Assembly: GCF_016342405.1 (NCBI RefSeq)
Contig: NZ_JAEINN010000003.1
Location: 1-64,000 of the forward strand
Direction of reading: 5' to 3'
DNA: 64,000 bases
From: Maridesulfovibrio ferrireducens
Lineage (GTDB): Bacteria > Desulfobacterota > Desulfovibrionia > Desulfovibrionales > Desulfovibrionaceae
Of this stretch, positions 1 through 64,000 are shown one piece after another (the stretch's first letter is position 1; every line of letters begins with the position of its first letter). The notes below the pieces were generated by a model. The model saw only the letters and a list, made by a program, of their open reading frames with translations. It did no database searches and was not told where the DNA came from. The position numbers and the translations under genes were made by a program.

Positions 1-196
1 GAATTAGTCATTTGCTTCTCCTGTTAAAGTCAGGATAGCGGCTTAACCGTGTGTCCACAATATTGTAGCAGGATCAGGTATTTGCGTTTAGTGATAAAGA
101 CAAAATAAAGCCTCCTAAATTAGTAGTTTAGTCGAGGGTAAATAGAAAATCGTTTAGCTGAATTTCTTAATCTAAATTTAGCATTAAAGGTTTTCT

Positions 197-227
197 TTGC
201 ATAAAGTCAACTTTATTTCCATATAAG
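197..227 (+). promoter_or_regulatory. Candidate promoter with palindromic operator for the CI-like gene
   Basis: A TTGCAT box (197-202) and a TATAAG box (222-227) are separated by 19 bases. The spacer contains the inverted repeat ATAAAGT-CA-ACTTTAT (201-216). A 7-2-7 dyad just upstream of an HTH repressor is the usual form of an autoregulatory operator. The spacer is longer than ideal, so the promoter call is tentative. The repeat itself is exact. Confidence 0.45.
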
Positions 228-237
228 GCTAAAAAAA

Positions 238-645
238 TTGTCGTCAAATAAACTAAAACCTGAACTCGAAGAACACACACAGCGAATAAAAGCTTTTGTT
301 AAAGAGCTTGAATTACAGCATAAAGACCTTGGTAATTCTGCGAATATAAGCCGTCCAACAGTGTCGGCATACTTGAAACAAGAAAATCAGCCTTCGATGG
401 TAACTTTATCTAAATGGGTTAAAACCTTTGGATTAAATGGGCATTGGCTTTTGACTGGTGAAGGGGAAATGCTTGTTTCCGGAACTACTGGTGATATAGA
501 TGAGGAAGATCCCATTATAAGAAGGATGCGCGAAGCAAAAAGCATTTTAAAAGATGCACCTCCCGAAGTACTTTATGAGGTTATCAAAAACATAACTTCG
601 GGAAATTCGAGCATCGACCAAGAGCAGAAAAAGAAAGCGAGTTAA
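238..645 (+). CDS. CI-like phage repressor, XRE-type helix-turn-helix protein
   Basis: A 135-residue DNA-binding protein beginning at a TTG codon. Residues about 25-60 form an HTH of the XRE/CI type (a KDLGNSANISRPTVSAYLK segment), followed by the GHWLLTGEGE signature common in short phage CI-like repressors. There is no C-terminal S24 peptidase domain, so RecA-stimulated self-cleavage is not expected and induction may need a separate antirepressor. AAGG lies about 10 bases before the TTG, and an inverted-repeat operator lies at 201-216. A strong hairpin terminator follows directly. It most likely maintains lysogeny, being the leftmost rightward-reading gene and divergent from the replication operon if the phage circularises. 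A plasmid- or host-type XRE regulator cannot be excluded. Confidence 0.7.
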   Translation: MSSNKLKPELEEHTQRIKAFVKELELQHKDLGNSANISRPTVSAYLKQENQPSMVTLSKWVKTFGLNGHWLLTGEGEMLVSGTTGDIDEEDPIIRRMREAKSILKDAPPEVLYEVIKNITSGNSSIDQEQKKKAS

Positions 646-657
646 AGAAAAAAGAAT

Positions 658-705
658 TCCCCATTTGGTTCAAAGGAATGTTTGGACCGAATGGGGAGAT
701 TTTTT
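658..705 (+). terminator. Rho-independent terminator after the CI-like gene
   Basis: Arms 658-674 and 681-697 pair over 17 bp, including two G-U wobbles, with a six-base loop. A run of six T follows at 700-705. The right arm and downstream bases belong to the first copy of the direct repeat that flanks the next gene. Confidence 0.75.
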
Positions 706-739
706 AGCGGGTTAATATCGAGAGTTGGATTGTAATATG
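668..739 (+). repeat. Imperfect direct repeat, copy 1
   Basis: About 72 bases running from GTTCAAAGGA to GGATTGTAATATG match 1033-1101 with a few substitutions and short gaps. The copy starts in the left arm and loop of the terminator after the CI-like gene, runs through the right arm and ends 28 bases before the next start codon. The pair brackets the small Phd-like gene. Confidence 0.8.
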
Positions 740-767
740 GAGTGACACCCTGAAAGAAATCAATTCT

Positions 768-1016
768 ATGAATTCACACCGCATATGGGAAGAAATAATT
801 TTACAGGTTGCAGACGAAGGCGAACAGGTCATAGTTGAAACGCCCATGAAAAGGCGAATCGCTATCATTTCAGCAAAAGATCTCGAACTGCTTGAAAGAA
901 TAAAGACTACTGTTGATCAAGAAAGACAAACATCAGAACCAATTACCTATAGCTACAGCCCCGGAGAAATGACTCAGGAAGAAAAAATACAGGCTGTTTA
1001 TAAGAACGCTCTTTAA
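768..1016 (+). CDS. Phd/YefM-like antitoxin-type small protein, orphan
   Basis: An 82-residue protein. Residues about 18-45 (an EQVIVETPMKRRIAIISAKD segment, then LELLERI) resemble the beta-hairpin plus helix of Phd/YefM antitoxins, where a GxxVAVLVSxxDxxxLE pattern is usual. The C-terminal half is charged, as in antitoxins whose tail wraps a toxin. No RelE- or Doc-type toxin gene lies beside it. The gene is bracketed by an imperfect 70-bp direct repeat (668-739 and 1033-1101), so it may be a small exchangeable cassette. Upstream bases are purine-rich (GAAAGAAA), giving only a weak ribosome-binding site. The Phd-like assignment rests on pattern similarity; a stand-alone prophage stability or anti-toxin function is an inference. 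Confidence 0.5.
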   Translation: MNSHRIWEEIILQVADEGEQVIVETPMKRRIAIISAKDLELLERIKTTVDQERQTSEPITYSYSPGEMTQEEKIQAVYKNAL

Positions 1017-1032
1017 ATAAATTTCTCGTCTA

Positions 1033-1101
1033 GTTCAAAGGATTGCTTGGACCTGAATGGGATTTTTAGGAATTGGATGTCGAAGGTTGGATTGTAATAT
1101 G
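1033..1101 (+). repeat. Imperfect direct repeat, copy 2
   Basis: About 69 bases matching 668-739. The final 13 bases (GGATTGTAATATG) are identical in both copies. This copy keeps the loop and right arm of the terminator seen in copy 1, but the outer left arm has no good complement, so it should be a weaker terminator. It lies between the Phd-like gene and the ATPase gene. Confidence 0.8.
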
Positions 1102-1227
1102 AATTTAACATTGACAACTATAGATATAATAATTCTAACAGCATTGAAATTACAAATAAATGTTGAATATTATCATTCATAATTTGACAAGATCATACTT
1201 TTTTACCTTTTAACACACACAAATACT

Positions 1228-2817
1228 ATGAAATCAATACAAATTGAAAATTTAAAAAGTCTTGTCAAAACACCTAAGATAGAAATTAAACCTATTACTA
1301 TTCTGGTAGGTAAAAATAGCAGTGGAAAAAGCACCTTCCTGAGAACCTTTCCTCTTTTTAAACAAAGCGTTGAAGAAAACATAAAAGCCCCAATACTTTT
1401 TTGTGGAAACGATGTGGACTTTGGTGATTTTTCTGAAATCATAAATAAGAGCACTAAAAATGACTCTATAATATTCACTATTGAATCAGAAATTGAACAA
1501 GCATCTTTACTAAACAATGCTTATAGATATACCTTTAACTATAGCAAATTCATAAACAGAGATGATAATGAAATTCTTCCTATAAAATTCATATCTAAAA
1601 TAAAAAACAAAGTAAAAAATATCCGTAATACTTATTTAGAATCTTTTGAAATTTCTATAGCGGATCAAAATTTAAACTTTAAATTTAACGAAGACTCGAA
1701 ATTGATTGATCTTAATATCAACAATGAAAGCTTTAAAAAATTTATAGATGACATATATAGTACAAATTCTGGATTAGTACCTAATCTTATAACTAAAATG
1801 TCAATAGAGAAAAATTACTTATTCTCTCTAAGCACGATGTTTCCGCAATTCCAAGAACAGTCTCGTTATGAACGCTTATTGAAAATAATCAAAAAACACG
1901 TCTATAATACAACTAGCAATGAAAATATTGCCGACATTGTGCGCTCCATATCAATAGGTTCCAAATCTTACACATTATCGAGCTGTAAAAACGATTTTCT
2001 AAAAACTAAAACTTGGCTTAAAAGAGCTGAAACTTGGACTACAGAATCCAAAGATTTTCAAAGTGTTAACAATGCCTTATTATTTGAAAACTTTATGAGT
2101 ATAGTAAATTTTATTGGCAACCATTTTAAATCATACTCTCAAAGAATTAACTACATAAGTCCTTTTAGAGCTTCTCCAGAAAGATACTACCGCCATCAAG
2201 AGTTAGCTGTCCATAACATAGATCCGCAAGGTAAAAATACAGCAATATTCCTTGACAACCTAACTTCAAGCCAAAAAAAGAAATTAGAAGAATGGACCGA
2301 CAACAATTTTAATATAAAACTTAAAACAACATACAAATCAGGTCATCTTTCTATTGAACTTAAAGAGAATGAATCTAATTTTTATATAAATATAGCCGAT
2401 ATAGGATTTGGATATTCTCAACTTCTGCCTATTATTATCCAACTTTGGTTCAAAACAACTGAAGATAATAAAGACATAAGCTTTAATACTGGATACGAAA
2501 CATTCGCTATTGAGCAGCCAGAGTTACACTTACACCCCAAAATGATAGGACATTTTACAGACTTACTAGTAAAACTTATATCTTCAAACCGTTTCAAAAA
2601 ATCCAATATTAAACTAATTATCGAAACTCATAGCAAATCCTTTATTAATAGAATTGGTCAGCACATAGCTAAAAAAAATATTACTCCTGACTCAGTAAAT
2701 GTCGTTATATTCGACAATAAAAACGGCTACGAATCAAACATAGACATTGCCAAATTCAATGATAAAGGAATGTTAAAAAACTGGCCTGCTAACTTCTTTC
2801 TTCCGGAGCGGTTTTAA
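1228..2817 (+). CDS. AAA-type (OLD/DUF3696-like) ATPase of a two-gene system
   Basis: A 529-residue SMC/OLD-like AAA ATPase. The Walker A motif GKNSSGKST is at residues 28-36, right after an N-terminal strand pattern typical of DUF3696/AAA_15 proteins (MKSIQIENLKSL). A Walker B segment (FAIEQPELHLHP, about residues 424-435) and a switch histidine segment (LIIETHSKSF) lie near the C-terminus. No nuclease domain is fused; that function seems to reside in the next gene, which starts 2 bases after this stop. Together they form an ATPase plus TOPRIM pair like split OLD nucleases and PARIS (AriA/AriB). There is no clear Shine-Dalgarno before the ATG. The gene is strongly A+T-rich compared with the phage structural genes, which suggests separately acquired cargo. 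The ATPase family is secure; the anti-phage role is inferred from architecture and prophage location. Confidence 0.8.
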   Translation: MKSIQIENLKSLVKTPKIEIKPITILVGKNSSGKSTFLRTFPLFKQSVEENIKAPILFCGNDVDFGDFSEIINKSTKNDSIIFTIESEIEQASLLNNAYRYTFNYSKFINRDDNEILPIKFISKIKNKVKNIRNTYLESFEISIADQNLNFKFNEDSKLIDLNINNESFKKFIDDIYSTNSGLVPNLITKMSIEKNYLFSLSTMFPQFQEQSRYERLLKIIKKHVYNTTSNENIADIVRSISIGSKSYTLSSCKNDFLKTKTWLKRAETWTTESKDFQSVNNALLFENFMSIVNFIGNHFKSYSQRINYISPFRASPERYYRHQELAVHNIDPQGKNTAIFLDNLTSSQKKKLEEWTDNNFNIKLKTTYKSGHLSIELKENESNFYINIADIGFGYSQLLPIIIQLWFKTTEDNKDISFNTGYETFAIEQPELHLHPKMIGHFTDLLVKLISSNRFKKSNIKLIIETHSKSFINRIGQHIAKKNITPDSVNVVIFDNKNGYESNIDIAKFNDKGMLKNWPANFFLPERF

Positions 2818-2818
2818 A

Positions 2819-3958
2819 ATGATTTTTGAAATTGACTCCAGCATATCCAATTTTCTTAAAAATGAGACCGGAAATCGTGATTTAACCATGAAATGTTTAA
2901 AGAAGGTCGAGGCTCTTCTATTAAATGCTAGCGATGGAAAAAATGTTATCTTTTTTGAAGATATTGAAATTATAGAATCATTAATTGACTGCGGAAAATT
3001 TTCAGAACCGACTGGTTATTTCCTTGAATACCTAAGAGAAAACTTTGCATCTACAGGATCATTTATAGAATTAACAAGTAGACACATCAAAATTGTTTTA
3101 GAATGTGAACCCGAAATCATTATTAATGACAAAAACCATACTATAGTAACATTACCTATTTCTAAACTTGATCAATCTTTTTTTGGCAAAAGCGTACTAC
3201 TGACTGAAAATCTGGTCGACGGTAAATTTTATAAAAGAATAACACAATGCTATTGCAATAATTGCGGACAAAATATCGATTTTGATTTTGAACTAAAACA
3301 TGGTGGAGGCCATACCACTGGAACAGTCTTTAACGAGACTTTTAGCAATAAAGATAAAAATTGCTTATGCATTGTTGACTCAGATAAATCTCATCCCGAA
3401 TGTAATTGCAAGGAAACTGCTAAAGCTGTTGTAACTGAATATAATAATTCAGATATAGCTAAATTTATATCAGATTACTATATACTGGAAGTAAAAGAAG
3501 CTGAAAATTTAATCCCACAGGAGGTAGTTGATAAAATAATTGCCCCTCAGCTAATTGATAATTTGGATATTTATAAGAAATTAAGCAACAAAGGCGCACA
3601 ATTTTTTGACTGCAAAAAAGGAATTAATCGTAAATTTCTTATAAAAACTAGAGACACCAAAAAATTAAATTTTTGGAAAGAAGAACTTCAAGGAATTGAT
3701 AATAATGCTGAACAAATTTTTTCTAACATTAATGACAACCCTACAAATTGTACCGGGATCTGCAACGAGTGCCCAAATAAAAGCTGTAGGCAGTTATACT
3801 GGGGTGGGATTGGAAATAAGATTTTAGACAACTCCATTGAGAATATCAATAAAAACGAACATTATTCATTACGTGAAAACATTCAAAAGGAATGGGAAAC
3901 CATTGCCAAGAAAATAATTACGTGGTCAATTGTTCAACCCGAGTATCGATTTATGTAA
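2819..3958 (+). CDS. TOPRIM-type putative nuclease/effector with cysteine clusters
   Basis: A 379-residue protein in one operon with the ATPase. A TOPRIM/DUF4435-like order can be read: acidic N-motif in LLTENLVDGKFY (E130, D134), a glycine turn KHGGGHTTG near 160, the DxD pair in CIVDSDK (D187, D189), then EVKEAENLIP (E227, E229). Inserted into and following this core are cysteine groups: C144/C146/C149, C195/C197, and a cluster near residues 311-323 (CTGICNECPNKSC), which look like zinc sites. In OLD and PARIS systems the TOPRIM partner is the nuclease released or activated by the ATPase on phage sensing. Sequence divergence from DUF4435 is large, so the TOPRIM call is motif-based. The C-terminal zinc module is not known to me in AriB and may define a new variant. 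Confidence 0.55.
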   Translation: MIFEIDSSISNFLKNETGNRDLTMKCLKKVEALLLNASDGKNVIFFEDIEIIESLIDCGKFSEPTGYFLEYLRENFASTGSFIELTSRHIKIVLECEPEIIINDKNHTIVTLPISKLDQSFFGKSVLLTENLVDGKFYKRITQCYCNNCGQNIDFDFELKHGGGHTTGTVFNETFSNKDKNCLCIVDSDKSHPECNCKETAKAVVTEYNNSDIAKFISDYYILEVKEAENLIPQEVVDKIIAPQLIDNLDIYKKLSNKGAQFFDCKKGINRKFLIKTRDTKKLNFWKEELQGIDNNAEQIFSNINDNPTNCTGICNECPNKSCRQLYWGGIGNKILDNSIENINKNEHYSLRENIQKEWETIAKKIITWSIVQPEYRFM

Positions 3959-4093
3959 AAGGTCATCATCCAAAATGAATATTCAGAAAATCATAATTTT
4001 TCGAAAAATTATCTTCTTCATACCCACGATTTTTTTCCACTCAGATCAGAAATGTCTCCGCATAGAGCGTCCGAGACTACATAACGTAGCTAC

Positions 4094-4137
4094 AAAGACT
4101 GAAGCCCGCTGCTCATTGCAAACGGGCTTCAGTCTTT
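4094..4137. terminator. Bidirectional terminator between convergent cargo genes
   Basis: A perfect 15-bp inverted repeat (4094-4108 and 4123-4137) with a 14-base loop. A/T-rich ends on both sides allow it to work in both directions. It lies 136 bases beyond the TOPRIM gene stop and touches the stop codon of the CHAT gene on the other strand. Confidence 0.8.
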
Positions 4138-6283
4138 ATTCAATATTATCAGCAGTGATAGTGATCAATTCTGGATTACCTAACTGAGTATATTTTAAAC
4201 ACTCAGGGAACATAAACTCTTTACGAATATACTCTTGAATATCATCAAAGCTAATACCCGCGGTGCATGCCAAATGTTGAAGAATTTTTTCGTGCCAATC
4301 TGGATGCAAAGGATTAATTTTCATATTTACGAAAAATCTCAATTGTTCAACTTCGTTCGAAGTCCACTCGTACTCTTCCTTCATTGAATCTATCAATTCA
4401 GTATAATAAGACATCTTCAATAAACCAGAAACAAATGATGACCACCTAATATCCTGTTTAAGTTTGAATAGATGTATATATAAAAATGATGAAATACGAA
4501 TAAGCAGTCTTGAGACAAAAATGGCTGACTCTCGAGCAAGTACTGGTAAAGCACTACCAATAACGGTCTTTGCACCAAGCAAGAACATTGCATTAGCGGT
4601 ACTGTAATGATTGTTGTCTATGGGGCATGTGTCACAAACACTTAGAATAACTATTGGAGAAACTTGCACATTACCAATTAGATCGGATACAGAGACTTTT
4701 TCATCTTTAAGTGCCAACACTCCCTCGCCATTATCGTCGTGCCCCCCGTGCATATTGAAAATAGTGATAGCACAGCTATTTTCATTTAACACTTTGATAA
4801 GTTCGTTACAATTGTCTACTTCAACATGCTTAACTTTTATATTAATTATTCCTTCCTCATGATTTATAATTCCTGAACTAGAGCTTAAAAAACCACACGT
4901 TTCTAAACAAGTTTTAAACTGGTTCTTCAAAGGATCAAAATCGTCAAACGAACTTATAACAAGAATTTTCTTAAATGCTTGAGGAGAAAGACCTATATTC
5001 TCTGTATCAAGTAAAACTTTAGACGCTACAACCCCAGGTGAGATATTAACCCGACTGACTTCATCCCTTATCATAAGAGGTAAACCATTGCGATCTAACC
5101 ATTCTATTGGCAAATTAGAAATTAACTTCAAAGAGCAGGTATGATGATTTTTAAAATAATCAAGCCTGTCATCAATATCTACCTCAAACTTAGATATTAG
5201 TAACTTAAACGCTTCATTCATTTTATAACTACGGCCCCTATCAATTTGGCCTATTATTTTTAATAGCGGATAGTAATCTCTAGACAATAATGGCAACTTA
5301 ATATTTGGAACAGCATAGCTAGAAGCACCAACAGCAATTAATTTCTCAATTAAATAACGCTCGGACAAATACTTATCCTTTTCAACATCTCCTGTGGTTC
5401 CAGAATATTGAAGCCTATCTTTTTTAAGATTCTTAATAGCAGCATCTAAACCATCTACATCATCTAAATCATTGTCTCTAAGCTTCTTTTTGCTGTAATT
5501 TGATTTATTTATATGAAATTTAACATCATAAGATAGATCTGAAAGAATAAAGTCATAAATAGGCGCTTTATTATCCCCAAACGAGACATTAGATATAATT
5601 TTAGAACGAATATTGTTTATGAGATTAATACATCCTACAACATTTGATTCACTCCATTCCGCACTGTTGCTAACCTCATTAAAAAGAACTCTCATTGATT
5701 TTAAAACAACTAAATTTGAATGAGTATAAAGAGTTTTTACAAATTCACAATCTGTCCCAATATAATCACTGCGAGATGCCTCTGATACTAATTTCTCAAT
5801 TTCATTTTTAGCATCTTGACAAACTCCACCAATCTTCGAAACTAAACTCTCAATAATATCTCGAAAAGAAATTGCATTAACATCAGAGAAGTTGTATAAA
5901 TCTAAATCCTTACGCGTTGACAAAGTATTAGACATATATAAGACAGGAGCATCAACCATTGAATTAATCTCAGTAATGAAACTCAAAGAATCAACTATCA
6001 CACAATTAATTTGTGATTTATAATGAATAAATTCATCAACACTTTGAATAAACTTAATGCGATACCCACTAGTATGCCCATTAATTCTTTTACAAAGATT
6101 ATTCTCCTTCGAGTCATAAAGTTCATAGCAATCAATAGGTAACTCTAAAACCTTGTTAATAACATCTGCCCGCTCTATCAATTCAACAACGTATTCATTA
6201 TAAAAACTCAAGCTTTTACTCTCTAAAACTATAAAATAAGAAAACATAAGATTATCAGAACTAAAATCTTCGTCACTTAACAT
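4136..6283 (-). CDS. CHAT-domain (caspase-like) protease with long N-terminal region
   Basis: A 715-residue protein. The C-terminal third has the CHAT caspase-like core: a strand then the catalytic histidine in FNMHGGHDDNGEG (H512, with H515 close by), then the catalytic cysteine in ILSVCDTCP (C550), followed by the ANAMFLLGAKTVIGSALPV segment typical of CHAT folds. Residues about 1-430 are mostly helical, without recognised repeats, and probably sense or bind a partner. AAGGAG lies 7 bases before the ATG, and a sigma-70-like promoter sits just after the upstream giant gene's stop. The own promoter, low G+C and position at the end of the late operon are marks of a phage moron expressed from the prophage. 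CHAT proteases act in gasdermin and type III-E CRISPR immunity; a defence or abortive-infection role here is inferred. No gasdermin-like pore protein is adjacent. Confidence 0.75.
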   Translation of the reverse strand: MLSDEDFSSDNLMFSYFIVLESKSLSFYNEYVVELIERADVINKVLELPIDCYELYDSKENNLCKRINGHTSGYRIKFIQSVDEFIHYKSQINCVIVDSLSFITEINSMVDAPVLYMSNTLSTRKDLDLYNFSDVNAISFRDIIESLVSKIGGVCQDAKNEIEKLVSEASRSDYIGTDCEFVKTLYTHSNLVVLKSMRVLFNEVSNSAEWSESNVVGCINLINNIRSKIISNVSFGDNKAPIYDFILSDLSYDVKFHINKSNYSKKKLRDNDLDDVDGLDAAIKNLKKDRLQYSGTTGDVEKDKYLSERYLIEKLIAVGASSYAVPNIKLPLLSRDYYPLLKIIGQIDRGRSYKMNEAFKLLISKFEVDIDDRLDYFKNHHTCSLKLISNLPIEWLDRNGLPLMIRDEVSRVNISPGVVASKVLLDTENIGLSPQAFKKILVISSFDDFDPLKNQFKTCLETCGFLSSSSGIINHEEGIINIKVKHVEVDNCNELIKVLNENSCAITIFNMHGGHDDNGEGVLALKDEKVSVSDLIGNVQVSPIVILSVCDTCPIDNNHYSTANAMFLLGAKTVIGSALPVLARESAIFVSRLLIRISSFLYIHLFKLKQDIRWSSFVSGLLKMSYYTELIDSMKEEYEWTSNEVEQLRFFVNMKINPLHPDWHEKILQHLACTAGISFDDIQEYIRKEFMFPECLKYTQLGNPELITITADNIE

Positions 6284-6310
6284 GTTGTCTCCTTTTTAAA
6301 AATAATATTA

Positions 6311-6339
6311 ATTATATTATAATATTACAAAGAAGACAA
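6311..6339 (-). promoter_or_regulatory. Sigma-70-like promoter of the CHAT gene
   Basis: Read on the minus strand: TTGTCT (6339-6334), a 17-base spacer, then a perfect TATAAT (6316-6311). The -35 box abuts the stop codon of the giant gene. It would let the CHAT gene be transcribed when the late operon is silent. Confidence 0.6.
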
Positions 6340-9300
6340 CTAATTCTCCATCACCCGCCTAACAACCAAATTCCGCTTCTCCAAAAGCCCATCAATCTTC
6401 GCCCGTTTCTCATCCTGAGTAAGCTTCCGAGAACGATGAATCTGGCGCATGGCAGTTTCGATCTGGCCGAGTGCGCGGCGTAGCTGATTGTAAGGCTGGC
6501 GTTTAGCAAGAATCTTTCTGTTCTCCGGATCTTTCACCAGAGCTTTGGCTTTAGCCGCTTCGCCAGTTTTTGCGTAGTTCATTACAGTAGAATAAAGTTC
6601 ATCGGCTTCCTGAACCATGTCGTATAATTCTGTCAGGTGGCGGCTATGCCTTGATGGTGTAGACCTGTAGAAGCTTTTGATTATCGGCATGTCGTCTAGA
6701 CGTCTGGACGGCAATTCCGGTGCATCCACCATTTTGCGGGTAACAATGTCCGCCATACTCATCACATAAACACCCAGCGTTCCGAAATAACCATTAACCA
6801 GATGCTCGATACGCTTAGGACTGGTTCCGGTCTTTTCTCCGATTACAGCTGCGGTTTCGCTGGTACGATGATCGCGCTGTGCTCCGGCCTGAAGCCTTTT
6901 CAAACGCATGGGAACGATCGCTCTGCCAGTGAAGAAACTCTTGTCTGCCCACTGCTCCAGAACAGGCGTTACAATCTGCGGAGTGCCTACAGAGAATGTC
7001 TGCGTCAGCATAAACTGAAGACGGTCACGAAGCAGATCCCCATCCTTACCATTCAGCGAATACTCGGTTAACCGTTCCGGCAGAGTCCCGAAAATGGCCC
7101 CGATCTCAAAAGGCTTAGGCATTCTGAAATGCTTATCTTCCACAAAAAAGTGATAGTAATTGTCCCGGTCCCAGTGTTCCAGCTCCTTAAACTCTTCCCG
7201 ATCCCGATTATTAAGATAGAGCAGCACAGAAGCCAGCGCGACCATTGCGCCCTTGGTCATAAATCCGGACGGATTCTCATAAGCCCCTCTGCCCAGTCGA
7301 TTCAGCCCGACCATTCTTGCACCGAAAAACGGAACAGTTTCACAAAGAAATCGTGTGGCCAGCCAATCACCGCCCATGGAATAATCCATGATGTCCTTGG
7401 CTTCATAAGCAGCTTCAAGATGGGTTCCACCTTTTTTCTTAACTCCTTCATAAAGCCGTGCGCGGGTTGCATTCTCAAATGCAGAACCTAAATCCTGCCA
7501 CTTCATCCAGCCCAACTTAGCAAACTTGGCCAACTTTTTCGGAGTGTCGAGGATAGAGTCAGGATCAACTTTGTGCTTCTTTACCAACTTCTCAACCAAC
7601 AGCTTTGCGGCCGCAGGATCATGCCCAAAGGCATAGCCTCCATGAAAAGCTGCTCCGGCGGCCATCATTTTAACGGTGTCTTCATCATTACTAAGAGTTT
7701 TGATTGCGCCCTTAAATGAACCGACCACAGGCACAAACGTTCCAGTGCGATCCACACCCCACGCATGAACCGTATCACGCACAATATTGCGAATCATAAA
7801 ATCAGGAGTGGAAGTAACTCCGGTTGTCAGCATCCGCTTAAACAGCCGGGCTGTTTTCATTCCGAAATTATTCCAGGTCTTCAAGTTTACGGAAGTCAAA
7901 GCCCTGAGCAGGAGCGGATCAGCGATGTGGTAATAAACAGGCTTGCCATCCCGCAGCACGGAAACAACATCTACTGCATCCGGCTTTACCATTCTGAAAA
8001 CAGTCTGCAAGGAATCGCTCTGCGCTTTGGTCATTTTAGCAACAGCGTCAGCATCCCCGTACACCTTCACTAAGGATGATCGCAAAGCCTGTCCTTTCAG
8101 TTGAAGCCCTTCCCACTTAAATTCTGCATTGGTTGCAACCCCGATATTTTCAGCATTGACCATGGCCAGCTCCATGGCTCTATTCTTCACGGAACTGTCG
8201 ATCAAATGCGAAAAGTTGCGAATGATGTTTTCAAACGGATCACCAAGGTTCGAAGTTCCACCCCGTAGCCGGCGAATACCTGAATACTGATTAGCAATTC
8301 CCTTGCTACCGTGTGGAGACTTAACGCTGGACTTCTCTTCACCTGTTTCATTGATACGATAGAAAGGAATATACTCATCATGTTCCCAGAGAGTACGGCC
8401 AGCTGCGTTAATAACTCCGGCATCCTGAGCAAAATCCAGAACCTTAGTTTTGAATGCGATATACTTCTGCTGAACCGCTTCATATTGCGCTTCACGTCCA
8501 GAATTAAGACTGCAAAGTTCATCTATTTCCTCTTCAGTAAACAGATTCTCGCGCCCTTCCGCCATAAGCTTTTTAGCGCGCAGCCCCACCAGCCAACCAG
8601 TGAATCTATCCAGCTCATGAGCAACCGGCTCAAAGATAGTTGCCAGTCCTTCGCCCTCAACATCCATAGCCCCTTCTCGCCAAATCGGTGCGCCATGCTC
8701 TATGACGGCCGCAATCTGATCAGCATGAGAAGTGGACATTCTAGCCGCCACATAAGCGGACTCTTCTAAATCTGTAACTCCGGCCGCCTTATCCAGATCC
8801 TTGAGCGAAGCAAAACGGTCAAACATACCCTGACTAAACTCAGTGGCCATGAAATCACGAATGCGCCCTATGCGATCGCTGATAGTAGTTTTTTCTTTGG
8901 CTTGTCCTATCTTGGCCATAGCAGGCTCACGAACAGGATTTGAACGGGAATAAGAAACGGCTTCAGCTCCCCCTTTCGGTGAAGGAGAAGTTGAACCATC
9001 GCCGTGAACTGTCCAGAAAACAGCATCCGCTACAAGCTTGTTTATTTCACGGCGAGTCAGCGAACCTGGCAGACGTATACGAAGTTTGGCCAGCCATTTC
9101 ATGACGGCATCAACGACCTTACGCCATACACTTTTTTCACGCTGCGTCAGAACTTCATTCTGATCCACCTTTTCAGCAAGCTGGGCCAAGTATTCATGAC
9201 TGGCCAGATCTCTGCCTGAATCAGTGAAAAGGTCATAATCATAATCCAAAGCTATATTTTTAAATTCTTTACTGTGCTTTGCGGCTCTCCCCACCTTACG

Positions 9301-12300
9301 GAGCAGCTGCACATAGTCACTATCACCAAGAAGGCCGCGCAACCCGTGATGCGCTCCCTGTTCGTGCATCCAAAGTTCAACAGCTCGTTTACGCGAGAAA
9401 ACATTCTCCGCAACCATCCAGACCTTTCCAGTCTTAGGATCATTGCAAGCTTCACAATAGCCGCCACCCTGCGCATCAAATGCCGTGCGGATATGTTCCG
9501 GAAGATCTTCGAAAGTGTTGACCACTTCCAGAGGCAACGCGTTTTCAGCTCGTGCCTGTAATTCCTGCACAGCTCCGCGCACGGATCTGACAGAAGTAGG
9601 ATTACGAATAGTAGATGTCTTGGAAAAATGGATTGGATTGCCGTCATGACGTCCTGACGTTTTACCGTCTTGACGGCTGGACGGCTTGCCGTTTTGCTGT
9701 CTGCCATACTCAGCAAGTACGGAAACAAGGGAATCACGGACTTTCTGGATATCTCGGAAGTAACGGCTGGACTGATCGCTTTTACCAAACACAGCCAAAA
9801 CCTTATCAATCATGCGGCGAATTTTACGAGCTACACGGCTAAAAAGCGTAGGTTCTTCAGTTGCCAGTTCAAGCCAGAAATCAGGGTCCATGAACTGTTC
9901 GCCTGAAAAATCAGCGAGAAGTTCTTCGTAGGACTGACTTGAAGTAAGACCTTTTTCACCGGTACTACGCGCCAGTTCATTTATTTCATCATGATATTGT
10001 TTCCAAGAATTGCCCTTACGCTGAGTCTGAGCAATCATGGACAACTTATTATATAAGACAGGCGCGTCTCGTTTCAGATAGTGAACTATCTCATGACCAA
10101 GTATAAGAAGGTGTGGTTGATTTGCATCCGGACGTAGAAAAACAGTATTACTCCAACGAGGCGCATACCCTTCACCGTGGAGTATTCTTTCATCGGAAGC
10201 TATAAAAGCGACTTCCTTTCCAAAAATAGAAGCTATTTTTGAGAGCTGTTCGGGTAAGCCTTTAGAAATTCCTCTCGAAGATTGCTGCTGTGTTCCTTGC
10301 CTATTATCTTCTCTGGCTTGAACGCCTTTTGCTTCTTGCGGCAGGCTAACACTGTTTTCTGTCTTTCCGCTGCGGCCTTGGCCTCCCGCCTTCTGTCGTC
10401 TTCCTCGCAATCCAGATGAATTATCATCGGACGGTCCCCCGGTTTCCAATTCGGCCCCAGACATACTCTTGCGCCTGACTGAATCGCCCTTCGGGTCAAC
10501 TTCAAATATGCTTCCCTCCGGGAAGCTCCTTCCAATTTGTTTTTGAAGTCCTCTTTGGAGACGATCAGCTCTATCGGTTCTTCTGGGGTTTTCATAGGTA
10601 CTCCGGTCTACTGGATCAATTGAACCTCTTTTATCACTGAGTGATGCCGGAAGTCTATCCAGTTCTTGAGCTATCTTTTGAGCTTCTACCTTATGAGAAT
10701 CAACCTTAAACCCAGTCCCGCCATCCATGAGAACTTGCAGCCCTTCGGACAGCTTGGCCGCACTCATTGTAGCTCTCATCCGATTACTTACAGAATAGAA
10801 ATCTCCACCAATGGCTTGAAGCAGCGAACTGTTGAGATAATATTTACCACCTGATCCTTTTGCCTTTGGTGTAAACATCTCATATGAACTTCCTCTTTTT
10901 TGAACTTGCAGCATACCGTCAAAACTTTTGACAATCCCTTCACCGTCTGTTTCATCAAAAAAGGCAAGGACACTTTGAGGGCTTGCCAGAGCTACAGGCT
11001 TGTTGCGCTCAAAATCTTCTGCCTTGAAATCTTCCGGCAAAAGAACCCCAGGCTGATTGCGACCTTCATGATCCGTAAAAGTAATGATCTTGCCTTTGTT
11101 TCCCAGGGCAGCGTAGCCGGCAAGAATATTTCCAGTTGCAATATGTCTCTTTTCTCTTGTTTCTTTCTGTCCAATATCGAAATTAGGAAGAAAGGATTCC
11201 AAGCTATAACTCAATTTAGATATCTGAATCTTACTGGAAGCAGAATCCTGTACACCGGAAGACAGTCTGGAAAGAGATCCAGAATACAATCTGGTTGCAT
11301 CGGTAAGAGCTATTCTTACTTTCCACCGGCTTAACGCTGCGGGGTTGTCAGATTTTCCTTTGCGCTCAATTGAGAGAACAACCCCAGTATGAGTGCCTTC
11401 CTGATTGGATAAAACAACAATTGATCCAGGCGTATACCCTGTTACCATCCTGATTGTTTGATCATATGCAGTCTGAGCGCGATCTAAAGATCTTTCCTGT
11501 ACGTCTGAATTCGTTACCGTATTTTTTATATGGTCAGTATAGGTTGAAAACTCTTCCTTTAATGTAACAAGAGTTTCCCTCGTCTGTCTTACTGCGTGCT
11601 TAACCAAATCAGCAACACTAAGAGTGTCTTCTAAATTATTGGCAGAAGCCAGTTGCTCTTTAACCTGCTTGCTTGAGTATGGCTTCCCTATCTTTTTTAC
11701 ATCCATACGGATAAGTTTAGATTCTCTTTCAAAAGGAGAAGAACCACCTTTCCCCGGTGTAAGGCTCTTTTCACTGAGAGGAATTGCATCAAGCTCTAAG
11801 TGTGACGCCTTCATGCTCGAAACACCGCTACGTTCCAAGTTCTCCATGTATTCACGATACTCTGATTCAAACAGGTCGTAGAATTCCTCTTGCTCCTTAA
11901 CAGGCAAGGCGGGGATTCGACCGGTAACCTTTCTGGCTCCGCCGATTAAATCCTCCTTTCCAAAATTCTTCAAAGGCTCGCCAAGCTTGCGGTGAAGCTC
12001 CCTGTTTTCAGACAACATCTCAGCTATAATTTTGTCACCGTGCTCATTCATAAAATCGAGAGTTTCACTTGAAGAAACAGCAGAATCGCTATCGGCTGTT
12101 GTGCTGGCATTTAGAGAAGCCATTTTCTTTTGCAAAACGGCCGCAGGTCTTTTTTCTGCGGGGATGTCTGCGTTAAGAAGAGTGAATCCCGGCAGCTCAA
12201 CTTGTCCAGTTCTATGGATACGGCCGAGAGTCTGCATAAATGTATCAATATTTTTCTCAGCCTGAGCAATCAACATTCTGCGCGGCCGGCGATCTTTAAA

Positions 12301-15300
12301 CTTCTCGCTTGCATGAAGAGATAGCCCGGTAGAACCTGCACAATTGATAATAACCGCATCAATCGATCCGTCATTAAAACCGTCAATCACGGTTCGCGGA
12401 GCTGGTTTTTTACGCCGGTAATATGTCGGTGCATCCGCCTCACTATAATCTATGGCATGTTCACGTCCGGTAATTTCGTCTACCACATATCCCGAATTCA
12501 CAAGCTCTTGGCGAATGAAATCAATCGGACTCATGGGCAGACCGGACATATCAATACCTTTAATTGTTTTCAGAACTGAATTGAAATGTCTGGTTGCCAA
12601 CGGGCCTAGCTCATCGTCCGTCAGGCTACGGGTTACCTTTTCTCCCATAGGATCACCGACAACAATCTGCCTTGAACGATACAAATACCGTTCGAGAAGA
12701 TCTCCAAAATTAATATCTATAATTTGACCGGGAGCAATTTCGTTATCTTCGGTATAGTTTTTTACCATTGACCCCATGGTATTTGCCAAGGCGATAACGG
12801 GTTTTTCCCCGCGTTTTAAATGCTCTTTTGCCATATCAACAGTTGCCTGGACCTTGAGACAAAGAAGCATCTGATCAATGACATTGTGCATAAGGCTGGT
12901 GAAGTTAGTGCTGTCCGCTCCGGCCTGCCCTATTGAACCGTCACGAAGAACATTTTCTCCGGAAGATTTTAAACCGTTATCTATAACTTCGAGAGATGCG
13001 GACTTAAGGTCATCAAATTCAATAATCCCCTGCATAACTTTGCCAACTCCGTCAGCAAGATCCTTTGATGCAGGAACCGACTTCGTATCAAAAGTCACTC
13101 CATTAAAAGAACGTTCCCTGCGAACATATTGACCGGATTCTGTGAGCATTGTTGCAACAACCTGCTGCATGGGAACGCCACCACTTGCGATAGCTTCTCC
13201 GAGCTGGGAGATATCATCCACGGCTTTAACCATGTCCGTTTTAAAATACAGATCCATCACATCGGGACGTTTTGCGTATGTGGCACTTGAATAAAAAGCA
13301 CCATGAGGACTAACTTGAAGGATATCTCGAATAAGTTTGGAACGAGGAATTTTGCCTTTCGCAGGTTTAGCAGGACTTCCGCCAGCGTTATGACTTTCGT
13401 CCAGAATAAACATAGCTCTTGAAGCTATACCATTAATGAATTGCTGACGAGGATTAGGCTTATTACCAAGAGATTGGAGCTGATTGTAAGTAGTGAAAAC
13501 AACGGAATATTTATCTGTTGCTTCATTCACAATATCCAGCATGAGTTTACGTTTTTTAGCAGGAGAGTGTTTATCAGTATGACTTCCGTCACCTTTTTCA
13601 AAAACACTATCTTTCTTGTCGGTATTTGTAATAAAAATACCATCCTGAGATTCACCAATATCCTCCATGTCACGGATCATATCTCCATAGAGGTTTGGTT
13701 TTTCAGTAAGGAACACAGGGATAATACCATTACGTTTGGCATATCGGATAATGGCAGCGTTAACACGCCCCTTGCCTATCCCCGTCTGGTCACCAATAAT
13801 AAAACCTTTGCCATCCTTGAAGTTGGATATAGCAAGCGCAACCGAGTCAATCTGCTCAGCTGCTAAAACTTTACCCAAACCATCAACGCTATACCCTAAC
13901 TCTTTGGCAACAAAGTTATCAATATTACCATGTTTCTTTTCTAATCTGGAAAGTGCTTCTTCTGTAGCCTGAGCCATATTGCGAGGCGTAAGAACCTGCA
14001 TGGAAGTTTGGGCAGAGGCAGGACTGTAACCAACCTGAAATTGAGTCTCTACCTCTCCATTCCGTACCCGGCTACCGTCAGTGCCCATTCCTCCGCGCTG
14101 AGATCTTCTTCCCTCGGATCCGGATCGTCCTTCCCTCTCGGAATTCCCTGGAGAGGAAACTCGCCCCCTACCAGTGAGAAGTTCTCCGTCATTTGAAGTT
14201 TCAAGGTTTCGTTTTTCTCGATTAGAGTCAGTCCCAGAAGATATCGATTGTCCTTGTTCAGTTTCCCCACTGTATCCCCGAACCTCTCGAACAGAATGCG
14301 CTCCACGAGGTGAGCCGCTTCTATCGGATCTTCCTCCCGTTCCAGCATCAGCTGCATTCTCACCGAGAGAAGAGTCCAGTAATAGGCTTCCGTGGACACT
14401 ATCTCCACTCCCTCGGGAAGATACACTCTTGTTATCATCTGGTCCGTCGGATTTTCTCCCGGCCAGCTCTCCGGAACGGCGTAAAGGTTCCCGATCTTCG
14501 GAAGTCTTGGATTGTCTTGCCAGGCCATGTAATTTCTCCTCAAGTTCTTCAAAGGATTCATAAATATGCGGAAGTTCAGCAGCAGGCTGAGGTCGAGATG
14601 ATTTTCCCCGCCCATCTATCACGATAATATCAATCGGATATGCAGCACCTTGTCTGCTATACATTTTACCGTCGATGGAAAAATGGTCAACTACATTATA
14701 CTCATTAAAAAGAGTTGCATAAAATGCTCTTTGTGTCTGAGCGCGGTACTTCTTAACTCTGGTTGCAGATTCTCCCTTTTTACCGCCAATAATGAGAACG
14801 GCTCGCCCGTCATCTTTCATAGCCTTTAAAGCCTGAAAAACTATTGCGTGATCAAGTTCCTTTGTCCGGTAACGATCGCCAACTCGCCATTGAATAGACT
14901 GCCCGTCTTCTTTTCTTACCCGGCCAAAGGGGGGATTCATAATAACAGAGTCAAAATCTTTACCTGGGAAAAACTCTGTCGCGTCTTCCTTATGGACGTT
15001 CTTAAAATTAAAGAACTTTTCCAGACTTGAAACCCTTTCTTCATCCAACTCATTTACAACAGTGTTCTTTTCACTTGCAGCCAGGGCAAGCATCCCATTA
15101 CCGGCTGTTGGCTCATAAACCGAACTTTTCTCGTTTATTCCTGCAAGTTCTGAGGCGAGATAAGCTATAGGAGCAGGAGTGCTGTAAGCCTGATTTGCAA
15201 CAGAAGTACTAGATCTTACTCCGAGATTCGGCTGTCGCTGATACAAATCTACAAGCATGTTGTATATTTCTATATTTGAAAATTCACCCGAACGCCCGGC

Positions 15301-18060
15301 CTCAACTTTTAGTCTTGCAGTTAGAACCGTTGCAACCTCAAAAACTTCATCGAATTCTTTGGCGGCCTGAGATCCTGGAGCAATAGAATATTCTACCCCT
15401 CTTTTTTTCAGTTCACTTTCAATGAAGTTACGAGCCTCGGTTATTGACTTAAAATTTCGTCCAGACTTCAGTTCCTCAACAACAATATCAACTGTCATAG
15501 ACCTTACATCGTTAGATTCAGGCTCTATAAGTTTATTCTCTTGAAGGCTTTTGTCTCCAATCTCTTCCCTGACGAACTTCTCAAAATAAGGACGTCCCTT
15601 GGGAGACAAGGTTTTCAAGGCTAACTCAGCAAAATCGCGACCGGACTTACCAGCTGCAACAACTTCATCCCATGCTTCTCGCAAAAGCGGCTTAATCTGG
15701 GGCCAAAGAGGATCTGAATTTTCTATCGGTTTAAGTGAAAGGTGACCACTTTGCCCACCAAGAAGATCATTAATTTTAGAAAAGGCCTGGGCTGCTTTAG
15801 TGAGGTGTCCGGCAACTTCCTTTGCTTTCGCTTTAGGATTAACTTGAACATCCGTAAGGGTCTCGACAGTTTCATCCGCCGCTTGCTTGGCAAGAATATC
15901 ATCAACCCAACCTTCCAAGCGAACCCACTTCTCTTTGTCGGCTGTCATCCGTGGATTAAAGTTAGGAGAAACAGTTCTAGTATATGAATCCCTTGTTGCA
16001 ACATCTTTAATCTGAGCTATTTTTTCAAGAACACCCTTGTGCCAGACTTTATATTCCTTTGGTTTTTTTGAGCTACGAGTCTCACGACCTTTCACCTCTT
16101 CAGCTTTTGATGCGGCTTCATCCCAAAACCCCATAAATTCATCTGCACTTGTCTCAGTTGCAAGCCTATCTGCTGGTTGAGCTACACCTTCTTCCTGCTG
16201 CAATTCCTGAACAGCAAGATCAAAAATATCTTCCTGTGCCAGCTCCGGCACTGCTTCAAGTTCTGACGTCTGGACGTCTGGACGGTTTGCCGTCAAGACG
16301 TCTTGCGATCCTGACGCTTCAATGACTTCCGGACTTTCAGAAGGAGAACCTTGTACCCCGTTCCCTTCCTCCAGCTCACGCACAGCAGTGTTCCATGAGT
16401 CTTCCAGTGAACTGTCCCATTCTCTGTTAAAAATAGCTGCTTCATGCTGCTGAGGATCAAAATCTGGATGAGGAACAACCTGCGGCTCAATCGGATCAAA
16501 CATTGTGGAAGCTTCACGGAACTGCTTTTCACGGAAGGTATCAGCGTATCCGGCAAGACCTCCCTTGAATCCCGGCACAACTTCCGGATCCGCACTTCTA
16601 AAAATATCAGCCCCTTCAAACGGGGTATAAACATCCGGCTCCTTTGAAGAAGACAACGAACTTGAATCATCAAACGATGACGGCCGCCATCCTTCACGCA
16701 TTGCCATTTCTCGTTCAATGCGCCCCTCAAGTTCCGGTTCTGGCTTAAACCTGTATCGATCCTGAATATCAGATTTCAAGTCAGTCATCCCCTGCGGAGA
16801 TTCATGCTGAGAATCAATTAAATCTTTAAGCCCAAAACCTTTTTCTGTTTCTTTGCCTAAACTCTTTTCCTGCTTCCCATAAAACTCACTCATTTTTTGT
16901 GCAGGAGTACGGGTATCAGGCGCAGCGGCTTTTTCTAGCTGAAGACTCTTTTCCCCATCCAGCAGGTCAACAGTCATCCCCTGTTTAACCTGTTCAATGC
17001 TGGCCATCATCTTTTCATCAGAAGCTTTTGCTTCCTCCGACAATCCGGCAGGGCCGGACATGACCGAACCGCCTGCGCCTGTCAGTGCGGCCGGACCAAT
17101 AACGTTCACGCCCTCTTTGGCGGCCTGTTTCACACGCTCAAAAACACCGGGCTTCATTTCTCCGGTCGTTATGTAATGAGCAAGATCCTTTGAAATAGAT
17201 TCAGCCGGTTCTTCAGCCCATTCGCTTATTCCTTCAACAGCTCCGGAAGTGACATGCTTAGCAGTTTTGGCAGCAACACCTGGTCCCGCTTTGGAGAACA
17301 TTTTTCCAAAGGAAATTGCATTCAACCCTGCACTGGCCAAAGCCATCATTTCACCGGCGCGAGCTGCTTCCTTTTCACTTCCGCCTTTCTCCAAAACTTC
17401 ACGGTATGTACTGGTTCCTTCCAGCGCACCACCGCCAGCTCCAGCTCCGAGAGCCTGACCGATTCGCGCCAGCCGCTCTAAAACTTGCGGGGTTAGACTC
17501 ATAGCCTTACCACCAACCTGAACGACCTTCCCCACAGCCGCACCGGGAATCATAGCCGCACCAAGAGAAGGCGCAAGATTACCAACCTGATATCCCCACC
17601 AGTCGCCACGGGCTAAAAGTGACGGATCATCCATAACATTGCCCTGTAAACGTTTAGGAGCTGCATAGGATTCGCGAACAGGCTTGTAATAATCAGCGAT
17701 AGACTGACCGGCTTCGGCAACAGAATCACTTCCAACGCGATTGCCCAGCCACTGCATACCACCACCGAAAGATTCACCTAGTCCGGCTTGGCCGGCAGCA
17801 ACACCACGCCCCATTTCAACAACAGGAGCGACAAGAGGATCTAGCATTCCGAATCCATATCCGGCAGTTTCATCCGTTTGTGAGTCGGCTGGAATTAGTC
17901 CAGCACTATTCGAGCTTGTCGACTCAAAAGAATAAACCGGACTTCCATTTTCAGGAGAGTCCGGCATTAAATTCTTTCTATTTCCTTCAGCTTGAAGTTC
18001 GCTGACAGCCTGATCGAAAAGTTTATTCATATCCATATCAGCCACCATATCCCCGTTCAC
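6340..18060 (-). CDS. Giant polyvalent phage protein: MTase, SNF2/strawberry-notch helicase, peptidase-like motifs, LPD38-like
   Basis: A 3906-residue protein of the polyvalent (DarB-like) class thought to be packaged and injected with phage DNA. In order: residues 70-340 are Gly/Ala-rich and hydrophobic, as in membrane-active ejection proteins; an N6-adenine methyltransferase has EPTAGNGM near 983 and NPPFG near 1042; a Ser/Gly/Arg-rich linker spans about 1178-1337; a strawberry-notch-type helicase has GDQTGIGKGR near 1428, DESH near 1553 and GRIHRTGQ near 1947; a second low-complexity linker spans about 2489-2609; a zincin-like GHEIVHYL lies at about 2655-2662; HEQGAHHGLR begins near 2899; and an LPD38-like stretch (TPDFMIRNIVRDTVHAW) starts near 3420. 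It likely protects incoming DNA from restriction and remodels the host early in infection. The N-terminus overlaps the upstream virion gene by 23 bases. Two other genes appear overprinted in its linkers. Confidence 0.85.
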   Translation of the reverse strand: MNGDMVADMDMNKLFDQAVSELQAEGNRKNLMPDSPENGSPVYSFESTSSNSAGLIPADSQTDETAGYGFGMLDPLVAPVVEMGRGVAAGQAGLGESFGGGMQWLGNRVGSDSVAEAGQSIADYYKPVRESYAAPKRLQGNVMDDPSLLARGDWWGYQVGNLAPSLGAAMIPGAAVGKVVQVGGKAMSLTPQVLERLARIGQALGAGAGGGALEGTSTYREVLEKGGSEKEAARAGEMMALASAGLNAISFGKMFSKAGPGVAAKTAKHVTSGAVEGISEWAEEPAESISKDLAHYITTGEMKPGVFERVKQAAKEGVNVIGPAALTGAGGSVMSGPAGLSEEAKASDEKMMASIEQVKQGMTVDLLDGEKSLQLEKAAAPDTRTPAQKMSEFYGKQEKSLGKETEKGFGLKDLIDSQHESPQGMTDLKSDIQDRYRFKPEPELEGRIEREMAMREGWRPSSFDDSSSLSSSKEPDVYTPFEGADIFRSADPEVVPGFKGGLAGYADTFREKQFREASTMFDPIEPQVVPHPDFDPQQHEAAIFNREWDSSLEDSWNTAVRELEEGNGVQGSPSESPEVIEASGSQDVLTANRPDVQTSELEAVPELAQEDIFDLAVQELQQEEGVAQPADRLATETSADEFMGFWDEAASKAEEVKGRETRSSKKPKEYKVWHKGVLEKIAQIKDVATRDSYTRTVSPNFNPRMTADKEKWVRLEGWVDDILAKQAADETVETLTDVQVNPKAKAKEVAGHLTKAAQAFSKINDLLGGQSGHLSLKPIENSDPLWPQIKPLLREAWDEVVAAGKSGRDFAELALKTLSPKGRPYFEKFVREEIGDKSLQENKLIEPESNDVRSMTVDIVVEELKSGRNFKSITEARNFIESELKKRGVEYSIAPGSQAAKEFDEVFEVATVLTARLKVEAGRSGEFSNIEIYNMLVDLYQRQPNLGVRSSTSVANQAYSTPAPIAYLASELAGINEKSSVYEPTAGNGMLALAASEKNTVVNELDEERVSSLEKFFNFKNVHKEDATEFFPGKDFDSVIMNPPFGRVRKEDGQSIQWRVGDRYRTKELDHAIVFQALKAMKDDGRAVLIIGGKKGESATRVKKYRAQTQRAFYATLFNEYNVVDHFSIDGKMYSRQGAAYPIDIIVIDGRGKSSRPQPAAELPHIYESFEELEEKLHGLARQSKTSEDREPLRRSGELAGRKSDGPDDNKSVSSRGSGDSVHGSLLLDSSLGENAADAGTGGRSDRSGSPRGAHSVREVRGYSGETEQGQSISSGTDSNREKRNLETSNDGELLTGRGRVSSPGNSEREGRSGSEGRRSQRGGMGTDGSRVRNGEVETQFQVGYSPASAQTSMQVLTPRNMAQATEEALSRLEKKHGNIDNFVAKELGYSVDGLGKVLAAEQIDSVALAISNFKDGKGFIIGDQTGIGKGRVNAAIIRYAKRNGIIPVFLTEKPNLYGDMIRDMEDIGESQDGIFITNTDKKDSVFEKGDGSHTDKHSPAKKRKLMLDIVNEATDKYSVVFTTYNQLQSLGNKPNPRQQFINGIASRAMFILDESHNAGGSPAKPAKGKIPRSKLIRDILQVSPHGAFYSSATYAKRPDVMDLYFKTDMVKAVDDISQLGEAIASGGVPMQQVVATMLTESGQYVRRERSFNGVTFDTKSVPASKDLADGVGKVMQGIIEFDDLKSASLEVIDNGLKSSGENVLRDGSIGQAGADSTNFTSLMHNVIDQMLLCLKVQATVDMAKEHLKRGEKPVIALANTMGSMVKNYTEDNEIAPGQIIDINFGDLLERYLYRSRQIVVGDPMGEKVTRSLTDDELGPLATRHFNSVLKTIKGIDMSGLPMSPIDFIRQELVNSGYVVDEITGREHAIDYSEADAPTYYRRKKPAPRTVIDGFNDGSIDAVIINCAGSTGLSLHASEKFKDRRPRRMLIAQAEKNIDTFMQTLGRIHRTGQVELPGFTLLNADIPAEKRPAAVLQKKMASLNASTTADSDSAVSSSETLDFMNEHGDKIIAEMLSENRELHRKLGEPLKNFGKEDLIGGARKVTGRIPALPVKEQEEFYDLFESEYREYMENLERSGVSSMKASHLELDAIPLSEKSLTPGKGGSSPFERESKLIRMDVKKIGKPYSSKQVKEQLASANNLEDTLSVADLVKHAVRQTRETLVTLKEEFSTYTDHIKNTVTNSDVQERSLDRAQTAYDQTIRMVTGYTPGSIVVLSNQEGTHTGVVLSIERKGKSDNPAALSRWKVRIALTDATRLYSGSLSRLSSGVQDSASSKIQISKLSYSLESFLPNFDIGQKETREKRHIATGNILAGYAALGNKGKIITFTDHEGRNQPGVLLPEDFKAEDFERNKPVALASPQSVLAFFDETDGEGIVKSFDGMLQVQKRGSSYEMFTPKAKGSGGKYYLNSSLLQAIGGDFYSVSNRMRATMSAAKLSEGLQVLMDGGTGFKVDSHKVEAQKIAQELDRLPASLSDKRGSIDPVDRSTYENPRRTDRADRLQRGLQKQIGRSFPEGSIFEVDPKGDSVRRKSMSGAELETGGPSDDNSSGLRGRRQKAGGQGRSGKTENSVSLPQEAKGVQAREDNRQGTQQQSSRGISKGLPEQLSKIASIFGKEVAFIASDERILHGEGYAPRWSNTVFLRPDANQPHLLILGHEIVHYLKRDAPVLYNKLSMIAQTQRKGNSWKQYHDEINELARSTGEKGLTSSQSYEELLADFSGEQFMDPDFWLELATEEPTLFSRVARKIRRMIDKVLAVFGKSDQSSRYFRDIQKVRDSLVSVLAEYGRQQNGKPSSRQDGKTSGRHDGNPIHFSKTSTIRNPTSVRSVRGAVQELQARAENALPLEVVNTFEDLPEHIRTAFDAQGGGYCEACNDPKTGKVWMVAENVFSRKRAVELWMHEQGAHHGLRGLLGDSDYVQLLRKVGRAAKHSKEFKNIALDYDYDLFTDSGRDLASHEYLAQLAEKVDQNEVLTQREKSVWRKVVDAVMKWLAKLRIRLPGSLTRREINKLVADAVFWTVHGDGSTSPSPKGGAEAVSYSRSNPVREPAMAKIGQAKEKTTISDRIGRIRDFMATEFSQGMFDRFASLKDLDKAAGVTDLEESAYVAARMSTSHADQIAAVIEHGAPIWREGAMDVEGEGLATIFEPVAHELDRFTGWLVGLRAKKLMAEGRENLFTEEEIDELCSLNSGREAQYEAVQQKYIAFKTKVLDFAQDAGVINAAGRTLWEHDEYIPFYRINETGEEKSSVKSPHGSKGIANQYSGIRRLRGGTSNLGDPFENIIRNFSHLIDSSVKNRAMELAMVNAENIGVATNAEFKWEGLQLKGQALRSSLVKVYGDADAVAKMTKAQSDSLQTVFRMVKPDAVDVVSVLRDGKPVYYHIADPLLLRALTSVNLKTWNNFGMKTARLFKRMLTTGVTSTPDFMIRNIVRDTVHAWGVDRTGTFVPVVGSFKGAIKTLSNDEDTVKMMAAGAAFHGGYAFGHDPAAAKLLVEKLVKKHKVDPDSILDTPKKLAKFAKLGWMKWQDLGSAFENATRARLYEGVKKKGGTHLEAAYEAKDIMDYSMGGDWLATRFLCETVPFFGARMVGLNRLGRGAYENPSGFMTKGAMVALASVLLYLNNRDREEFKELEHWDRDNYYHFFVEDKHFRMPKPFEIGAIFGTLPERLTEYSLNGKDGDLLRDRLQFMLTQTFSVGTPQIVTPVLEQWADKSFFTGRAIVPMRLKRLQAGAQRDHRTSETAAVIGEKTGTSPKRIEHLVNGYFGTLGVYVMSMADIVTRKMVDAPELPSRRLDDMPIIKSFYRSTPSRHSRHLTELYDMVQEADELYSTVMNYAKTGEAAKAKALVKDPENRKILAKRQPYNQLRRALGQIETAMRQIHRSRKLTQDEKRAKIDGLLEKRNLVVRRVMEN
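10233..10595 (-). CDS. Overprinted gene nested in the giant gene, linker 2
   Basis: A 120-residue reading frame wholly inside the giant gene, shifted by +1. Its ATG is preceded by CCGGAG five bases upstream, a good ribosome-binding site. The product has a balanced, natural-looking composition: Lys/Glu-rich helices, a GPNWKPGDRPMIIH turn-strand segment near residues 47-60 and a basic C-terminal half. In contrast, the giant's own frame here (residues about 2489-2609) is low-complexity Ser/Gly/Arg/Gln, which suggests the linker is free to vary while the nested frame is constrained. The domain is not recognised. Same strand and promoter as the giant gene, so expression would be co-transcribed and independently initiated. 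The call rests on composition plus the ribosome-binding site. Confidence 0.6.
   Translation of the reverse strand: MKTPEEPIELIVSKEDFKNKLEGASRREAYLKLTRRAIQSGARVCLGPNWKPGDRPMIIHLDCEEDDRRREAKAAAERQKTVLACRKKQKAFKPEKIIGKEHSSNLREEFLKAYPNSSQK
14049..14528 (-). CDS. Overprinted gene nested in the giant gene, linker 1
   Basis: A 159-residue frame nested in the giant gene in the same +1 register as the other nested gene. I chose the ATG at 14528 because a perfect GAGGAG (14536-14541) lies 7 bases before it; the frame is open further upstream to 14615 but without such a site. The protein looks real: Trp/Pro-containing start (MAWQDNPRLPKIGNLY), then helices such as LLSVRMQLMLEREEDP and HLVERILFERFGD, with ordinary residue proportions. 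The giant's frame across the same bases (residues about 1178-1337) is a Ser/Gly/Arg/Asp-rich linker between methyltransferase and helicase. No family recognised. Its position inside a methyltransferase-helicase protein suggests, but does not show, a partner role in anti-restriction or ejection. Confidence 0.7.
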   Translation of the reverse strand: MAWQDNPRLPKIGNLYAVPESWPGENPTDQMITRVYLPEGVEIVSTEAYYWTLLSVRMQLMLEREEDPIEAAHLVERILFERFGDTVGKLNKDNRYLLGLTLIEKNETLKLQMTENFSLVGGEFPLQGIPRGKDDPDPREEDLSAEEWALTVAGYGMER

Positions 18061-19561
18061 TGATTCCAGAAGGAATTTTCTTAGATCTCAACTCGGACTT
18101 ACTTTCAAGAATCCTGCGTGCGCCTTGAATACCATGCTGCTTGATAAGTAATTTCACTTCTTCAACCTGTTCGCGGTGCGCAGGATCTTCAGCCGGAACA
18201 AAGTTAGATCCAGCTTTCAATATTTCCTGATAAACTCCTACCGCCTGTCCTGCGGATTTAAGTCTTGCCTTATCGGTTTCGGACTTAGGAACCCAATGTC
18301 CACTTTTGTAATCATCCACTAATTTAGAAGCATCATTAAGCGCGTTATAAAAAGGACTTTCTTTATCTTCAACCCACGAATCAATAGATGCCATCGTATC
18401 AAGTGTTACTCCACTCTTTACAAACGGTTTCAAAGCATCACCAAGAGCTTTCCGCATATCACCGACTTTCTCACGCGCCTGCTTATCCGGCAGTCCTTGT
18501 GTTTCAGCACGAGTTTTACCTGTATCCGCATAAACTTTACCAGTCTGGGCTTTAGTATGAGCGATATCGGCCCCGGTCTTAGCCAGTCCTGCACGCTTTT
18601 CACGCAGATCAATTGAAGTACGAACATAACCGGGAAGCTTTTCCAGCGAATCAACCATTGAGGTGCGGCCGTTATCTTCATCAAGCACCACGTATTGAAC
18701 GCCCCGCGAGTAATCGAGACTGTTCTGCGGAACTGCATGAATGAGATGGCCTTGCTTGTTTACCATCGGGATCCACTTCGAAGGATCTTTCATAACTTCG
18801 GCATTACCCTGACGGGTTGCTTCCATGTATCGGTCAGCGGCTCCGGCAAAAACAGGATTATACGTTTTGCCACCCTGAGTAGTCTTTTCACCGGCTAAGA
18901 ATTCTTTGATAACATTGCCGGTTTGCCCGACTGTCAGTCGCCGTCCCGTACCAGTCCACCCGCCCTGTTTATCAGAGCGAAATTCAATGCCGTATGTTTT
19001 AGAGCGCGGATCAAAATCTGTAAGACGATAAGGCATAGGAGCCATTTCAGACGCTCTTTTCATATCAATTACTGCCGCATCAAAATTGCCTTCATTCAGC
19101 GATTTGAGAGCTGATCCGCCTACTTTTCGAAAATTCTGATACTCTTTGTCGATTCTGCCCATGCGCTTTTTACGCAAGGCTTCTTTACCGTCTTGAAATT
19201 TGGTGGCCACTTCTGCGGCATGACCGAACGCAGAAATTCCGGCCAATGTTTTAGGCGTTTCCACTGCGTCAAAATCCCAGTTCTTATTTTGCAGTTCACC
19301 AACAAGCCGTTCAGTTTCCTGTCTAACAGACCTGTTAAATTGAGACTGCTCTGCAACTTCGCGATCACGAAACATTGAGTAGGCTTTACTCTGACTTCTT
19401 TGATTAACGTCCTTCGGCATTCCATTACCGGAAGCCATAGAATTGTATGCCCGATTAGTTTGCTGGCCATCAGTATAATCATTCATCATACCAGTTAATG
19501 AACCCATTGCCCCGACAAGCTGACCAGCGTATTCATCTCCCGCCATTCCAAATCCACCCAT
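18038..19561 (-). CDS. Internal virion (ejection) protein
   Basis: A 507-residue protein with a Gly/Met-rich start (MGGFGMAGDEYAGQLVGAM), long charged helical stretches, and a repeated Thr/Ala/Lys coiled region near residues 330-375 (KTGADIAHTKAQTGKVYADT). It sits between an Ala/Gly-rich small virion protein and the giant polyvalent protein, whose start it overlaps by 23 bases, so the three are translationally coupled. Ejection proteins of podoviruses are typically encoded in this position after the tail genes. No catalytic motif seen. The role in DNA delivery is inferred from position and composition. Confidence 0.6.
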   Translation of the reverse strand: MGGFGMAGDEYAGQLVGAMGSLTGMMNDYTDGQQTNRAYNSMASGNGMPKDVNQRSQSKAYSMFRDREVAEQSQFNRSVRQETERLVGELQNKNWDFDAVETPKTLAGISAFGHAAEVATKFQDGKEALRKKRMGRIDKEYQNFRKVGGSALKSLNEGNFDAAVIDMKRASEMAPMPYRLTDFDPRSKTYGIEFRSDKQGGWTGTGRRLTVGQTGNVIKEFLAGEKTTQGGKTYNPVFAGAADRYMEATRQGNAEVMKDPSKWIPMVNKQGHLIHAVPQNSLDYSRGVQYVVLDEDNGRTSMVDSLEKLPGYVRTSIDLREKRAGLAKTGADIAHTKAQTGKVYADTGKTRAETQGLPDKQAREKVGDMRKALGDALKPFVKSGVTLDTMASIDSWVEDKESPFYNALNDASKLVDDYKSGHWVPKSETDKARLKSAGQAVGVYQEILKAGSNFVPAEDPAHREQVEEVKLLIKQHGIQGARRILESKSELRSKKIPSGISERGYGG

Positions 19562-19570
19562 GACAACCTC

Positions 19571-20065
19571 CTATCCGAATAAATACATACCAAGGCCGAC
19601 AGCAGCCCCAACACCAAGCCCAATAGGACCAGCCATTGAACCTGCGACAGCGGCTCCACCTATTGTTCCTGCGGCTGTAGCTCCAGCAGCAGCGGTAGCT
19701 CCTGCGGTTGCACCCGCGGCGGCGGTTCCTGCGGCAGCAGCAGTTCCGGCGGCGGCAGCGGTTCCACCAGCTACGGCAGCCCCACTCGCAGCGGCGGTTC
19801 CTGCGGCGGCCACACCTCCGGCAGCAGCTGTAGAGGCTCCGGCAGTCGATGCACCAATAATTCCGGCCTCAGTCATACCTTGCACGGCTGACATTCCCAT
19901 CATTCCACCTGAAAAAGTGGACATTGCCGCGCCTCCGCCAGTCTTTTCAGGCTTGCCGGGAGTCGGAGTTTTCCTGCTCATCATAGAAGCTGTCCCTGCC
20001 GCCCCCTGCATTCCTGACAATGCCCTGTCTCCGGGATTCGCCACATTAAACATTCCCATGCCCAT
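19571..20065 (-). CDS. Ala/Gly/Thr-rich small virion protein
   Basis: A 164-residue protein whose middle (about residues 68-150) is almost only Ala, Gly and Thr in short tandem units (AAGTAAAAGTAAAAGTAAAG). It ends in a hydrophobic glycine-rich helix (GLGVGAAVGLGMYLFG). The composition resembles membrane-inserting ejection proteins that form a channel when released from the capsid. It lies 5 bases upstream of the 507-residue gene and 9 bases downstream of the 212-residue gene, so it shares their operon. The other strand is also open because of the GC-rich repeats, but that mirror frame is Pro/Ala-rich and lacks a plausible start context. Confidence 0.6.
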   Translation of the reverse strand: MGMGMFNVANPGDRALSGMQGAAGTASMMSRKTPTPGKPEKTGGGAAMSTFSGGMMGMSAVQGMTEAGIIGASTAGASTAAAGGVAAAGTAAASGAAVAGGTAAAAGTAAAAGTAAAGATAGATAAAGATAAGTIGGAAVAGSMAGPIGLGVGAAVGLGMYLFG

Positions 20066-20074
20066 AACAACCTC

Positions 20075-20713
20075 CTAACCAAGCCCGAATGACGAGGCTG
20101 ATTTCAAACGGTTAAAGTTCTCATCTTTTGCCGTACTACGTGCTTTGGTTCTGGCTCCGGCAACAGACTGAGCTTGTGAAAGAGCTAGATCCTTCTGCAT
20201 TCCTGCAAAATGTCCGGAATTCACATTTTGACCGGACCTTGAAAAATTGCGCTGTGCCTGCATTCCTGCAAGACCATATCCCTGCTTAACGTCAGCTTCA
20301 GCCTGTGAAACTCGGCTGTTCACATCAATGCCCTTCTGAGCTTCATCCATAAAGTTCTGGCGGACGTTCAGCTGCTTCTTGCTGGTTTCAGTCTGGAGAG
20401 GCAGCAGCTCTCTGCTTGATATTATTTGATCTTTAGCAAGTGCGGTCTGATGTGGAATTAATTCACGGTTTGCGGCTATCTGCTCACGTTCCATTGGCTG
20501 ATAATCTGTTTTCCAAAAATCAAAATATTCACCAGCCATATCTTGCTGTGATTCATAAATCGTGGCCATGCGATCATTGTATTCCTCATCAATAGAATCC
20601 CCCCCACCGCCACTGCCCTTGCACAAGGCAACCGGACCGGAATGTTCATACGAGTCTTCCTGCTCGACAATTCCGGAAACCATATCAATTACAACTCTGT
20701 TATAAATTTTCAT
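20075..20713 (-). CDS. Phage internal/structural protein, podovirus-conserved
   Basis: A 212-residue protein opening with KIYNRVVIDMVSGIVEQEDS, a start pattern I associate with a conserved structural protein in podovirus-type genomes. A glycine patch (GSGGGG near residue 33) follows, then a long helical section with repeated Gln/Glu/Leu units (ELIPHQTALAKDQI, ELLPLQTETSKKQL) and a basic C-terminus. Overlaps the GNAT-like gene upstream by 4 bases. Likely an ejection or tail-assembly protein. The exact role is unknown. Confidence 0.55.
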   Translation of the reverse strand: MKIYNRVVIDMVSGIVEQEDSYEHSGPVALCKGSGGGGDSIDEEYNDRMATIYESQQDMAGEYFDFWKTDYQPMEREQIAANRELIPHQTALAKDQIISSRELLPLQTETSKKQLNVRQNFMDEAQKGIDVNSRVSQAEADVKQGYGLAGMQAQRNFSRSGQNVNSGHFAGMQKDLALSQAQSVAGARTKARSTAKDENFNRLKSASSFGLG

Positions 20714-21240
20714 GATAAAATCTCTCTTGTTACAGCGATCAGAATTGCGTTTTCACTTTTGCCTTCTCGCTCAATCCAAGCCCCGTTTGGAAGCTCACCG
20801 CAAACCTTTCCGCCGCATTTCTTCGCATAATTCACAGCACCCCTATTTCTGGCCGGAATACTTCCGAGCAGCATATCAAAGGTGAACTTCCCGCTATTGT
20901 CCTTCATCTGCATGATCTCTCTCAAAACATATTGCCCCATCTTCACCAGATGCCGCCTTGCACAAGCTTGAAAAGTAATGAAATGAAAACGCGCAAACTT
21001 TCCTTCATGACGGGTAAGCCAGATCACCGCCACAATCACCTCATCTTGAACGACAAGCCATGTAACAGAACTTTTCAGAGCCTTCACAAACTCGGTTTCA
21101 TTACGAATAGTTCCCTCGTAAAAGACTGTTTCAGAATGTCCTTCAAACTCGCACCGCTCATAAAGAAGGGCTATGAAGCTGTCTGCAAAGGATCTCACTC
21201 CGTCAAATTCTAAATATGGAATCATATTAAAAGGACTCAT
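20710..21240 (-). CDS. GNAT-like phage protein (DUF2824-like)
   Basis: A 176-residue protein with an acetyltransferase-like layout: strand-helix start, VTWLVVQDEVIVAVIWLTRH near residues 59-78, then a helix and a C-terminal segment with NRGAVNYAKKCGGKVCG, similar to the GNAT motif where a helix follows Asn-x-x-Ala. Similar GNAT-fold proteins (P22 gp14-like, DUF2824) occur among short-tailed phage virion-assembly genes. It overlaps genes on both sides by 4 bases. Acetyl-CoA binding cannot be confirmed because a canonical Q/RxxGxG/A is not evident. Confidence 0.5.
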   Translation of the reverse strand: MSPFNMIPYLEFDGVRSFADSFIALLYERCEFEGHSETVFYEGTIRNETEFVKALKSSVTWLVVQDEVIVAVIWLTRHEGKFARFHFITFQACARRHLVKMGQYVLREIMQMKDNSGKFTFDMLLGSIPARNRGAVNYAKKCGGKVCGELPNGAWIEREGKSENAILIAVTREILS

Positions 21241-21428
21241 CTTTTCACCGCCTGCTTACGGGCCTTATCCTCGGAGACAAGTCCCAGTTCAACCAGATCA
21301 CTAAAAGTCACCACCCGCTGCATGGGGGTTGGAATTCCGTATAAACGGCATTTAAGTACGGTCCGGAGCTGACGCATAAAGTGCAACATGTTGGATTCAT
21401 TCACATCAGGAAGCATCGGCAACTTCAT
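21237..21428 (-). CDS. Small phage protein of unknown function
   Basis: 63 residues, mainly helical and basic (MLHFMRQLRTVLKCRLYG), ending in Lys/Arg-rich residues. It overlaps the GNAT-like gene and the nozzle-like gene by 4 bases each, and such tight ATGA-type packing supports its being real. Its likely job, by position, is in tail or head completion; nothing in the sequence defines it further. Confidence 0.5.
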   Translation of the reverse strand: MKLPMLPDVNESNMLHFMRQLRTVLKCRLYGIPTPMQRVVTFSDLVELGLVSEDKARKQAVKR

Positions 21429-23131
21429 AAAAGATCCCCCATTGCAGGGTCTATATCCACCTTGGAAATCGGAATATCACTGACTATTCCCATCTGAAAA
21501 CGTTTTGCCAGATATCCATCCGGCAAAATAAACGGACTGTCTGTTCTAACCCGCCCTTCGAAAACTTGCTGTCCGTCTGCGATCAGCCGAAAACGGACTT
21601 CTCCTTTACGCTGCGCCCTGTAAAAACTGTTTGAATCACCGCCGAAACAAACAGATCCGGCCATGTCAGAACCTACACAAGAAAGTTCAAGTGGTTGTTT
21701 AAGAAATATATCATCTGGAGCATTGGCGTAATCAGCCGAAACAATCGCGGCCTCCATATTTACAGGCTCCGAAGTCCGCATTTCACCAGACAGCCATTCA
21801 CTTCTCAAAGAAAAATCAGAACCGTCCCAGCGATTAATTACGGTCTGCGTTCCTGCCGGATATGCAACGTGAAGAAGCCTTCCTTCCGGCTCAACAGTCA
21901 GAGCGGTGCAATGAAATCCAAGCTTGGTGAGCAGCTTTGAGGATGGATCAAAAACAAACCCCGCTCCCGGTTCATGGAAACAGATATATTGTCCGGCGTG
22001 CCAGACGGCATTGAAAGAATCCGGCTTTAACTCACGCCAGTCTTTTTCCGTGAAAATTCCGGCAGTGAGATTTTGAGGAGCATTACCCGATTGAACCAGA
22101 TACAGCCCGTTGAGACTTGGAAAAATTACGCCGAAAGGAGAAGCGACAACACCGGCGGCGGAAGTGCAGGGAAGATATCCGTCCAAACGGTTTGGAACAG
22201 ACAGAGAAGGATCATCAACAGTAATGGTATGGACATTTGCGCGGGTGAGAATCACCAGAGTGTTTCCGGTTGACTCCATGGCTACAATCTCGTGCGGAAC
22301 TGACATGCCGTATGAATCCGGCCAAGCATGAGGATAGCCCGGTTCTGACAAAAAAACCTCGTTCCCTTTGAATCCAGCAAACATGCAGCCCGGCAGAGAA
22401 GTCAGCCCTTGAAGCTTTTGCGGAGCAGGTTCCCAGTACCGCGAAACCATAACTTCGGCTGTATCCGAATCAGGTGCGGAATCAGCAAAGCTTACGGTTC
22501 CGTCTTCAAGCTCTTTTACGAAATGAAATTCAGATTTTTCAGTACCGGCTACCGTCCGATAAATTCGTATCAGTGATATGGTCCGAAACCCTTCTGCGAC
22601 ACTGCTCAGCCCTGAGACATTCACTATCTGCCCTTCCTGCACGTCCACAACAGCAGACGGAACGGAAGGCGGACCTTCTTCTCCCAAATCGGAAACAAGC
22701 GTGTACACATAGACACGGGAAACGATATCCTTATCTTCAACACCAGTACCGGAAACAGTAACAACAGGGACAGAGTTGGGAGAAGGAACGCCCAGAGAAC
22801 AGCGTGATTTCAGACCACTTTTTTCAAATTCATCGCTATTGCAAAACAGAAACGCGCCCTCGGAATCAGTGCCGTAAACTCGCTTTTTCTGATCACCGGC
22901 AATAGGACCGTCCCGCAGGATCACGCGCGAAGGCCATGACAGCCACTTATCCAGATACCGATAAACAGTACCTGCTGCGCCCTGTATGCTGTCCACTTTC
23001 AGCAAGCCGCCAAGAGGACGCAGCTCACCGGATTCAAGCAGACAGTTAACAGCAATTTCAGCCTGCCCCCGCTCCAGGAGGTGAGAAGCAAGAGCAGGCT
23101 TCATGCCGGAAAACACGGTAACTTCAAACAT
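21425..23131 (-). CDS. Tail nozzle/hub-like protein (beta-propeller type)
   Basis: A 568-residue, beta-rich protein with a fibronectin-like portion near residues 125-225 (VYVYTLVSDLGEEGPPSVPS) and repeated strand-turn units afterwards (FAGFKGNEVFLSEPGYPHAW, VILTRANVHTITVDDPS, IFPSLNGLYLVQSG). Such units are typical of propeller-shaped nozzle or stabilisation proteins of short-tailed phages. It is encoded directly downstream of the fibre gene and a 71-residue protein, and upstream of ejection proteins. No enzymatic motif. Assigned to the tail by fold pattern and position. Confidence 0.6.
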   Translation of the reverse strand: MFEVTVFSGMKPALASHLLERGQAEIAVNCLLESGELRPLGGLLKVDSIQGAAGTVYRYLDKWLSWPSRVILRDGPIAGDQKKRVYGTDSEGAFLFCNSDEFEKSGLKSRCSLGVPSPNSVPVVTVSGTGVEDKDIVSRVYVYTLVSDLGEEGPPSVPSAVVDVQEGQIVNVSGLSSVAEGFRTISLIRIYRTVAGTEKSEFHFVKELEDGTVSFADSAPDSDTAEVMVSRYWEPAPQKLQGLTSLPGCMFAGFKGNEVFLSEPGYPHAWPDSYGMSVPHEIVAMESTGNTLVILTRANVHTITVDDPSLSVPNRLDGYLPCTSAAGVVASPFGVIFPSLNGLYLVQSGNAPQNLTAGIFTEKDWRELKPDSFNAVWHAGQYICFHEPGAGFVFDPSSKLLTKLGFHCTALTVEPEGRLLHVAYPAGTQTVINRWDGSDFSLRSEWLSGEMRTSEPVNMEAAIVSADYANAPDDIFLKQPLELSCVGSDMAGSVCFGGDSNSFYRAQRKGEVRFRLIADGQQVFEGRVRTDSPFILPDGYLAKRFQMGIVSDIPISKVDIDPAMGDLL

Positions 23132-23133
23132 AT

Positions 23134-23349
23134 TTACTCTGTCAGCCCGAGAAGAGTTAAAGCGGCTTCGCGGCCGTACTGGATTGTCAGAGATGCCTTT
23201 TTAAATTCTTCAAGAGTAGTGGCATTGCGAAGAGCAGCCCTTGATTCTTCACTGACTTTATTAAGATCAAATTCGGCAGCAGGACGTGCAGAGACTTCTT
23301 CCCAGAACGCAGCTCCGCCCGGCTGATCGTCAACTTTAACAACAACCAT
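23134..23349 (-). CDS. Small phage protein next to the tail fibre
   Basis: 71 residues, acidic start (VVVKVDDQPGG), then two helices. It begins one base before the stop of the fibre gene and ends 2 bases before the nozzle-like gene. Possibly a fibre chaperone or connector; no family recognised. Confidence 0.5.
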   Translation of the reverse strand: MVVVKVDDQPGGAAFWEEVSARPAAEFDLNKVSEESRAALRNATTLEEFKKASLTIQYGREAALTLLGLTE

Positions 23350-26160
23350 TTAAGCACCCTCCTCGGTATAAATCTTAGCGGCTTTTACGCGCAGAGAATC
23401 AGCCCCGACTAATTTCAGAGCCAGACGCTTTACAGCAGGATCGGATATATCAACCTTGGTTCCAGTGAACTTTAAGGCTGAACCGTTTATGACGCAGGAT
23501 TCAATTGCAGACGGAAGAGAAAAGCAGTCTGCGAGTGCTACGGTTGTCGGGATTTGAGCGAGTGGCGTGGTGAGATTTACAGTTGTCTTGTATAGATTCG
23601 CAGGTGGTAATATCTCAGTTGTCCACCTTGCATATGGAATAACCCAGCCATAGGCTGTGCCACCATTTGTATTTGCCTTGGCAAGTATACGCCACTGCTT
23701 TTCTTCATGCGCTGATTCAAATACAAGCTTATAAATCTTCGCTGCTGTGGGAATATCAAATAATTGCACATCTACCCATACAACTCCGTCAGCACTCTTT
23801 TGGATCATAATCTGAGAGACTATATGTGATGAAGAACTATAGTTTTTTATTTCTAACCCTGTAACTACTTGTGAAGAACCAAAGTTCACACCAAGATAAT
23901 CTACATTTAAAGCCCCCGGTTCAACCTGATCAGCATAGAATTGTAGAGAACCTGTTTCTGTTGATAGAGCTGTAAAAGGATTTCCGGTAACATTTGTACC
24001 AGAACGAGAGCTATAAAAATAAGTTCCCTGATCAGCAATTATACTCTGTTCTGCAAGTGAAGGAGAAGAGGGAATAGAACTAACTTCTTCACTAACACTC
24101 TCAACCGCAACTACCTGACCATCACACTTAATCTTTTTATGAATGGAACCATCAGTGTAGATCTTGTCTTTGATCGAAGTATCGGAAGTCAAAACAATTG
24201 AGGAGGTTGTTGAGCCTTCCCCCAAAGTCAGAACGGTTTCCGGATTAATTGGTTCGTCCGTTGCACCAGTTCCAATGGTCGCGCCTACAACTGGCTTCAT
24301 AAAAGCTTTTGTCGGAGCGGCAGGTAATGCCAAGGCGGTAATAACAGTTGCATAATAAAGCTCCAGCTCATCACGCAGCAAAATGACTTCTTCTGCCGTC
24401 ACGGTTCGATTAAACCATCTAAGTTGATCAAAATATATAGGAACAGATCCCGTATTCGACTCTGGCCCCCATAAAGTAATAGCACCCGCGCTGTAGTCTA
24501 CAACATTGTCTCCTTCAAGAACTCCATGAATATAACGTTTTACAGATGTAGCAGTAACCTCCAGTACAAAATGAATAAACGGTACTAACTCTGAGTCAGG
24601 TCGCGTAATGGTTAAGTAATCAGGAAGTTGCCCATTACCTTTCCATGAAATAGTACTACTAGTTAAATCTATATAAACTGTTTGCTGTACGTTATTTGCC
24701 GTAAATGAAAAGGTCGTCCTAGACCCTGAAACATTAGGTACAAACCAACTAACCGTAAAAACCTTACCTGCCACAGTAGGTACTGGATTAAACTTAGTTG
24801 CCGCGCCATCGTTTAGTTTAACACCTTTGCCAAATTTCATAGGCTCATAAGCAGTTAAACCAGCTGCTGGAATTGTAGTAACTCCGTTAACCGAAGCCAT
24901 AGTGTCGTTAAATGTCCAAAGGTCTACCCCGCTACCGTCACCAAAAAAATCAACGACAGTAGAAGATTCTTCCGTAGAAGACTCTTCCGAGACGCCCTCG
25001 CCATTATCAAAAAAAAGATCCCTGCCAACAGTTACAGGACTCGATGTCTTCAAAACATCCTTAGTTGTCCCTTCAAGAATAGTCAGCTCCGCACCGGTAA
25101 TCTCAAACTCCGGCCTGCCGCTTAAAAGAGATTTACCACTGGGATTATTAAGCCCGGTAGTACAGGCCGGAAGCTTCGCTCCGTCACTGTTTACATCCGC
25201 ACCTGGATAACCTTCCTGAGTATCGGCATAAGCCAGAGTCACCCCCACGCTGATCCCCACATAACGAACTGACAAAGTGATTGGATTAGAAGGATCTGAC
25301 AGAATCAAAGACATTTGCGCAGCGCGGCAGGAAATAGGCCCGATCGCTTGCGGGGAGTTTTCCTCTGTAACAATCGGAACACGCATTTTAAAACTCTGCC
25401 CGGTTCGCTCAAAATCCGTGACATTATCAGGCAGAACAAAATGAAATTCTGTGGAATCAGGATAACTCTTTTGCGGTTCAGGATGGCTGATTGTGCCGTT
25501 AACCAAAGTTCCGCCGTCTACTTCTAAAGCTTCCATTGCTATGACAGGAACCGGAGTCATGTACCCAAGAAGTTCTTCATTGGAGAGAGTCCGTTTGGCC
25601 AGTGCGTCCGGATCAAGCCCCGCCTCAATGTGACTGAGCGGATCCGGCACAGTCATTTCAATAACCTTTACCGTAGTGACATTCTCCGCGAACATGACAG
25701 ATTCAACAAAACCGATTGACAAGTTCGGGTATGCCTTGATTGCCCTGTTTGTTTTAAAGAAATCTCTGTAGTCACCGGCAAGTGAAAAATGGCTGGAATC
25801 AATATACTGCGGAATCGCGACTTCTCCGCCCTGATCCTTGGGACGCATCCAGCATTCTTCGGCCATTTCCTCCCAAGTCTTTGCTGTCATCCGCAGGTGA
25901 ATCCTGCTTTCTACAGGAAACGGCAGAGCAGCAACGGACTCTTCGCCACGGGAAACAGTCAACACATTCCCGTTACGTCCAGTCACGTTAATGAACTCAG
26001 TGGCCACCGTTGCCGGATTCACCAGCGCACATCTAAAATGATCGCCACCAAGCAAGTTTGGAAACAAATCCGCATGATCAGCCGGAATAGTTATTTCCGT
26101 TGCTGTCTCGGAAATTGCGGAAGTTATGAAACTCTCCGCCAGATTTTTTAAAATAATCAT
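23350..26160 (-). CDS. Tail fibre / receptor-binding protein with LamG-like and discoidin-like modules
   Basis: A 936-residue protein. The N-terminal part (to about 360) looks like a virion-attachment and beta region. A concanavalin/LamG-like module lies at about 390-610 (FGKGVKLNDGAATKFNPV, then FDQLRWFNRTVTAEEVILLRDE). A discoidin/F5-8C-like module lies at about 720-860 (a GSSQVVTGLEIKNYSSSSH segment followed by MIQKSADGVVWVDVQ and EKQWRILAKANTNGG). Both folds bind glycans, so this is the likely host-recognition protein. It precedes the small 71-residue gene and overlaps the 100-residue gene by 4 bases. A Ser/Glu-rich hinge (ESSTEESSTV) separates the modules. Host range is expected to depend on the two C-terminal modules. 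Confidence 0.7.
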   Translation of the reverse strand: MIILKNLAESFITSAISETATEITIPADHADLFPNLLGGDHFRCALVNPATVATEFINVTGRNGNVLTVSRGEESVAALPFPVESRIHLRMTAKTWEEMAEECWMRPKDQGGEVAIPQYIDSSHFSLAGDYRDFFKTNRAIKAYPNLSIGFVESVMFAENVTTVKVIEMTVPDPLSHIEAGLDPDALAKRTLSNEELLGYMTPVPVIAMEALEVDGGTLVNGTISHPEPQKSYPDSTEFHFVLPDNVTDFERTGQSFKMRVPIVTEENSPQAIGPISCRAAQMSLILSDPSNPITLSVRYVGISVGVTLAYADTQEGYPGADVNSDGAKLPACTTGLNNPSGKSLLSGRPEFEITGAELTILEGTTKDVLKTSSPVTVGRDLFFDNGEGVSEESSTEESSTVVDFFGDGSGVDLWTFNDTMASVNGVTTIPAAGLTAYEPMKFGKGVKLNDGAATKFNPVPTVAGKVFTVSWFVPNVSGSRTTFSFTANNVQQTVYIDLTSSTISWKGNGQLPDYLTITRPDSELVPFIHFVLEVTATSVKRYIHGVLEGDNVVDYSAGAITLWGPESNTGSVPIYFDQLRWFNRTVTAEEVILLRDELELYYATVITALALPAAPTKAFMKPVVGATIGTGATDEPINPETVLTLGEGSTTSSIVLTSDTSIKDKIYTDGSIHKKIKCDGQVVAVESVSEEVSSIPSSPSLAEQSIIADQGTYFYSSRSGTNVTGNPFTALSTETGSLQFYADQVEPGALNVDYLGVNFGSSQVVTGLEIKNYSSSSHIVSQIMIQKSADGVVWVDVQLFDIPTAAKIYKLVFESAHEEKQWRILAKANTNGGTAYGWVIPYARWTTEILPPANLYKTTVNLTTPLAQIPTTVALADCFSLPSAIESCVINGSALKFTGTKVDISDPAVKRLALKLVGADSLRVKAAKIYTEEGA

Positions 26161-26459
26161 GAATTCTTCCCCTCAAAAGTAATTGCCGGCCCGATCCCCT
26201 GCCGCTTAACCAGCGAATCTGCGAGAACAGAACTGACAGAAGAAACATCCCCGACCTTCATCATTGTATGGACTGACTCCATTGAAACGGCGGAAACGGA
26301 TTCACAACAGCCATTATCAAAAAGCTCAAGTGATACTCTAAGTTTTGCAGTGGAACGGCTTTTCGCATCCCCTGAATTCTCAGCTTCAAAATGGCAGAAA
26401 CCGCCTCCGAAACAGAACTCGGCAACACCACTTCCGCCTATACATCCGGATAGAATCAA
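26157..26459 (-). CDS. Phage hypothetical protein
   Basis: 100 residues rich in Ser, Val, Gly and Cys (GSGVAEFCFGGGFCHFEAEN near the start). It fits tightly between two tail genes with a 4-base overlap downstream. Perhaps a small fibre-base protein. No family recognised. Confidence 0.45.
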   Translation of the reverse strand: MILSGCIGGSGVAEFCFGGGFCHFEAENSGDAKSRSTAKLRVSLELFDNGCCESVSAVSMESVHTMMKVGDVSSVSSVLADSLVKRQGIGPAITFEGKNS

Positions 26460-26461
26460 GG

Positions 26462-26923
26462 CTAACCGTCCTCTATGGAAAGGGTTTCAAGTCTCACATG
26501 GAAAGTATCCCCCATGTAAACAAGTCGGCTAAGTTCCAGCTGTCCGAAATAAAGAACGCTGCCCTCAGTGAACGAGTCCATGACTGCGAAATGAGAAACA
26601 AGCCCGGCATCGGACGTGAATTGAGGAAAACGGACTTCCTCACTATTTAGAAGCTTGCCATTGACCGGATTAGATCCGAAAAGAATCTGTTGCCGTTCAT
26701 AATTGGAACTGAGCGGCAGTTCCTTTGCAGCCACCAGATCACCAATTCGCAATGCGGCCATAATCGCACCGTTCTTTTGCAGCTTCACCGCTTCGGAATC
26801 TGTCTCGAGAATTCCGGAACAGAAAAGAGCCAGCCAAACCTTTTCAGGAGGCTGATAAACAACTCCTTTGAGGACATGAGCAGCTAGTTTGTCTTTCAGG
26901 TAAACTGACTTACAGGTATCCAT
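26462..26923 (-). CDS. Tail-fibre-associated structural protein
   Basis: A 153-residue protein. The start at 26923 is chosen because AAGGAG lies 8 bases before this ATG; an in-frame extension to 27037 would overlap the adaptor gene deeply and has no such site. The opening (MDTCKSVYLKDKLAAHVL then PEKVWLALFCS) matches a family of phage proteins that begin with a short helix and a YxAPxxVYxALFxx-type strand, usually placed beside fibre genes. Beta-rich C-terminus. Probably connects fibres to the tail. No enzymatic motif. Confidence 0.55.
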   Translation of the reverse strand: MDTCKSVYLKDKLAAHVLKGVVYQPPEKVWLALFCSGILETDSEAVKLQKNGAIMAALRIGDLVAAKELPLSSNYERQQILFGSNPVNGKLLNSEEVRFPQFTSDAGLVSHFAVMDSFTEGSVLYFGQLELSRLVYMGDTFHVRLETLSIEDG

Positions 26924-26933
26924 TAAAAACTCC

Positions 26934-27563
26934 TTAAAAGTAGTTTCCACCGCGCATCTCAAGCTTTCTATTGGTTCCGCCGCGCATTTCCCTGACTCGG
27001 ATCTCAGCCATGGCTCCATCGAATTCACGCTGTTCAATCTGCGATCTGGCAGGATCTGACCAGACTTTATCGGGAACGAGCATCAGCTTTGCCTTGGCTC
27101 CCGCGGCAATGGCCAGCCCATGAGTTTCCAGCAGAAACTTCGGACAGGTTGCCGCAGTTACGGACGGAGCAAGGACATTGACGGTTTGAAGCATGGCGCT
27201 TTGATCTTCACGAGGGCAGGGAATAAGGCGAACAAGACCCGGCTCTTCAACCTGATAATATTCAGGAATTCCCGGTTCATCGCGCACCACCCGATCATCC
27301 AGTTCAAGCAGCGAACAATCATTAAAACGAGCTTCCAGTGTATCAACTACAGTTGCATTAGGCTGTGGAACAAAGACATAACGGCAATCTCCTTTATAAA
27401 CGTCCATAAGGTCTGAAACATGTCTCCAGACTCGCGTTTGCTTACAGAATTTGATTGCAGAATTCCTGAGTTCGGCAATGATTTGAGGAGCCGGACAGCG
27501 CGGCAACGAAGGTTGAGCCAGTGGCATAAATTCGCGCCAGCCGACAGTCAGCAGTTTAGCCAT
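26934..27563 (-). CDS. Head-tail adaptor protein
   Basis: A 209-residue protein whose first 60 residues (CPAPQIIAELRNSAIKFCKQ) resemble podovirus connector/adaptor proteins, which begin with a helix carrying an ALRxAAIEFCxxT-like pattern. The rest is beta-rich. It overlaps the 218-residue adaptor gene by 8 bases and precedes the tail proteins. It should sit on the portal ring. The specific family is uncertain. Confidence 0.6.
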   Translation of the reverse strand: MAKLLTVGWREFMPLAQPSLPRCPAPQIIAELRNSAIKFCKQTRVWRHVSDLMDVYKGDCRYVFVPQPNATVVDTLEARFNDCSLLELDDRVVRDEPGIPEYYQVEEPGLVRLIPCPREDQSAMLQTVNVLAPSVTAATCPKFLLETHGLAIAAGAKAKLMLVPDKVWSDPARSQIEQREFDGAMAEIRVREMRGGTNRKLEMRGGNYF

Positions 27564-28212
27564 TGCCGCCTCCCTGCTTGTTTACGTTTGGACTCATGAA
27601 CAGACGCGCCTTGGCTTCTTCACCTAGTGAAACGTACATTTGACGAAGGTTATCCATACCCTTCTGCCAGTTAGTGGCCGAAGTGCTGTTAACTGCCAGA
27701 CACAGATAGAGAACATAATTTACGATGGGCCCAAGGAAGATATCCGACAACGCCATTTCCTGTTCAACATGGATAAGCGCGCCGGGCCTGCGTGAATATT
27801 CGAGTTCAACCCGAACTTCTTCAGCCGGTGGCGGCGTTACCCAATAAACAGTCGGAACTTTTTCTTCAAAAGCGTAGTTGTCAATAACCTCGGAAGGCGG
27901 TTCCATGTGCCAGAGCAGATTTGAATCATCCAGCGAAGAACGCTCAACAGATGTAATTGCTGTTCCCGGAGAGCCGTCCGCTTTTACGTTCCTGACCAGA
28001 CCGATAAAACGGCCTTGGTCAGGAACTTCCTGCTTGGTGGATTGAGCGGTCAGCTTTACGCACTCGACATAAGAGTTGGCATCAGGCCGGATCATTACGA
28101 CCTGACGCTGTGCGCGAGTGAGATGCAGCAACAGAACATCATCACTGAAACGCACACCGTCAGGATCGTGCAGAGCTATGCGAATATCGCTTACAGCTTC
28201 ACCGGCAATCAT
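27556..28212 (-). CDS. Phage adaptor protein (DUF6682-like)
   Basis: A 218-residue protein with an N-terminal LHLTRAQRQVVMIRPDAN segment, a central beta region (VYWVTPPPAEEVRVELEYSR) and a helical C-terminus in which SATNWQKGMDNLRQMYVSLG resembles adaptor proteins of podoviruses with N4-gp56-type capsids. The start shares one base with the stop of the coiled-coil gene upstream. Its position between head genes and the tail supports a head-completion role. Confidence 0.6.
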   Translation of the reverse strand: MIAGEAVSDIRIALHDPDGVRFSDDVLLLHLTRAQRQVVMIRPDANSYVECVKLTAQSTKQEVPDQGRFIGLVRNVKADGSPGTAITSVERSSLDDSNLLWHMEPPSEVIDNYAFEEKVPTVYWVTPPPAEEVRVELEYSRRPGALIHVEQEMALSDIFLGPIVNYVLYLCLAVNSTSATNWQKGMDNLRQMYVSLGEEAKARLFMSPNVNKQGGGNG

Positions 28213-28724
28213 TATTCTACAACCCTTATGTTGTAGCGCGGAACAGCTCGGGCAACATACTCAATGTCTTCCCCGTCACCGCTTTCTTCATAAGCAGTAT
28301 AGGCTGAGTCATTCAGAATATTGTAAACGGACATGGGAACTTTCACTTCCACGCCACGCTTAATTTGATAAGAGATACCTTGAGCACCGACAAAAACATC
28401 ATCCCGTCCTTCCGCGCCTTCACCTTCTGCAATAAAGATTTTCACCTTTTCTTCTGCTTTCTGGCGTTCCAGTTCGGAACCTTCGAGCTTAGCAACATGG
28501 TCATCAAGTTTGCGGTTTTCAGCTTCAGCTTCTTCACGCGCTTTCTTTTCCTGATCCAAATCGCATTCAAGTTTTGCCTTTTCTTCATCAGCAGATTTCA
28601 AAGCAGCTTTTGCCTCAGCAAGTTTCTTTTTCAGTTCGATATTTTCAGATTCACCAGCGTTGTCTTGCGCCTTCGCACCGGCACTCCCTTTTGCCAATTC
28701 ATCATTTTCTTTTTTATCAGCCAT
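28212..28724 (-). CDS. Coiled-coil phage head protein
   Basis: A 170-residue protein. Residues about 28-100 form a strong coiled coil (LKKKLAEAKAALKSADEEKA and following Lys/Glu heptads). The C-terminal 70 residues form a small domain (FVGAQGISYQIKRGVEVKVP then MSVYNILNDS), a pattern seen in phage proteins coded next to the major capsid gene. Possibly a decoration or head-assembly factor. Confidence 0.5.
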   Translation of the reverse strand: MADKKENDELAKGSAGAKAQDNAGESENIELKKKLAEAKAALKSADEEKAKLECDLDQEKKAREEAEAENRKLDDHVAKLEGSELERQKAEEKVKIFIAEGEGAEGRDDVFVGAQGISYQIKRGVEVKVPMSVYNILNDSAYTAYEESGDGEDIEYVARAVPRYNIRVVE

Positions 28725-28738
28725 TTTATCCTTTCCTT

Positions 28739-29752
28739 TTAACTGTCTGACGGTGTTTCGGTTACAGCCACTTCAAGGCGAACCATCCAAGCATCATTCA
28801 AAATTGCGCCGGAGTAATAGGTAATCCAACCTACATGACCGCGCTGACCAAGCTTATCGCTTTTACTTGGAGTACTTGGGTTAACGACTTTTGGAACAAT
28901 GGATTCTTTACCCTTTAGAGCAACATCACCGTAGGCATTGGCCCCGATAATATAGATGGGATAAACATCAGCATTTGTGCCGGATTCTGAAAGCATCTCG
29001 GCTCCAGAAGCTCCCTTTGCGCCGCCACCATCCACAATCGGTTCAATGGAAGTGGAAACCACATATCGGGTATCTTCCACCTTGCCGATTTCGTTTTCAT
29101 AAGGAGAGAGCTGGCCGTATTCTTCGACAGGGACAAATCCCGGCAAATCCCGAATATCAGATTCACAATCAGAATGAGTGATTGCAATATATGAAGCGGC
29201 AACAGGCTTAGTTCCATAATGGACGGTGGAACTGAGAACCTTGGTGACCTTTCCGGCTCTCTGCTTTTTAAGTGCGCGAGTAGCCAGACGCTGCATACCT
29301 TTAGTTATGGGTTTGGTTACTGTAGCGCGGGAAGTTCCACCTGAATAAATGACATTGGTTCCAGCTCTGAGAATTCCTTCCAGAACCATATCGAGTGTCA
29401 CTCCTGCCTGTTCTCCAAGAATCTCCATGGACTCGCTGAGAACAGGATCTTCGTGAGTATCTTCGATTACATCAGTCAGTTCGATGTAATCACCGTACTG
29501 TTTCAAAGAAGCGGTAACGTCTGTCTTGGACAGTTTTTTTCCCGCAGGTGTAACACCTTCGACAATAGGAACAGTTGCAGGAGCAAGCGCATTATACCTG
29601 CGCCACTTTACGACCTGCCCTTTATTCTTGGGCATTTTCAAAGACTGACCAAACATTCCGAAAATATTGAAATGTGCGGCCCTTTTCAAAAAACCCGGTA
29701 CTGAAAAACCAGCGGTTCTGGGGCCGATATCTCCAAATTTAGTTAAACCCAT
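28739..29752 (-). CDS. Major capsid protein, N4-gp56 family
   Basis: A 337-residue HK97-fold capsid protein. The N4-gp56-type features seen are VVKWRRYNALAPATVPIVEG near residues 47-66 and LKQYGDYIELTDVIEDTHED near residues 83-102, followed by a helix-rich spine and a C-terminal beta part. It follows the acidic scaffold gene with a 9-base gap and precedes the coiled-coil head gene. This family forms T=9-like capsids in several short-tailed phages. Identification is strong on family pattern and neighbours. Confidence 0.85.
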   Translation of the reverse strand: MGLTKFGDIGPRTAGFSVPGFLKRAAHFNIFGMFGQSLKMPKNKGQVVKWRRYNALAPATVPIVEGVTPAGKKLSKTDVTASLKQYGDYIELTDVIEDTHEDPVLSESMEILGEQAGVTLDMVLEGILRAGTNVIYSGGTSRATVTKPITKGMQRLATRALKKQRAGKVTKVLSSTVHYGTKPVAASYIAITHSDCESDIRDLPGFVPVEEYGQLSPYENEIGKVEDTRYVVSTSIEPIVDGGGAKGASGAEMLSESGTNADVYPIYIIGANAYGDVALKGKESIVPKVVNPSTPSKSDKLGQRGHVGWITYYSGAILNDAWMVRLEVAVTETPSDS

Positions 29753-29761
29753 CTCAATCTC

Positions 29762-30727
29762 CTATTCCCGTGCAGCCTCATCAAAACCAGCATCGAAATC
29801 ATCAGAATCCGGTTTTGCAGGCGGCACGCCTTTACGTTTACCGGGAACGGCAATAACAGCGGCGGCTTTTTTCCGATCAACCGTATCCACCTTCCCGGAA
29901 GTAGCTTTTTTGTACTTGGTCAACAGTTCGGACACTTCGGAAGCACTGCCCTTTTCCATCACGTTGAAAACAACTTTTGCTTCTTTGTAAGGGAGAGTTT
30001 CAGCCCAATTGGTAACCTTGTTATTGAACTGTCCCAGCTCCTCTTTTTTCGAAGGATCAGCGACAAGCTCCATATAATCAGGATGGGCTTTCCCCACTCT
30101 TTCAAAATGAACCTTGCGTTCATCCTGCTCATGGCTACGGGTAACGGCATCAAGCCTTGCTGAAACATCCCGCGACTGGTGAATGGACTCCAGCATAGGA
30201 ACGGCTGCTTCAGCTCCGAATTCCATCAGGTTGGCCCTGATCCTTTTTCCCTGATCGGAGTCTTCCAGAAGGATCGCTTTAAAATCAGGATTAACCCTGA
30301 GAATATCCTTCACGTCTTCGGCAATATCCTCATCAGGATCGACCAACTCTGAAACTTGCGAAGCCGGAGCTTGCGGAGCACGGCCATCGATATTTCCCGT
30401 TTGGTCATTGAAGTAACGGTCAAGGATATCGCGCCCTTCAACCAGATAATCACCTTTAGGAATTTCAGATCCTGTGTCCGTTGAATCCAGCACAGTGCCG
30501 GATTCATCCTCTTCGGATAAACTCTGGTCTGAAGCGGACGCGTCATCTTCGTCCATTTCTTCGGACTGGGGATCACCATTAACCCCGTCATCAAGATCCT
30601 CAGCTTCATCTTCTGCCGGATCCTCGTTCAAAGATTCAGAAGCAGATTCTGCTTCCGCAAACCCTTTTTCAAAATCATCCTGTTCACCGATGTCATCATT
30701 TTCGTGTAGATTTTCGCTTCCCATCAC
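29762..30727 (-). CDS. Capsid scaffolding protein
   Basis: A 321-residue, strongly acidic, helical protein directly upstream of the major capsid gene, the classic place of a scaffold. Residues 1-90 are Asp/Glu/Ser-rich; the middle is helical; the C-terminus is basic then acidic. A short motif occurs twice, near each end: FEKGFAEA (19-26) and FDAGFDEA (311-318). A matching motif occurs in the candidate staple protein and several times in the giant ejection-type protein, suggesting a common docking peptide. Confidence 0.7.
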   Translation of the reverse strand: MMGSENLHENDDIGEQDDFEKGFAEAESASESLNEDPAEDEAEDLDDGVNGDPQSEEMDEDDASASDQSLSEEDESGTVLDSTDTGSEIPKGDYLVEGRDILDRYFNDQTGNIDGRAPQAPASQVSELVDPDEDIAEDVKDILRVNPDFKAILLEDSDQGKRIRANLMEFGAEAAVPMLESIHQSRDVSARLDAVTRSHEQDERKVHFERVGKAHPDYMELVADPSKKEELGQFNNKVTNWAETLPYKEAKVVFNVMEKGSASEVSELLTKYKKATSGKVDTVDRKKAAAVIAVPGKRKGVPPAKPDSDDFDAGFDEAARE

Positions 30728-30733
30728 ATCCTC

Positions 30734-30970
30734 CTATGAATATGCATCCTGACTCTTTCCCGTTTCAGGAACCGGAGTCAGATCATCCAAAAATTCCTGC
30801 AACCCTTGAATTTTGCCCTGAATCTGCGGAACCTTGTCCACCGAAGCCATTACAAGGGAGTCCTTTTCCTCTATGATTTTCAGCTCCAGAAACTTTTTAA
30901 CCAGCCTGATAGATTTACCGGTCCCAAGCTCATGAAGCTCAGCAAGAACTTCACGGCTATCCATCATCAT
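30734..30970 (-). CDS. Small phage head-region protein
   Basis: 78 residues, helical, with LKIIEEKDSLVMASVDKVPQ in the centre. It overlaps the staple-like gene by 14 bases and lies 6 bases before the scaffold. Unrecognised; plausible head-assembly factor by position. Confidence 0.5.
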   Translation of the reverse strand: MMMDSREVLAELHELGTGKSIRLVKKFLELKIIEEKDSLVMASVDKVPQIQGKIQGLQEFLDDLTPVPETGKSQDAYS

Positions 30971-31280
30971 TCTCCGAAGCCTCTTTAAAACCGTCCTCGA
31001 AACTTCCGTCAGATTCGATACCCATCTTCACAAGCTGCAATTCAAGCCCCTTACCTTTGCCGTCCGGCTGAGCATTAACCCCGCACACATAAACTTCGGC
31101 TTGAAGTTTAAGAGTCGATCCAGCCTTGATGTCAGTGACCTTCAAACCCAACTTTGAAATAGTTTTGTCGTCCAAATGAAGACGAAGCCCCCACGGGAAA
31201 TCATCTCCTTCCGGCCCTACTGCCAATTTCGAATCCGGTTTTTCTTTCTCCGGCTTACGCCGCAAATCCACCAGCTTCAT
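30957..31280 (-). CDS. Candidate capsid staple/decoration protein
   Basis: A 107-residue protein starting MKLVDLRRKPEKEK and containing DFPWGLRLHLDDKTISKLGL, a pattern I associate with proteins called capsid staples in phage annotations. The last 15 residues hold FEDGFKEA (94-101), matching the motif at both ends of the scaffold. It overlaps the portal gene by 26 bases. The family name is from memory of the pattern; a structural head protein is the safe statement. Confidence 0.5.
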   Translation of the reverse strand: MKLVDLRRKPEKEKPDSKLAVGPEGDDFPWGLRLHLDDKTISKLGLKVTDIKAGSTLKLQAEVYVCGVNAQPDGKGKGLELQLVKMGIESDGSFEDGFKEASENDDG

Positions 31281-33171
31281 TCTGTCCTCCCTGTTCGGGC
31301 AGCACTTGCCCGGCCTGTTGTTGAAGCATTTGCGCCAACTCCTGATTCACATCCATTCCCCGTTGTTCCATTTCTTCAACAAGCGCACTTACGTTTGCTC
31401 TGGCTGACTGCAAGGCGTTCTTCCGTTCCCAATTGTCACGCTCCTTAGCGTTTCTGAGAATGCCTTCGGGCAATTCAAGATTACTGAAAATTTCCTTAAT
31501 AAGACGCTCATCATCCACCCAGCCTTCAAATCTGGGATTGTCGGTAATGCCCAGAATGGACTGCATTCTTTCAAGCTGAATCTCTTTGGCCATGAGAACC
31601 GAGGAACCGGTAGCAATGATTTCAAAGTCGCCCTTGATATCCCTGCGTTCATTGAACTGCATGTTCCAGAAATACATTTTGCGGAAAAATGGACGGGTGA
31701 TGTTCTCATCAAAAGATTTGACCAGATCCTTTAAAATCTGATGGGCAGCACCGATAAGCATGGAGAGGCCGCGCGCAGTCTTGCCGGCTCCGCTCATCTG
31801 GGAACCGTCACCGGACATGAAACGGGGAACGGACATATCATCAACCATGTCGTTGAAAACACGCACTAACCCAAGCAGCTCGTTGGTATAAGAAGGCATG
31901 GACCAGAAATGGATCGCATTACGAGCGTCTTCGATGGATTTAAAAGGCCATATTTTGAAAGCATGAATATCGCGGAAATCTTCACCCGGCATGAACGCAG
32001 AAGCATTAACAGCAGCTTGAGGACCGCAAGAAACAGCAGCATTATCAATCAGCATCCGCATGGATGAATTGAGAGCTTTTTGTGGATGGCGAAGCAAGGT
32101 AGGCAAACCGTCACCCCAGATAGAATCTTCGTCTTCTATAAAATAATCGAACTGATAAGGGATAGAGTCCCCTTCCAAAGGATTGATCACCGCTTTGATA
32201 ACCTTGTCCCCGATCAGCCAGATGTTGGCAGGAAAAACTTCTGCAAGATCCTCGTCCGGAATATCAACGCCGGCACTCTGCAACTGTTCTCCGCTGAGAC
32301 TTCCCCAGAATTCATAAACACGGTAACGGTTCTCGATCTTACGGCCGGAACCGCCCTTCTCATTGTGAATGCGGTATGATGACTTTGAATCCAGATCACC
32401 TTCGGGATTGTCGCGAAGATACTGATTTATGATGTCCTTCTTAAAGCCGGGATAATCATTTAAATCGCGAACTTCCTGCCGATTGTAGATGTGATCCTGA
32501 ATCACATATTCTAAACTTGTGGAATTCGTAGCATTGGGATCAGGATAAATATTCCAGACCGAAACAGCCTCGAAAAACGGACGCAGTTCTTTTACCTGAG
32601 ACTTCTGGAGCGTCCACTTTCCATCTTCCGCAATAATGTAACCTTCTCGGAATTCTTCACGAACGAGCGGCCCTTTCAGAATTCCGGTTCCATATTTAAG
32701 CTTCTGCTTAATTACGCTGGTACAAACAGAAGTGTAAGACTGCCGATCACTGCTGCCGACCAGTTGATCCGCGATTTCATTACTCATGGCATCAGCAGAT
32801 TCTTTTGCTTTCTTTTCGACTAGAGATTCAACGTCGTCCTTAGAAAACGGCTGTCCATTCTGCAAAGCCTGATTGCGATAATTTTCAATAACCGAAGGAT
32901 GGAGTTCCGGACGCGGTGAAGGCTTAAGTCCCCAATTCCGTTCACCGGATGCAGGAAAAAGCAAATCCTTAAGCTGAGACTGGACCGTAGTCATTTTGAC
33001 TCTGGTAGCCGGAACAAACATCTTACTGCGCTTGATCTTTTTCAATTCATCCGCGCTGTACTCGCCCTTTTCTTGCAGGTAATCCAAAGCCCAAACCGCT
33101 TCTTTATCCTTTCTTGCGGCTTCGGCCTTGGTGAACAGACCTTTAAGAAAAGTACCTAAATTCTGGTTCAT
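31255..33171 (-). CDS. Portal protein
   Basis: A 638-residue protein with podovirus portal features: N-terminal helical part with DLLFPASGERNWGLKPSP near residues 70-87, a long wing with RPFFEAVSVWNIYPDPNATN near 192-211, a stem-like segment around 400-470, and a Gln-rich C-terminal tail (ELAQMLQQQAGQVLPEQGGQ). Portals form the dodecameric ring through which DNA passes. It is encoded after the lysis-type genes and before capsid genes, with a 4-base overlap upstream. No protease or Mu-F domain fused. Assignment is strong by length, pattern and context. Confidence 0.85.
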   Translation of the reverse strand: MNQNLGTFLKGLFTKAEAARKDKEAVWALDYLQEKGEYSADELKKIKRSKMFVPATRVKMTTVQSQLKDLLFPASGERNWGLKPSPRPELHPSVIENYRNQALQNGQPFSKDDVESLVEKKAKESADAMSNEIADQLVGSSDRQSYTSVCTSVIKQKLKYGTGILKGPLVREEFREGYIIAEDGKWTLQKSQVKELRPFFEAVSVWNIYPDPNATNSTSLEYVIQDHIYNRQEVRDLNDYPGFKKDIINQYLRDNPEGDLDSKSSYRIHNEKGGSGRKIENRYRVYEFWGSLSGEQLQSAGVDIPDEDLAEVFPANIWLIGDKVIKAVINPLEGDSIPYQFDYFIEDEDSIWGDGLPTLLRHPQKALNSSMRMLIDNAAVSCGPQAAVNASAFMPGEDFRDIHAFKIWPFKSIEDARNAIHFWSMPSYTNELLGLVRVFNDMVDDMSVPRFMSGDGSQMSGAGKTARGLSMLIGAAHQILKDLVKSFDENITRPFFRKMYFWNMQFNERRDIKGDFEIIATGSSVLMAKEIQLERMQSILGITDNPRFEGWVDDERLIKEIFSNLELPEGILRNAKERDNWERKNALQSARANVSALVEEMEQRGMDVNQELAQMLQQQAGQVLPEQGGQNEAGGFAA

Positions 33172-33755
33172 GCAGCAGCCTTCGCCTTATTTGATGGTCT
33201 GGAAGAGAACCACCAGCCCACAGCAGAACTGGACATGAAAACTGTATTCATGACGATGTAGCGAACCATTTCATTTGCTGTATCGCTGTTAACCAGCACG
33301 TTGCTTTCGGCTAAGTAGGCTGTAAAATGCTGATAGGTAGACCATGTGATCCAGCACAGAAAAACGGTCATAACCGGACGGGTAATCCCGCGAATAGCAT
33401 CCGCCACAACCAGCAGAAAATCTGCCCAAGTTTTCTCTTTGCCGCGAGAATAGGTTGCACTGTCATGCAGCAAAGATTGCTGATAGTTCTGCCCGTCGAT
33501 TATGGTTTCAGTCATGGCGCGTTCTTCACGAGCTTCCTGAACCTTAACCTCGCCTTCAACGCGCATGACTTCAATCTGCTTATCCGCCATCACCATTTCT
33601 TGCTGGTGCTGAAGCTCCAAAGTTTTGCGCTTCTGCCATTCAGTGATCCAACCGGAAATACCGCCAAAAATGTTTTGAGCAATGGTCGCTATGCCGCCGG
33701 TTCCGATACCCAGCAAAGACGAACCGATAATATCAAACAGTCCTGCATCAGCCAT
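33168..33755 (-). CDS. Membrane-anchored phage protein, candidate holin-type
   Basis: A 195-residue protein with a Gly-rich hydrophobic start (IIGSSLLGIGTGGIATIAQN), a long charged helix (EMVMADKQIEVMRVEGEVKV) and two C-terminal transmembrane segments (PVMTVFLCWITWSTYQHF; IVMNTVFMSSSAVGWWF). It lies next to the DUF5675 gene and overlaps the portal gene. Phage holins and holin-like proteins often sit here. Membrane location is clear; the lysis role is inferred. Confidence 0.5.
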   Translation of the reverse strand: MADAGLFDIIGSSLLGIGTGGIATIAQNIFGGISGWITEWQKRKTLELQHQQEMVMADKQIEVMRVEGEVKVQEAREERAMTETIIDGQNYQQSLLHDSATYSRGKEKTWADFLLVVADAIRGITRPVMTVFLCWITWSTYQHFTAYLAESNVLVNSDTANEMVRYIVMNTVFMSSSAVGWWFSSRPSNKAKAAA

Positions 33756-33757
33756 GA

Positions 33758-34198
33758 CTATGCCTCCCGAATTTCGAGCAACAGATCCCGGCCATAGGTA
33801 GCGGCCAGAAATTTGCGAAAAGTGTTTTTGGAATTACCGACAGCGAGTTGGCCCCAAATCTGGCAGACCATCGACCCCAGAAGAACGCAGCCTTTAGAAT
33901 GAGATTTAAAATTCTTAGATTTATCACCGGCAACATTACCCCAGTGAGCCTGCACAGCAGTTCGACCAGGAACACGAACAAACTGGTAAACATAGCTTTT
34001 CCAGTGATCGGACCAACGAAGAATGAGTTTATAAATTCCGATTGGAACGCAGGAAATGCCGTTTGCATTATCAAGCCAGGGCAACTCGATGGTGAAACAT
34101 TTGAAATTGACTTCCGGAATAGTGAGAACGCCAAGAGTTCCTTGATCGGTGCTAGGCTGGCGCAGGATAAAAGCATCAAGAGGCGGCAGTTTTTTCAT
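33758..34198 (-). CDS. DUF5675-family protein, candidate lysis enzyme
   Basis: A 146-residue protein matching the DUF5675 pattern: CFTIELPWLDNANGISCVPI near residues 34-53, then AHWGNVAGDKSKNFKSHSKG and CVLLGSM, which carry the His and Cys conserved in this L,D-transpeptidase-like fold. Members are common in prophage lysis regions, where they are thought to act on peptidoglycan, though this is not proven. It overlaps the stop codon of the transmembrane gene upstream by one base. Confidence 0.65.
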   Translation of the reverse strand: MKKLPPLDAFILRQPSTDQGTLGVLTIPEVNFKCFTIELPWLDNANGISCVPIGIYKLILRWSDHWKSYVYQFVRVPGRTAVQAHWGNVAGDKSKNFKSHSKGCVLLGSMVCQIWGQLAVGNSKNTFRKFLAATYGRDLLLEIREA

Positions 34199-34545
34199 TA
34201 CTTAGCCACCTTGACTTTTATCCACTCCCAACAGGCCATACCCACGAAAGCAATAAATACTGGACCAGCCCACCTAGCAACCGAGCGCCAAAATTCATTG
34301 CGACCTTCAAGCATGGTAGCGATAGCGCCGTGATGCGCACGCATAGCCTTAACGCCCTGACAATGATTGCCGTCACCAAGGTCACGCACCATGTCCATAA
34401 GCGTGCCGACTTCCTTGGCCGCTTCCGGCTCAAGGTTGCACGTGCAAGTGCCTGTCTTCTGCATGGCAGCGATGATGCCATCAGTAACGGCGGCTGCTAC
34501 GATTACAGCAATATCTTTCTTTAATTCTTCACTAATCTCACTCAC
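34198..34545 (-). CDS. Small membrane-anchored phage protein in the lysis region
   Basis: About 115 residues from the GTG at 34545, which has CGGAG 8 bases upstream; an extended frame to 34596 is open but has no ribosome-binding site and would place the start in a hairpin. It has a helical middle with AAMQKTGTCTCNLEPEA and one C-terminal transmembrane helix (WAGPVFIAFVGMACWEW) followed by basic residues. It is probably a holin accessory or spanin-like protein. Unrecognised family. Confidence 0.5.
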   Translation of the reverse strand: MSEISEELKKDIAVIVAAAVTDGIIAAMQKTGTCTCNLEPEAAKEVGTLMDMVRDLGDGNHCQGVKAMRAHHGAIATMLEGRNEFWRSVARWAGPVFIAFVGMACWEWIKVKVAK

Positions 34546-34560
34546 AGCATACTCCGGTTT

Positions 34561-34594
34561 GTCGTCCGCATCCCGAGGTTTGGATGCGGACGAC
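34561..34594. promoter_or_regulatory. Strong hairpin before the lysis/structural block
   Basis: A perfect 12-bp G+C-rich inverted repeat (34561-34572 and 34583-34594) with a 10-base loop. No T-run follows on either strand, so it is not a standard terminator. It lies 16 bases before the preferred GTG start of the 115-residue gene, where it could affect mRNA processing or translation. Confidence 0.55.
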
Positions 34595-34707
34595 ACGAGG
34601 ATAAGAAGGAAAGCAAAGCCTCCACGCTTATGGAATCAGTAACATGGGGTTTTGGAGTGAGGACGTGAGAGATCGCCACAGATCAGCAGGGATCAGTGGA
34701 GGTAGGG

Positions 34708-34735
34708 TTGACAGGGTTTTGAAGAGGAGTATTTA
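34708..34735 (+). promoter_or_regulatory. Candidate promoter of the accessory island
   Basis: A perfect TTGACA (34708-34713) with TATTTA 16 bases downstream (34730-34735). It reads into the plus-strand island genes, opposite to the phage late operon. Confidence 0.5.
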
Positions 34736-34785
34736 TAGTAAAATTAATAACAATTCTTACAAAACTTAGGCATCACAAAATCATT

Positions 34786-35880
34786 ATGAGAAAAAAATCT
34801 GTCGATTTGAGCATTCATAAGCTTAATAGAATTATTACGAATACATTCAAAAGAAAAACATGCATGCACCCAGAAGCCCCTAAAGAGTGCTCTAAAAGCA
34901 TCATCAATTCTCATACCATTTCTAAATGTCACTTTTCTGATATTACAAGAAATGGGCAAATATATTTTTATAATAAAACCAACTTATACCAACTTGAACA
35001 GAGTAATGGAAAATTCCAACCAAACTTAGTTGGCATGAAACACGCGAGTGTTTTTTATGGATTTTGTGGAAAACATGATAAAGAACTTTTTTCTCCAATA
35101 GAGAACTCAACTTTTAAGCCAAATATTGTTCACTGTTTCATAGCTGGATACAGAGCATTCTCTAGGCAACTGTATGACAAAAATTGCTCTGTAAAACTTT
35201 ATGATAACATTAAAAAATCAGGGTTTAAACTCAACATAAACTGTATAGCTCAGCAATCTGCAGCACTGCAAGATGTTGAACAACTTGATGAAGATAAACT
35301 AATTTTTAATAAGGCAATTAAAGAAGGAAATACAGACGACTTTTCATTTCTTTGTATTGAATTTAAAAAAATTCCAAATCTCATGGTCACAGGTTTCTTT
35401 ACTTTGGGATCTGACTATAAAGGGCGGAAAATTTGTGATACCAGCAGCATTGTTTTAAAAGAAAATATATTTAGCGGAAAAATCATTCCAGTAACACAGC
35501 TGACAAACAAAATTCCTATGACATCAGTTATGTATTTATCCAGCAGAGGCAAACACTATGCGGTCTTTTGCTGGCCCAAAACGGATGATAAAACCTTTAA
35601 ACCGATTTTAGAATCACTTCAAAGAACCAAGAAAAGCCGTATAACTGATGCGCTAATCTACACAGCCCTTGTACATTGCGAAAATGTTATACTTTCCCCT
35701 GATTGGTGGGAATCACTCTCTGAAGAAAAACAAGAAAATCTAAACAGCCTTGCCCACCCCACTACACATGCTGAAAATATTCCGATCAAAATAACAGACC
35801 TTTTGAATGGGGATGACCCTATTTACGACGATTGGGAACCAATTGCTTTTTACTCTGATACAATTGATATAAAAGAATAG
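34786..35880 (+). CDS. Cys/His-motif accessory protein, candidate phage-encoded defence gene
   Basis: A 364-residue protein on the strand opposite to the late genes, A+T-rich, with its own promoter. It has two Cys/His signatures: CSKSIINSHTISKCHF (about residues 35-50) and YGFCGKHDKELFSPIE (about 91-106), followed by a helix in which HCFIAGYRAFSRQLYD occurs. Paired CxxxIxxSHTI and FCxxHD-LFxPIE motifs resemble HNH-like treble-clef proteins scattered in bacterial accessory genomes. No nuclease triad can be certified. Placement on a moron-type island between terminase and lysis genes suggests a prophage-encoded function useful to the host, possibly against other phages. Confidence 0.5.
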   Translation: MRKKSVDLSIHKLNRIITNTFKRKTCMHPEAPKECSKSIINSHTISKCHFSDITRNGQIYFYNKTNLYQLEQSNGKFQPNLVGMKHASVFYGFCGKHDKELFSPIENSTFKPNIVHCFIAGYRAFSRQLYDKNCSVKLYDNIKKSGFKLNINCIAQQSAALQDVEQLDEDKLIFNKAIKEGNTDDFSFLCIEFKKIPNLMVTGFFTLGSDYKGRKICDTSSIVLKENIFSGKIIPVTQLTNKIPMTSVMYLSSRGKHYAVFCWPKTDDKTFKPILESLQRTKKSRITDALIYTALVHCENVILSPDWWESLSEEKQENLNSLAHPTTHAENIPIKITDLLNGDDPIYDDWEPIAFYSDTIDIKE

Positions 35881-35902
35881 ATCTGTTCTACGAGGAAATA
35901 CA

Positions 35903-36391
35903 ATGCGTTTAATTCGTCTTACAAGCATATTCATATGCTGCTTACTTTTTGTAGGTTGTGTAAAATCTAAAAGCATAAACTATTACACCGACCAAAAAAT
36001 TACTGGTGAAAAAGTAATCGCTTTTGAAGGACCAAGAACACCATGGACAGCACCTCTTTTGCAGGAGTTAAGAAAAAAAGGTTTCAAAGTTAAGCGGTGG
36101 GGCAGTCAACACAAAACAGTACATAAATCATCTGACTCCAACATTGAAATGTATAATGAAGCATCAACCAGATATATTTTATTTATTGACGGACAAGCGT
36201 ACCTTAATCAAGCAAACAGATGTTTCGGAGGTGGATATAAGTTTGTCTACATTAATGCAGACCTTGTTGATGTTGAGAGCAACGAAACAATAGCAAACTT
36301 CTCTGACGCTGGTTATTCAGAAAATTGTCCGCCTTTTTCAGGTACAATTTTTGAGGATATTGCCAACACAGTTAATAATGCATGGGAATAA
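35903..36391 (+). CDS. Small lipoprotein
   Basis: A 162-residue protein with a lipoprotein signal peptide: basic start (MRLIRL), hydrophobic run and lipobox LFVGC (Cys20). The mature part has a Sbal_3080-like alpha/beta look (KVIAFEGPRTPWTAPLLQEL) and contains Cys pairs that could form a disulphide. AGGA lies 9 bases before the ATG. It follows the Cys/His-motif gene by 22 bases in the same direction. Prophage lipoproteins may alter the envelope to block superinfection, but that is only a guess here. Confidence 0.6.
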   Translation: MRLIRLTSIFICCLLFVGCVKSKSINYYTDQKITGEKVIAFEGPRTPWTAPLLQELRKKGFKVKRWGSQHKTVHKSSDSNIEMYNEASTRYILFIDGQAYLNQANRCFGGGYKFVYINADLVDVESNETIANFSDAGYSENCPPFSGTIFEDIANTVNNAWE

Positions 36392-36429
36392 TCCACTCAC
36401 AAAGCCTATCTTCGTAGCGCAAAAACATC

Positions 36430-36455
36430 TTGCTGTTATGGCAAATTTACCATAA
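36430..36455 (+). promoter_or_regulatory. Promoter-operator of the first toxin-antitoxin operon
   Basis: TTGCTG (36430-36435) is followed by a 20-base palindrome, TTATGGCAAATTTACCATAA (36436-36455), broken by a single mismatched pair; its right end overlaps the -10 region. The ATG is 9 bases farther on. This is a classic autoregulatory operator for the HTH antitoxin encoded downstream. Confidence 0.6.
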
Positions 36456-36464
36456 ATTAAACTC

Positions 36465-36815
36465 ATGAGTGCAAATCAACGTCAGCTGTTCTGGGTCGGA
36501 ACCAGCCTTAAAGATCTTCTCGGGCAACCTGTAGAAGTAAGGCAATGTGTAGGATACGCTCTGCATGTAGTTCAAGACGGAAGAACGCCGGAAAACGCTA
36601 AAGCGTTTAAACAAGGCGGCTCCGGTGTTATTGAAATCAGCATAGACCATGACACTGATACATATCGGACCATGTACGTGGCTAAGCTAGATAAAGGTGT
36701 GTATGTCTTGCACTCATTTCAAAAGAAATCCAAAAGCGGCAAAGCGACCCCGAAAGCCGACATTGATAAAATTCAATCCAGATACAAAGAAGCTTTGAAA
36801 GCAGATAAAGATTAA
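36465..36815 (+). CDS. HigB/Gp49-like (RelE superfamily) toxin
   Basis: A 116-residue toxin of the phage-derived Gp49/HigB group. The diagnostic stretch is VGYALHVVQDGRTPENAKAF followed by GSGVIEISIDHDTDTYRTMY and YVLHSFQKKSKSGKATPK, which matches the fold and the basic C-terminal helix of RelE-type ribosome-dependent mRNA interferases. It precedes its antitoxin by 33 bases, the inverted order usual for higBA. A palindromic operator is upstream. Very probably functional by completeness. Confidence 0.8.
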   Translation: MSANQRQLFWVGTSLKDLLGQPVEVRQCVGYALHVVQDGRTPENAKAFKQGGSGVIEISIDHDTDTYRTMYVAKLDKGVYVLHSFQKKSKSGKATPKADIDKIQSRYKEALKADKD

Positions 36816-36848
36816 ACAAGATAGACAGCAAAATTAGAGGTATCCACT

Positions 36849-37160
36849 ATGACAATAGAAGCTGGATCAGGAAACGTATTTGCAGACCTTGGCTTAGAAC
36901 AACCAGAAGAATTAACCTACAAAGCTAACATCATCATGGAAATTCAAAAGGCCATAAAGGTTCGTGGAATCACCCAGACAAAGGCAGCAGAGATTTGCGG
37001 CACGGATCAACCGACCTTATCCAAAATATTAAGAGGCAATATAACCCTCGCAACGACAGACAGACTTTTTACTTGGCTGGTAAGACTCGGGTATATCGTT
37101 AAGATTACTATCGAGCCATCAGTCACGGCAGGTAACGTACAAATCTGTACATGTAGATGA
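36849..37160 (+). CDS. HigA-like XRE antitoxin
   Basis: A 103-residue antitoxin. The N-terminal GSGNVFADLGLEQPEELTYK and the HTH (TQTKAAEICGTDQPTLSKIL, about residues 44-63) are typical of the XRE antitoxins partnered with Gp49-type toxins. AGAGG lies about 8 bases before the ATG. The stop is only 1 base from the stop of the opposing antitoxin on the other strand. Confidence 0.8.
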   Translation: MTIEAGSGNVFADLGLEQPEELTYKANIIMEIQKAIKVRGITQTKAAEICGTDQPTLSKILRGNITLATTDRLFTWLVRLGYIVKITIEPSVTAGNVQICTCR

Positions 37161-37161
37161 T

Positions 37162-37473
37162 CTACCGCAATTCTTTACCCGAATCAGACAAAACCCGACG
37201 AACCATATCAGGCTCCTTGGCAATAATCATCAGATAAGCTCTAGTCGGACCTTCTGGAACCCTGCGTTTCTGCTCCCAGTGACGAACTGAAGAGAGAGAC
37301 AAGCCGAATGCTTTAGCAAAAACAATCTGAGTCATATTAAGCTTCTTGCGGATATTGCGCACATCGACTTCTGCCGGAATATTAACCCGGTATTCGCACT
37401 CTTCCATTTCACCCTTGGCAATGGAAACGGCCTGTTCCAAACTCTTAAGAATACGATTTCCTGCACTACCCAT
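37162..37473 (-). CDS. HigA-like antitoxin of the second module
   Basis: A 103-residue protein from the ATG at 37473 (GGAAGGGAAA upstream; a longer frame to 37515 lies inside the toxin gene). The C-terminal half is an XRE HTH of the antitoxin type: VRNIRKKLNMTQIVFAKAFG then LSSVRHWEQKRRVPEG. The N-terminal 45 residues form the toxin-binding helix (ILKSLEQAVSIAKGE). It starts one base after the toxin stop, so the two are coupled. Second gene of a HigB-HigA order operon. Confidence 0.8.
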   Translation of the reverse strand: MGSAGNRILKSLEQAVSIAKGEMEECEYRVNIPAEVDVRNIRKKLNMTQIVFAKAFGLSLSSVRHWEQKRRVPEGPTRAYLMIIAKEPDMVRRVLSDSGKELR

Positions 37474-37474
37474 T

Positions 37475-37825
37475 TTATTTCCCTTCCTTGAAACTTTTAA
37501 CAATAATCTGCACAAATTTCTTCATCATATTTCGCTCTGCCTGACTCAAGTTAGCCTTGTCTTTTTTAGCAAAAATATTCAAAGCAAATAACGGAATAGT
37601 TGTGCTGTGGTAATAATAAACCACTCTGAATGCGCCACTTTTACCCCTGCCGCCAGTAGCAAAACGGACCTTGCGAATACCGCCAGTCCCTTCCATCAAA
37701 ACTCCTGCTGTAGGGTTTGCAGCAAGAAAATTAATAAGCTCCCGATGCTCTTCTTCACTCATTTTGGAGTTTTTAACATCTTTTATAAATTCGGGAGTTT
37801 CAATAACTGTCATTAACTTGGTCAT
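37475..37825 (-). CDS. RelE/HigB-family toxin of the second module
   Basis: A 116-residue toxin. The ATG at 37825 is used because an upstream in-frame TTG lies inside the -35 promoter box. Typical RelE-type features: TGGIRKVRFATGGRGKSGAF with conserved basic residues, then VVYYYHSTTIPLFALNIFAKKDKANLS split over two strands, where the KxxKxxLS signature marks this family (DUF4258/RelE-like). GGAG lies 11 bases before the start. Probably an mRNA interferase. Confidence 0.8.
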   Translation of the reverse strand: MTKLMTVIETPEFIKDVKNSKMSEEEHRELINFLAANPTAGVLMEGTGGIRKVRFATGGRGKSGAFRVVYYYHSTTIPLFALNIFAKKDKANLSQAERNMMKKFVQIIVKSFKEGK

Positions 37826-37830
37826 GAAAT

Positions 37831-37858
37831 ATAGTACTCCATTGGGATACAAAGTCAA
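37831..37858 (-). promoter_or_regulatory. Promoter with operator dyad of the second toxin-antitoxin operon
   Basis: On the minus strand: TTGACT (37858-37853), 16 bases, TACTAT (37836-37831). The spacer carries the imperfect dyad GTA-nn-CCA-n-TGG-nn-TAC (37850-37834). The -35 box overlaps the stop codon of the upstream HTH gene. Transcription would begin almost at the toxin ATG. Confidence 0.6.
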
Positions 37859-38052
37859 GATGACTCGCCCGTGGTTTGATAAATTTTAACCCACTCCCAC
37901 AACTCCGCCTTCTCCGCCATATACTTCCCTTCTACTTGGCGGATAGGCGAACCGTCCTCCTGCGCCCAAGTGCGAACAGTATTGCGCCCCACTCCGAACA
38001 GCTTGCCGATATTCTCCAGCCCCGTAACGATTTCAACCGGCCTGACAACCAT
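37855..38052 (-). CDS. Small HTH protein near terminase (Nu1/TerS-like candidate)
   Basis: 65 residues with a winged-helix/MerR-type HTH: GLENIGKLFGVGRNTVRTWA followed by a wing (EDGSPIRQVEGKYMA). Small terminase subunits of the Nu1 type and excisionases share this shape. It lies one base after the 218-residue gene and downstream of the large terminase, so a packaging role is reasonable, but excisionase or regulator functions are equally possible. Confidence 0.5.
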   Translation of the reverse strand: MVVRPVEIVTGLENIGKLFGVGRNTVRTWAQEDGSPIRQVEGKYMAEKAELWEWVKIYQTTGESS

Positions 38053-38053
38053 A

Positions 38054-38710
38054 TCAGTACCCTCCTACTGAATGGGTATTACCCGACAACGGCCCGTTAT
38101 TCTGCCATGCACTCATATCGCCATCTTCCAGATCCAGCCCTGCCAGCGCATATAGCATTGCCGCCACTACCGGAAATTCTTCCAGCTTGCGGCCCAGATC
38201 ATCCCGATTCAGCGTATTGTATTCGAGCACGGCCTGCGATTCCCCGAAAAAGAGCGTCTTGATATTTCTGGTTCTACGATCCACCAGCCGGTCATAATCC
38301 CTGAAAGACCTGCTACCCTTCATTGCGGGAGGCGAAGCGAGATCTATGCACGGCAAACGCAAACGCTGCCGCTGATCGTTAAAAAGCTGCACTAACCGTG
38401 TTCCGGCATGAGCAAGCGGAGTACGCCAAATATCGATCAACAAAAATTCCTGTACGGCTGCCATTTCCCGACAAAGCGTTTCGTGATCCTCGTGCAGAAA
38501 CTCCGCTACCAGATCCACCCGATGCTGATCAGTACCGGGTATAAGATCTTTATGTTCAGCCAGCACCGTTACCACTCCCGGCTTTACATCATACGGCCAT
38601 GCGACTGCTCCTGAAACCCTGCGGTATTTAATTCCGGTCACTGGATCTTTCAGGCTTCGCACACCACTCATGCGCGACATTACAGCTTTAAGCTTATCAA
38701 TTGTTCTCAT
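38054..38710 (-). CDS. Phage protein between terminase and HTH gene, unknown function
   Basis: A 218-residue protein with no recognised fold. The first 100 residues are alpha/beta (PYDVKPGVVTVLAEHKDLIP); the middle has RSFRDYDRLVDRRTRNIKTL and a C-terminal helix (LEEFPVVAAMLYALAGLDLE). It begins 24 bases after the large terminase stop and runs into the small HTH gene with a one-base gap, so it belongs to the packaging operon. Confidence 0.5.
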   Translation of the reverse strand: MRTIDKLKAVMSRMSGVRSLKDPVTGIKYRRVSGAVAWPYDVKPGVVTVLAEHKDLIPGTDQHRVDLVAEFLHEDHETLCREMAAVQEFLLIDIWRTPLAHAGTRLVQLFNDQRQRLRLPCIDLASPPAMKGSRSFRDYDRLVDRRTRNIKTLFFGESQAVLEYNTLNRDDLGRKLEEFPVVAAMLYALAGLDLEDGDMSAWQNNGPLSGNTHSVGGY

Positions 38711-38734
38711 TTTACACCTGCCGGACTTACCCGA

Positions 38735-40213
38735 TTAACTCATGTCGCGGCCTTCTGTGAGACCACCGCGCCGCTTGAAATATTCTATCGCCTGCGTCAT
38801 CACATCCACCTGATCTTTGAATTTAGATCCAGGGAAATGCTCAATCTCATCCAGAAAATCAGCCAGCCATTCTGCCGACTCCGGCAACCAGACATTACCG
38901 CTTTCGATTGTGTCAGCTACCGCCTTGGCCCTGTTTTCCTTATCCCCGCCCGTAACGGCCCATGCCACAACAGGTACGGTAGTGGATTCCTGCAAATCCT
39001 GAATAACGCTGATACCGCTTGATTTATCTTCAATAACCACCACGTCCGGACGATTGACTGCATACCGTGTTTTGATGGTCCTTTTCAGTTCGGGATATTC
39101 CATGCGCTTGCGGATGACATCGAGCAGATAATAGCCGTTATGCGCTTCCCCCCAAATTTGGCCACATGAATACGCGCTGGAGACATTCGCCTTCTGAGCC
39201 GTATCCCAGTGTTCCACAATGCGGTAAAATTTGGGGAGCTTCGTGTAACTCTTGAACCAATCCAGCTTGAAGATTGCACCGCCTGCGGGTGAAGGTCGCT
39301 GCTGGAGCTGCCCTGCGGCTTCGCTCTTTGATGAAAATGATTCTTCGATAGCTGAAAGGGTTACTTCGTCAAAACGTTCCGGCCAGAGCAGTTCGCCCTC
39401 TTCGGTCCGTGGATCATCGAATCCGAGAACCGTATGAAATTTGTTACCTTCGTATCTTGCCGGCAAACAGAGATGCACGTAATCGGCCCCACTCTTTTCG
39501 AGAATATGACCGGATAGATCCTGCTGATGACCGCGCTGCATGACAACCACAAACGCCCCGGTCTTGGGATCATTCAAACGTGTCTGCATGGTGTTATCCC
39601 ACCAATCAAGCACTTCCTTGCGTTTAGCGTCAGACTTCACTTCACTCATGTTGTGCGGATCATCAGCCACTATGCGATCCCCGCCTTCACCAGTTGCCCT
39701 ACCGCCGACAGAAGTTGAAAAACGAAAACCGCCAGCCTTGTTCTCAAACTTATCCTTGGCGTTCTGGTCACGCTTCAGCTCAACATGAGGCCACGCTTCC
39801 TTGTACCAGGGCGAAGTCACGATCTCGCGAGTTTTCATATTGTCACGCACGGAAAGCGTTGCAGAATATGAGCTGAAGAAAAATTGTATCCACGGATTGA
39901 AAGTCCATTCCCACGCAGGCCAGCACACGGAAACCGAAAGCGATTTCATATGACGAGGCGGCATGTTGATCAAAAGCCGCTTGATTTCACCAGTACTGAC
40001 GGCCTCCAGATGCTCAACAATCGCCCCGATATGCCAGCCCTCAACGTAAGTGCGTCCCGGTTCAATCACATGCCACGACTGCTTAATGAATTCTCGCAGG
40101 CTCATATCAGGCTTGCCGGTTCCCATAAAATCAGAACCGGCAGACGGCACGGAATCTTTCAGGTTCATGAGCAGATTGCCCATCAAACCGTTTACTTTCA
40201 AAGATTTGCTCAT
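38735..40213 (-). CDS. Terminase large subunit
   Basis: A 492-residue DNA-packaging motor. The ATPase half has the Walker A-like MPPRHMKS (about residues 84-91), FFFSSYSATLSVRDN, the Walker B-like DRIVADDP (about 180) and a coupling QRGHQQDLSG segment. The nuclease half has VEHWDTAQKANVSSAYS, VVVIEDKSSG with its acidic residues, and a late Asp in DQVDVMTQA. The start overlaps the recombinase stop by 4 bases. Two HTH proteins in the neighbourhood are candidates for the small subunit. Confidence 0.9.
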   Translation of the reverse strand: MSKSLKVNGLMGNLLMNLKDSVPSAGSDFMGTGKPDMSLREFIKQSWHVIEPGRTYVEGWHIGAIVEHLEAVSTGEIKRLLINMPPRHMKSLSVSVCWPAWEWTFNPWIQFFFSSYSATLSVRDNMKTREIVTSPWYKEAWPHVELKRDQNAKDKFENKAGGFRFSTSVGGRATGEGGDRIVADDPHNMSEVKSDAKRKEVLDWWDNTMQTRLNDPKTGAFVVVMQRGHQQDLSGHILEKSGADYVHLCLPARYEGNKFHTVLGFDDPRTEEGELLWPERFDEVTLSAIEESFSSKSEAAGQLQQRPSPAGGAIFKLDWFKSYTKLPKFYRIVEHWDTAQKANVSSAYSCGQIWGEAHNGYYLLDVIRKRMEYPELKRTIKTRYAVNRPDVVVIEDKSSGISVIQDLQESTTVPVVAWAVTGGDKENRAKAVADTIESGNVWLPESAEWLADFLDEIEHFPGSKFKDQVDVMTQAIEYFKRRGGLTEGRDMS

Positions 40214-40803
40214 ATCGGATTCATGTAGATGTCCCTGATTTCTTCCGGCTGTATGCAGAGATAAGTCAGAGTCTGTCTGGGACTTGAATGGTTAAATGTT
40301 TCCATCAGCTTAGAAATTTCGACATCGTAAACCACCCGCTGCTGATAGCCGAAAGTTTTTCGCAATGTATGAGACCCGTAATTGCCCTTCAGATTGATTT
40401 TCGAACACCACTTCTTCACAAGTTTGTTGACGTAGTTCGGAGCCATAGGAGCATCATTTCTGCCCGTAAAAAGATATTCCACTTCCAGAGATCGACACTG
40501 AGCAGCCCAAGGTCGAACGGCATCAAGCACAGTCGGACTCAAAGTGATTCTCCGTTCCTTTCCGGTCTTACTTTCCCTCAGAACTAATTCGTCACCTACT
40601 TTGGCATCCACAAACTGATCAACTCGCAGTTGCACCAGATCCACGGCTCGAAGGTTCGTATTAATCCCGAGAACAAACAGGGCTAAGTCTCTTGGATTTT
40701 CAGCTAACAACTTTTTCAAGTTAGCAATATCCTCAAGCGAAGTAATTGGATCAACTTTCGTTGAACTGCCTTTTTCAGGATGATTTGGATTTCTTTTTTC
40801 CAT
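40210..40803 (-). CDS. Catalytic-core-only tyrosine recombinase
   Basis: A 197-residue protein with the full tyrosine recombinase active-site set: R52 (NTNLRAVDLVQL), K79 (ESKTGKERR), H145 and R148 (GSHTLRKTF), H172 (TFNHSS) and Y181 (QTLTYLC). It lacks the SAM-like core-binding and arm-binding N-terminal domains of lambda-type integrases and so is much shorter than usual. The gene is coupled to the large terminase. The spacer in front is packed with inverted repeats. It may act as the phage integrase, a dimer resolvase or an inversion enzyme; no other integrase is visible in the window. Confidence 0.75.
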   Translation of the reverse strand: MEKRNPNHPEKGSSTKVDPITSLEDIANLKKLLAENPRDLALFVLGINTNLRAVDLVQLRVDQFVDAKVGDELVLRESKTGKERRITLSPTVLDAVRPWAAQCRSLEVEYLFTGRNDAPMAPNYVNKLVKKWCSKINLKGNYGSHTLRKTFGYQQRVVYDVEISKLMETFNHSSPRQTLTYLCIQPEEIRDIYMNPI

Positions 40804-40986
40804 TTTTGCTCTCCGTTTAGATGTTTCTAAATTCTGTCATTATTTTAGTAAATATTAGACTAAAATAAAAGTTATTTCTAACAAAATTCGAATAAAAACA
40901 TCTAAACACTTGGAATTTATATCTAAATAGCTTTTTTGCAAGTCTAATCTTTATATTAAAGTTAGACTTTTTGAGTTTTGTTAAAA
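40804..40986. repeat. Inverted-repeat-rich spacer before the recombinase gene
   Basis: 183 A+T-rich bases containing three exact inverted pairs: GTTTAGATGTTT (40815-40826) with AAACATCTAAAC (40896-40907); TTATTTTAGT (40840-40849) with ACTAAAATAA (40859-40868); AAGTCTAA (40940-40947) with TTAGACTT (40961-40968 region). The core TCTAA or its complement occurs about eight times. This pattern suits recombinase or repressor binding sites. Confidence 0.6.
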
Positions 40987-41619
40987 TTAAAAGTTAGACT
41001 TCTCGCCGCCGCCGATTCCAAAATCCAAACTGGAGCGGACCGCATTAATTTCAGTCAGACGAGAGACAATTTTCTGTTGAACTTCCGGATCAGCCTTTTG
41101 AATTTCCTCCAAAACGATGGTCTGAAATTCTTCAACCTTTTTCAGCGAGTAAATTTCACTCTGCATTTTGAAGACAAACTCGAGCTGCTTGCGAAGCTCA
41201 GCTTGCAATTTGATCAAAAAACCGCCGATATCGCGATTTTGACCCGCCAGCCGCCGCAATTTTGTTTGACTGTCACGATATTCCTCAGTTCCCGGATCAC
41301 CATGAAGGACAAGTTGAATCATTTTCAGCAAGCCTCGGCATTGTATGCCCAGAGCTTCGAGCTGATCCGAGAGAGTGAGCTTGGCATCAAGCATCTTTCC
41401 CGCTGAAAACAATGCAATGTCCTTTGAAACAGCAACATCAATCCGTTTTCTTGCCTTCGAAACAGCAGCTTGCGACACTCCAAAGAACTCAGCAATATGT
41501 ACTTGCTTCAATCCATGCTCAACTAGCAATTTAATTAACACATCATGGTCAATCTTTCCACTGTTGTACGAGGGATGTAGTTTTAAATTTTCCAATACTA
41601 CAGAAGTTTTTTCTTGCAT
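40987..41619 (-). CDS. HTH phage protein, candidate small terminase
   Basis: A 210-residue protein. An HTH at about residues 36-56 (KQVHIAEFFGVSQAAVSKAR) is followed by long helices (LTLSDQLEALGIQCRGLLKM; ELRKQLEFVFKMQSEIYSLK) and a basic C-terminal end. An N-terminal HTH plus a helical oligomerisation region is the design of many small terminases. It lies upstream of the recombinase and large terminase. A transcription regulator is the main alternative. Confidence 0.55.
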   Translation of the reverse strand: MQEKTSVVLENLKLHPSYNSGKIDHDVLIKLLVEHGLKQVHIAEFFGVSQAAVSKARKRIDVAVSKDIALFSAGKMLDAKLTLSDQLEALGIQCRGLLKMIQLVLHGDPGTEEYRDSQTKLRRLAGQNRDIGGFLIKLQAELRKQLEFVFKMQSEIYSLKKVEEFQTIVLEEIQKADPEVQQKIVSRLTEINAVRSSLDFGIGGGEKSNF

Positions 41620-41708
41620 TTTATCAACTCACAGACGTTACAACTTTACTACTGCTTAACTTTATAACTTCAAAACTTCACTTTTACTCGGTTAAAATTA
41701 ACCTGAGC

Positions 41709-42641
41709 TTAACTACCGCCAGCGGCACAACGAGCTTCAAATTCTTCTTCACTCATTCCACTTCCGGAAGTTAACCCGTTCACTTCCACATCTTCACGAG
41801 ATTGAAATCCTCCGCCAAAGACTTTCGCAATATTCTTACCTTCGATCAGCCAGGGAAGACTCGCTTTCCATTCCGGATTAACTTCGCCAAGGAGATACGG
41901 ATAATCTCGAATCTGTTCAAAGTACCATTGCCACCAATCAATCCCGTTTCCATCAGGACCAAATTCATAACCACACCTTTCCACTTTTTTCATCAGCTCT
42001 TTCGTTAGACTTTTGGGCTTGGACAGCTCTGGGAGAATTTCACAAAAAATCTCCACCAACTCGTCACCCTTTGGGGGACTATAGGGGGTTTTTACGTAGA
42101 GAGTAGGAGTAGGAGAAGGGGCATTGCGCAAATCATCATTTTGCAATGCAGGCGCATCTTTATTTTCATGCGTCGGCATTGCATCCGCATCACCATTAAT
42201 ATCACCTGCACTCGAAGGATCTTCCTTCTTCGTATCATCCTGTTTTGTCTTGTTTTTCTTTTTACCCCAACGAGCTTCTGCTGCTAGTTTTGCCGCTTTA
42301 GATCGTTCTCTGGCCTCAGCTGCCCAGGGTTGCATTTCATCCCACGCACAAACGAAGAAATGGTCATCATCTTTTCCAATTATATCAAGCTGTAAAAGCA
42401 TTTCTACATAATCATGACTATCTAAGTTAATCTTACATGCAAAGAGAAGATCTTCTTCATCAAAACAAGCAGGAAAGTGTCCAGAATCACTAGGGAAATG
42501 CTTAGCACAATAACACCAAAGCAGGATGATTCCCATCACGCCCTCAATCCCGAACCGTCTCATTACCTTTTGGAAGCGGAAATCTTCAAAAAATTCCACA
42601 TCTAATCGGATGTCAGTCACATTTTTGATTCGACTAGCCAC
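41709..42641 (-). CDS. Phage replication initiator-like protein
   Basis: About 310 residues from a GTG at 42641, preceded by AAGGAG with 7-base spacing; an upstream ATG at 42713 lacks such a site. N-terminal winged-helix-like region (DIRLDVEFFEDFRFQKVMRR), a Lys/Asp/Ala linker near residues 135-180, and a C-terminal block WWQWYFEQIRDYPYLLGEVN and WKASLPWLIEGKNIAKVFGG. The latter resembles the C-terminal module of lambda-O/DnaD-like phage replication proteins that recruits the helicase. The DNA of the linker holds three GCATTGC-type repeats, as lambda's origin lies inside gene O. The DnaB-like gene is in the same operon upstream. Confidence 0.65.
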   Translation of the reverse strand: MASRIKNVTDIRLDVEFFEDFRFQKVMRRFGIEGVMGIILLWCYCAKHFPSDSGHFPACFDEEDLLFACKINLDSHDYVEMLLQLDIIGKDDDHFFVCAWDEMQPWAAEARERSKAAKLAAEARWGKKKNKTKQDDTKKEDPSSAGDINGDADAMPTHENKDAPALQNDDLRNAPSPTPTLYVKTPYSPPKGDELVEIFCEILPELSKPKSLTKELMKKVERCGYEFGPDGNGIDWWQWYFEQIRDYPYLLGEVNPEWKASLPWLIEGKNIAKVFGGGFQSREDVEVNGLTSGSGMSEEEFEARCAAGGS

Positions 42642-42832
42642 AACGGACTCCTTAAAATTTTCTCGGCATTGCGGATTTGATGCACTAGGAATGCAGGGGC
42701 ATTGCGCACGCATTCATTATATTTACAACCCATTAAAAAGACTCAAAAAAAACAGGGATAACCCTGAAAAATTTCGACAGCGCGCCGAATTTAAAAAAAT
42801 TCAGTCCTGCCCAATTCATGCAGCCGCAATGC
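42121..42832. repeat. GCATTGC iteron-like repeats, candidate phage origin
   Basis: The heptamer GCATTGC or its complement occurs at 42121-42127, 42143-42149 (inverted), 42176-42182, 42666-42672, 42699-42705 and 42826-42832 (inverted). Three copies lie in the linker-coding part of the initiator gene and three upstream of its start. Fewer than one copy would be expected by chance in this length. Confidence 0.5.
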
Positions 42833-42937
42833 GTCCGCAATACCAACGCATAAAAAAGTAAATTCAATTCAATAAGCTTCCTTCCATACCTTAAAAGACC
42901 TTCTCCTTGGAGACGAGTCTAGATAATTTTCCCTTTA

Positions 42938-43291
42938 TTAATGGCCCCTTAACCTTACTCCCTCCAAAATAGACTTCATCTTCTTATACGCTCTGGGACA
43001 AACCTCTGGCGTATCAGCCAAATCCAACTCAATAAGGTTTGCTATCACATCCCAAGAATCAACAAGCCCGGCCCACTCCGGAGACTCTTCTCGCATTTCA
43101 CCTAAGCGTTCACGGAATCCAGGAACAACATCCAACAGTTTCTGACAGCGAATGAAATCAGAAGGATCCGAGGGATACCGGCTACCCCATGAACCACAAC
43201 AATTAATTCCTGAAAGCCGCGTAGCTAATGTGTTAGAAGATAGTCCACGACGGCCACTTGCCAACCATTCAACAAAATTTTTATCTATCAT
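42938..43291 (-). CDS. Conserved-looking phage protein of unknown function
   Basis: 117 residues from the ATG at 43291, which has GAGGAG 8 bases before it; a longer frame to 43309 is less likely. It opens with FVEWLASGRRGLSSNTLAT and contains PSDPSDFIRCQKLLDVVPGF and PEWAGLVDSWDVIANLIELD, a pattern I have seen in small phage early proteins of various phages. Its RBS overlaps the end of the 51-residue gene upstream, so they are coupled. No catalytic motif. Confidence 0.6.
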   Translation of the reverse strand: MIDKNFVEWLASGRRGLSSNTLATRLSGINCCGSWGSRYPSDPSDFIRCQKLLDVVPGFRERLGEMREESPEWAGLVDSWDVIANLIELDLADTPEVCPRAYKKMKSILEGVRLRGH

Positions 43292-43295
43292 GCTG

Positions 43296-43451
43296 TTACT
43301 CCTCTTCACCCATTCTTTTTAATTGCTCCACAACCTTTCCAGCGACCTCCAAATACTCATCAACAGTGCAGTCCTGATACTTATTAATCAGTTCCATCAA
43401 AACGATTTTGACAGTTGATTCAAATTCAGTTTTAGCCTCACTACTCGACAT
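43296..43451 (-). CDS. 51-residue phage early protein
   Basis: A short helical, acidic protein (MSSSEAKTEFESTVKIVLME and following helices with a single Cys) too small for standard ORF cut-offs. GGAGG lies 5 bases before the ATG. It sits between the DnaB-like gene and the 117-residue gene, and its end carries the latter's ribosome-binding site. Function unknown. Confidence 0.65.
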   Translation of the reverse strand: MSSSEAKTEFESTVKIVLMELINKYQDCTVDEYLEVAGKVVEQLKRMGEEE

Positions 43452-43475
43452 ATGAACCTCCATTGTTTGCACTTA

Positions 43476-44813
43476 TCAAAAGTCCAACCAGCTCCAATCA
43501 TTCTCCTTCTCATTCAGGAACTGGAGCCGCCTGCGCCGATACGCTGTTACCAAACTACCTGTTGTCGAGTTTCTGCTTTTCGCCACATCAAGAGTAACCT
43601 CCACAATGTCATTGATTGTCTTCGGATCCCATGGCCGAATGAAAATGACCTGATCCGCATCCTGTTCAATCGCTCCGGACTCACGCAGATCCGAAAGAAG
43701 TGGAATCTTGTTCTTACGATTTTCAACATCCCGGTTGAGTTGAGCCAGAACGAGCAGCGAGATCCCGCACTCAGTAGCCGTCTCTTTGAGCATACGCGAG
43801 ATTTCAGCCACTTCCCTCTCCCTTGATCCTCCGCGCGAATCAGGACGAAGCAATTGGATGTAATCAATGATTGCGAACTTTAATCCAAATTCCTTTTTCC
43901 AGCGCCGGCATTGAGCGCGCAACTCAGAAGCAGAAAGAGAAGGCTTGTCCCAAATGCGGAGCCACGGATCCTTCCCGTCAAACCACTGAGCAAACTCATA
44001 GATATGCGCCCAATCCTCCTTTGAAAATTTGCCGTCACGGAAACGCATTCCTTCGACTCCATGAGTTGAGGAAAGCAGGCGATTGACGAGCAAATACCTC
44101 ATCATTTCAAGTGAAAAAATTCCGACAGGGACTTTTTGATGAATAGCGTGAAGAGCAAAATTTAAGGCAAGCGCGGTTTTTCCGTTGGATGGACGACCGG
44201 CAAGGATAATAATTTCACCGGGAATCATTCCACCAGTGATAGAATTGAGCTTATAAAGATGTGTTTTAATTCCGTCACCACCACGCCCTTCAAGATCCTC
44301 AAGATACTTCACATATCCACGGATAATTTCCGAAGGCTTTTGCGCGGCCACATCCATACGCCCTTCTAATACCTTATCAATAGTTTGCTGAGCAGACGCA
44401 GCGAACTCAGCCGGATCCGCGTCACCAGCGTAAGCGTGTTCGATGAGATTCTGCCCGAGCTGCGCCATAGTCCTGCGCCTAGCGTAACCTTGAAGATCTT
44501 TTGCCCAGCTTTCAACGTGGTTCACAGGTTCAATATCGTTCGACAGCTCAACAAGATAATACGCACCGCCACACGCTTCAGACCGACCATTATTCAAAAG
44601 CCGATCATTAAGCGTGACTAAATCAATCGGAACATACTCCCGGTGCATGGCCAAAAAAGTCTGCCATATATTTTGATGAATAGGACTATAGAAATATTCA
44701 GGTGATTTTAGAATAGGAAGCAACGAATCAATGTTTCTACCATTGGTCCGTAAAACAGCACTGATAACCGCTCTTTCAAGCTCCAAATTATTAGGGGGAG
44801 AATTTGTATTCAT
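43476..44813 (-). CDS. Replicative DNA helicase, DnaB family
   Basis: 445 residues from the ATG at 44813 (MNTNSPPNNLELERAVI), which follows GGGGGGAAAGGG. The frame is open to 44912, but that start would lie inside the tRNA terminator. The DnaB N-terminal domain starts at LERAVISAVL; the RecA-like C-terminal domain has Walker A ILAGRPSNGKTA, Walker B FAIIDYIQLLRP, and the DREVAEISR/NRDVENRKNK region with the QADQVIFIRP motif. It unwinds phage DNA at forks and presumably is recruited by the initiator-like protein. It is the first phage gene after the tRNA. Confidence 0.85.
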   Translation of the reverse strand: MNTNSPPNNLELERAVISAVLRTNGRNIDSLLPILKSPEYFYSPIHQNIWQTFLAMHREYVPIDLVTLNDRLLNNGRSEACGGAYYLVELSNDIEPVNHVESWAKDLQGYARRRTMAQLGQNLIEHAYAGDADPAEFAASAQQTIDKVLEGRMDVAAQKPSEIIRGYVKYLEDLEGRGGDGIKTHLYKLNSITGGMIPGEIIILAGRPSNGKTALALNFALHAIHQKVPVGIFSLEMMRYLLVNRLLSSTHGVEGMRFRDGKFSKEDWAHIYEFAQWFDGKDPWLRIWDKPSLSASELRAQCRRWKKEFGLKFAIIDYIQLLRPDSRGGSREREVAEISRMLKETATECGISLLVLAQLNRDVENRKNKIPLLSDLRESGAIEQDADQVIFIRPWDPKTINDIVEVTLDVAKSRNSTTGSLVTAYRRRRLQFLNEKENDWSWLDF

Positions 44814-44880
44814 ACCCTTTCCCCCCATGTTAGGATTGCAAATTGAGGGACAGGGGAGGGACAGATAGCGGAAACCCACA

Positions 44881-44931
44881 AAAAAAGCCCCGAAGAGTGA
44901 TGTACTAGACATCTATCTAAGGGGCTGTTTT
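44881..44931 (-). terminator. Terminator downstream of tRNA-Leu
   Basis: Read leftward, AGCCCC (about 44926-44921) pairs with GGGGCT (44891-44886), extended by A/T pairs and followed by six T. The loop contains a small inner inverted repeat (GATGT-ACTAG-ACATC). It separates the tRNA from the DnaB-like gene. Confidence 0.7.
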
Positions 44932-44940
44932 TATTCTGGT

Positions 44941-45024
44941 TGGTGCGAAAGGAGAGACTCGAACTCTCACGGATTAACCGCTGGATCCTAAATCCAGTGC
45001 GTCTACCAATTCCGCCACTCTCGC
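44941..45024 (-). tRNA. tRNA-Leu (anticodon UAG)
   Basis: An 84-base type II tRNA. The acceptor stem GCGAGAG pairs with CTTTCGC with one G-U, the anticodon stem-loop reads CTGGATTTAGGATCCAG giving UAG, a variable arm is present, the T-loop has GTTCGAGTC, and CCA is encoded. It is the probable integration target of the prophage, whose genes begin right beyond its 3' end. Confidence 0.95.
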
Positions 45025-45104
45025 AACCAGTTATGCCTGTCGTTAATCGCCGATTTCAACTTAATCTAAAAGATTAAATACGGAACCACCGCGACAGAAG
45101 ATGC

Positions 45105-45133
45105 TTAATATAGGGACCATTAAAGATTGTCAA
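45105..45133 (-). promoter_or_regulatory. Promoter of tRNA-Leu
   Basis: TTGACA (45133-45128) and TATTAA (45110-45105) are spaced by 17 bases on the minus strand, about 80 bases upstream of the mature tRNA 5' end. Confidence 0.6.
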
Positions 45134-45175
45134 CCAAAATTGCTAATTATATCGATAATTACTATATTTTTTTTA

Positions 45176-46537
45176 TTATTTTTTCAAAACAGCAATCAAA
45201 CACTTAAGTTTTGCTTCAAGATCCTGAAAATCCTTACCTAGAACTCGAACAATCGGTTCTATGCCTATTTCGCCCGGATCACAAACAACATCAACTTTTG
45301 TTGCATCATCGTGATGCGCAAGAGCTTCACAGGTTCCCCACTCGAGAGAACTGCCGACTTCTATATTTAAGTCTTTCGGTTTATCCGCAAGATCAAACCA
45401 TGCTTCAACAAATCCACACTTGGCTACAGCTGCCATAATTTGGTCATTATACCTTATACCGACAGCACAGTTGATTTCAGGATTATACTTGCGGGCGCAC
45501 AGTACTGCCTTTGCCGTAAACGAAGAGGCTCCGAAATCAGGATAGCCACCTATAATAATTTCACCCTTGCGAGTACAGGTAATGCGTCCGGTAAAGGCCG
45601 CCACATCATTTATTTCAGTAGCGTGCGGAAGGGCCGCGGCTACATTCATCCTGCTTTCAGGAATTAGGTTACTGAGTCCGTCCATATAAGTCAGGCGCAA
45701 TCCGCATTCATGCAAATCAGAAAGAAGTCCTTCCTTCATAGCTGTAATCAACATAGGAGCAAGATGATTCGGAGGTCCACCTCCCTCACCAACTTCAAAT
45801 CCAGCACGAAGCGCAAGATTCAGATATTTTTGAGCATCAAGAATTGCGGTGACAATATTTTTCCCTTTTGCCATCCCGGAAGCAATTGCAGCAGAAAGAG
45901 TACATCCTGTGCCGTGCATATTTCTAGTCTTCACACGTTGCTGCATCATTGGAATAGGTTTCTCACCTTTGATTCCCAGCCAATCCGTTGAAGCAACAGA
46001 ATCAAAATGACCGCCTTTGATCAAAACAGCTTTTGGTCCCATTTCAAGAAGAATATCAATCGCCTTGAAAATATCCTCGCGCGTCTTTATTTCCATATCT
46101 GCAAAAAGCTCTGCTTCCGGCACATTGGGAGTAAGTAGATCAGCTAATGGAAACAACTCTTTCATTGCTTCCACAGCATCCTCTTTAAGAAGCCTTGCTC
46201 CGCTCGAAGCTACACAAACAGGATCAATTATAAGCGGAAAAGATTTATCAACAAGGGCCGCGGCAACAGATCTTATTATAGACGCAGAAAACAGCATTCC
46301 TGTTTTCGCAGCTTTAATATTAATATCAGCGCAAACCGTCTCAATCTGTAATGCTACAAATTCAGGTGAAACAGGCTCTATGCCCGACACTGTAACAGTA
46401 TTCTGAGCAGTCAGAGCAGTAATCGCACTTGCGCCGTAACACCCCATTATTGACATGGTCTTAAGATCAGCTTGAATACCGGCACCACCGCCGGAATCTG
46501 ATCCGGCTATGGTCAAAACACATGGAAGCGAATTCAT
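45176..46537 (-). CDS. thiDN: Bifunctional HMP(-P) kinase / thiamine-phosphate synthase (ThiD-ThiN)
   Basis: A 453-residue thiamine biosynthesis enzyme. Residues 1-255 are ThiD: TIAGSDSGGGAGIQADLKT near the start and NMHGTGCTLSAAIASGMAKG at about 207-226, with the ATP-binding and anion-hole residues of the ribokinase fold. Residues about 270-453 are a ThiN domain (RMNVAAALPHATEINDVAAF then VGIRYNDQIM), which joins HMP-PP and the thiazole phosphate in organisms without ThiE. GGAGG lies 5 bases before the ATG. No TPP riboswitch was seen in the 136-base upstream region. Single-gene unit next to the prophage. Confidence 0.9.
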   Translation of the reverse strand: MNSLPCVLTIAGSDSGGGAGIQADLKTMSIMGCYGASAITALTAQNTVTVSGIEPVSPEFVALQIETVCADINIKAAKTGMLFSASIIRSVAAALVDKSFPLIIDPVCVASSGARLLKEDAVEAMKELFPLADLLTPNVPEAELFADMEIKTREDIFKAIDILLEMGPKAVLIKGGHFDSVASTDWLGIKGEKPIPMMQQRVKTRNMHGTGCTLSAAIASGMAKGKNIVTAILDAQKYLNLALRAGFEVGEGGGPPNHLAPMLITAMKEGLLSDLHECGLRLTYMDGLSNLIPESRMNVAAALPHATEINDVAAFTGRITCTRKGEIIIGGYPDFGASSFTAKAVLCARKYNPEINCAVGIRYNDQIMAAVAKCGFVEAWFDLADKPKDLNIEVGSSLEWGTCEALAHHDDATKVDVVCDPGEIGIEPIVRVLGKDFQDLEAKLKCLIAVLKK

Positions 46538-46673
46538 TTTGCCTCCTTAGGCAGACTATATTGTTCACACAGCTTTTAACCATGCCCCTCGTTCGGGTCA
46601 ACAAGTCTCGTCTAAAAAATTTGGGGCTATCGTGGACCTTGCCAGCGCCACAGGTCCCCTATATGATTAGCGG

Positions 46674-48548
46674 ATGACAAAAACACTTATCGCATCAAAA
46701 ATAAAACAACCAACTTTTTTGCCCATGACGAGAGAAGAAATGGACTGGCTCGGCTGGGATAGACCAGATATCCTTCTCGTGTCCGGCGATAGCTATATAG
46801 ATCACCCGAGTTTCGGAATCCCCTTGCTGGGCAGAGTACTGACCGCACACGGATATAAAGTAGCTCTTGTCTGCCAGCCTGATTGGAAAGACACAAAAGA
46901 TATAGAGGCCCTCGGCCGCCCCCGCTTATATGCAGGAGTCTCTGCCGGAGCGCTGGATTCCATGCTTTCTCACTATACTTCTTTCCGCAAAAAAAGAAGC
47001 GATGATGCTTACACTCCCGGCGGCAAAGCCGGAGCACGTCCGAACCGTGCGTGCATCATTTATACAAACCTTATAAAAAAAGCTTTCAAAGGTTTACCTG
47101 TAGTCATGGGAGGAATTGAAGCTTCCCTGCGCCGAATTTCTCATTTTGATTTCTGGACAGAAAAAATACGCAAAACAATTCTCATGGACAGCAAAGCTGA
47201 CCTTTTGATTTACGGCATGGGCGAACGAGCCATGCTTGAAGCGGCGGACAGACTTTCAGAAGCGGATGAACCTTCCGGCGCGACTCTTCGAGGAATAAAC
47301 GGCACTGCCTTTATGGGCAAAATTGAAGATATCCCTGCTGACGCGGAAGTTATAGAACTTCCTTCACATCAGGATATTCTCGATGATCCGCAAATGCTGA
47401 TGAAAGCCACTCTTTTACTTGAAGAGCAGGTTCACTACGGCAAAGCATGGGCTATTCAAAAAACAGACAGCAGATATGTTGTAATAACACCACCTGCAAT
47501 CTACCTCAATACCAATGAACTTGACTGGCTGTACACACTGCCTTTTGCTCGGCTACCGCATCCTTCCTATGATGATAAAGGTCGAATCCCTGCGGCGGAG
47601 ATGATTGAATTCAGCATAACCTCCCATCGCGGATGCGGCGGCGGATGCTCGTTCTGCTCAATTGCCATGCACCAAGGAAGACACATCCGTTCCCGCAGTA
47701 AGAAATCAATCTTAAATGAAGCCGCAGGAATGAATTCACATAGTCATTTCAGAGGATCTATCTCAGACATAGGCGGTCCAAGTGCTAATATGTGGAATGC
47801 TAAGTGTTCCGTTGAAAGAGAAAAGTGCAAACGCAAAAGCTGCCTTGTTCCAAATATCTGTCCGAATTTTAAATATGACCAGAAAGCGAACCTTGACCTG
47901 TTGAAACAGACCAGAAATCTGGACGGAATAAAACATGTCCGGGTTGCCAGCGGTGTAAGATTTGATCTGGGCCTTAAAGACCGCACAAGTTTACGCGAAA
48001 TTTTTAAAGAATTTGTCGGTGGACAATTAAAGGTTGCTCCTGAGCATATCTCACCTGAAGTTCTTAAACATATGCGTAAACCGGATCTGCCGGTATTTGA
48101 AAGCTTTCTCGAACTGTTCGAAGTTGAAACAAAAAACGCGGGAAAGAATCAATACGTCATTCCTTATCTAATGAGCGCGTTTCCCGGATGCACAGATGCT
48201 GACATGCGTATGCTCGCAGACTGGCTTAAAGCAAAAGGCTGGTCCCCTAAACAAGTACAGTGCTTTATACCCACGCCCGGAACTGTTGCCACCGCAATGT
48301 ATTACACAGGCACTACCCCGGACGGAGAACGGATCTTTGTTGCAAAGACGGATGCCCAGCGTTTAAAACAACATGGCATACTTATCCCTGACGCAACCCG
48401 TGACCCTAGAAGCATAAGATATAAAGATAAACAAACTAAACCTGAAAAAAATACTAAAAAAGACACTTCGAAAGACTTTAAGGGAAATAAAAAATTTAAA
48501 GGGAAAAGCAAAACTGAACCGTTTTCAAAAAAGAATAAAAAAAGGTAA
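46674..48548 (+). CDS. YgiQ-family radical SAM protein
   Basis: A 624-residue protein. The radical SAM CX3CX2C cluster is C321, C325, C328 (HRGCGGGCSFCS). The N-terminal region has MTREEMDWLGWDRPDILLVS and YIDHPSFGIPLLGRVLTAHG, typical of the YgiQ family. The C-terminus has VPNICPNFKYDQ, then a Lys-rich tail. The substrate is unknown; such proteins are common in anaerobes. No ribosome-binding site is obvious, and a small inverted repeat (GGACCT at 46634 with AGGTCC at 46652) lies in the leader. Confidence 0.9.
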   Translation: MTKTLIASKIKQPTFLPMTREEMDWLGWDRPDILLVSGDSYIDHPSFGIPLLGRVLTAHGYKVALVCQPDWKDTKDIEALGRPRLYAGVSAGALDSMLSHYTSFRKKRSDDAYTPGGKAGARPNRACIIYTNLIKKAFKGLPVVMGGIEASLRRISHFDFWTEKIRKTILMDSKADLLIYGMGERAMLEAADRLSEADEPSGATLRGINGTAFMGKIEDIPADAEVIELPSHQDILDDPQMLMKATLLLEEQVHYGKAWAIQKTDSRYVVITPPAIYLNTNELDWLYTLPFARLPHPSYDDKGRIPAAEMIEFSITSHRGCGGGCSFCSIAMHQGRHIRSRSKKSILNEAAGMNSHSHFRGSISDIGGPSANMWNAKCSVEREKCKRKSCLVPNICPNFKYDQKANLDLLKQTRNLDGIKHVRVASGVRFDLGLKDRTSLREIFKEFVGGQLKVAPEHISPEVLKHMRKPDLPVFESFLELFEVETKNAGKNQYVIPYLMSAFPGCTDADMRMLADWLKAKGWSPKQVQCFIPTPGTVATAMYYTGTTPDGERIFVAKTDAQRLKQHGILIPDATRDPRSIRYKDKQTKPEKNTKKDTSKDFKGNKKFKGKSKTEPFSKKNKKR

Positions 48549-48631
48549 TCCTTAACCTTGGAAATAGTTAATAAATCATATAATTGAAAAGATATGGATT
48601 AAACAACAACTCTCAATGCGGGTATAACCAA

Positions 48632-50062
48632 ATGAGCTCAGAATCTTTCGCAAATCTGTGCATCTTTCATATAATGGATGGACTGCGTGACGGACTTTCA
48701 CACTTCTCCCAGATAAGCCGGACGGCTCTGCTATACGCAATAAACCCGGGAGACCCTTTACGCATTTATGATCCGCAAGGATTATTAAGGGACCACGAAC
48801 CCAAATTAAAGGAAGTCTATCTGGATTCAGATGCCTGGAAAGCCGGAAGCAACCATGATGACAACACGCGACTCATTGAAGTTATCAAATCAAAAGATCT
48901 GGCTCTTGCAGGATTAATCACCTGCGGAGCCCGTTCCAGTAGCATTTTTTACCAGCGCTGGTTTACTGAGCAACACCCGAATATGTGCTCAACAGGCCCC
49001 ACTGAAAGCTGGATGGAATATGCGGCCCTGATGTTGTCTCAAGATTTTGCGGCACAAAATATTTTGCGTCTCGACAGTTCAGGACACCTTTTGCGCGAGT
49101 ATTCAACTCATGCTGTCAGAGATTACATTGTAGATCAACGAAACAGAATCATGGGCTGGGACACACAATTAAGAGTTTACCCGATTCTAGATGCCATTCT
49201 CGGAATATCCAAAACAAAAGAGGAAGGAGCTTGGGCTCGTGGCGACCTTATTTTCATAGAGCCTTCGGAACTTGATTCCTTAGAATATCTGGCCAAATTC
49301 CCAGAAAATGAAAGACCGGCTCTTAAAAACCACAAGCACGTCAGAAAGCTTCTGCAATCTGTTGAAAATTCCAGTAGAAAACTTGTCTCTGACGGAAAAT
49401 GCGTTGTCGGAATATCATCCTGCTGGCCGACAAACACCTCTATTTCAGCGGACTTCAAAGGAGAATGGGGAATCCTGCAACGAGGGACCGAACCCGTATG
49501 TAGCTTTGCGGATGCGACTTTTTCATCCACTAATTACAGGCCAAACCTTGTCCAACTCGAAGAAAACCTTCTTGAAATTAAACTTGATGCCAATAACAGG
49601 CACGACCTGTTTCAACTGGCAAACAAAATGGTATCCAGCGCGACTCATCAAAGCCACGGTTGCACACTTGTTTTAGATTTCAATGATACACCTGTAAAAA
49701 TTGCAGGCCAAACTCTTGAAGAACCGCTTGATTTGCGTGATCCTGAAATACGTGGGCTAGCAAGATCTCTGACCAAGTTGGACGGAGCTATCCATATTGG
49801 AAAAGATGTAAAAGTTTACGGTTTTGCATGCCTGCTGGACGGAAAAGCTGTTTCCGGTGAAAACAGGGCAAGAGGAGCAAGGTTTAATTCTGCCTTACGC
49901 TTCACCGCAAAACATCCAAATATAATCGTAATTGTTGTTTCTTCCGATAAGCCCGTTTCAATCATACAGCGAGGAGTTGAACTGACTGCCCGCTGCGACT
50001 GGACACAACACTTTGCATGCGTCAGCACTCCCCCCACTCTCGCAGAGTGGATCGAAGGATAA
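48632..50062 (+). CDS. DisA_N (diadenylate cyclase)-domain protein
   Basis: 476 residues from the ATG at 48632; the frame is open to a TTG at 48584. Residues about 375-460 carry a DAC-like domain: TKLDGAIHIGKDVKVYGFAC, then RGARFNSALRFTAKHPNIIV and VVSSDKPVSIIQRG, corresponding to the DGA and RHR segments of diadenylate cyclases, with the RHR position changed to R-F-N. The N-terminal 350 residues form an uncharacterised domain with CGARSSSIFYQRWFTEQH. It could make c-di-AMP or bind nucleotides as a degenerate cyclase. Genes on both sides run in the same direction. Confidence 0.65.
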   Translation: MSSESFANLCIFHIMDGLRDGLSHFSQISRTALLYAINPGDPLRIYDPQGLLRDHEPKLKEVYLDSDAWKAGSNHDDNTRLIEVIKSKDLALAGLITCGARSSSIFYQRWFTEQHPNMCSTGPTESWMEYAALMLSQDFAAQNILRLDSSGHLLREYSTHAVRDYIVDQRNRIMGWDTQLRVYPILDAILGISKTKEEGAWARGDLIFIEPSELDSLEYLAKFPENERPALKNHKHVRKLLQSVENSSRKLVSDGKCVVGISSCWPTNTSISADFKGEWGILQRGTEPVCSFADATFSSTNYRPNLVQLEENLLEIKLDANNRHDLFQLANKMVSSATHQSHGCTLVLDFNDTPVKIAGQTLEEPLDLRDPEIRGLARSLTKLDGAIHIGKDVKVYGFACLLDGKAVSGENRARGARFNSALRFTAKHPNIIVIVVSSDKPVSIIQRGVELTARCDWTQHFACVSTPPTLAEWIEG

Positions 50063-50067
50063 ATACT

Positions 50068-50655
50068 ATGAATAAAATTTTATATTTATTTGCAATTTCA
50101 ACTTTTTCATTGCTGCTTTGTGCTTCTTCTGCATCAGCAGAAAATTGTCCATTCAAAAGTTTTTCTTTTGAGAAAAAGAAAGCTTCCTCGCATTGGTCAG
50201 CAAAGAAAACATACGTGGTATCCGGTAACAGAACTCTCGGCCTCTTCAATAATCGTAACAAGCGATATCCTTCTCAAACAGTTCTCACCATAAAGGATAT
50301 TCCTAAAAATTCATCCATCACAGTTAAATTTGATATGCTTTATATCGGAAGCTGGGATTCAGAAGGAAAACTGGCTGACCGTTTCACGGTTAAAGTTGGC
50401 GGAGGACCGGAAATAATGAACATCACCGAGTTCCCCTGTCTTCTTGAAGACGGAGATGACAATAAACCTGTTAACAATACGGGATTTGTAAAGGTTGGAG
50501 AAAGAGACAGAGCCTACTGGATTACACCACTTTCATTTACAGTTGAACCTTCAGTAATTATCAAAGGTGAACTTAAACTTGAATTCAAAGGTTATTTGAC
50601 TGGTCGCAAAACAGAATTCTGGGCTTTGGATGATGTTGAAATTTTTATAAATTAA
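50068..50655 (+). CDS. Small exported protein
   Basis: 195 residues from the ATG at 50068, preceded by GAAGGA. A signal peptide (KILYLFAISTFSLLLCASSA) with a likely Ala-Ser-Ala/Glu cleavage. The mature part is beta-rich (SSITVKFDMLYIGSWDSEGK, then WALDDVEIFIN at the end), similar in feel to carbohydrate-binding jelly-roll modules. Starts 5 bases after the DisA-domain gene. Family not recognised. Confidence 0.65.
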   Translation: MNKILYLFAISTFSLLLCASSASAENCPFKSFSFEKKKASSHWSAKKTYVVSGNRTLGLFNNRNKRYPSQTVLTIKDIPKNSSITVKFDMLYIGSWDSEGKLADRFTVKVGGGPEIMNITEFPCLLEDGDDNKPVNNTGFVKVGERDRAYWITPLSFTVEPSVIIKGELKLEFKGYLTGRKTEFWALDDVEIFIN

Positions 50656-50677
50656 AACTTTATTAATTTAAATTTTT

Positions 50678-50722
50678 AATAAGCCTGCAAGCTGCCATAA
50701 CACGACGACTTGCAGGCTTATT
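50678..50722. terminator. Bidirectional terminator
   Basis: A perfect 14-bp inverted repeat (50678-50691 and 50709-50722) with a 17-base loop, flanked by A/T tracts. It lies between the convergent exported-protein gene and ilvN. Confidence 0.85.
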
Positions 50723-50739
50723 TTTTCCATATTCAAACT

Positions 50740-51006
50740 TTAAAGTTGTTCTAAAACTTTTGTAATCGGATGATTTTCCACTCTTTTAACTTCAAGCACG
50801 TCATAAAGCTTTTCAAGTTGCAATACTATTTGCTCGAGCTTACTATCATCTGCAACGGTCAACACCATCCGGCTTTCATCTCCGCTCCCAATCGGGCCAC
50901 AGACAATTCCTTCAAGGTTGAAATTTCTTCGGGAAAAAAGTCCGGTAATCTGACTCATCACCCCTGCATGATTTCTAACCAGTAAATCTATTCCATAATT
51001 GTGCAT
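50740..51006 (-). CDS. ilvN: Acetolactate synthase small (regulatory) subunit
   Basis: An 88-residue single ACT-domain protein: DLLVRNHAGVMSQITGLFSR, then FNLEGIVCGPIGSGDESRM. ACT domains of this subunit bind valine and give feedback inhibition. It is short, like the enterobacterial IlvN/IlvM rather than the long form. It starts 3 bases after the ilvB stop; GGAGG lies upstream of its ATG within the ilvB end. Confidence 0.9.
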   Translation of the reverse strand: MHNYGIDLLVRNHAGVMSQITGLFSRRNFNLEGIVCGPIGSGDESRMVLTVADDSKLEQIVLQLEKLYDVLEVKRVENHPITKVLEQL

Positions 51007-51009
51007 ATC

Positions 51010-52671
51010 TCAGCCTCCTATCATTTCTCTGTTGGCGCATTCAGGCGGAACCATGGGAAGAACTTTGTTATCTAAATCTATGGGAATATTTATTACGCAA
51101 GGCCCTTCCTGTCCGAGAATTTTGCGTAAAAATAGAGACGGATTCTCTTCTTGACCAAGATCAAAGGCCGGTACTCCGAATCCTTTTGCAATAGCCGTAA
51201 AATCCGGACTGCTATCAAAGCTGGATGCATAATATCTTTCCCCGAAGAAAAGCTCCTGCTGCTGCCTTACAAGTCCGAGCCTATTGTTATTCATGATCAG
51301 AACTTTAACATTGAGACGATGCTCAGCCAATGTTGCAAGCTCCTGAATATTCATCAAAAAGGAACCGTCCCCACTAACACACACTACCCGTCTTTCGGGA
51401 TTAGCAAACGCTGCACCTATTGCAGTAGGTAAACCGAACCCCATTGTACCGAGTCCTCCGGAAGTTAACAGAGTGCGGGGTTTTCTAAAGGGATACCCTT
51501 TGGCAACCCACATCTGATGTTGTCCAACATCTGTTGTAATAATAGATTGCTCGGAAAGAGATTCACTAACAACACGCAGTAGATTCATTGGATGAAAGGT
51601 ATCTTCTTTATCCGTCAATATTTCAGGGTACAGCAACCGCAATGATGCAATATGCGCACTCCATCCTATTCTGATAGCCGGATCCACACACTCAGCAAAA
51701 ACATTAAGTGCGTGTCCTACATCACCTACAATCGCGAGATTGGAAGATTTTATTTTATCAATTTCAGACCTGTCGATATCAACATGTAAGATATCAGCAT
51801 GCTTGCAGAACTCACAGGCCTTACCAACAGCTCTATCATCAAAGCGAACTCCAAGAGCTATGATAAGATCTGCTTCTTCCATTATCATGTTTGTTGCACG
51901 CTCTCCGTGCATACCGAGCATACCGAGATAATGGGGATCTCCGTGCGGATAAGCTCCAAGCCCCATCAAAGTAGTTACGACCGGAATTGAATTTTTATGA
52001 GCCAGCCGGATCAAGTCTTTTGAACCTTCAGCAGCAACAACTCCTCCCCCCGCATAGATTACGGGTTTCCGTGAATTGTTGATCATATCAACTGCCTGAT
52101 TCAACAATTTATCATCACACAAAACAATATTGCTCTTAGTCCCTATCTCGGGAAAATCTTTAAATTCTATAATCTCATTTTGAACGTCTTTCGGAACATC
52201 GATTACGACAGGGCCGGGTCTGCCGGACTCAGCAAGACGGAAAGCTTCTGGAATAACATTAAGCAGCTCTTTAGCGGACTGAACAAGGAAATTATGTTTG
52301 GTAATTGGAATTGTAAGCCCATAAGTATCAACTTCCTGAAAAGCATCAGTTCCGATTAATGAACTTGATACCTGTCCGGTTATTGCAACCATTGGAATTG
52401 AATCAAGACTGGCATCAGCTATTGCTGTGAGCAGATTTGTGACTCCCGGACCGGATGTTGCCATGCAGACGGCAGCTTTACCGGTTGTCCGGGCCATACC
52501 TTGCGACATAAAACCCGCGCCTTGTTCATGTCTGGCTAGAATATGTCTGATCGAACTGTCTCTGAGCGCGTCATAAATAGGCAGATTGGAACCGCCGGGT
52601 ATTCCGCATATGATATCAATACCTTGCCGCTCAAGAAGTCTGATAACTAATTGTGCTCCACTGATTTCCAT
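51010..52671 (-). CDS. ilvB: Acetolactate synthase large subunit
   Basis: A 553-residue TPP-dependent enzyme catalysing the first common step of branched-chain amino acid synthesis. The catalytic glutamate is in ILARHEQGAGFMSQGMARTT; the cofactor-binding GDGSFLMNIQELATLAEH and NNNRLGLVRQQQELFF are present, as is GGLGTMGFGLPTAIGAAF. Operon: leader peptide, attenuator, ilvB, ilvN, all leftward. GAGG lies upstream of the ATG. Regulation is expected through ribosome stalling on the Val/Leu-rich leader. Confidence 0.93.
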   Translation of the reverse strand: MEISGAQLVIRLLERQGIDIICGIPGGSNLPIYDALRDSSIRHILARHEQGAGFMSQGMARTTGKAAVCMATSGPGVTNLLTAIADASLDSIPMVAITGQVSSSLIGTDAFQEVDTYGLTIPITKHNFLVQSAKELLNVIPEAFRLAESGRPGPVVIDVPKDVQNEIIEFKDFPEIGTKSNIVLCDDKLLNQAVDMINNSRKPVIYAGGGVVAAEGSKDLIRLAHKNSIPVVTTLMGLGAYPHGDPHYLGMLGMHGERATNMIMEEADLIIALGVRFDDRAVGKACEFCKHADILHVDIDRSEIDKIKSSNLAIVGDVGHALNVFAECVDPAIRIGWSAHIASLRLLYPEILTDKEDTFHPMNLLRVVSESLSEQSIITTDVGQHQMWVAKGYPFRKPRTLLTSGGLGTMGFGLPTAIGAAFANPERRVVCVSGDGSFLMNIQELATLAEHRLNVKVLIMNNNRLGLVRQQQELFFGERYYASSFDSSPDFTAIAKGFGVPAFDLGQEENPSLFLRKILGQEGPCVINIPIDLDNKVLPMVPPECANREMIGG

Positions 52672-52700
52672 TTCCTCACCCTCGCCTTGTCATAATGTCA

Positions 52701-52735
52701 AAAAAAAACCCCTGCTGGCTGGGCCGGCAGGGGTT
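52701..52735 (-). terminator. Attenuator of the ilvBN operon
   Basis: Read leftward, arms 52735-52723 and 52719-52707 pair over 13 positions with one wobble, loop of 3 bases, then a run of T ending near 52700. It lies between the leader peptide and ilvB, so it is a premature terminator rather than an operon end. Confidence 0.85.
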
Positions 52736-52761
52736 AGAACAACATGTTGTGTAAACTGAAT

Positions 52762-52881
52762 TTACAACCTTCCCTCCGGCTTATTTATGCCTGTCACCAT
52801 CACCACAGAAATCACCACCATCACCACTAGGGTGAGGGCTGTAACTGCTGCAAGATTGTGATTTAGGGAGAACAAGTTCAT
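52762..52881 (-). CDS. ilvB leader peptide
   Basis: A 39-residue ORF containing 8 Val, 6 Leu and 2 Ile, with the run LVVMVVISVVMV at residues 18-29. Its stop is 27 bases before the attenuator stem. Shortage of charged Val or Leu tRNA should stall ribosomes on it and prevent the terminator from forming, as with ivbL in enterobacteria. The opposite-strand Thr/Ile frame is a mirror of these codons. Confidence 0.8.
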   Translation of the reverse strand: MNLFSLNHNLAAVTALTLVVMVVISVVMVTGINKPEGRL

Positions 52882-52981
52882 TTCAGTTTTTTCTCAAATT
52901 TTCTCGGAAATTTATAAATACTGCAAAACTCTTAAGCCAGCAGATTATCATAATCAAGTCTTTTTTTTAAATAAGTGGAAA

Positions 52982-53695
52982 TTATGACTTTAACTTAAAC
53001 AACCCCACCCACCCTGTTTTATAACCAAGTACATGAAAAGAAAATTTGAAAAGCGCTGCACAAAACAAATTAACCAAAAGTATAGGAAGATCATTCTTCT
53101 TAAGAAGAAGGTTACGATCATTCTTAACCTTGAAAGGGCTTTTTCTGTACCTGATATCTTTCAGCTTCAACTCATATTCAGAACTGAAACCGACCTGTTC
53201 AGAATTACCACTATAAAAATTCTTTATCCCTTGAGGATAATACGGTTTTTCATGATCCAGATCGAGCCAGAAATGAGGGTGAAGCATAGGGGTTGCAATA
53301 AGTATCAACCCTCCCGGTTTTAAATACTTTAAATATCCATCTACAAACGAAATCAAATCTTCAAACTTAAAATGCTCAATAATATGAGACAAAACTAAAA
53401 AATCAAACTTAGTCTCTGAATATCCAGCATCAAAATCTTCTAAAGAAACAACATTTAACCCTCGTTTATTGCATTCTTCAACTTGATGGATATTTTTTTC
53501 AACTCCAAGAATATTTCTAAACCCTTGCGACTTCAAAAAATCAGTCTTTCCGCCACGACCGCACCCGACTTCAAGAATACTCATTTCACGATCAAGATCA
53601 CACATAATAGATTTCCACTGTGTCATTTCGTGACGAGACAAATCCTTTGCAGTTTTCCGAATGGATTTTCGCATCTCGGGGCTAGCCGTTAGCAT
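52982..53695 (-). CDS. SAM-dependent methyltransferase
   Basis: 237 residues from the ATG at 53695 (GGGAG upstream), which overlaps the glycosyltransferase stop by 14 bases; a frame to 53770 is open but lies inside that gene. Class I motifs: ILEVGCGRGGKTDFLKSQ (motif I), DAGYSETKFDFLVLSHIIEH (motif IV), then LKPGGLILIATP. A C-terminal hydrophobic stretch (LPILLVNLFCAALFKFSFHV) may anchor it at the membrane. Methylation of a glycan or lipid-linked sugar is plausible from context. Confidence 0.8.
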   Translation of the reverse strand: MLTASPEMRKSIRKTAKDLSRHEMTQWKSIMCDLDREMSILEVGCGRGGKTDFLKSQGFRNILGVEKNIHQVEECNKRGLNVVSLEDFDAGYSETKFDFLVLSHIIEHFKFEDLISFVDGYLKYLKPGGLILIATPMLHPHFWLDLDHEKPYYPQGIKNFYSGNSEQVGFSSEYELKLKDIRYRKSPFKVKNDRNLLLKKNDLPILLVNLFCAALFKFSFHVLGYKTGWVGLFKLKS

Positions 53696-54854
53696 CACGC
53701 ACTCCCGCAAGTTCAGCCAGATATCTCGCTGCATTTGCCGCTCCGTTAAGCACCATATCGGAAGGCTCAACTTTTGTTTTCAAACACTTTTCGAGAGAGT
53801 TGCGCAGAGCTTCAACGGTTACTCCATCCTCTGGAAAAACATTCACTATAGCCGAAGAGAACTTACTTAAAATCGCGGCATGCTCTTCCTGTTCTCCATC
53901 TTTCATTCCCCGAAGCAACACAACAGAAGGCACTCCTGCCCCCATCACATCTGTAAGACTGTTGTACCCCCCGTAAATAATGGCTGACCTTGAGTTTGCG
54001 AGATCAGTAAGAAAGGACGGACCAAGCTGTTCCAGATAAACATTAGAATGACGCTCGAAAGACTTTTTCACACCACACGCGCGCGGGTCGCGGTGGTTCA
54101 TATAAACTTTCCATATCCCTTCGGATATATCGAAACCACCCAAAACTTCCGCCACCTTTTCAAGCAATACAGAAGTCCCCTCACCTGACCATGGGATAGA
54201 AACAACTCCTGCCAGCTTCTTGTGAGTGCAAACGTCAGTTACAATATTTCGTAATTCCTTAAACCGCGAAACATACCCGGCTTCAAACGGAATTTTCTGA
54301 AAATGTTTCGAAAGCTTATCAAGCTCCGAACTACCTGTTACGGAAGAATCTCCGTACCATAAAATATCTGAATACCTTGAAGTAAAAGTATCCGCCGACA
54401 GTTCAGACCACACCTTATCAACGTCTCCGACAACAGCACGAACTCCAAGCACCCATTTGCTGTCGGTTGAGCCCTCAACAGCGCGCAACAATTCTTTATG
54501 CTTTCCTTGTGGGGTATGGTCTGCCAGAATGACTTTTGGTTTATACACATCGACCAAATCACTGAGACTTTCAGCTCTGACGGTTCCCAAAACTTTATCA
54601 TCAATATTTGAAGGCCCAAGGTCTCCACAGGATTTTCCGCATGAAATTTTTGTTTTATATGATGGAAGCTTAATCCAATCCAGTTCTCCTTCACCGATAA
54701 GCTCGGCAGTAGCGCCGCATCCGGTTACCAGCAAAACTGACAAATGAGGGAAAAGTCTACGGACAGCAAGCCCAATTGCAACACTTCGGCTTACATGTCC
54801 TAGTCCTCTTCCATCATGAGCATAAATAAGTATATCTATTATTGATTTCATCAT
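53682..54854 (-). CDS. MurG/GT28-like glycosyltransferase, paralogue 1
   Basis: A 390-residue GT-B protein. The N-terminal glycine loop and GLGHVSRSVAIGLAVRR motif define a family with GxGHxxR; the C-terminal domain has IIYGGYNSLTDVMGAGVPSV, which is the sugar-nucleotide binding region. Two homologous enzymes occur at 55101 and 59294. It is divergent from the plus-strand cluster. Confidence 0.8.
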   Translation of the reverse strand: MMKSIIDILIYAHDGRGLGHVSRSVAIGLAVRRLFPHLSVLLVTGCGATAELIGEGELDWIKLPSYKTKISCGKSCGDLGPSNIDDKVLGTVRAESLSDLVDVYKPKVILADHTPQGKHKELLRAVEGSTDSKWVLGVRAVVGDVDKVWSELSADTFTSRYSDILWYGDSSVTGSSELDKLSKHFQKIPFEAGYVSRFKELRNIVTDVCTHKKLAGVVSIPWSGEGTSVLLEKVAEVLGGFDISEGIWKVYMNHRDPRACGVKKSFERHSNVYLEQLGPSFLTDLANSRSAIIYGGYNSLTDVMGAGVPSVVLLRGMKDGEQEEHAAILSKFSSAIVNVFPEDGVTVEALRNSLEKCLKTKVEPSDMVLNGAANAARYLAELAGVRDANG

Positions 54855-55066
54855 CAGACCCTATGTTAATAAGTAAAAGATAACTAACAGACCTTAATAT
54901 ATACAAAAAACACAAACAACAAAAGACAAGAAAAGGGATTGCATACAACAGGAAAACATACTAGAAAATATCAAACACTTGGTTAATCGATTTTAAGGAT
55001 TTACAGAAGTACCCCTTTTCGTTAGATATTCCAACGGTCATGGTTATGCAACGGCAAATAAACTTA

Positions 55067-55082
55067 GTGGCTTATAAGCCAC
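55067..55082. promoter_or_regulatory. 16-bp perfect palindrome before the glycosyltransferase operon
   Basis: GTGGCTTATAAGCCAC lies 18 bases before the first start codon of the rightward cluster, in the 246-base divergent intergenic region. It may be an operator or an mRNA hairpin. Nothing else clear was seen in that gap. Confidence 0.5.
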
Positions 55083-55100
55083 GTACAATTGGTATAATAA

Positions 55101-56267
55101 ATGAGTAAGACCTACAATATTTTGATGTACTCCCACGACACATATGGTCTTGGGCACATTCGTCGTACTATGGCTATTGCTTCGCAGTTAAAATGCCATG
55201 GGGTCAATATCCTTATTATTACAGGATCACCCATCGTCGGAAGATTTGAATTTCCAGAACAGATCGATTTTGTTCGTGTTCCGGGAATGATAAAACAATC
55301 AAACGACAATTATATACCTCACTCCATCAAAATCGACCCGATTCATGCCATGTCCATCCGGCAATCAATAATCGATGCCACGGCAAAAAGTTTTCAACCG
55401 GACCTTTTCATCGTTGATAAAGCCCCACGCGGCCTCAAACACGAAATCATGCCAACCTTGGAATGGATGAAACAATACGGCAAAACCCGTACCATCCTCG
55501 GCCTCAGAGACATCATGGATGACTCAGAAAGCACGACCGCAGACTGGAAGGAAAAAGGCATCTATGATGTCCTTGAAAACCTTTATTCTGAAATATGGGT
55601 TTACGGCCACAAAGAATACTACAATCCTATTAAAGAGTACTCTATTCCTGAATCTATCAGTAAAAAGATGATTTTTACAGGTTATATCCCGAGAAAAACA
55701 CATTCAAGATCCGGCCCTGAAGTACGCAAAAACGGCAAAAAACTTGTGGTTATCACCGCAGGCGGCGGCGGTGATGGATACCCAATGATGGACGCGTATC
55801 TAAAAGCCCTTGAAAAATACAATCCGCAAAATTTCCGAACAGTTATGGTAACCGGTCCCTTTATGCCCACCGAACAGAGGCGTGACCTTTCTGAACGTGC
55901 AAAAAAACTTTCAGTTACATTTTACCACTTTTACCGAAGAATGGAAAAGTTATTCAGCAATGCTGATCTTATTGTCAGCATGGGCGGCTACAATACTGTG
56001 TGTGAAATACTCTCACACAAGCAGGTAGGACTGATTGTTCCCCGTGAAACTCCACGTCTGGAACAGACTATCCGGGCACAAGTTCTAAAAGAACAAAATC
56101 TTGCAGACTATATCCCCTGGCACAAGTTAGGACCGGATACTATGATGGAAAAAATAAATCATCTGCTTAACGATTCCAATTCAATAAAAGAGACTGTTTC
56201 AAATTTTAAATTCACCGGCCTTGATGTTATGCATCAGCGTGTCAACCTATTCAAAGATATATGCTAA
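55101..56267 (+). CDS. MurG/GT28-like glycosyltransferase, paralogue 2
   Basis: A 388-residue GT-B enzyme with GLGHIRRTMAIASQL near residues 17-31 and SMGGYNTVCEILSHKQVGLI near 293-312, the donor-binding site. A glycine run AGGGGDGYPMMDAY marks the start of the second domain. It is the first gene of the rightward operon and is followed at TAATG by the next. Probably acts at the cytosolic membrane face in a polysaccharide pathway. Confidence 0.8.
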   Translation: MSKTYNILMYSHDTYGLGHIRRTMAIASQLKCHGVNILIITGSPIVGRFEFPEQIDFVRVPGMIKQSNDNYIPHSIKIDPIHAMSIRQSIIDATAKSFQPDLFIVDKAPRGLKHEIMPTLEWMKQYGKTRTILGLRDIMDDSESTTADWKEKGIYDVLENLYSEIWVYGHKEYYNPIKEYSIPESISKKMIFTGYIPRKTHSRSGPEVRKNGKKLVVITAGGGGDGYPMMDAYLKALEKYNPQNFRTVMVTGPFMPTEQRRDLSERAKKLSVTFYHFYRRMEKLFSNADLIVSMGGYNTVCEILSHKQVGLIVPRETPRLEQTIRAQVLKEQNLADYIPWHKLGPDTMMEKINHLLNDSNSIKETVSNFKFTGLDVMHQRVNLFKDIC

Positions 56268-57535
56268 TGACAAATAAAAACCAGCCAGTCCTTGCTATGA
56301 TCCTTAAGGGATATCCCCGTATTTCAGAAACATTTATTTCCAACGAAATAAGACTTCTCGAAAAACGTGGCGTTAAAATTCACATTATCTCCATGCGTAA
56401 ACCACGGGAAGATTTTACCCATAAATCAATTTCAGAGATTAAAGCTAAAGTCTCATACCTTCCTTCAACACTTGAAGGCTGCCTTGAAGGACTTTTCGGT
56501 TCAGCGGATCATGACGCGGGTTTAAAAGATCCCCGTTATGGCACAGACCCGGAATTTACACAGCGAATCGATAAAATATGGGAAAATTTCCGTGAAACAG
56601 GAAGTGAAGCATCCTTTAAACACATGCTTCAAGCTGAGTATATTGTTGAAAAAATACTGCCCGGCTCAGATATTTTCCACATCCACGCACATTTTGCGCA
56701 TTCCCCTACTTCCGTAGCAAGAAACGCAAGCAAGCTTTCAGGACTTCCGTTCAGTTTTACAGCTCATGCTAAAGATATCTATACTCAGGCTCCAGAAAAA
56801 ATAACCGCAAAAATTTCCGAAGCTAAATTTGCTGTCACCTGCACTGGCTATAACTGCAAATATCTTGAAGAAATAGCTCCCGAAGGTAAACCCATCCATA
56901 AGGTTTACCACGGTATAGATCTGGCACTTTTTACTTCAGATAAAAATTATTCAACATCTGCTCCATACGAAATTTTCACAGTTGCGCGGTTCACCCCTAA
57001 AAAAGGACTGCCCACAGTCTTCAAAGCATTAAAAATCCTTGCAGATAAAGGGATAGATTTTGCCTATAAAATCGTAGGGGACGGAGATGACAGGGATTCA
57101 ACCCTCGCTCTGATCGAAGAACTTGGATTATCTGACCGCTGTACATGGGTAGGAACTAAACCCCACGAAGAAGTACTTGAACTCTACAGAACTGCTGATT
57201 TATTCGCTCTGGGATGTGAAATCGCAGAGAATGGAGACAGGGACGGAATCCCTAATGTTCTGGCGGAAAGCATGGCGATGTCTGTTCCCGTTGTAGCAAC
57301 CACTGTATCCGGTATTCCGGAACTCGTTGAACACGGTAAAACCGGTATACTTGTTGAACCGGGTGATTACTTAGCAATGGCTGATGCAATGGAAAAGATA
57401 TTAACCGATCAAGACCTCAGACAAGTTATGATTCCCGCGGCTAAAAAGAAAGTTCACGACATTTTTGATAACCGCTACTGGATTAACATACTGGCTGACG
57501 TTTATGAATTATATGGGATAAAGGCCAGCGACTAG
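56267..57535 (+). CDS. GT4-family glycosyltransferase
   Basis: 422 residues from the ATG that overlaps the previous stop as TAATG (another in-frame ATG lies 6 bases upstream). Typical GT4: KGYPRISETFISNEIRLLEK, then HIHAHFAHSPTSVARNASKL, and the C-terminal donor site DGIPNVLAESMAMSVPVVAT with conserved Glu. Resembles colanic acid-type WcaL enzymes. Retaining sugar transfer in glycan assembly; the sugar is unknown. Confidence 0.88.
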   Translation: MTNKNQPVLAMILKGYPRISETFISNEIRLLEKRGVKIHIISMRKPREDFTHKSISEIKAKVSYLPSTLEGCLEGLFGSADHDAGLKDPRYGTDPEFTQRIDKIWENFRETGSEASFKHMLQAEYIVEKILPGSDIFHIHAHFAHSPTSVARNASKLSGLPFSFTAHAKDIYTQAPEKITAKISEAKFAVTCTGYNCKYLEEIAPEGKPIHKVYHGIDLALFTSDKNYSTSAPYEIFTVARFTPKKGLPTVFKALKILADKGIDFAYKIVGDGDDRDSTLALIEELGLSDRCTWVGTKPHEEVLELYRTADLFALGCEIAENGDRDGIPNVLAESMAMSVPVVATTVSGIPELVEHGKTGILVEPGDYLAMADAMEKILTDQDLRQVMIPAAKKKVHDIFDNRYWINILADVYELYGIKASD

Positions 57536-57561
57536 CATCTACCTTACAAGGACAAGTCTAT

Positions 57562-58683
57562 ATGCGAATCGCTTTTTTCGCCCCGCATAAACCTATCGAT
57601 CATGAAACTCCTTCCGGAGATTTAATGATTGGTAAAAGTCTACGTGACTATTTATGCGCACATGGACATGAAGTTGTAATCGCCAGTCGTATGAGGCTAC
57701 GCAACGTAACGACCACCCCCTGTAAATGGCCTTTATTGTACTTCGAATACAATAAGACTTTAAAGCGGGTTAAAGACTTTGCTCCAGATCTATGGTTAAC
57801 ATACCATAGTTATTATAAATCTCCTGATTTACTGGGCCCGCTAATCACAAAAAAGCTGGGCATCCCCTATCTAATATATCAAGGTGTATTTTCCACAAAG
57901 CACAGGCGAAACGTCAAAACGTGGCTAGGCTTTATGGCTAATAAAAATGCGCTGCTTCATGCCGATCATGTTTTTGCCAACAAAGAAATCGACCACAAAA
58001 ATCTTTCCCGTATAATTCTTCCTGAAAAATTAACCAGAACCCGTCCGGGCATAAATCCTGACGATTTTAAATTCTGCCCAAAAAGCAGGACTGAAATCCG
58101 TAATTCCCTAAAAATTAGGGATACCCCCGTGCTCATGAGTACCGCGATGCTACGCAGCGGCGTTAAAGAGCAGAGTTTAACCGACCTGATCAATGCTTTT
58201 GCAATAGTTCTTAAAACACTTCCCGAAACCAAACTGCTTATAGCAGGTGACGGAGAAGCACGCGAACGACTGACCTCTCTGGCAAAGCAAAAAACAGGAG
58301 ATCAGGTCATTTTTCTCGGCAAAATTAATCGAAACGAACTATTTAAGTACTACAGCGCGGCAGATCTTTTTGCATACCCCGGTATTAATGAGGCTCTGGG
58401 AATGGTTTATCTGGAAGCTCAAAGCACCGGATTGCCGGTTGCAGCCTATTCTACAAGAGGCCCTAAAGAAGCAGTAGCCCATGGTGAAACCGGACTTTTA
58501 TCCCCTGAGGGAGATATTGATTGTTTAACAAAAAACATTCTCTATCTATTTCAAAACAATTCAAAACGGCAAGCAATGAGGGAATTAGCCCCGAAACGAA
58601 TTAAAGAAGTTTTTGATCAAAATTTAAATCTACAACATATAGAAAAAAAAATTCGGCTCTCAATTTCAAGGAGACACCATTGA
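57562..58683 (+). CDS. GT4-family glycosyltransferase
   Basis: A 373-residue enzyme. The N-terminal part shows ETPSGDLMIGKSLRDYLCAH; the C-terminal donor domain shows LLIAGDGEARERLTSLAKQ and YPGINEALGMVYLEAQSTGL with the expected Glu. AAGGA precedes the ATG. Its end overlaps the next gene's TTG start by 4 bases. Confidence 0.87.
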   Translation: MRIAFFAPHKPIDHETPSGDLMIGKSLRDYLCAHGHEVVIASRMRLRNVTTTPCKWPLLYFEYNKTLKRVKDFAPDLWLTYHSYYKSPDLLGPLITKKLGIPYLIYQGVFSTKHRRNVKTWLGFMANKNALLHADHVFANKEIDHKNLSRIILPEKLTRTRPGINPDDFKFCPKSRTEIRNSLKIRDTPVLMSTAMLRSGVKEQSLTDLINAFAIVLKTLPETKLLIAGDGEARERLTSLAKQKTGDQVIFLGKINRNELFKYYSAADLFAYPGINEALGMVYLEAQSTGLPVAAYSTRGPKEAVAHGETGLLSPEGDIDCLTKNILYLFQNNSKRQAMRELAPKRIKEVFDQNLNLQHIEKKIRLSISRRHH

Positions 58684-59297
58684 AACCAGTAAGAATCGCA
58701 TTAATCAGACATTCAGTTACAGTCTGGAATGAAGAAAACAGAATTCAAGGCCACATGGACTCCCCTCTGACTAAATACGGAAGAGAACTTGCCGAAGAAT
58801 GGAAAAAGCATCTGTCTCCAGAATCTTTTGATGCAGTAATCACAAGCGATTTGGGACGAGCAATTGAGACTGCTGAAATTATCACACAAGGCCTTGATAT
58901 TCCATTTTTAAAAGTCCCCGGGCTGCGTGAACAGGATTGGGGAGAATGGTCGGGATTAACATACAGCGAACTTGATCAAAAATGGCCCGGACAACTTTCT
59001 GCCGAAGAAGCTAAAGGATGGAATTTTCGCCCTGCCGGAGGTGAAAGCCGCTCTGAAACATCAGCAAGAGCTATAAAAGCTCTTGAAGAATCTATTTCAA
59101 AGATAATCGAAATAATTGACAAGGATACACCCAAAGTGCTTGCTGTTATCCACGAAGGAACGTTGAAATCAATCGCATATAAACTGGCTGAACATGATTA
59201 TATGCCGGGTACTTCGAAGCTGATTAAACGCCGCAGACTGCACTGGATCAAATGGGATGGAACTTTGTCTATAGATAGGCTGAACGACCTTTTATGA
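58680..59297 (+). CDS. Histidine phosphatase-family protein
   Basis: 205 residues from a TTG start with AAGGAG 6 bases upstream. The RHG-type motif is RHSVTVWNEE (residues 10-19), with a second histidine in VIHEGTL and a Glu in LREQDWGEWSG. The family includes phosphoglycerate mutase-like and sugar-phosphate phosphatases (for example GmhB-unrelated alpha-ribazole types). In a glycan cluster it likely dephosphorylates a sugar intermediate. Confidence 0.85.
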   Translation: MKPVRIALIRHSVTVWNEENRIQGHMDSPLTKYGRELAEEWKKHLSPESFDAVITSDLGRAIETAEIITQGLDIPFLKVPGLREQDWGEWSGLTYSELDQKWPGQLSAEEAKGWNFRPAGGESRSETSARAIKALEESISKIIEIIDKDTPKVLAVIHEGTLKSIAYKLAEHDYMPGTSKLIKRRRLHWIKWDGTLSIDRLNDLL

Positions 59298-60457
59298 AAA
59301 TAATTCATTACTGCCAACATGTCTTGGGTATGGGGCACTTCTTTCGAAGCCTTGAAATTTCGAGGGCTCTAGAAAATGAACAAGTAATTTTTGTTGCAGG
59401 CGGAACCCGCCCTGAACAGGAATTACCTGATCATGTTGAATATTTTCAGCTTCCCGGGCTTTGTATGAATGAAAACTTCGGTGGACTCATGCCCACTGAC
59501 GAAGGACGACTTTTAGACGAAGTTAAAGAAGAAAGAATTGAGAAAATTAAGGTTATCTTCGAACAGGAAAAACCAGATGTTTTTTTAATTGAACTCTTTC
59601 CCTTCGGACGAAAAGCATTCAGATTTGAACTTCTTCCCATTCTTGATTCAATTAAAGCCGGACTCTACGGAGATGTTAAAATAATCTGCTCTCTCCGGGA
59701 TATTCTTGTCGAAAAAGACGATGGCGGAAAACACGAAAAACGGTGCGTCGAAACCCTCAATAAATATTTTGACCTGCTGCTTATTCACTCTGATCCACAG
59801 ATAGCAAAGCTTGATGAAACATTCCAATCACTGAATAACATTTCCATTCCGTATTCTTACACTGGATTTGCCGCCCGCAAACCACGTAATAACGTACGCT
59901 CTAAAGTTAGAAAACAACTTGGAATCGACAGTGACGAAAAATTATTAGTAGCCAGTGCAGGCGGAGGAAAAGTCGGCAATTCATTGCTGAAAGCTGTTTT
60001 TGACAGCTTTACTGAACTTGGCCCTGAGAAAACAAAACTACTGATACTGACCGGTCCATTTTTAGATCAGAATAAATATGACGCTTTAAAAACTGATTCA
60101 TTAAGTTACTCTAATATTACTGTAGAAAAATTCGCACCGGACTTCACAGACTTATTAACGGGAGCGGATGCCATGATTTCAATGGCTGGATACAATACAT
60201 GTATGGATATACTTACTACCAATATCCCAAGCGCAGTGCTGCCGTTTGCACAGAACAGAGAACAACGAATGAGAGCGGAAAAACTAGCTGAACATACTTC
60301 TCTCAAGGTTCTGAATGATAATGACCTCAGCACATCCAGAATGAAAAATATAATTAACGAACTTCTTACTTGCGAACGATCCTCATCAGATCACAACATT
60401 AATCTGGAAGGCGCAACTGAATCAGCGCGAGCAATAAGAATGGTTGGAACAAAATAA
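59294..60457 (+). CDS. MurG/GT28-like glycosyltransferase, paralogue 3
   Basis: A 387-residue GT-B enzyme starting at ATGA overlap. GMGHFFRSLEISRALEN near residues 13-29, ASAGGGKVGNSLLKAVFDSF at the domain boundary and SMAGYNTCMDILTTNIPSAV at the donor site. Homologous to the enzymes at 53682 and 55101, so one ancestral gene has been copied in the cluster. Confidence 0.8.
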   Translation: MKIIHYCQHVLGMGHFFRSLEISRALENEQVIFVAGGTRPEQELPDHVEYFQLPGLCMNENFGGLMPTDEGRLLDEVKEERIEKIKVIFEQEKPDVFLIELFPFGRKAFRFELLPILDSIKAGLYGDVKIICSLRDILVEKDDGGKHEKRCVETLNKYFDLLLIHSDPQIAKLDETFQSLNNISIPYSYTGFAARKPRNNVRSKVRKQLGIDSDEKLLVASAGGGKVGNSLLKAVFDSFTELGPEKTKLLILTGPFLDQNKYDALKTDSLSYSNITVEKFAPDFTDLLTGADAMISMAGYNTCMDILTTNIPSAVLPFAQNREQRMRAEKLAEHTSLKVLNDNDLSTSRMKNIINELLTCERSSSDHNINLEGATESARAIRMVGTK

Positions 60458-61248
60458 TGTCATATCGCCCTATTTCATCAATCTGGAAAAATGATATTTC
60501 CGAATTAATCGAATCCTTTGAATCTTGGTGGATAAAACTGGAACAGCTTATCCCGAAAAAAGGTTGCGATATTTTCTTTAGAGCGGACGACATCGGTTAT
60601 CCGGGAAAACAATTTTCAACCATGGTTGATGTTTTCAAAAAAAACAAAGTACCGCTCGCGCTCGCTGTAGTACCTGCATGGGTTAATCAGGACAGAATTC
60701 AAATGTTATTTGAAACACTCGGGCCTGACATGTCGCTCTGGTGTATGCACCAACATGGCTACAAACATATGAATAAGGAAAAATCAGGTAAAAAATTCGA
60801 ATTCGGGCCATCGCGTGACCGCAATAAAATGACCGCAGAACTTACCAAAGGAAAACAAAAACTTGATAAACTCCTCGGTAGCAGTATGTGCCCTATATTT
60901 ACCCCTCCGTGGAATCGCTGCTCGACTGAAACCATGGCCTGTCTTATAGAATTAGGTTTCATTGCAATTTCAAGATGTATCAATGTCTCCCCATATCCAT
61001 TAAAAGGATTGCCCGATCTTCCAATTAATATCGACCTTCATACTATTAAAGAAAAAGATCCCAAGGTCGGGATTAAAATTCTGATGAATCAAATCGAACA
61101 TGCAGTGCAGTCAGATTATGCAGGATTTATGCTACATCACCAGCGTATGAATAAAACATCCGTTAAATTTTTAGATTTTCTTTTAGCAAAAATAGCCGAA
61201 ACGCCTTCGCTTCGAATTCAAGATATAAGAGATATACTACCCAAATAA
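60457..61248 (+). CDS. NodB-like polysaccharide deacetylase
   Basis: A 263-residue protein with NodB-homology motifs: FFRADDIGYPG (metal-binding Asp pair, near 45), LWCMHQHGYKHMN (the two metal-binding histidines) and FTPPWNRCS (motif 3). It lacks a signal peptide, so it may act on lipid-linked sugars in the cytosol. Last gene of the overlapping run; the 283 bases after it contain no gene I can see. Confidence 0.8.
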   Translation: MSYRPISSIWKNDISELIESFESWWIKLEQLIPKKGCDIFFRADDIGYPGKQFSTMVDVFKKNKVPLALAVVPAWVNQDRIQMLFETLGPDMSLWCMHQHGYKHMNKEKSGKKFEFGPSRDRNKMTAELTKGKQKLDKLLGSSMCPIFTPPWNRCSTETMACLIELGFIAISRCINVSPYPLKGLPDLPINIDLHTIKEKDPKVGIKILMNQIEHAVQSDYAGFMLHHQRMNKTSVKFLDFLLAKIAETPSLRIQDIRDILPK

Positions 61249-61531
61249 CTTCTCCCTCTTTCTCTATCTTTCTAAAATTATATTTAGCTGACGTCCGTAA
61301 CAGACTCAGTATTTTTTTCATTTTTCAATGTAAAATTTCAGAAGTGACTACTTCTTAAAAATGCATTTTTGCTTTGCATTTCATGGAGTTTAAGGTACGA
61401 AATGATAATATAATTTTAAAAAATGACCTCAGCAAAAAATTAAACTGAATATAATAGAAATATTAAAATATAGTTTTTATGCTCGAAGCAGCAACAGCAT
61501 ATCTATACAGGTTCACCAGAGAGCAAAAAAA

Positions 61532-62212
61532 ATGTCACAGCGCAAACGAATACCTTTCCAACACCCTGATTCACCAACAGATATTGTTGCTCAGGTAGTC
61601 CTTCCCTTTGATAAATCACTGGAAATCAGCCTTAAAAGTATAAAATCAAGATTTCTAAGAAATATGGTAACGGTAACAAGTCTTATACTTGCTGTTTCCT
61701 TTTTCGCATATGTTCTCATCGGCAGTGATATTTCAAGCGGAATATACAACTCCGGCCAGCATGACCTGATTAAAATCCTTGATAAAACAGGCTATCAACC
61801 CGGTGGAAGTGCAAAAGAGCGATGGATTGTAATTCTTTCACTTCTAGTCTGCACAGTTGGCATTATTAACGCTCAGCTCATGGCTGTAACCGAAAGATTC
61901 CGCGAAATAGGCACCATGAAATGCCTCGGAGCTCTCGACAGTTTCGTTCTGCGACTATTTGTCCTTGAAGCTTCAATGCAAGGAGTTGTAGGTTCATTAT
62001 TAGGAGCACTCTTCGGAGGTTTAATAGCCATCCTACTGGCAATGACAAGCTTTGGGTGGGGTGCCGTCACATTTCTACCAGTCGCAGAAGTTGGTATTTC
62101 AATTCTTTATTCCATAGGTGTAGGCTTTGGATTAAGCCTGATTGGAGTTCTCTACCCGGCCATGATTGCCGCACGTATGCGTCCCATTGAGGCTATGCGG
62201 GTTGAAGAATAA
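61532..62212 (+). CDS. Short FtsX-like ABC transporter permease
   Basis: A 226-residue permease, about half the usual MacB/LolC length. It has an N-terminal TM helix (MVTVTSLILAVSFFAYVLIG), only a short loop in place of the large periplasmic domain, then three FtsX-fold helices with ERFREIGTMKCLGALDSFVL (coupling region) and MIAARMRPIEAMRVEE at the end. Its ATPase follows. Compact forms may work as dimers. Confidence 0.8.
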   Translation: MSQRKRIPFQHPDSPTDIVAQVVLPFDKSLEISLKSIKSRFLRNMVTVTSLILAVSFFAYVLIGSDISSGIYNSGQHDLIKILDKTGYQPGGSAKERWIVILSLLVCTVGIINAQLMAVTERFREIGTMKCLGALDSFVLRLFVLEASMQGVVGSLLGALFGGLIAILLAMTSFGWGAVTFLPVAEVGISILYSIGVGFGLSLIGVLYPAMIAARMRPIEAMRVEE

Positions 62213-62263
62213 ACATTTTTTTATTTGATTTTAGATAACTAATTAAGACAAAGGCGAGACAGA

Positions 62264-62998
62264 ATGCCCGAATCACATACCATAGTCAGGGTTACCGGAG
62301 TTACTAAAAACTTCAAACTCGGAAACGTAAATGTGCAAGCCCTTAAGGGGGTTGATCTCGAAATTTACGCAGGAGAATACCTCTCTATTATGGGCCCGTC
62401 AGGATCAGGAAAATCTACCCTTTTCAACATGATCGGTGGTCTTGATAAGCCTACCGAAGGGAAAGTTTTCATTGATGAAGTAGACATTGCGCAGTTGGAT
62501 GCCTTCGAACTTGCGTGGCTTCGCAACCGGAAAATAGGATATATCTTTCAGACTTTTAACCTGATTCAGGTAATGACCGCTTTAGAAAACATCACTTTAC
62601 CAATGATTTTCGCAGGAGTTCATAACGACGCAGCTGTCGCCAAAGGTATCGAGCTGCTCGACCTGGTAGGGCTACACAAGCGATATAATCACAAACCGCA
62701 GGAACTTTCCGGCGGACAGCAACAGCGTGTGGCAATAGCAAGATCACTTGCCAATGATCCCGCTATTATCCTTGCAGATGAACCGACCGGAAACCTTGAC
62801 CTTACAACCGGTGAAGAAATTATCAAGCTGATGAGCGACCTCAGTAAAGACCGCGGAGTGACGATTATCACCGCAACGCATGACTATAAAATGCTTAATG
62901 CTTCTGACAGGGTCGTCTGGATTGAAGACGGTTTGATCAAGAAAATTGAAAACAGAGATCAGCTCAACATCGATGTTGGCTGTATCCGCATGGCTTGA
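62264..62998 (+). CDS. LolD/MacB-type ABC transporter ATPase
   Basis: A 244-residue ATPase: Walker [10 protein letters not shown] (44-52), signature [20 protein letters not shown], Walker [19 protein letters not shown] and the switch ATHDY. GCGAG lies before the ATG. Couples to the permease upstream. In this subfamily the transporter often handles lipids, lipoproteins or mechanical signals at the membrane. Confidence 0.92.
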
Positions 62999-63017
62999 TT
63001 CTCGGAGACTTTAATTA

Positions 63018-64000
63018 ATGTCAACCATTTGCTTTAAAAAAAAATCCTCACTTTGGTCAGCCGGAAAACTACTGGTTGCTATAGTTACGTTATTCACTCT
63101 TTCCGCGTTCGCACTCCCGCAGACCGCTTATAGTGCGTATGAACCGCTGAAACAAACTATTTCCGACTTATCTTCTTTAGGTGACCGCTCTTTCGGTTCC
63201 GAAGGAGAAAAGAAAGCTGCGGACTATATTGAAGCAAAATTTAAAGAATTAGGTAATGTTAAGGTTGGTAAGCATCTCTTTCTTGCCCCGACCATGGTTA
63301 ATTCTGAAGCTGAATTAACCATCGGTAAAATCGGTAGAAAAATTCCGATACGTTCTGCTAAATTCAACGCAGTTTCTCCACCTGCCACCCCTGAAAAAGG
63401 TCTTTCAGGACCGATAATCTATGTAGGTAAAGGAAAGCTTGTTGATTTCAACGGACTTCCCATCAAGAATGCTATCGTTCTTATGGACATCGATTCAGGT
63501 AAAAATTGGCTGAATGCTGCAAGTCTGGGGGCATCTGCTCTTATTTATATAGATTCCGGCCCTACGATGAAAGGGTTCTTCGAAGAAAAGCTTGAACTTT
63601 CTCCTCTTGATTTCCCGCGCTATTACATGACCGCCGCTGATGCCAAAGAGAATCTCGGAATAAGCACAGATGACCCGCAAAAACTTATTGCGGATTATGC
63701 AACTGTAAAATCGTCAGCTAAATGGAAACGCATCACCGCCGAAAACATCTATTGCATAATAGAAGGTACTGATTCAAAACTTTCGGAAGAACTGGTTATT
63801 ATCGAATCATTCTATGACAGTTCTTCCTATATTATGGGAAATTCTCCGGGCGCAGACGAAGCTCTTTCAATTGCATCACTTTTTGAAATCGGGAAAGAAT
63901 TAGCTGCCAATCCGCCAAAACGTTCCATACTTCTCCTTGCGACAACCGGTCACGGTCAGTCTCTGCATGGTATGCGTGAATTTATCAAAGCTATTTCCGG
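63018..64000 (+). CDS. Exported M28-like protein with altered metal site, cut by the window edge
   Basis: The first 327 codons of a longer gene; GGAG lies 10 bases before the ATG. Signal or anchor sequence (LLVAIVTLFTLSAFALPQTA). Then an M28-type start SFGSEGEKKAADYIEAKFKE, a PA-like middle (GASALIYIDSGPTMKG) and the region aligned with the metal site: IESFYDSSS replaces the usual GAHYDS, and PGADEALS replaces GADDNAS. Two metal ligands therefore seem lost, so it may bind rather than cleave. It follows the ABC genes by 19 bases and is probably their periplasmic partner. Confidence 0.65.
   Translation, partial: MSTICFKKKSSLWSAGKLLVAIVTLFTLSAFALPQTAYSAYEPLKQTISDLSSLGDRSFGSEGEKKAADYIEAKFKELGNVKVGKHLFLAPTMVNSEAELTIGKIGRKIPIRSAKFNAVSPPATPEKGLSGPIIYVGKGKLVDFNGLPIKNAIVLMDIDSGKNWLNAASLGASALIYIDSGPTMKGFFEEKLELSPLDFPRYYMTAADAKENLGISTDDPQKLIADYATVKSSAKWKRITAENIYCIIEGTDSKLSEELVIIESFYDSSSYIMGNSPGADEALSIASLFEIGKELAANPPKRSILLLATTGHGQSLHGMREFIKAIS

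Follow-up and report, generated by a model that had tools for sequence, protein, structure and literature searches.

The giant gene and its neighbourhood

The window analyzed here is a stretch of 64,000 nucleotides of Maridesulfovibrio ferrireducens (contig NZ_JAEINN010000003.1, positions 1 to 64,000), and all unqualified coordinates refer to it. Its minus strand carries a giant gene in which an N6-adenine methyltransferase is fused to an SF2 (SWI2/SNF2-type) helicase, the architecture that defines DarB-like proteins (Table 1). Among the PHROG families of DNA methyltransferases, the methyltransferase has matches of up to E 9e-9, its scores for Pfam Eco57I and N6_Mtase falling below the curated cut-offs, and the giant carries an LPD38 domain at its C-terminus. 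In a helicase tree, the nearest kin of the window's copy are found in the Desulfovibrionaceae. Nearby genes on the same strand match portal, major head, internal virion and tail fibre families, and we therefore consider the giant a polyvalent protein of a prophage; from this neighbourhood and the DarB precedent, we infer that it is probably packaged in the virion. The prophage genes are adjoined by a low-GC stretch (1228-6283, ~31-34%) encoding an AAA_15/AAA_21 ATPase, an unassigned protein of 379 aa, and one whose CHAT match is sub-threshold; this stretch is possibly a defence island.

Table 1 Features of the giant gene and its nested frames.
Feature	Coordinates	Strand	Description
Giant polyvalent gene	6340..18060	(-)	3906 aa, GTG start, contains the nested gene
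Methyltransferase region of the giant	14617..15222	(-)	~residues 947-1148, NPPF motif; PHROG matches
Shine-Dalgarno-like GAGGAG	14536..14541	(-)	7 nt upstream of the nested ATG
Putative nested (overprinted) gene	14049..14528	(-)	159 aa + TAG stop, ATG start, +1 register
Ser/Gly/Arg-rich linker, giant's own frame	14049..14528	(-)	~residues 1178-1337
Strawberry-notch-type helicase of the giant	11824..13866	(-)	AAA_34 residues 1399-1667, Helicase_C_4 residues 1859-2079
GGAG	10601..10604	(-)	5 nt before the second nested ATG; also in G001
Second nested frame	10233..10595	(-)	120 aa, +1 register, second Ser/Gly/Arg linker, after the helicase

A nested frame in the methyltransferase-helicase linker

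The original prediction held that a 159-codon frame, preceded by GAGGAG, is overprinted in the +1 register on a Ser/Gly/Arg-rich linker of the giant. We re-found this frame with its coordinates, register, ATG, stop codon and upstream GAGGAG, as well as the biased composition of the giant's frame over the same stretch. The nested frame lies wholly within the giant, between the methyltransferase and the strawberry-notch helicase. The open +1 run continues upstream to an ATG at 14615 (188 aa); as this extension covers the conserved tail of the methyltransferase, and the alignment of relatives begins at about 14528, we prefer the start at 14528.

Five +1 runs in the giant reach 80 codons or more. 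Two of them are stop-free in the close relative G001, i.e. the nested frame and a run at 10236-10607 that holds the second nested frame. The other three (giant codons 429-588, 2751-2935 and 3180-3285) contain 5, 2 and 2 stops in G001, respectively, and were rejected as chance runs. A search with the nested product retrieved full-length nested homologues, one on a viral contig (64% identity) and one in a genome of the same genus (66% identity; 2 of 148 genomes matched, including the window's own).

Selection on the nested frame

In order to compare the two frames, we used 40 independent pairs of giants from 913 eligible ones, with nested identities of 0.5-0.97, a sample biased towards conserved copies, and aligned the linkers on the host frame so as not to favour the nested frame. 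Substitutions at host codon positions 1, 2 and 3 numbered 1802, 1125 and 977, respectively, with position 1 as the maximum in all 40 pairs; in the 22 gap-free pairs, the corresponding numbers were 926, 514 and 431. The helicase of the same pairs showed 1589, 1050 and 4483 substitutions. In 39 of the 40 pairs, conservation was higher in the nested frame than in the host frame. Isolated changes that were silent solely in the nested frame numbered 586, and those silent solely in the host frame 130; per opportunity, the former were 5.3 times as frequent, and dN/dS-like ratios were 0.12-0.23 for the nested frame and 0.6-1.2 for the host frame. We also scanned along the giants for segments with inverted periodicity, defined as a host position 3 share below 30% of all changes. 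Such inversion was found in 155 of 4457 segments, 153 of which fall in the methyltransferase-helicase linker and come from 34 of the 40 pairs; the remaining two, located elsewhere, belong to a single pair.

The locus of the window behaves in the same way. Its linker is 65-66% identical to those of relatives in the nested frame and 42-45% identical in the host frame; e.g., with the homologous locus L003, 104 of 158 nested residues and 66 of 159 host residues are identical. Against G001, the share of changes at host position 3 is 0.17 over codons 1201-1300 and 0.30 over codons 2501-2600, and it is at least 0.43 in all other segments.

For more distant comparisons, profiles were built for four divergent groups, A-D (the window with Desulfovibrio; alphaproteobacterial with related viral copies; freshwater viral; cyanobacterial), and matched using HHalign. 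The nested-frame profiles matched one another with probabilities of 80.9-98.0%, whereas those of the same regions reached at most 0.1% in the giant's frame and 0.5% in the +2 frame. A short group E (~95-110 aa) is more weakly linked, at 3.5% to the window's group and 28-73.7% to the others. The substitution pattern across homologous giants favours the nested frame over the giant's own and indicates that the nested frame is under purifying selection, as predicted. None of the outcomes that would have refuted the prediction was observed, as nested homologues exist, the close relative G001 is free of nested stops, and the substitutions do not favour the frame of the giant. Judged from the sequences, it is almost certainly a real, translated gene.

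Occurrence in related giants

To determine whether the nested frame is still present in giants that have diverged, we gathered distant giants with the helicase alone as the query, i.e. with no selection for the nested frame. Among the 159 loci retrieved, 13 had less than 1500 nt upstream of the helicase match and were dropped. Of the 146 retained, 144 were not picked by the nested frame, while the window and L003 were picked because of it; the viral relatives in this set, and in every count made over it, are the best 80 of 175. In 136 of the 146 loci, the linker holds a +1 frame of 90 codons or more, and in 16 a +2 frame of this length, the median frame length being 132 codons for +1 and 40 for +2. 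In control stretches, +1 frames of at least 90 codons occur in 11 of 146 loci for the helicase and in 21 for the methyltransferase. Antisense frames of this length are frequent as well, with 83, 87 and 58 of 146 loci for the three frames of the linker and 98, 29 and 15 for those of the helicase, so frame length alone is no proof of a gene. Four of the 136 long +1 frames (L103, L105, L151 and L156) resemble arginine-rich chance frames; these loci and L004 were left out of the start-signal, pair and profile work, and L014 out of later steps. At a similarity of ~80%, 90 non-redundant copies were obtained, of which 88 were used for codon shuffling.

Frames were classified by eye as family-like or not. 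On this basis, a Bacteroides phage, plasmids of cyanobacteria and one of Thalassospira (L016, L164, L166-L170 and L185) have the nested frame, and an Acinetobacter phage as well as a further five plasmids (L017, L165 and L171-L174) do not. Across several phyla, the frame recurs at the equivalent position in bacterial genomes as well as on phages and plasmids, e.g. on pAQ6 of Picosynechococcus PCC 7002 (NC_010480, complement 100507..101013), where it lies within SYNPCC7002_RS15125. The original prediction treated the host as a packaged phage protein; since plasmid and cyanobacterial methyltransferase-helicase copies also harbor the nested gene, it is specific neither to phages nor to a packaged protein. 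Single cyanobacterial genomes can encode more than one paralogous giant, all of them with a nested frame, such as Nodosilinea LEGE 07298 (L115, L122, L127 and L132) and N. nodulosa PCC 7104 (L119 and L123). Dyads without the nested family frame were found in the Acinetobacter phage, Persicobacter, Vogesella, Yersinia ruckeri, Xanthomonas, Pseudomonas putida and Competibacter, indicating that the dyad can manage without the nested gene. In the helicase tree, in which L016 and L170 have very long branches and 2 of the 11 "none" labels (L154 and L158, linkers unseen) were given by kinship, the copies lacking the frame group together and at least seven changes of the nested label are needed, which may reflect repeated loss or misassigned labels.

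As expected of a gene that normal annotation would overlook, the nested gene is listed in one of eight nested-positive public records, among which the plasmid gene tables are incomplete. The sole annotated copy is WP_230844304.1, encoded at 3644-4093 of plasmid pGMOR1 of Gloeobacter morelensis (L164). There, RefSeq starts a helicase gene that overlaps the end of the nested gene (ATGA), which shortens the giant, although the giant frame is open throughout. We therefore rejected an unfused three-gene arrangement for this plasmid and regard the copy as nested, merely annotated otherwise. When genomes were searched with the nested family, 2 of 395 gave a match, a lower bound because G282, taken as L101 with a nested-type frame, was missed. 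No stand-alone copy was recognized outside the methyltransferase-helicase linker in searches that have limited power for a family evolving this fast. One sequence, MT837539, matched the first nested frame weakly (E 0.4) and was set aside, and a second match in G378 (L177, E 0.004) sits among unrelated frames. No description of the nested gene was found in the open-access literature covered, including the available text of PMC5512222 and PMC3364912. On the comparisons above, we consider the nested gene a member of an apparently new, widespread family located out of frame (+1) in the methyltransferase-helicase linker of mobile-element giants.

The nested product and its possible function

The suggestion that the nested product looks like a folded protein agrees with AlphaFold2 models based on the family alignment, which gave a mean pLDDT of 89.9 and a pTM of 0.87 for the window's protein, and 94.4 and 0.86, respectively, for a viral relative. 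Both models predict a mixed alpha/beta structure with a helical core. The window's protein is acidic (pI 4.49, net charge -13), as is the family (median pI 4.55, 83 of 88 members below 6). A shared sequence pattern begins with W-x-P near the start, followed by a hydrophobic strand ending in P, and continues with L-T-x-x-x-Y-x-x-L-L-x-x-R, the helical core, F-P and a terminal L-x-x-W-L. The product is thus predicted to be a compact acidic alpha/beta protein of ~95-180 residues. The window's protein has no match in Pfam, PHROGs, NCBIfam or PADLOC, and comparison of 57 and 40 family members with described families returned isolated single-member matches only (E 0.0007-0.01). Foldseek searches with both models retrieved no solved or viral structure at E ≤0.001, which leaves a new fold unproven; the best VIA-align Z value was 2.3 for one model, and the other gave no match.

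All recognized copies lie between two DNA-acting modules, in phages and conjugative plasmids, and a partner of the methyltransferase-helicase dyad is therefore the simplest reading of the nested protein. Made beside the dyad, the small protein may help assemble the methyltransferase-helicase or restrain its DNA-binding surfaces until transfer, and its acidity would suit a DNA-mimic-like clamp or a contact with such surfaces. Given a real gene, we put the chance of a dyad partner at about even on the basis of position and co-occurrence; the reading is limited by the dyads that lack the gene and by the weakness of the searches for stand-alone copies.

Alternatively, the gene could be real and its product act apart from the dyad, e.g. 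as a counter-defence protein for which the linker is a safe, co-inherited site. Known DNA-mimic antirestriction proteins are acidic, as are the nested proteins, and dyads without the nested gene exist. Other domains of polyvalent proteins act separately, according to the available text of PMC5512222. Against a separate role stands the restriction of all recognized copies to the linker, within the reach of the searches noted above. We view a separate function as possible, though not probable, and retain the dyad partner as our working interpretation.

Proposed expression from the message of the giant

A Shine-Dalgarno match (at least 4 nt, located 4-11 nt from the ATG) precedes the first ATG of the open run in 72 of the 90 non-redundant copies, compared to 15.3% of the remaining +1 ATGs of the giants (n = 6665). 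AAGGAG at a fixed short spacing is common among the nested copies. In a minority of copies, including that of the window, the first ATG of the run differs from the favoured start. The Bacteroides phage copy shows no Shine-Dalgarno motif; Bacteroidota make little use of such motifs, and their absence is expected there. In the proposed mechanism, the ribosome would bind the internal Shine-Dalgarno sequence on the mRNA of the giant and start at the nested ATG, such that one message yields both the small protein and the giant.

Programmed frameshifting from the giant could instead generate a truncated methyltransferase-nested fusion and no free small protein. The nested frame is entered just past the methyltransferase, and the AAGGAG-type signals before its ATG are of a kind that can stimulate frameshifting as well as initiation. 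However, the open run itself begins with an ATG in 29 of the 90 copies (counting the ATG at 14615 of the window, which is not the proposed start), and the first ATG follows the preceding stop within 5 codons in 67 of 90, thus confining any frameshift site to a very short stretch in most copies. The spacing between Shine-Dalgarno match and ATG, 4-11 nt by the criterion used, is also typical of initiation. We consider frameshifting very improbable.

It is similarly hard to believe that the giant is not translated through the linker and that methyltransferase, nested protein and helicase are three products, the open host frame being incidental. The Gloeobacter annotation has this form, the methyltransferase and helicase of Persicobacter are two genes, and those of L126, a Leptolyngbya MAG, lie in different frames. 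Nevertheless, both modules share one continuous frame in 140 of the 146 loci, again with the best 80 of 175 viral relatives. Moreover, when nested codons were re-chosen synonymously at 88 loci, a mean of 6.30 stops per locus was expected in the giant frame across the nested span; none was present at any of the 88 loci, indicating that both frames are kept. The original prediction that the nested frame is selected thus agrees with the substitution data, but its companion claim of an unselected linker does not fit a host frame that is stop-free throughout. Its overall reading, i.e. a selected overprinted gene in a weakly constrained linker, is supported. As a separate observation, an indel in L126 (3389-4915 and 4326-10304) gives the nested frame and the helicase the same phase, which may represent a defect, an assembly error or a true variant; we read L126 (frame-shifted) and L153 (broken helicase frame) as isolated defects.

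Random reordering of host codons left the nested span open in the +1 register in 0 of 500 shuffles for the locus of the window and in a median of 1.2% over the 88 loci. Although the open +1 frame survives a median of 17% of synonymous-only host shuffles, a weaker null, and GC-rich linkers with long arginine-rich chance frames exist (the four loci named above), a chance open frame arising from low-complexity linker composition is scarcely credible given the conservation of nested over host residues in nearly all pairs, the inverted codon periodicity, the profile matches across groups, the confidently predicted fold and the breakage of the three other long +1 runs in G001. We conclude that 14049-14528(-) is very probably a genuine overprinted gene with internal initiation.

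A second nested frame and the origin of the arrangement

The second nested frame, in the other Ser/Gly/Arg linker of the giant, is stop-free and 56% identical in G001, where its start signal is retained, and host third-position change between the window and G001 is lowered over it. It had no match in the viral, phage and plasmid collections, and is therefore treated as a lineage-specific case known from a single pair. In G532, a stretch of 50 aa matches it weakly (38%, E 4.5e-4); this match was set aside, there being no sign of such a giant there.

As the first nested protein is predicted to be folded and looks older, whereas the linker is featureless, the comparison suggests that the linker is the newcomer and the nested frame the older of the two. 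Tentatively, the giant may have arisen from three ancestral genes, for a methyltransferase, a small acidic protein and a helicase, that became one polypeptide when the middle one was translated in a second frame, with the small protein staying encoded as an obligate third antirestriction part, and with linker-nested genes as a recurrent design of polyvalent giants, an element drawn from the presence of a second nested gene in the other linker. We regard this scenario as speculative and rather unlikely as a whole.

Comparison with known systems

The giant shares the architecture of the DarB-type dyad of polyvalent proteins, described as an adenine methyltransferase fused to a SWI2/SNF2-type helicase in the available text of Iyer et al. 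2017 (PMC5512222); that text mentions no nested gene and does not contain the word "overlap". The helicase is of the strawberry-notch kind here and of the SNF2 type in P1 DarB, and a 177-codon +1 run of P1 DarB (codons 647-823) is Arg/Ser-rich. P1 also encodes Ulx (146 aa, annotated as antirestriction), which resembles the nested protein in its size and in its position beside a methyltransferase-helicase gene, darB, but is a separate gene and not nested. Ulx was rejected as a stand-alone homologue of the nested family (HHalign probability 0.3%). The nested gene, which annotation mostly omits, may be an overlooked part of a common counter-restriction machine, and the linkers of polyvalent giants would merit a systematic scan of codon periodicity.

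Overprinted genes are usually regarded as short, young, poorly folded and limited to a few relatives. Precedents include E in D and B in A of phiX174 and the bacterial comS inside srfA. Like these, the candidate described here would be a small out-of-frame protein encoded wholly within a larger gene and provided with its own start. Unlike them, its product is predicted to be well folded and is found across phyla, while the outer frame is weakly constrained filler. The nested gene looks old and folded and is shared by cyanobacterial genomes, plasmids and phages, and the two frames have exchanged their usual roles.
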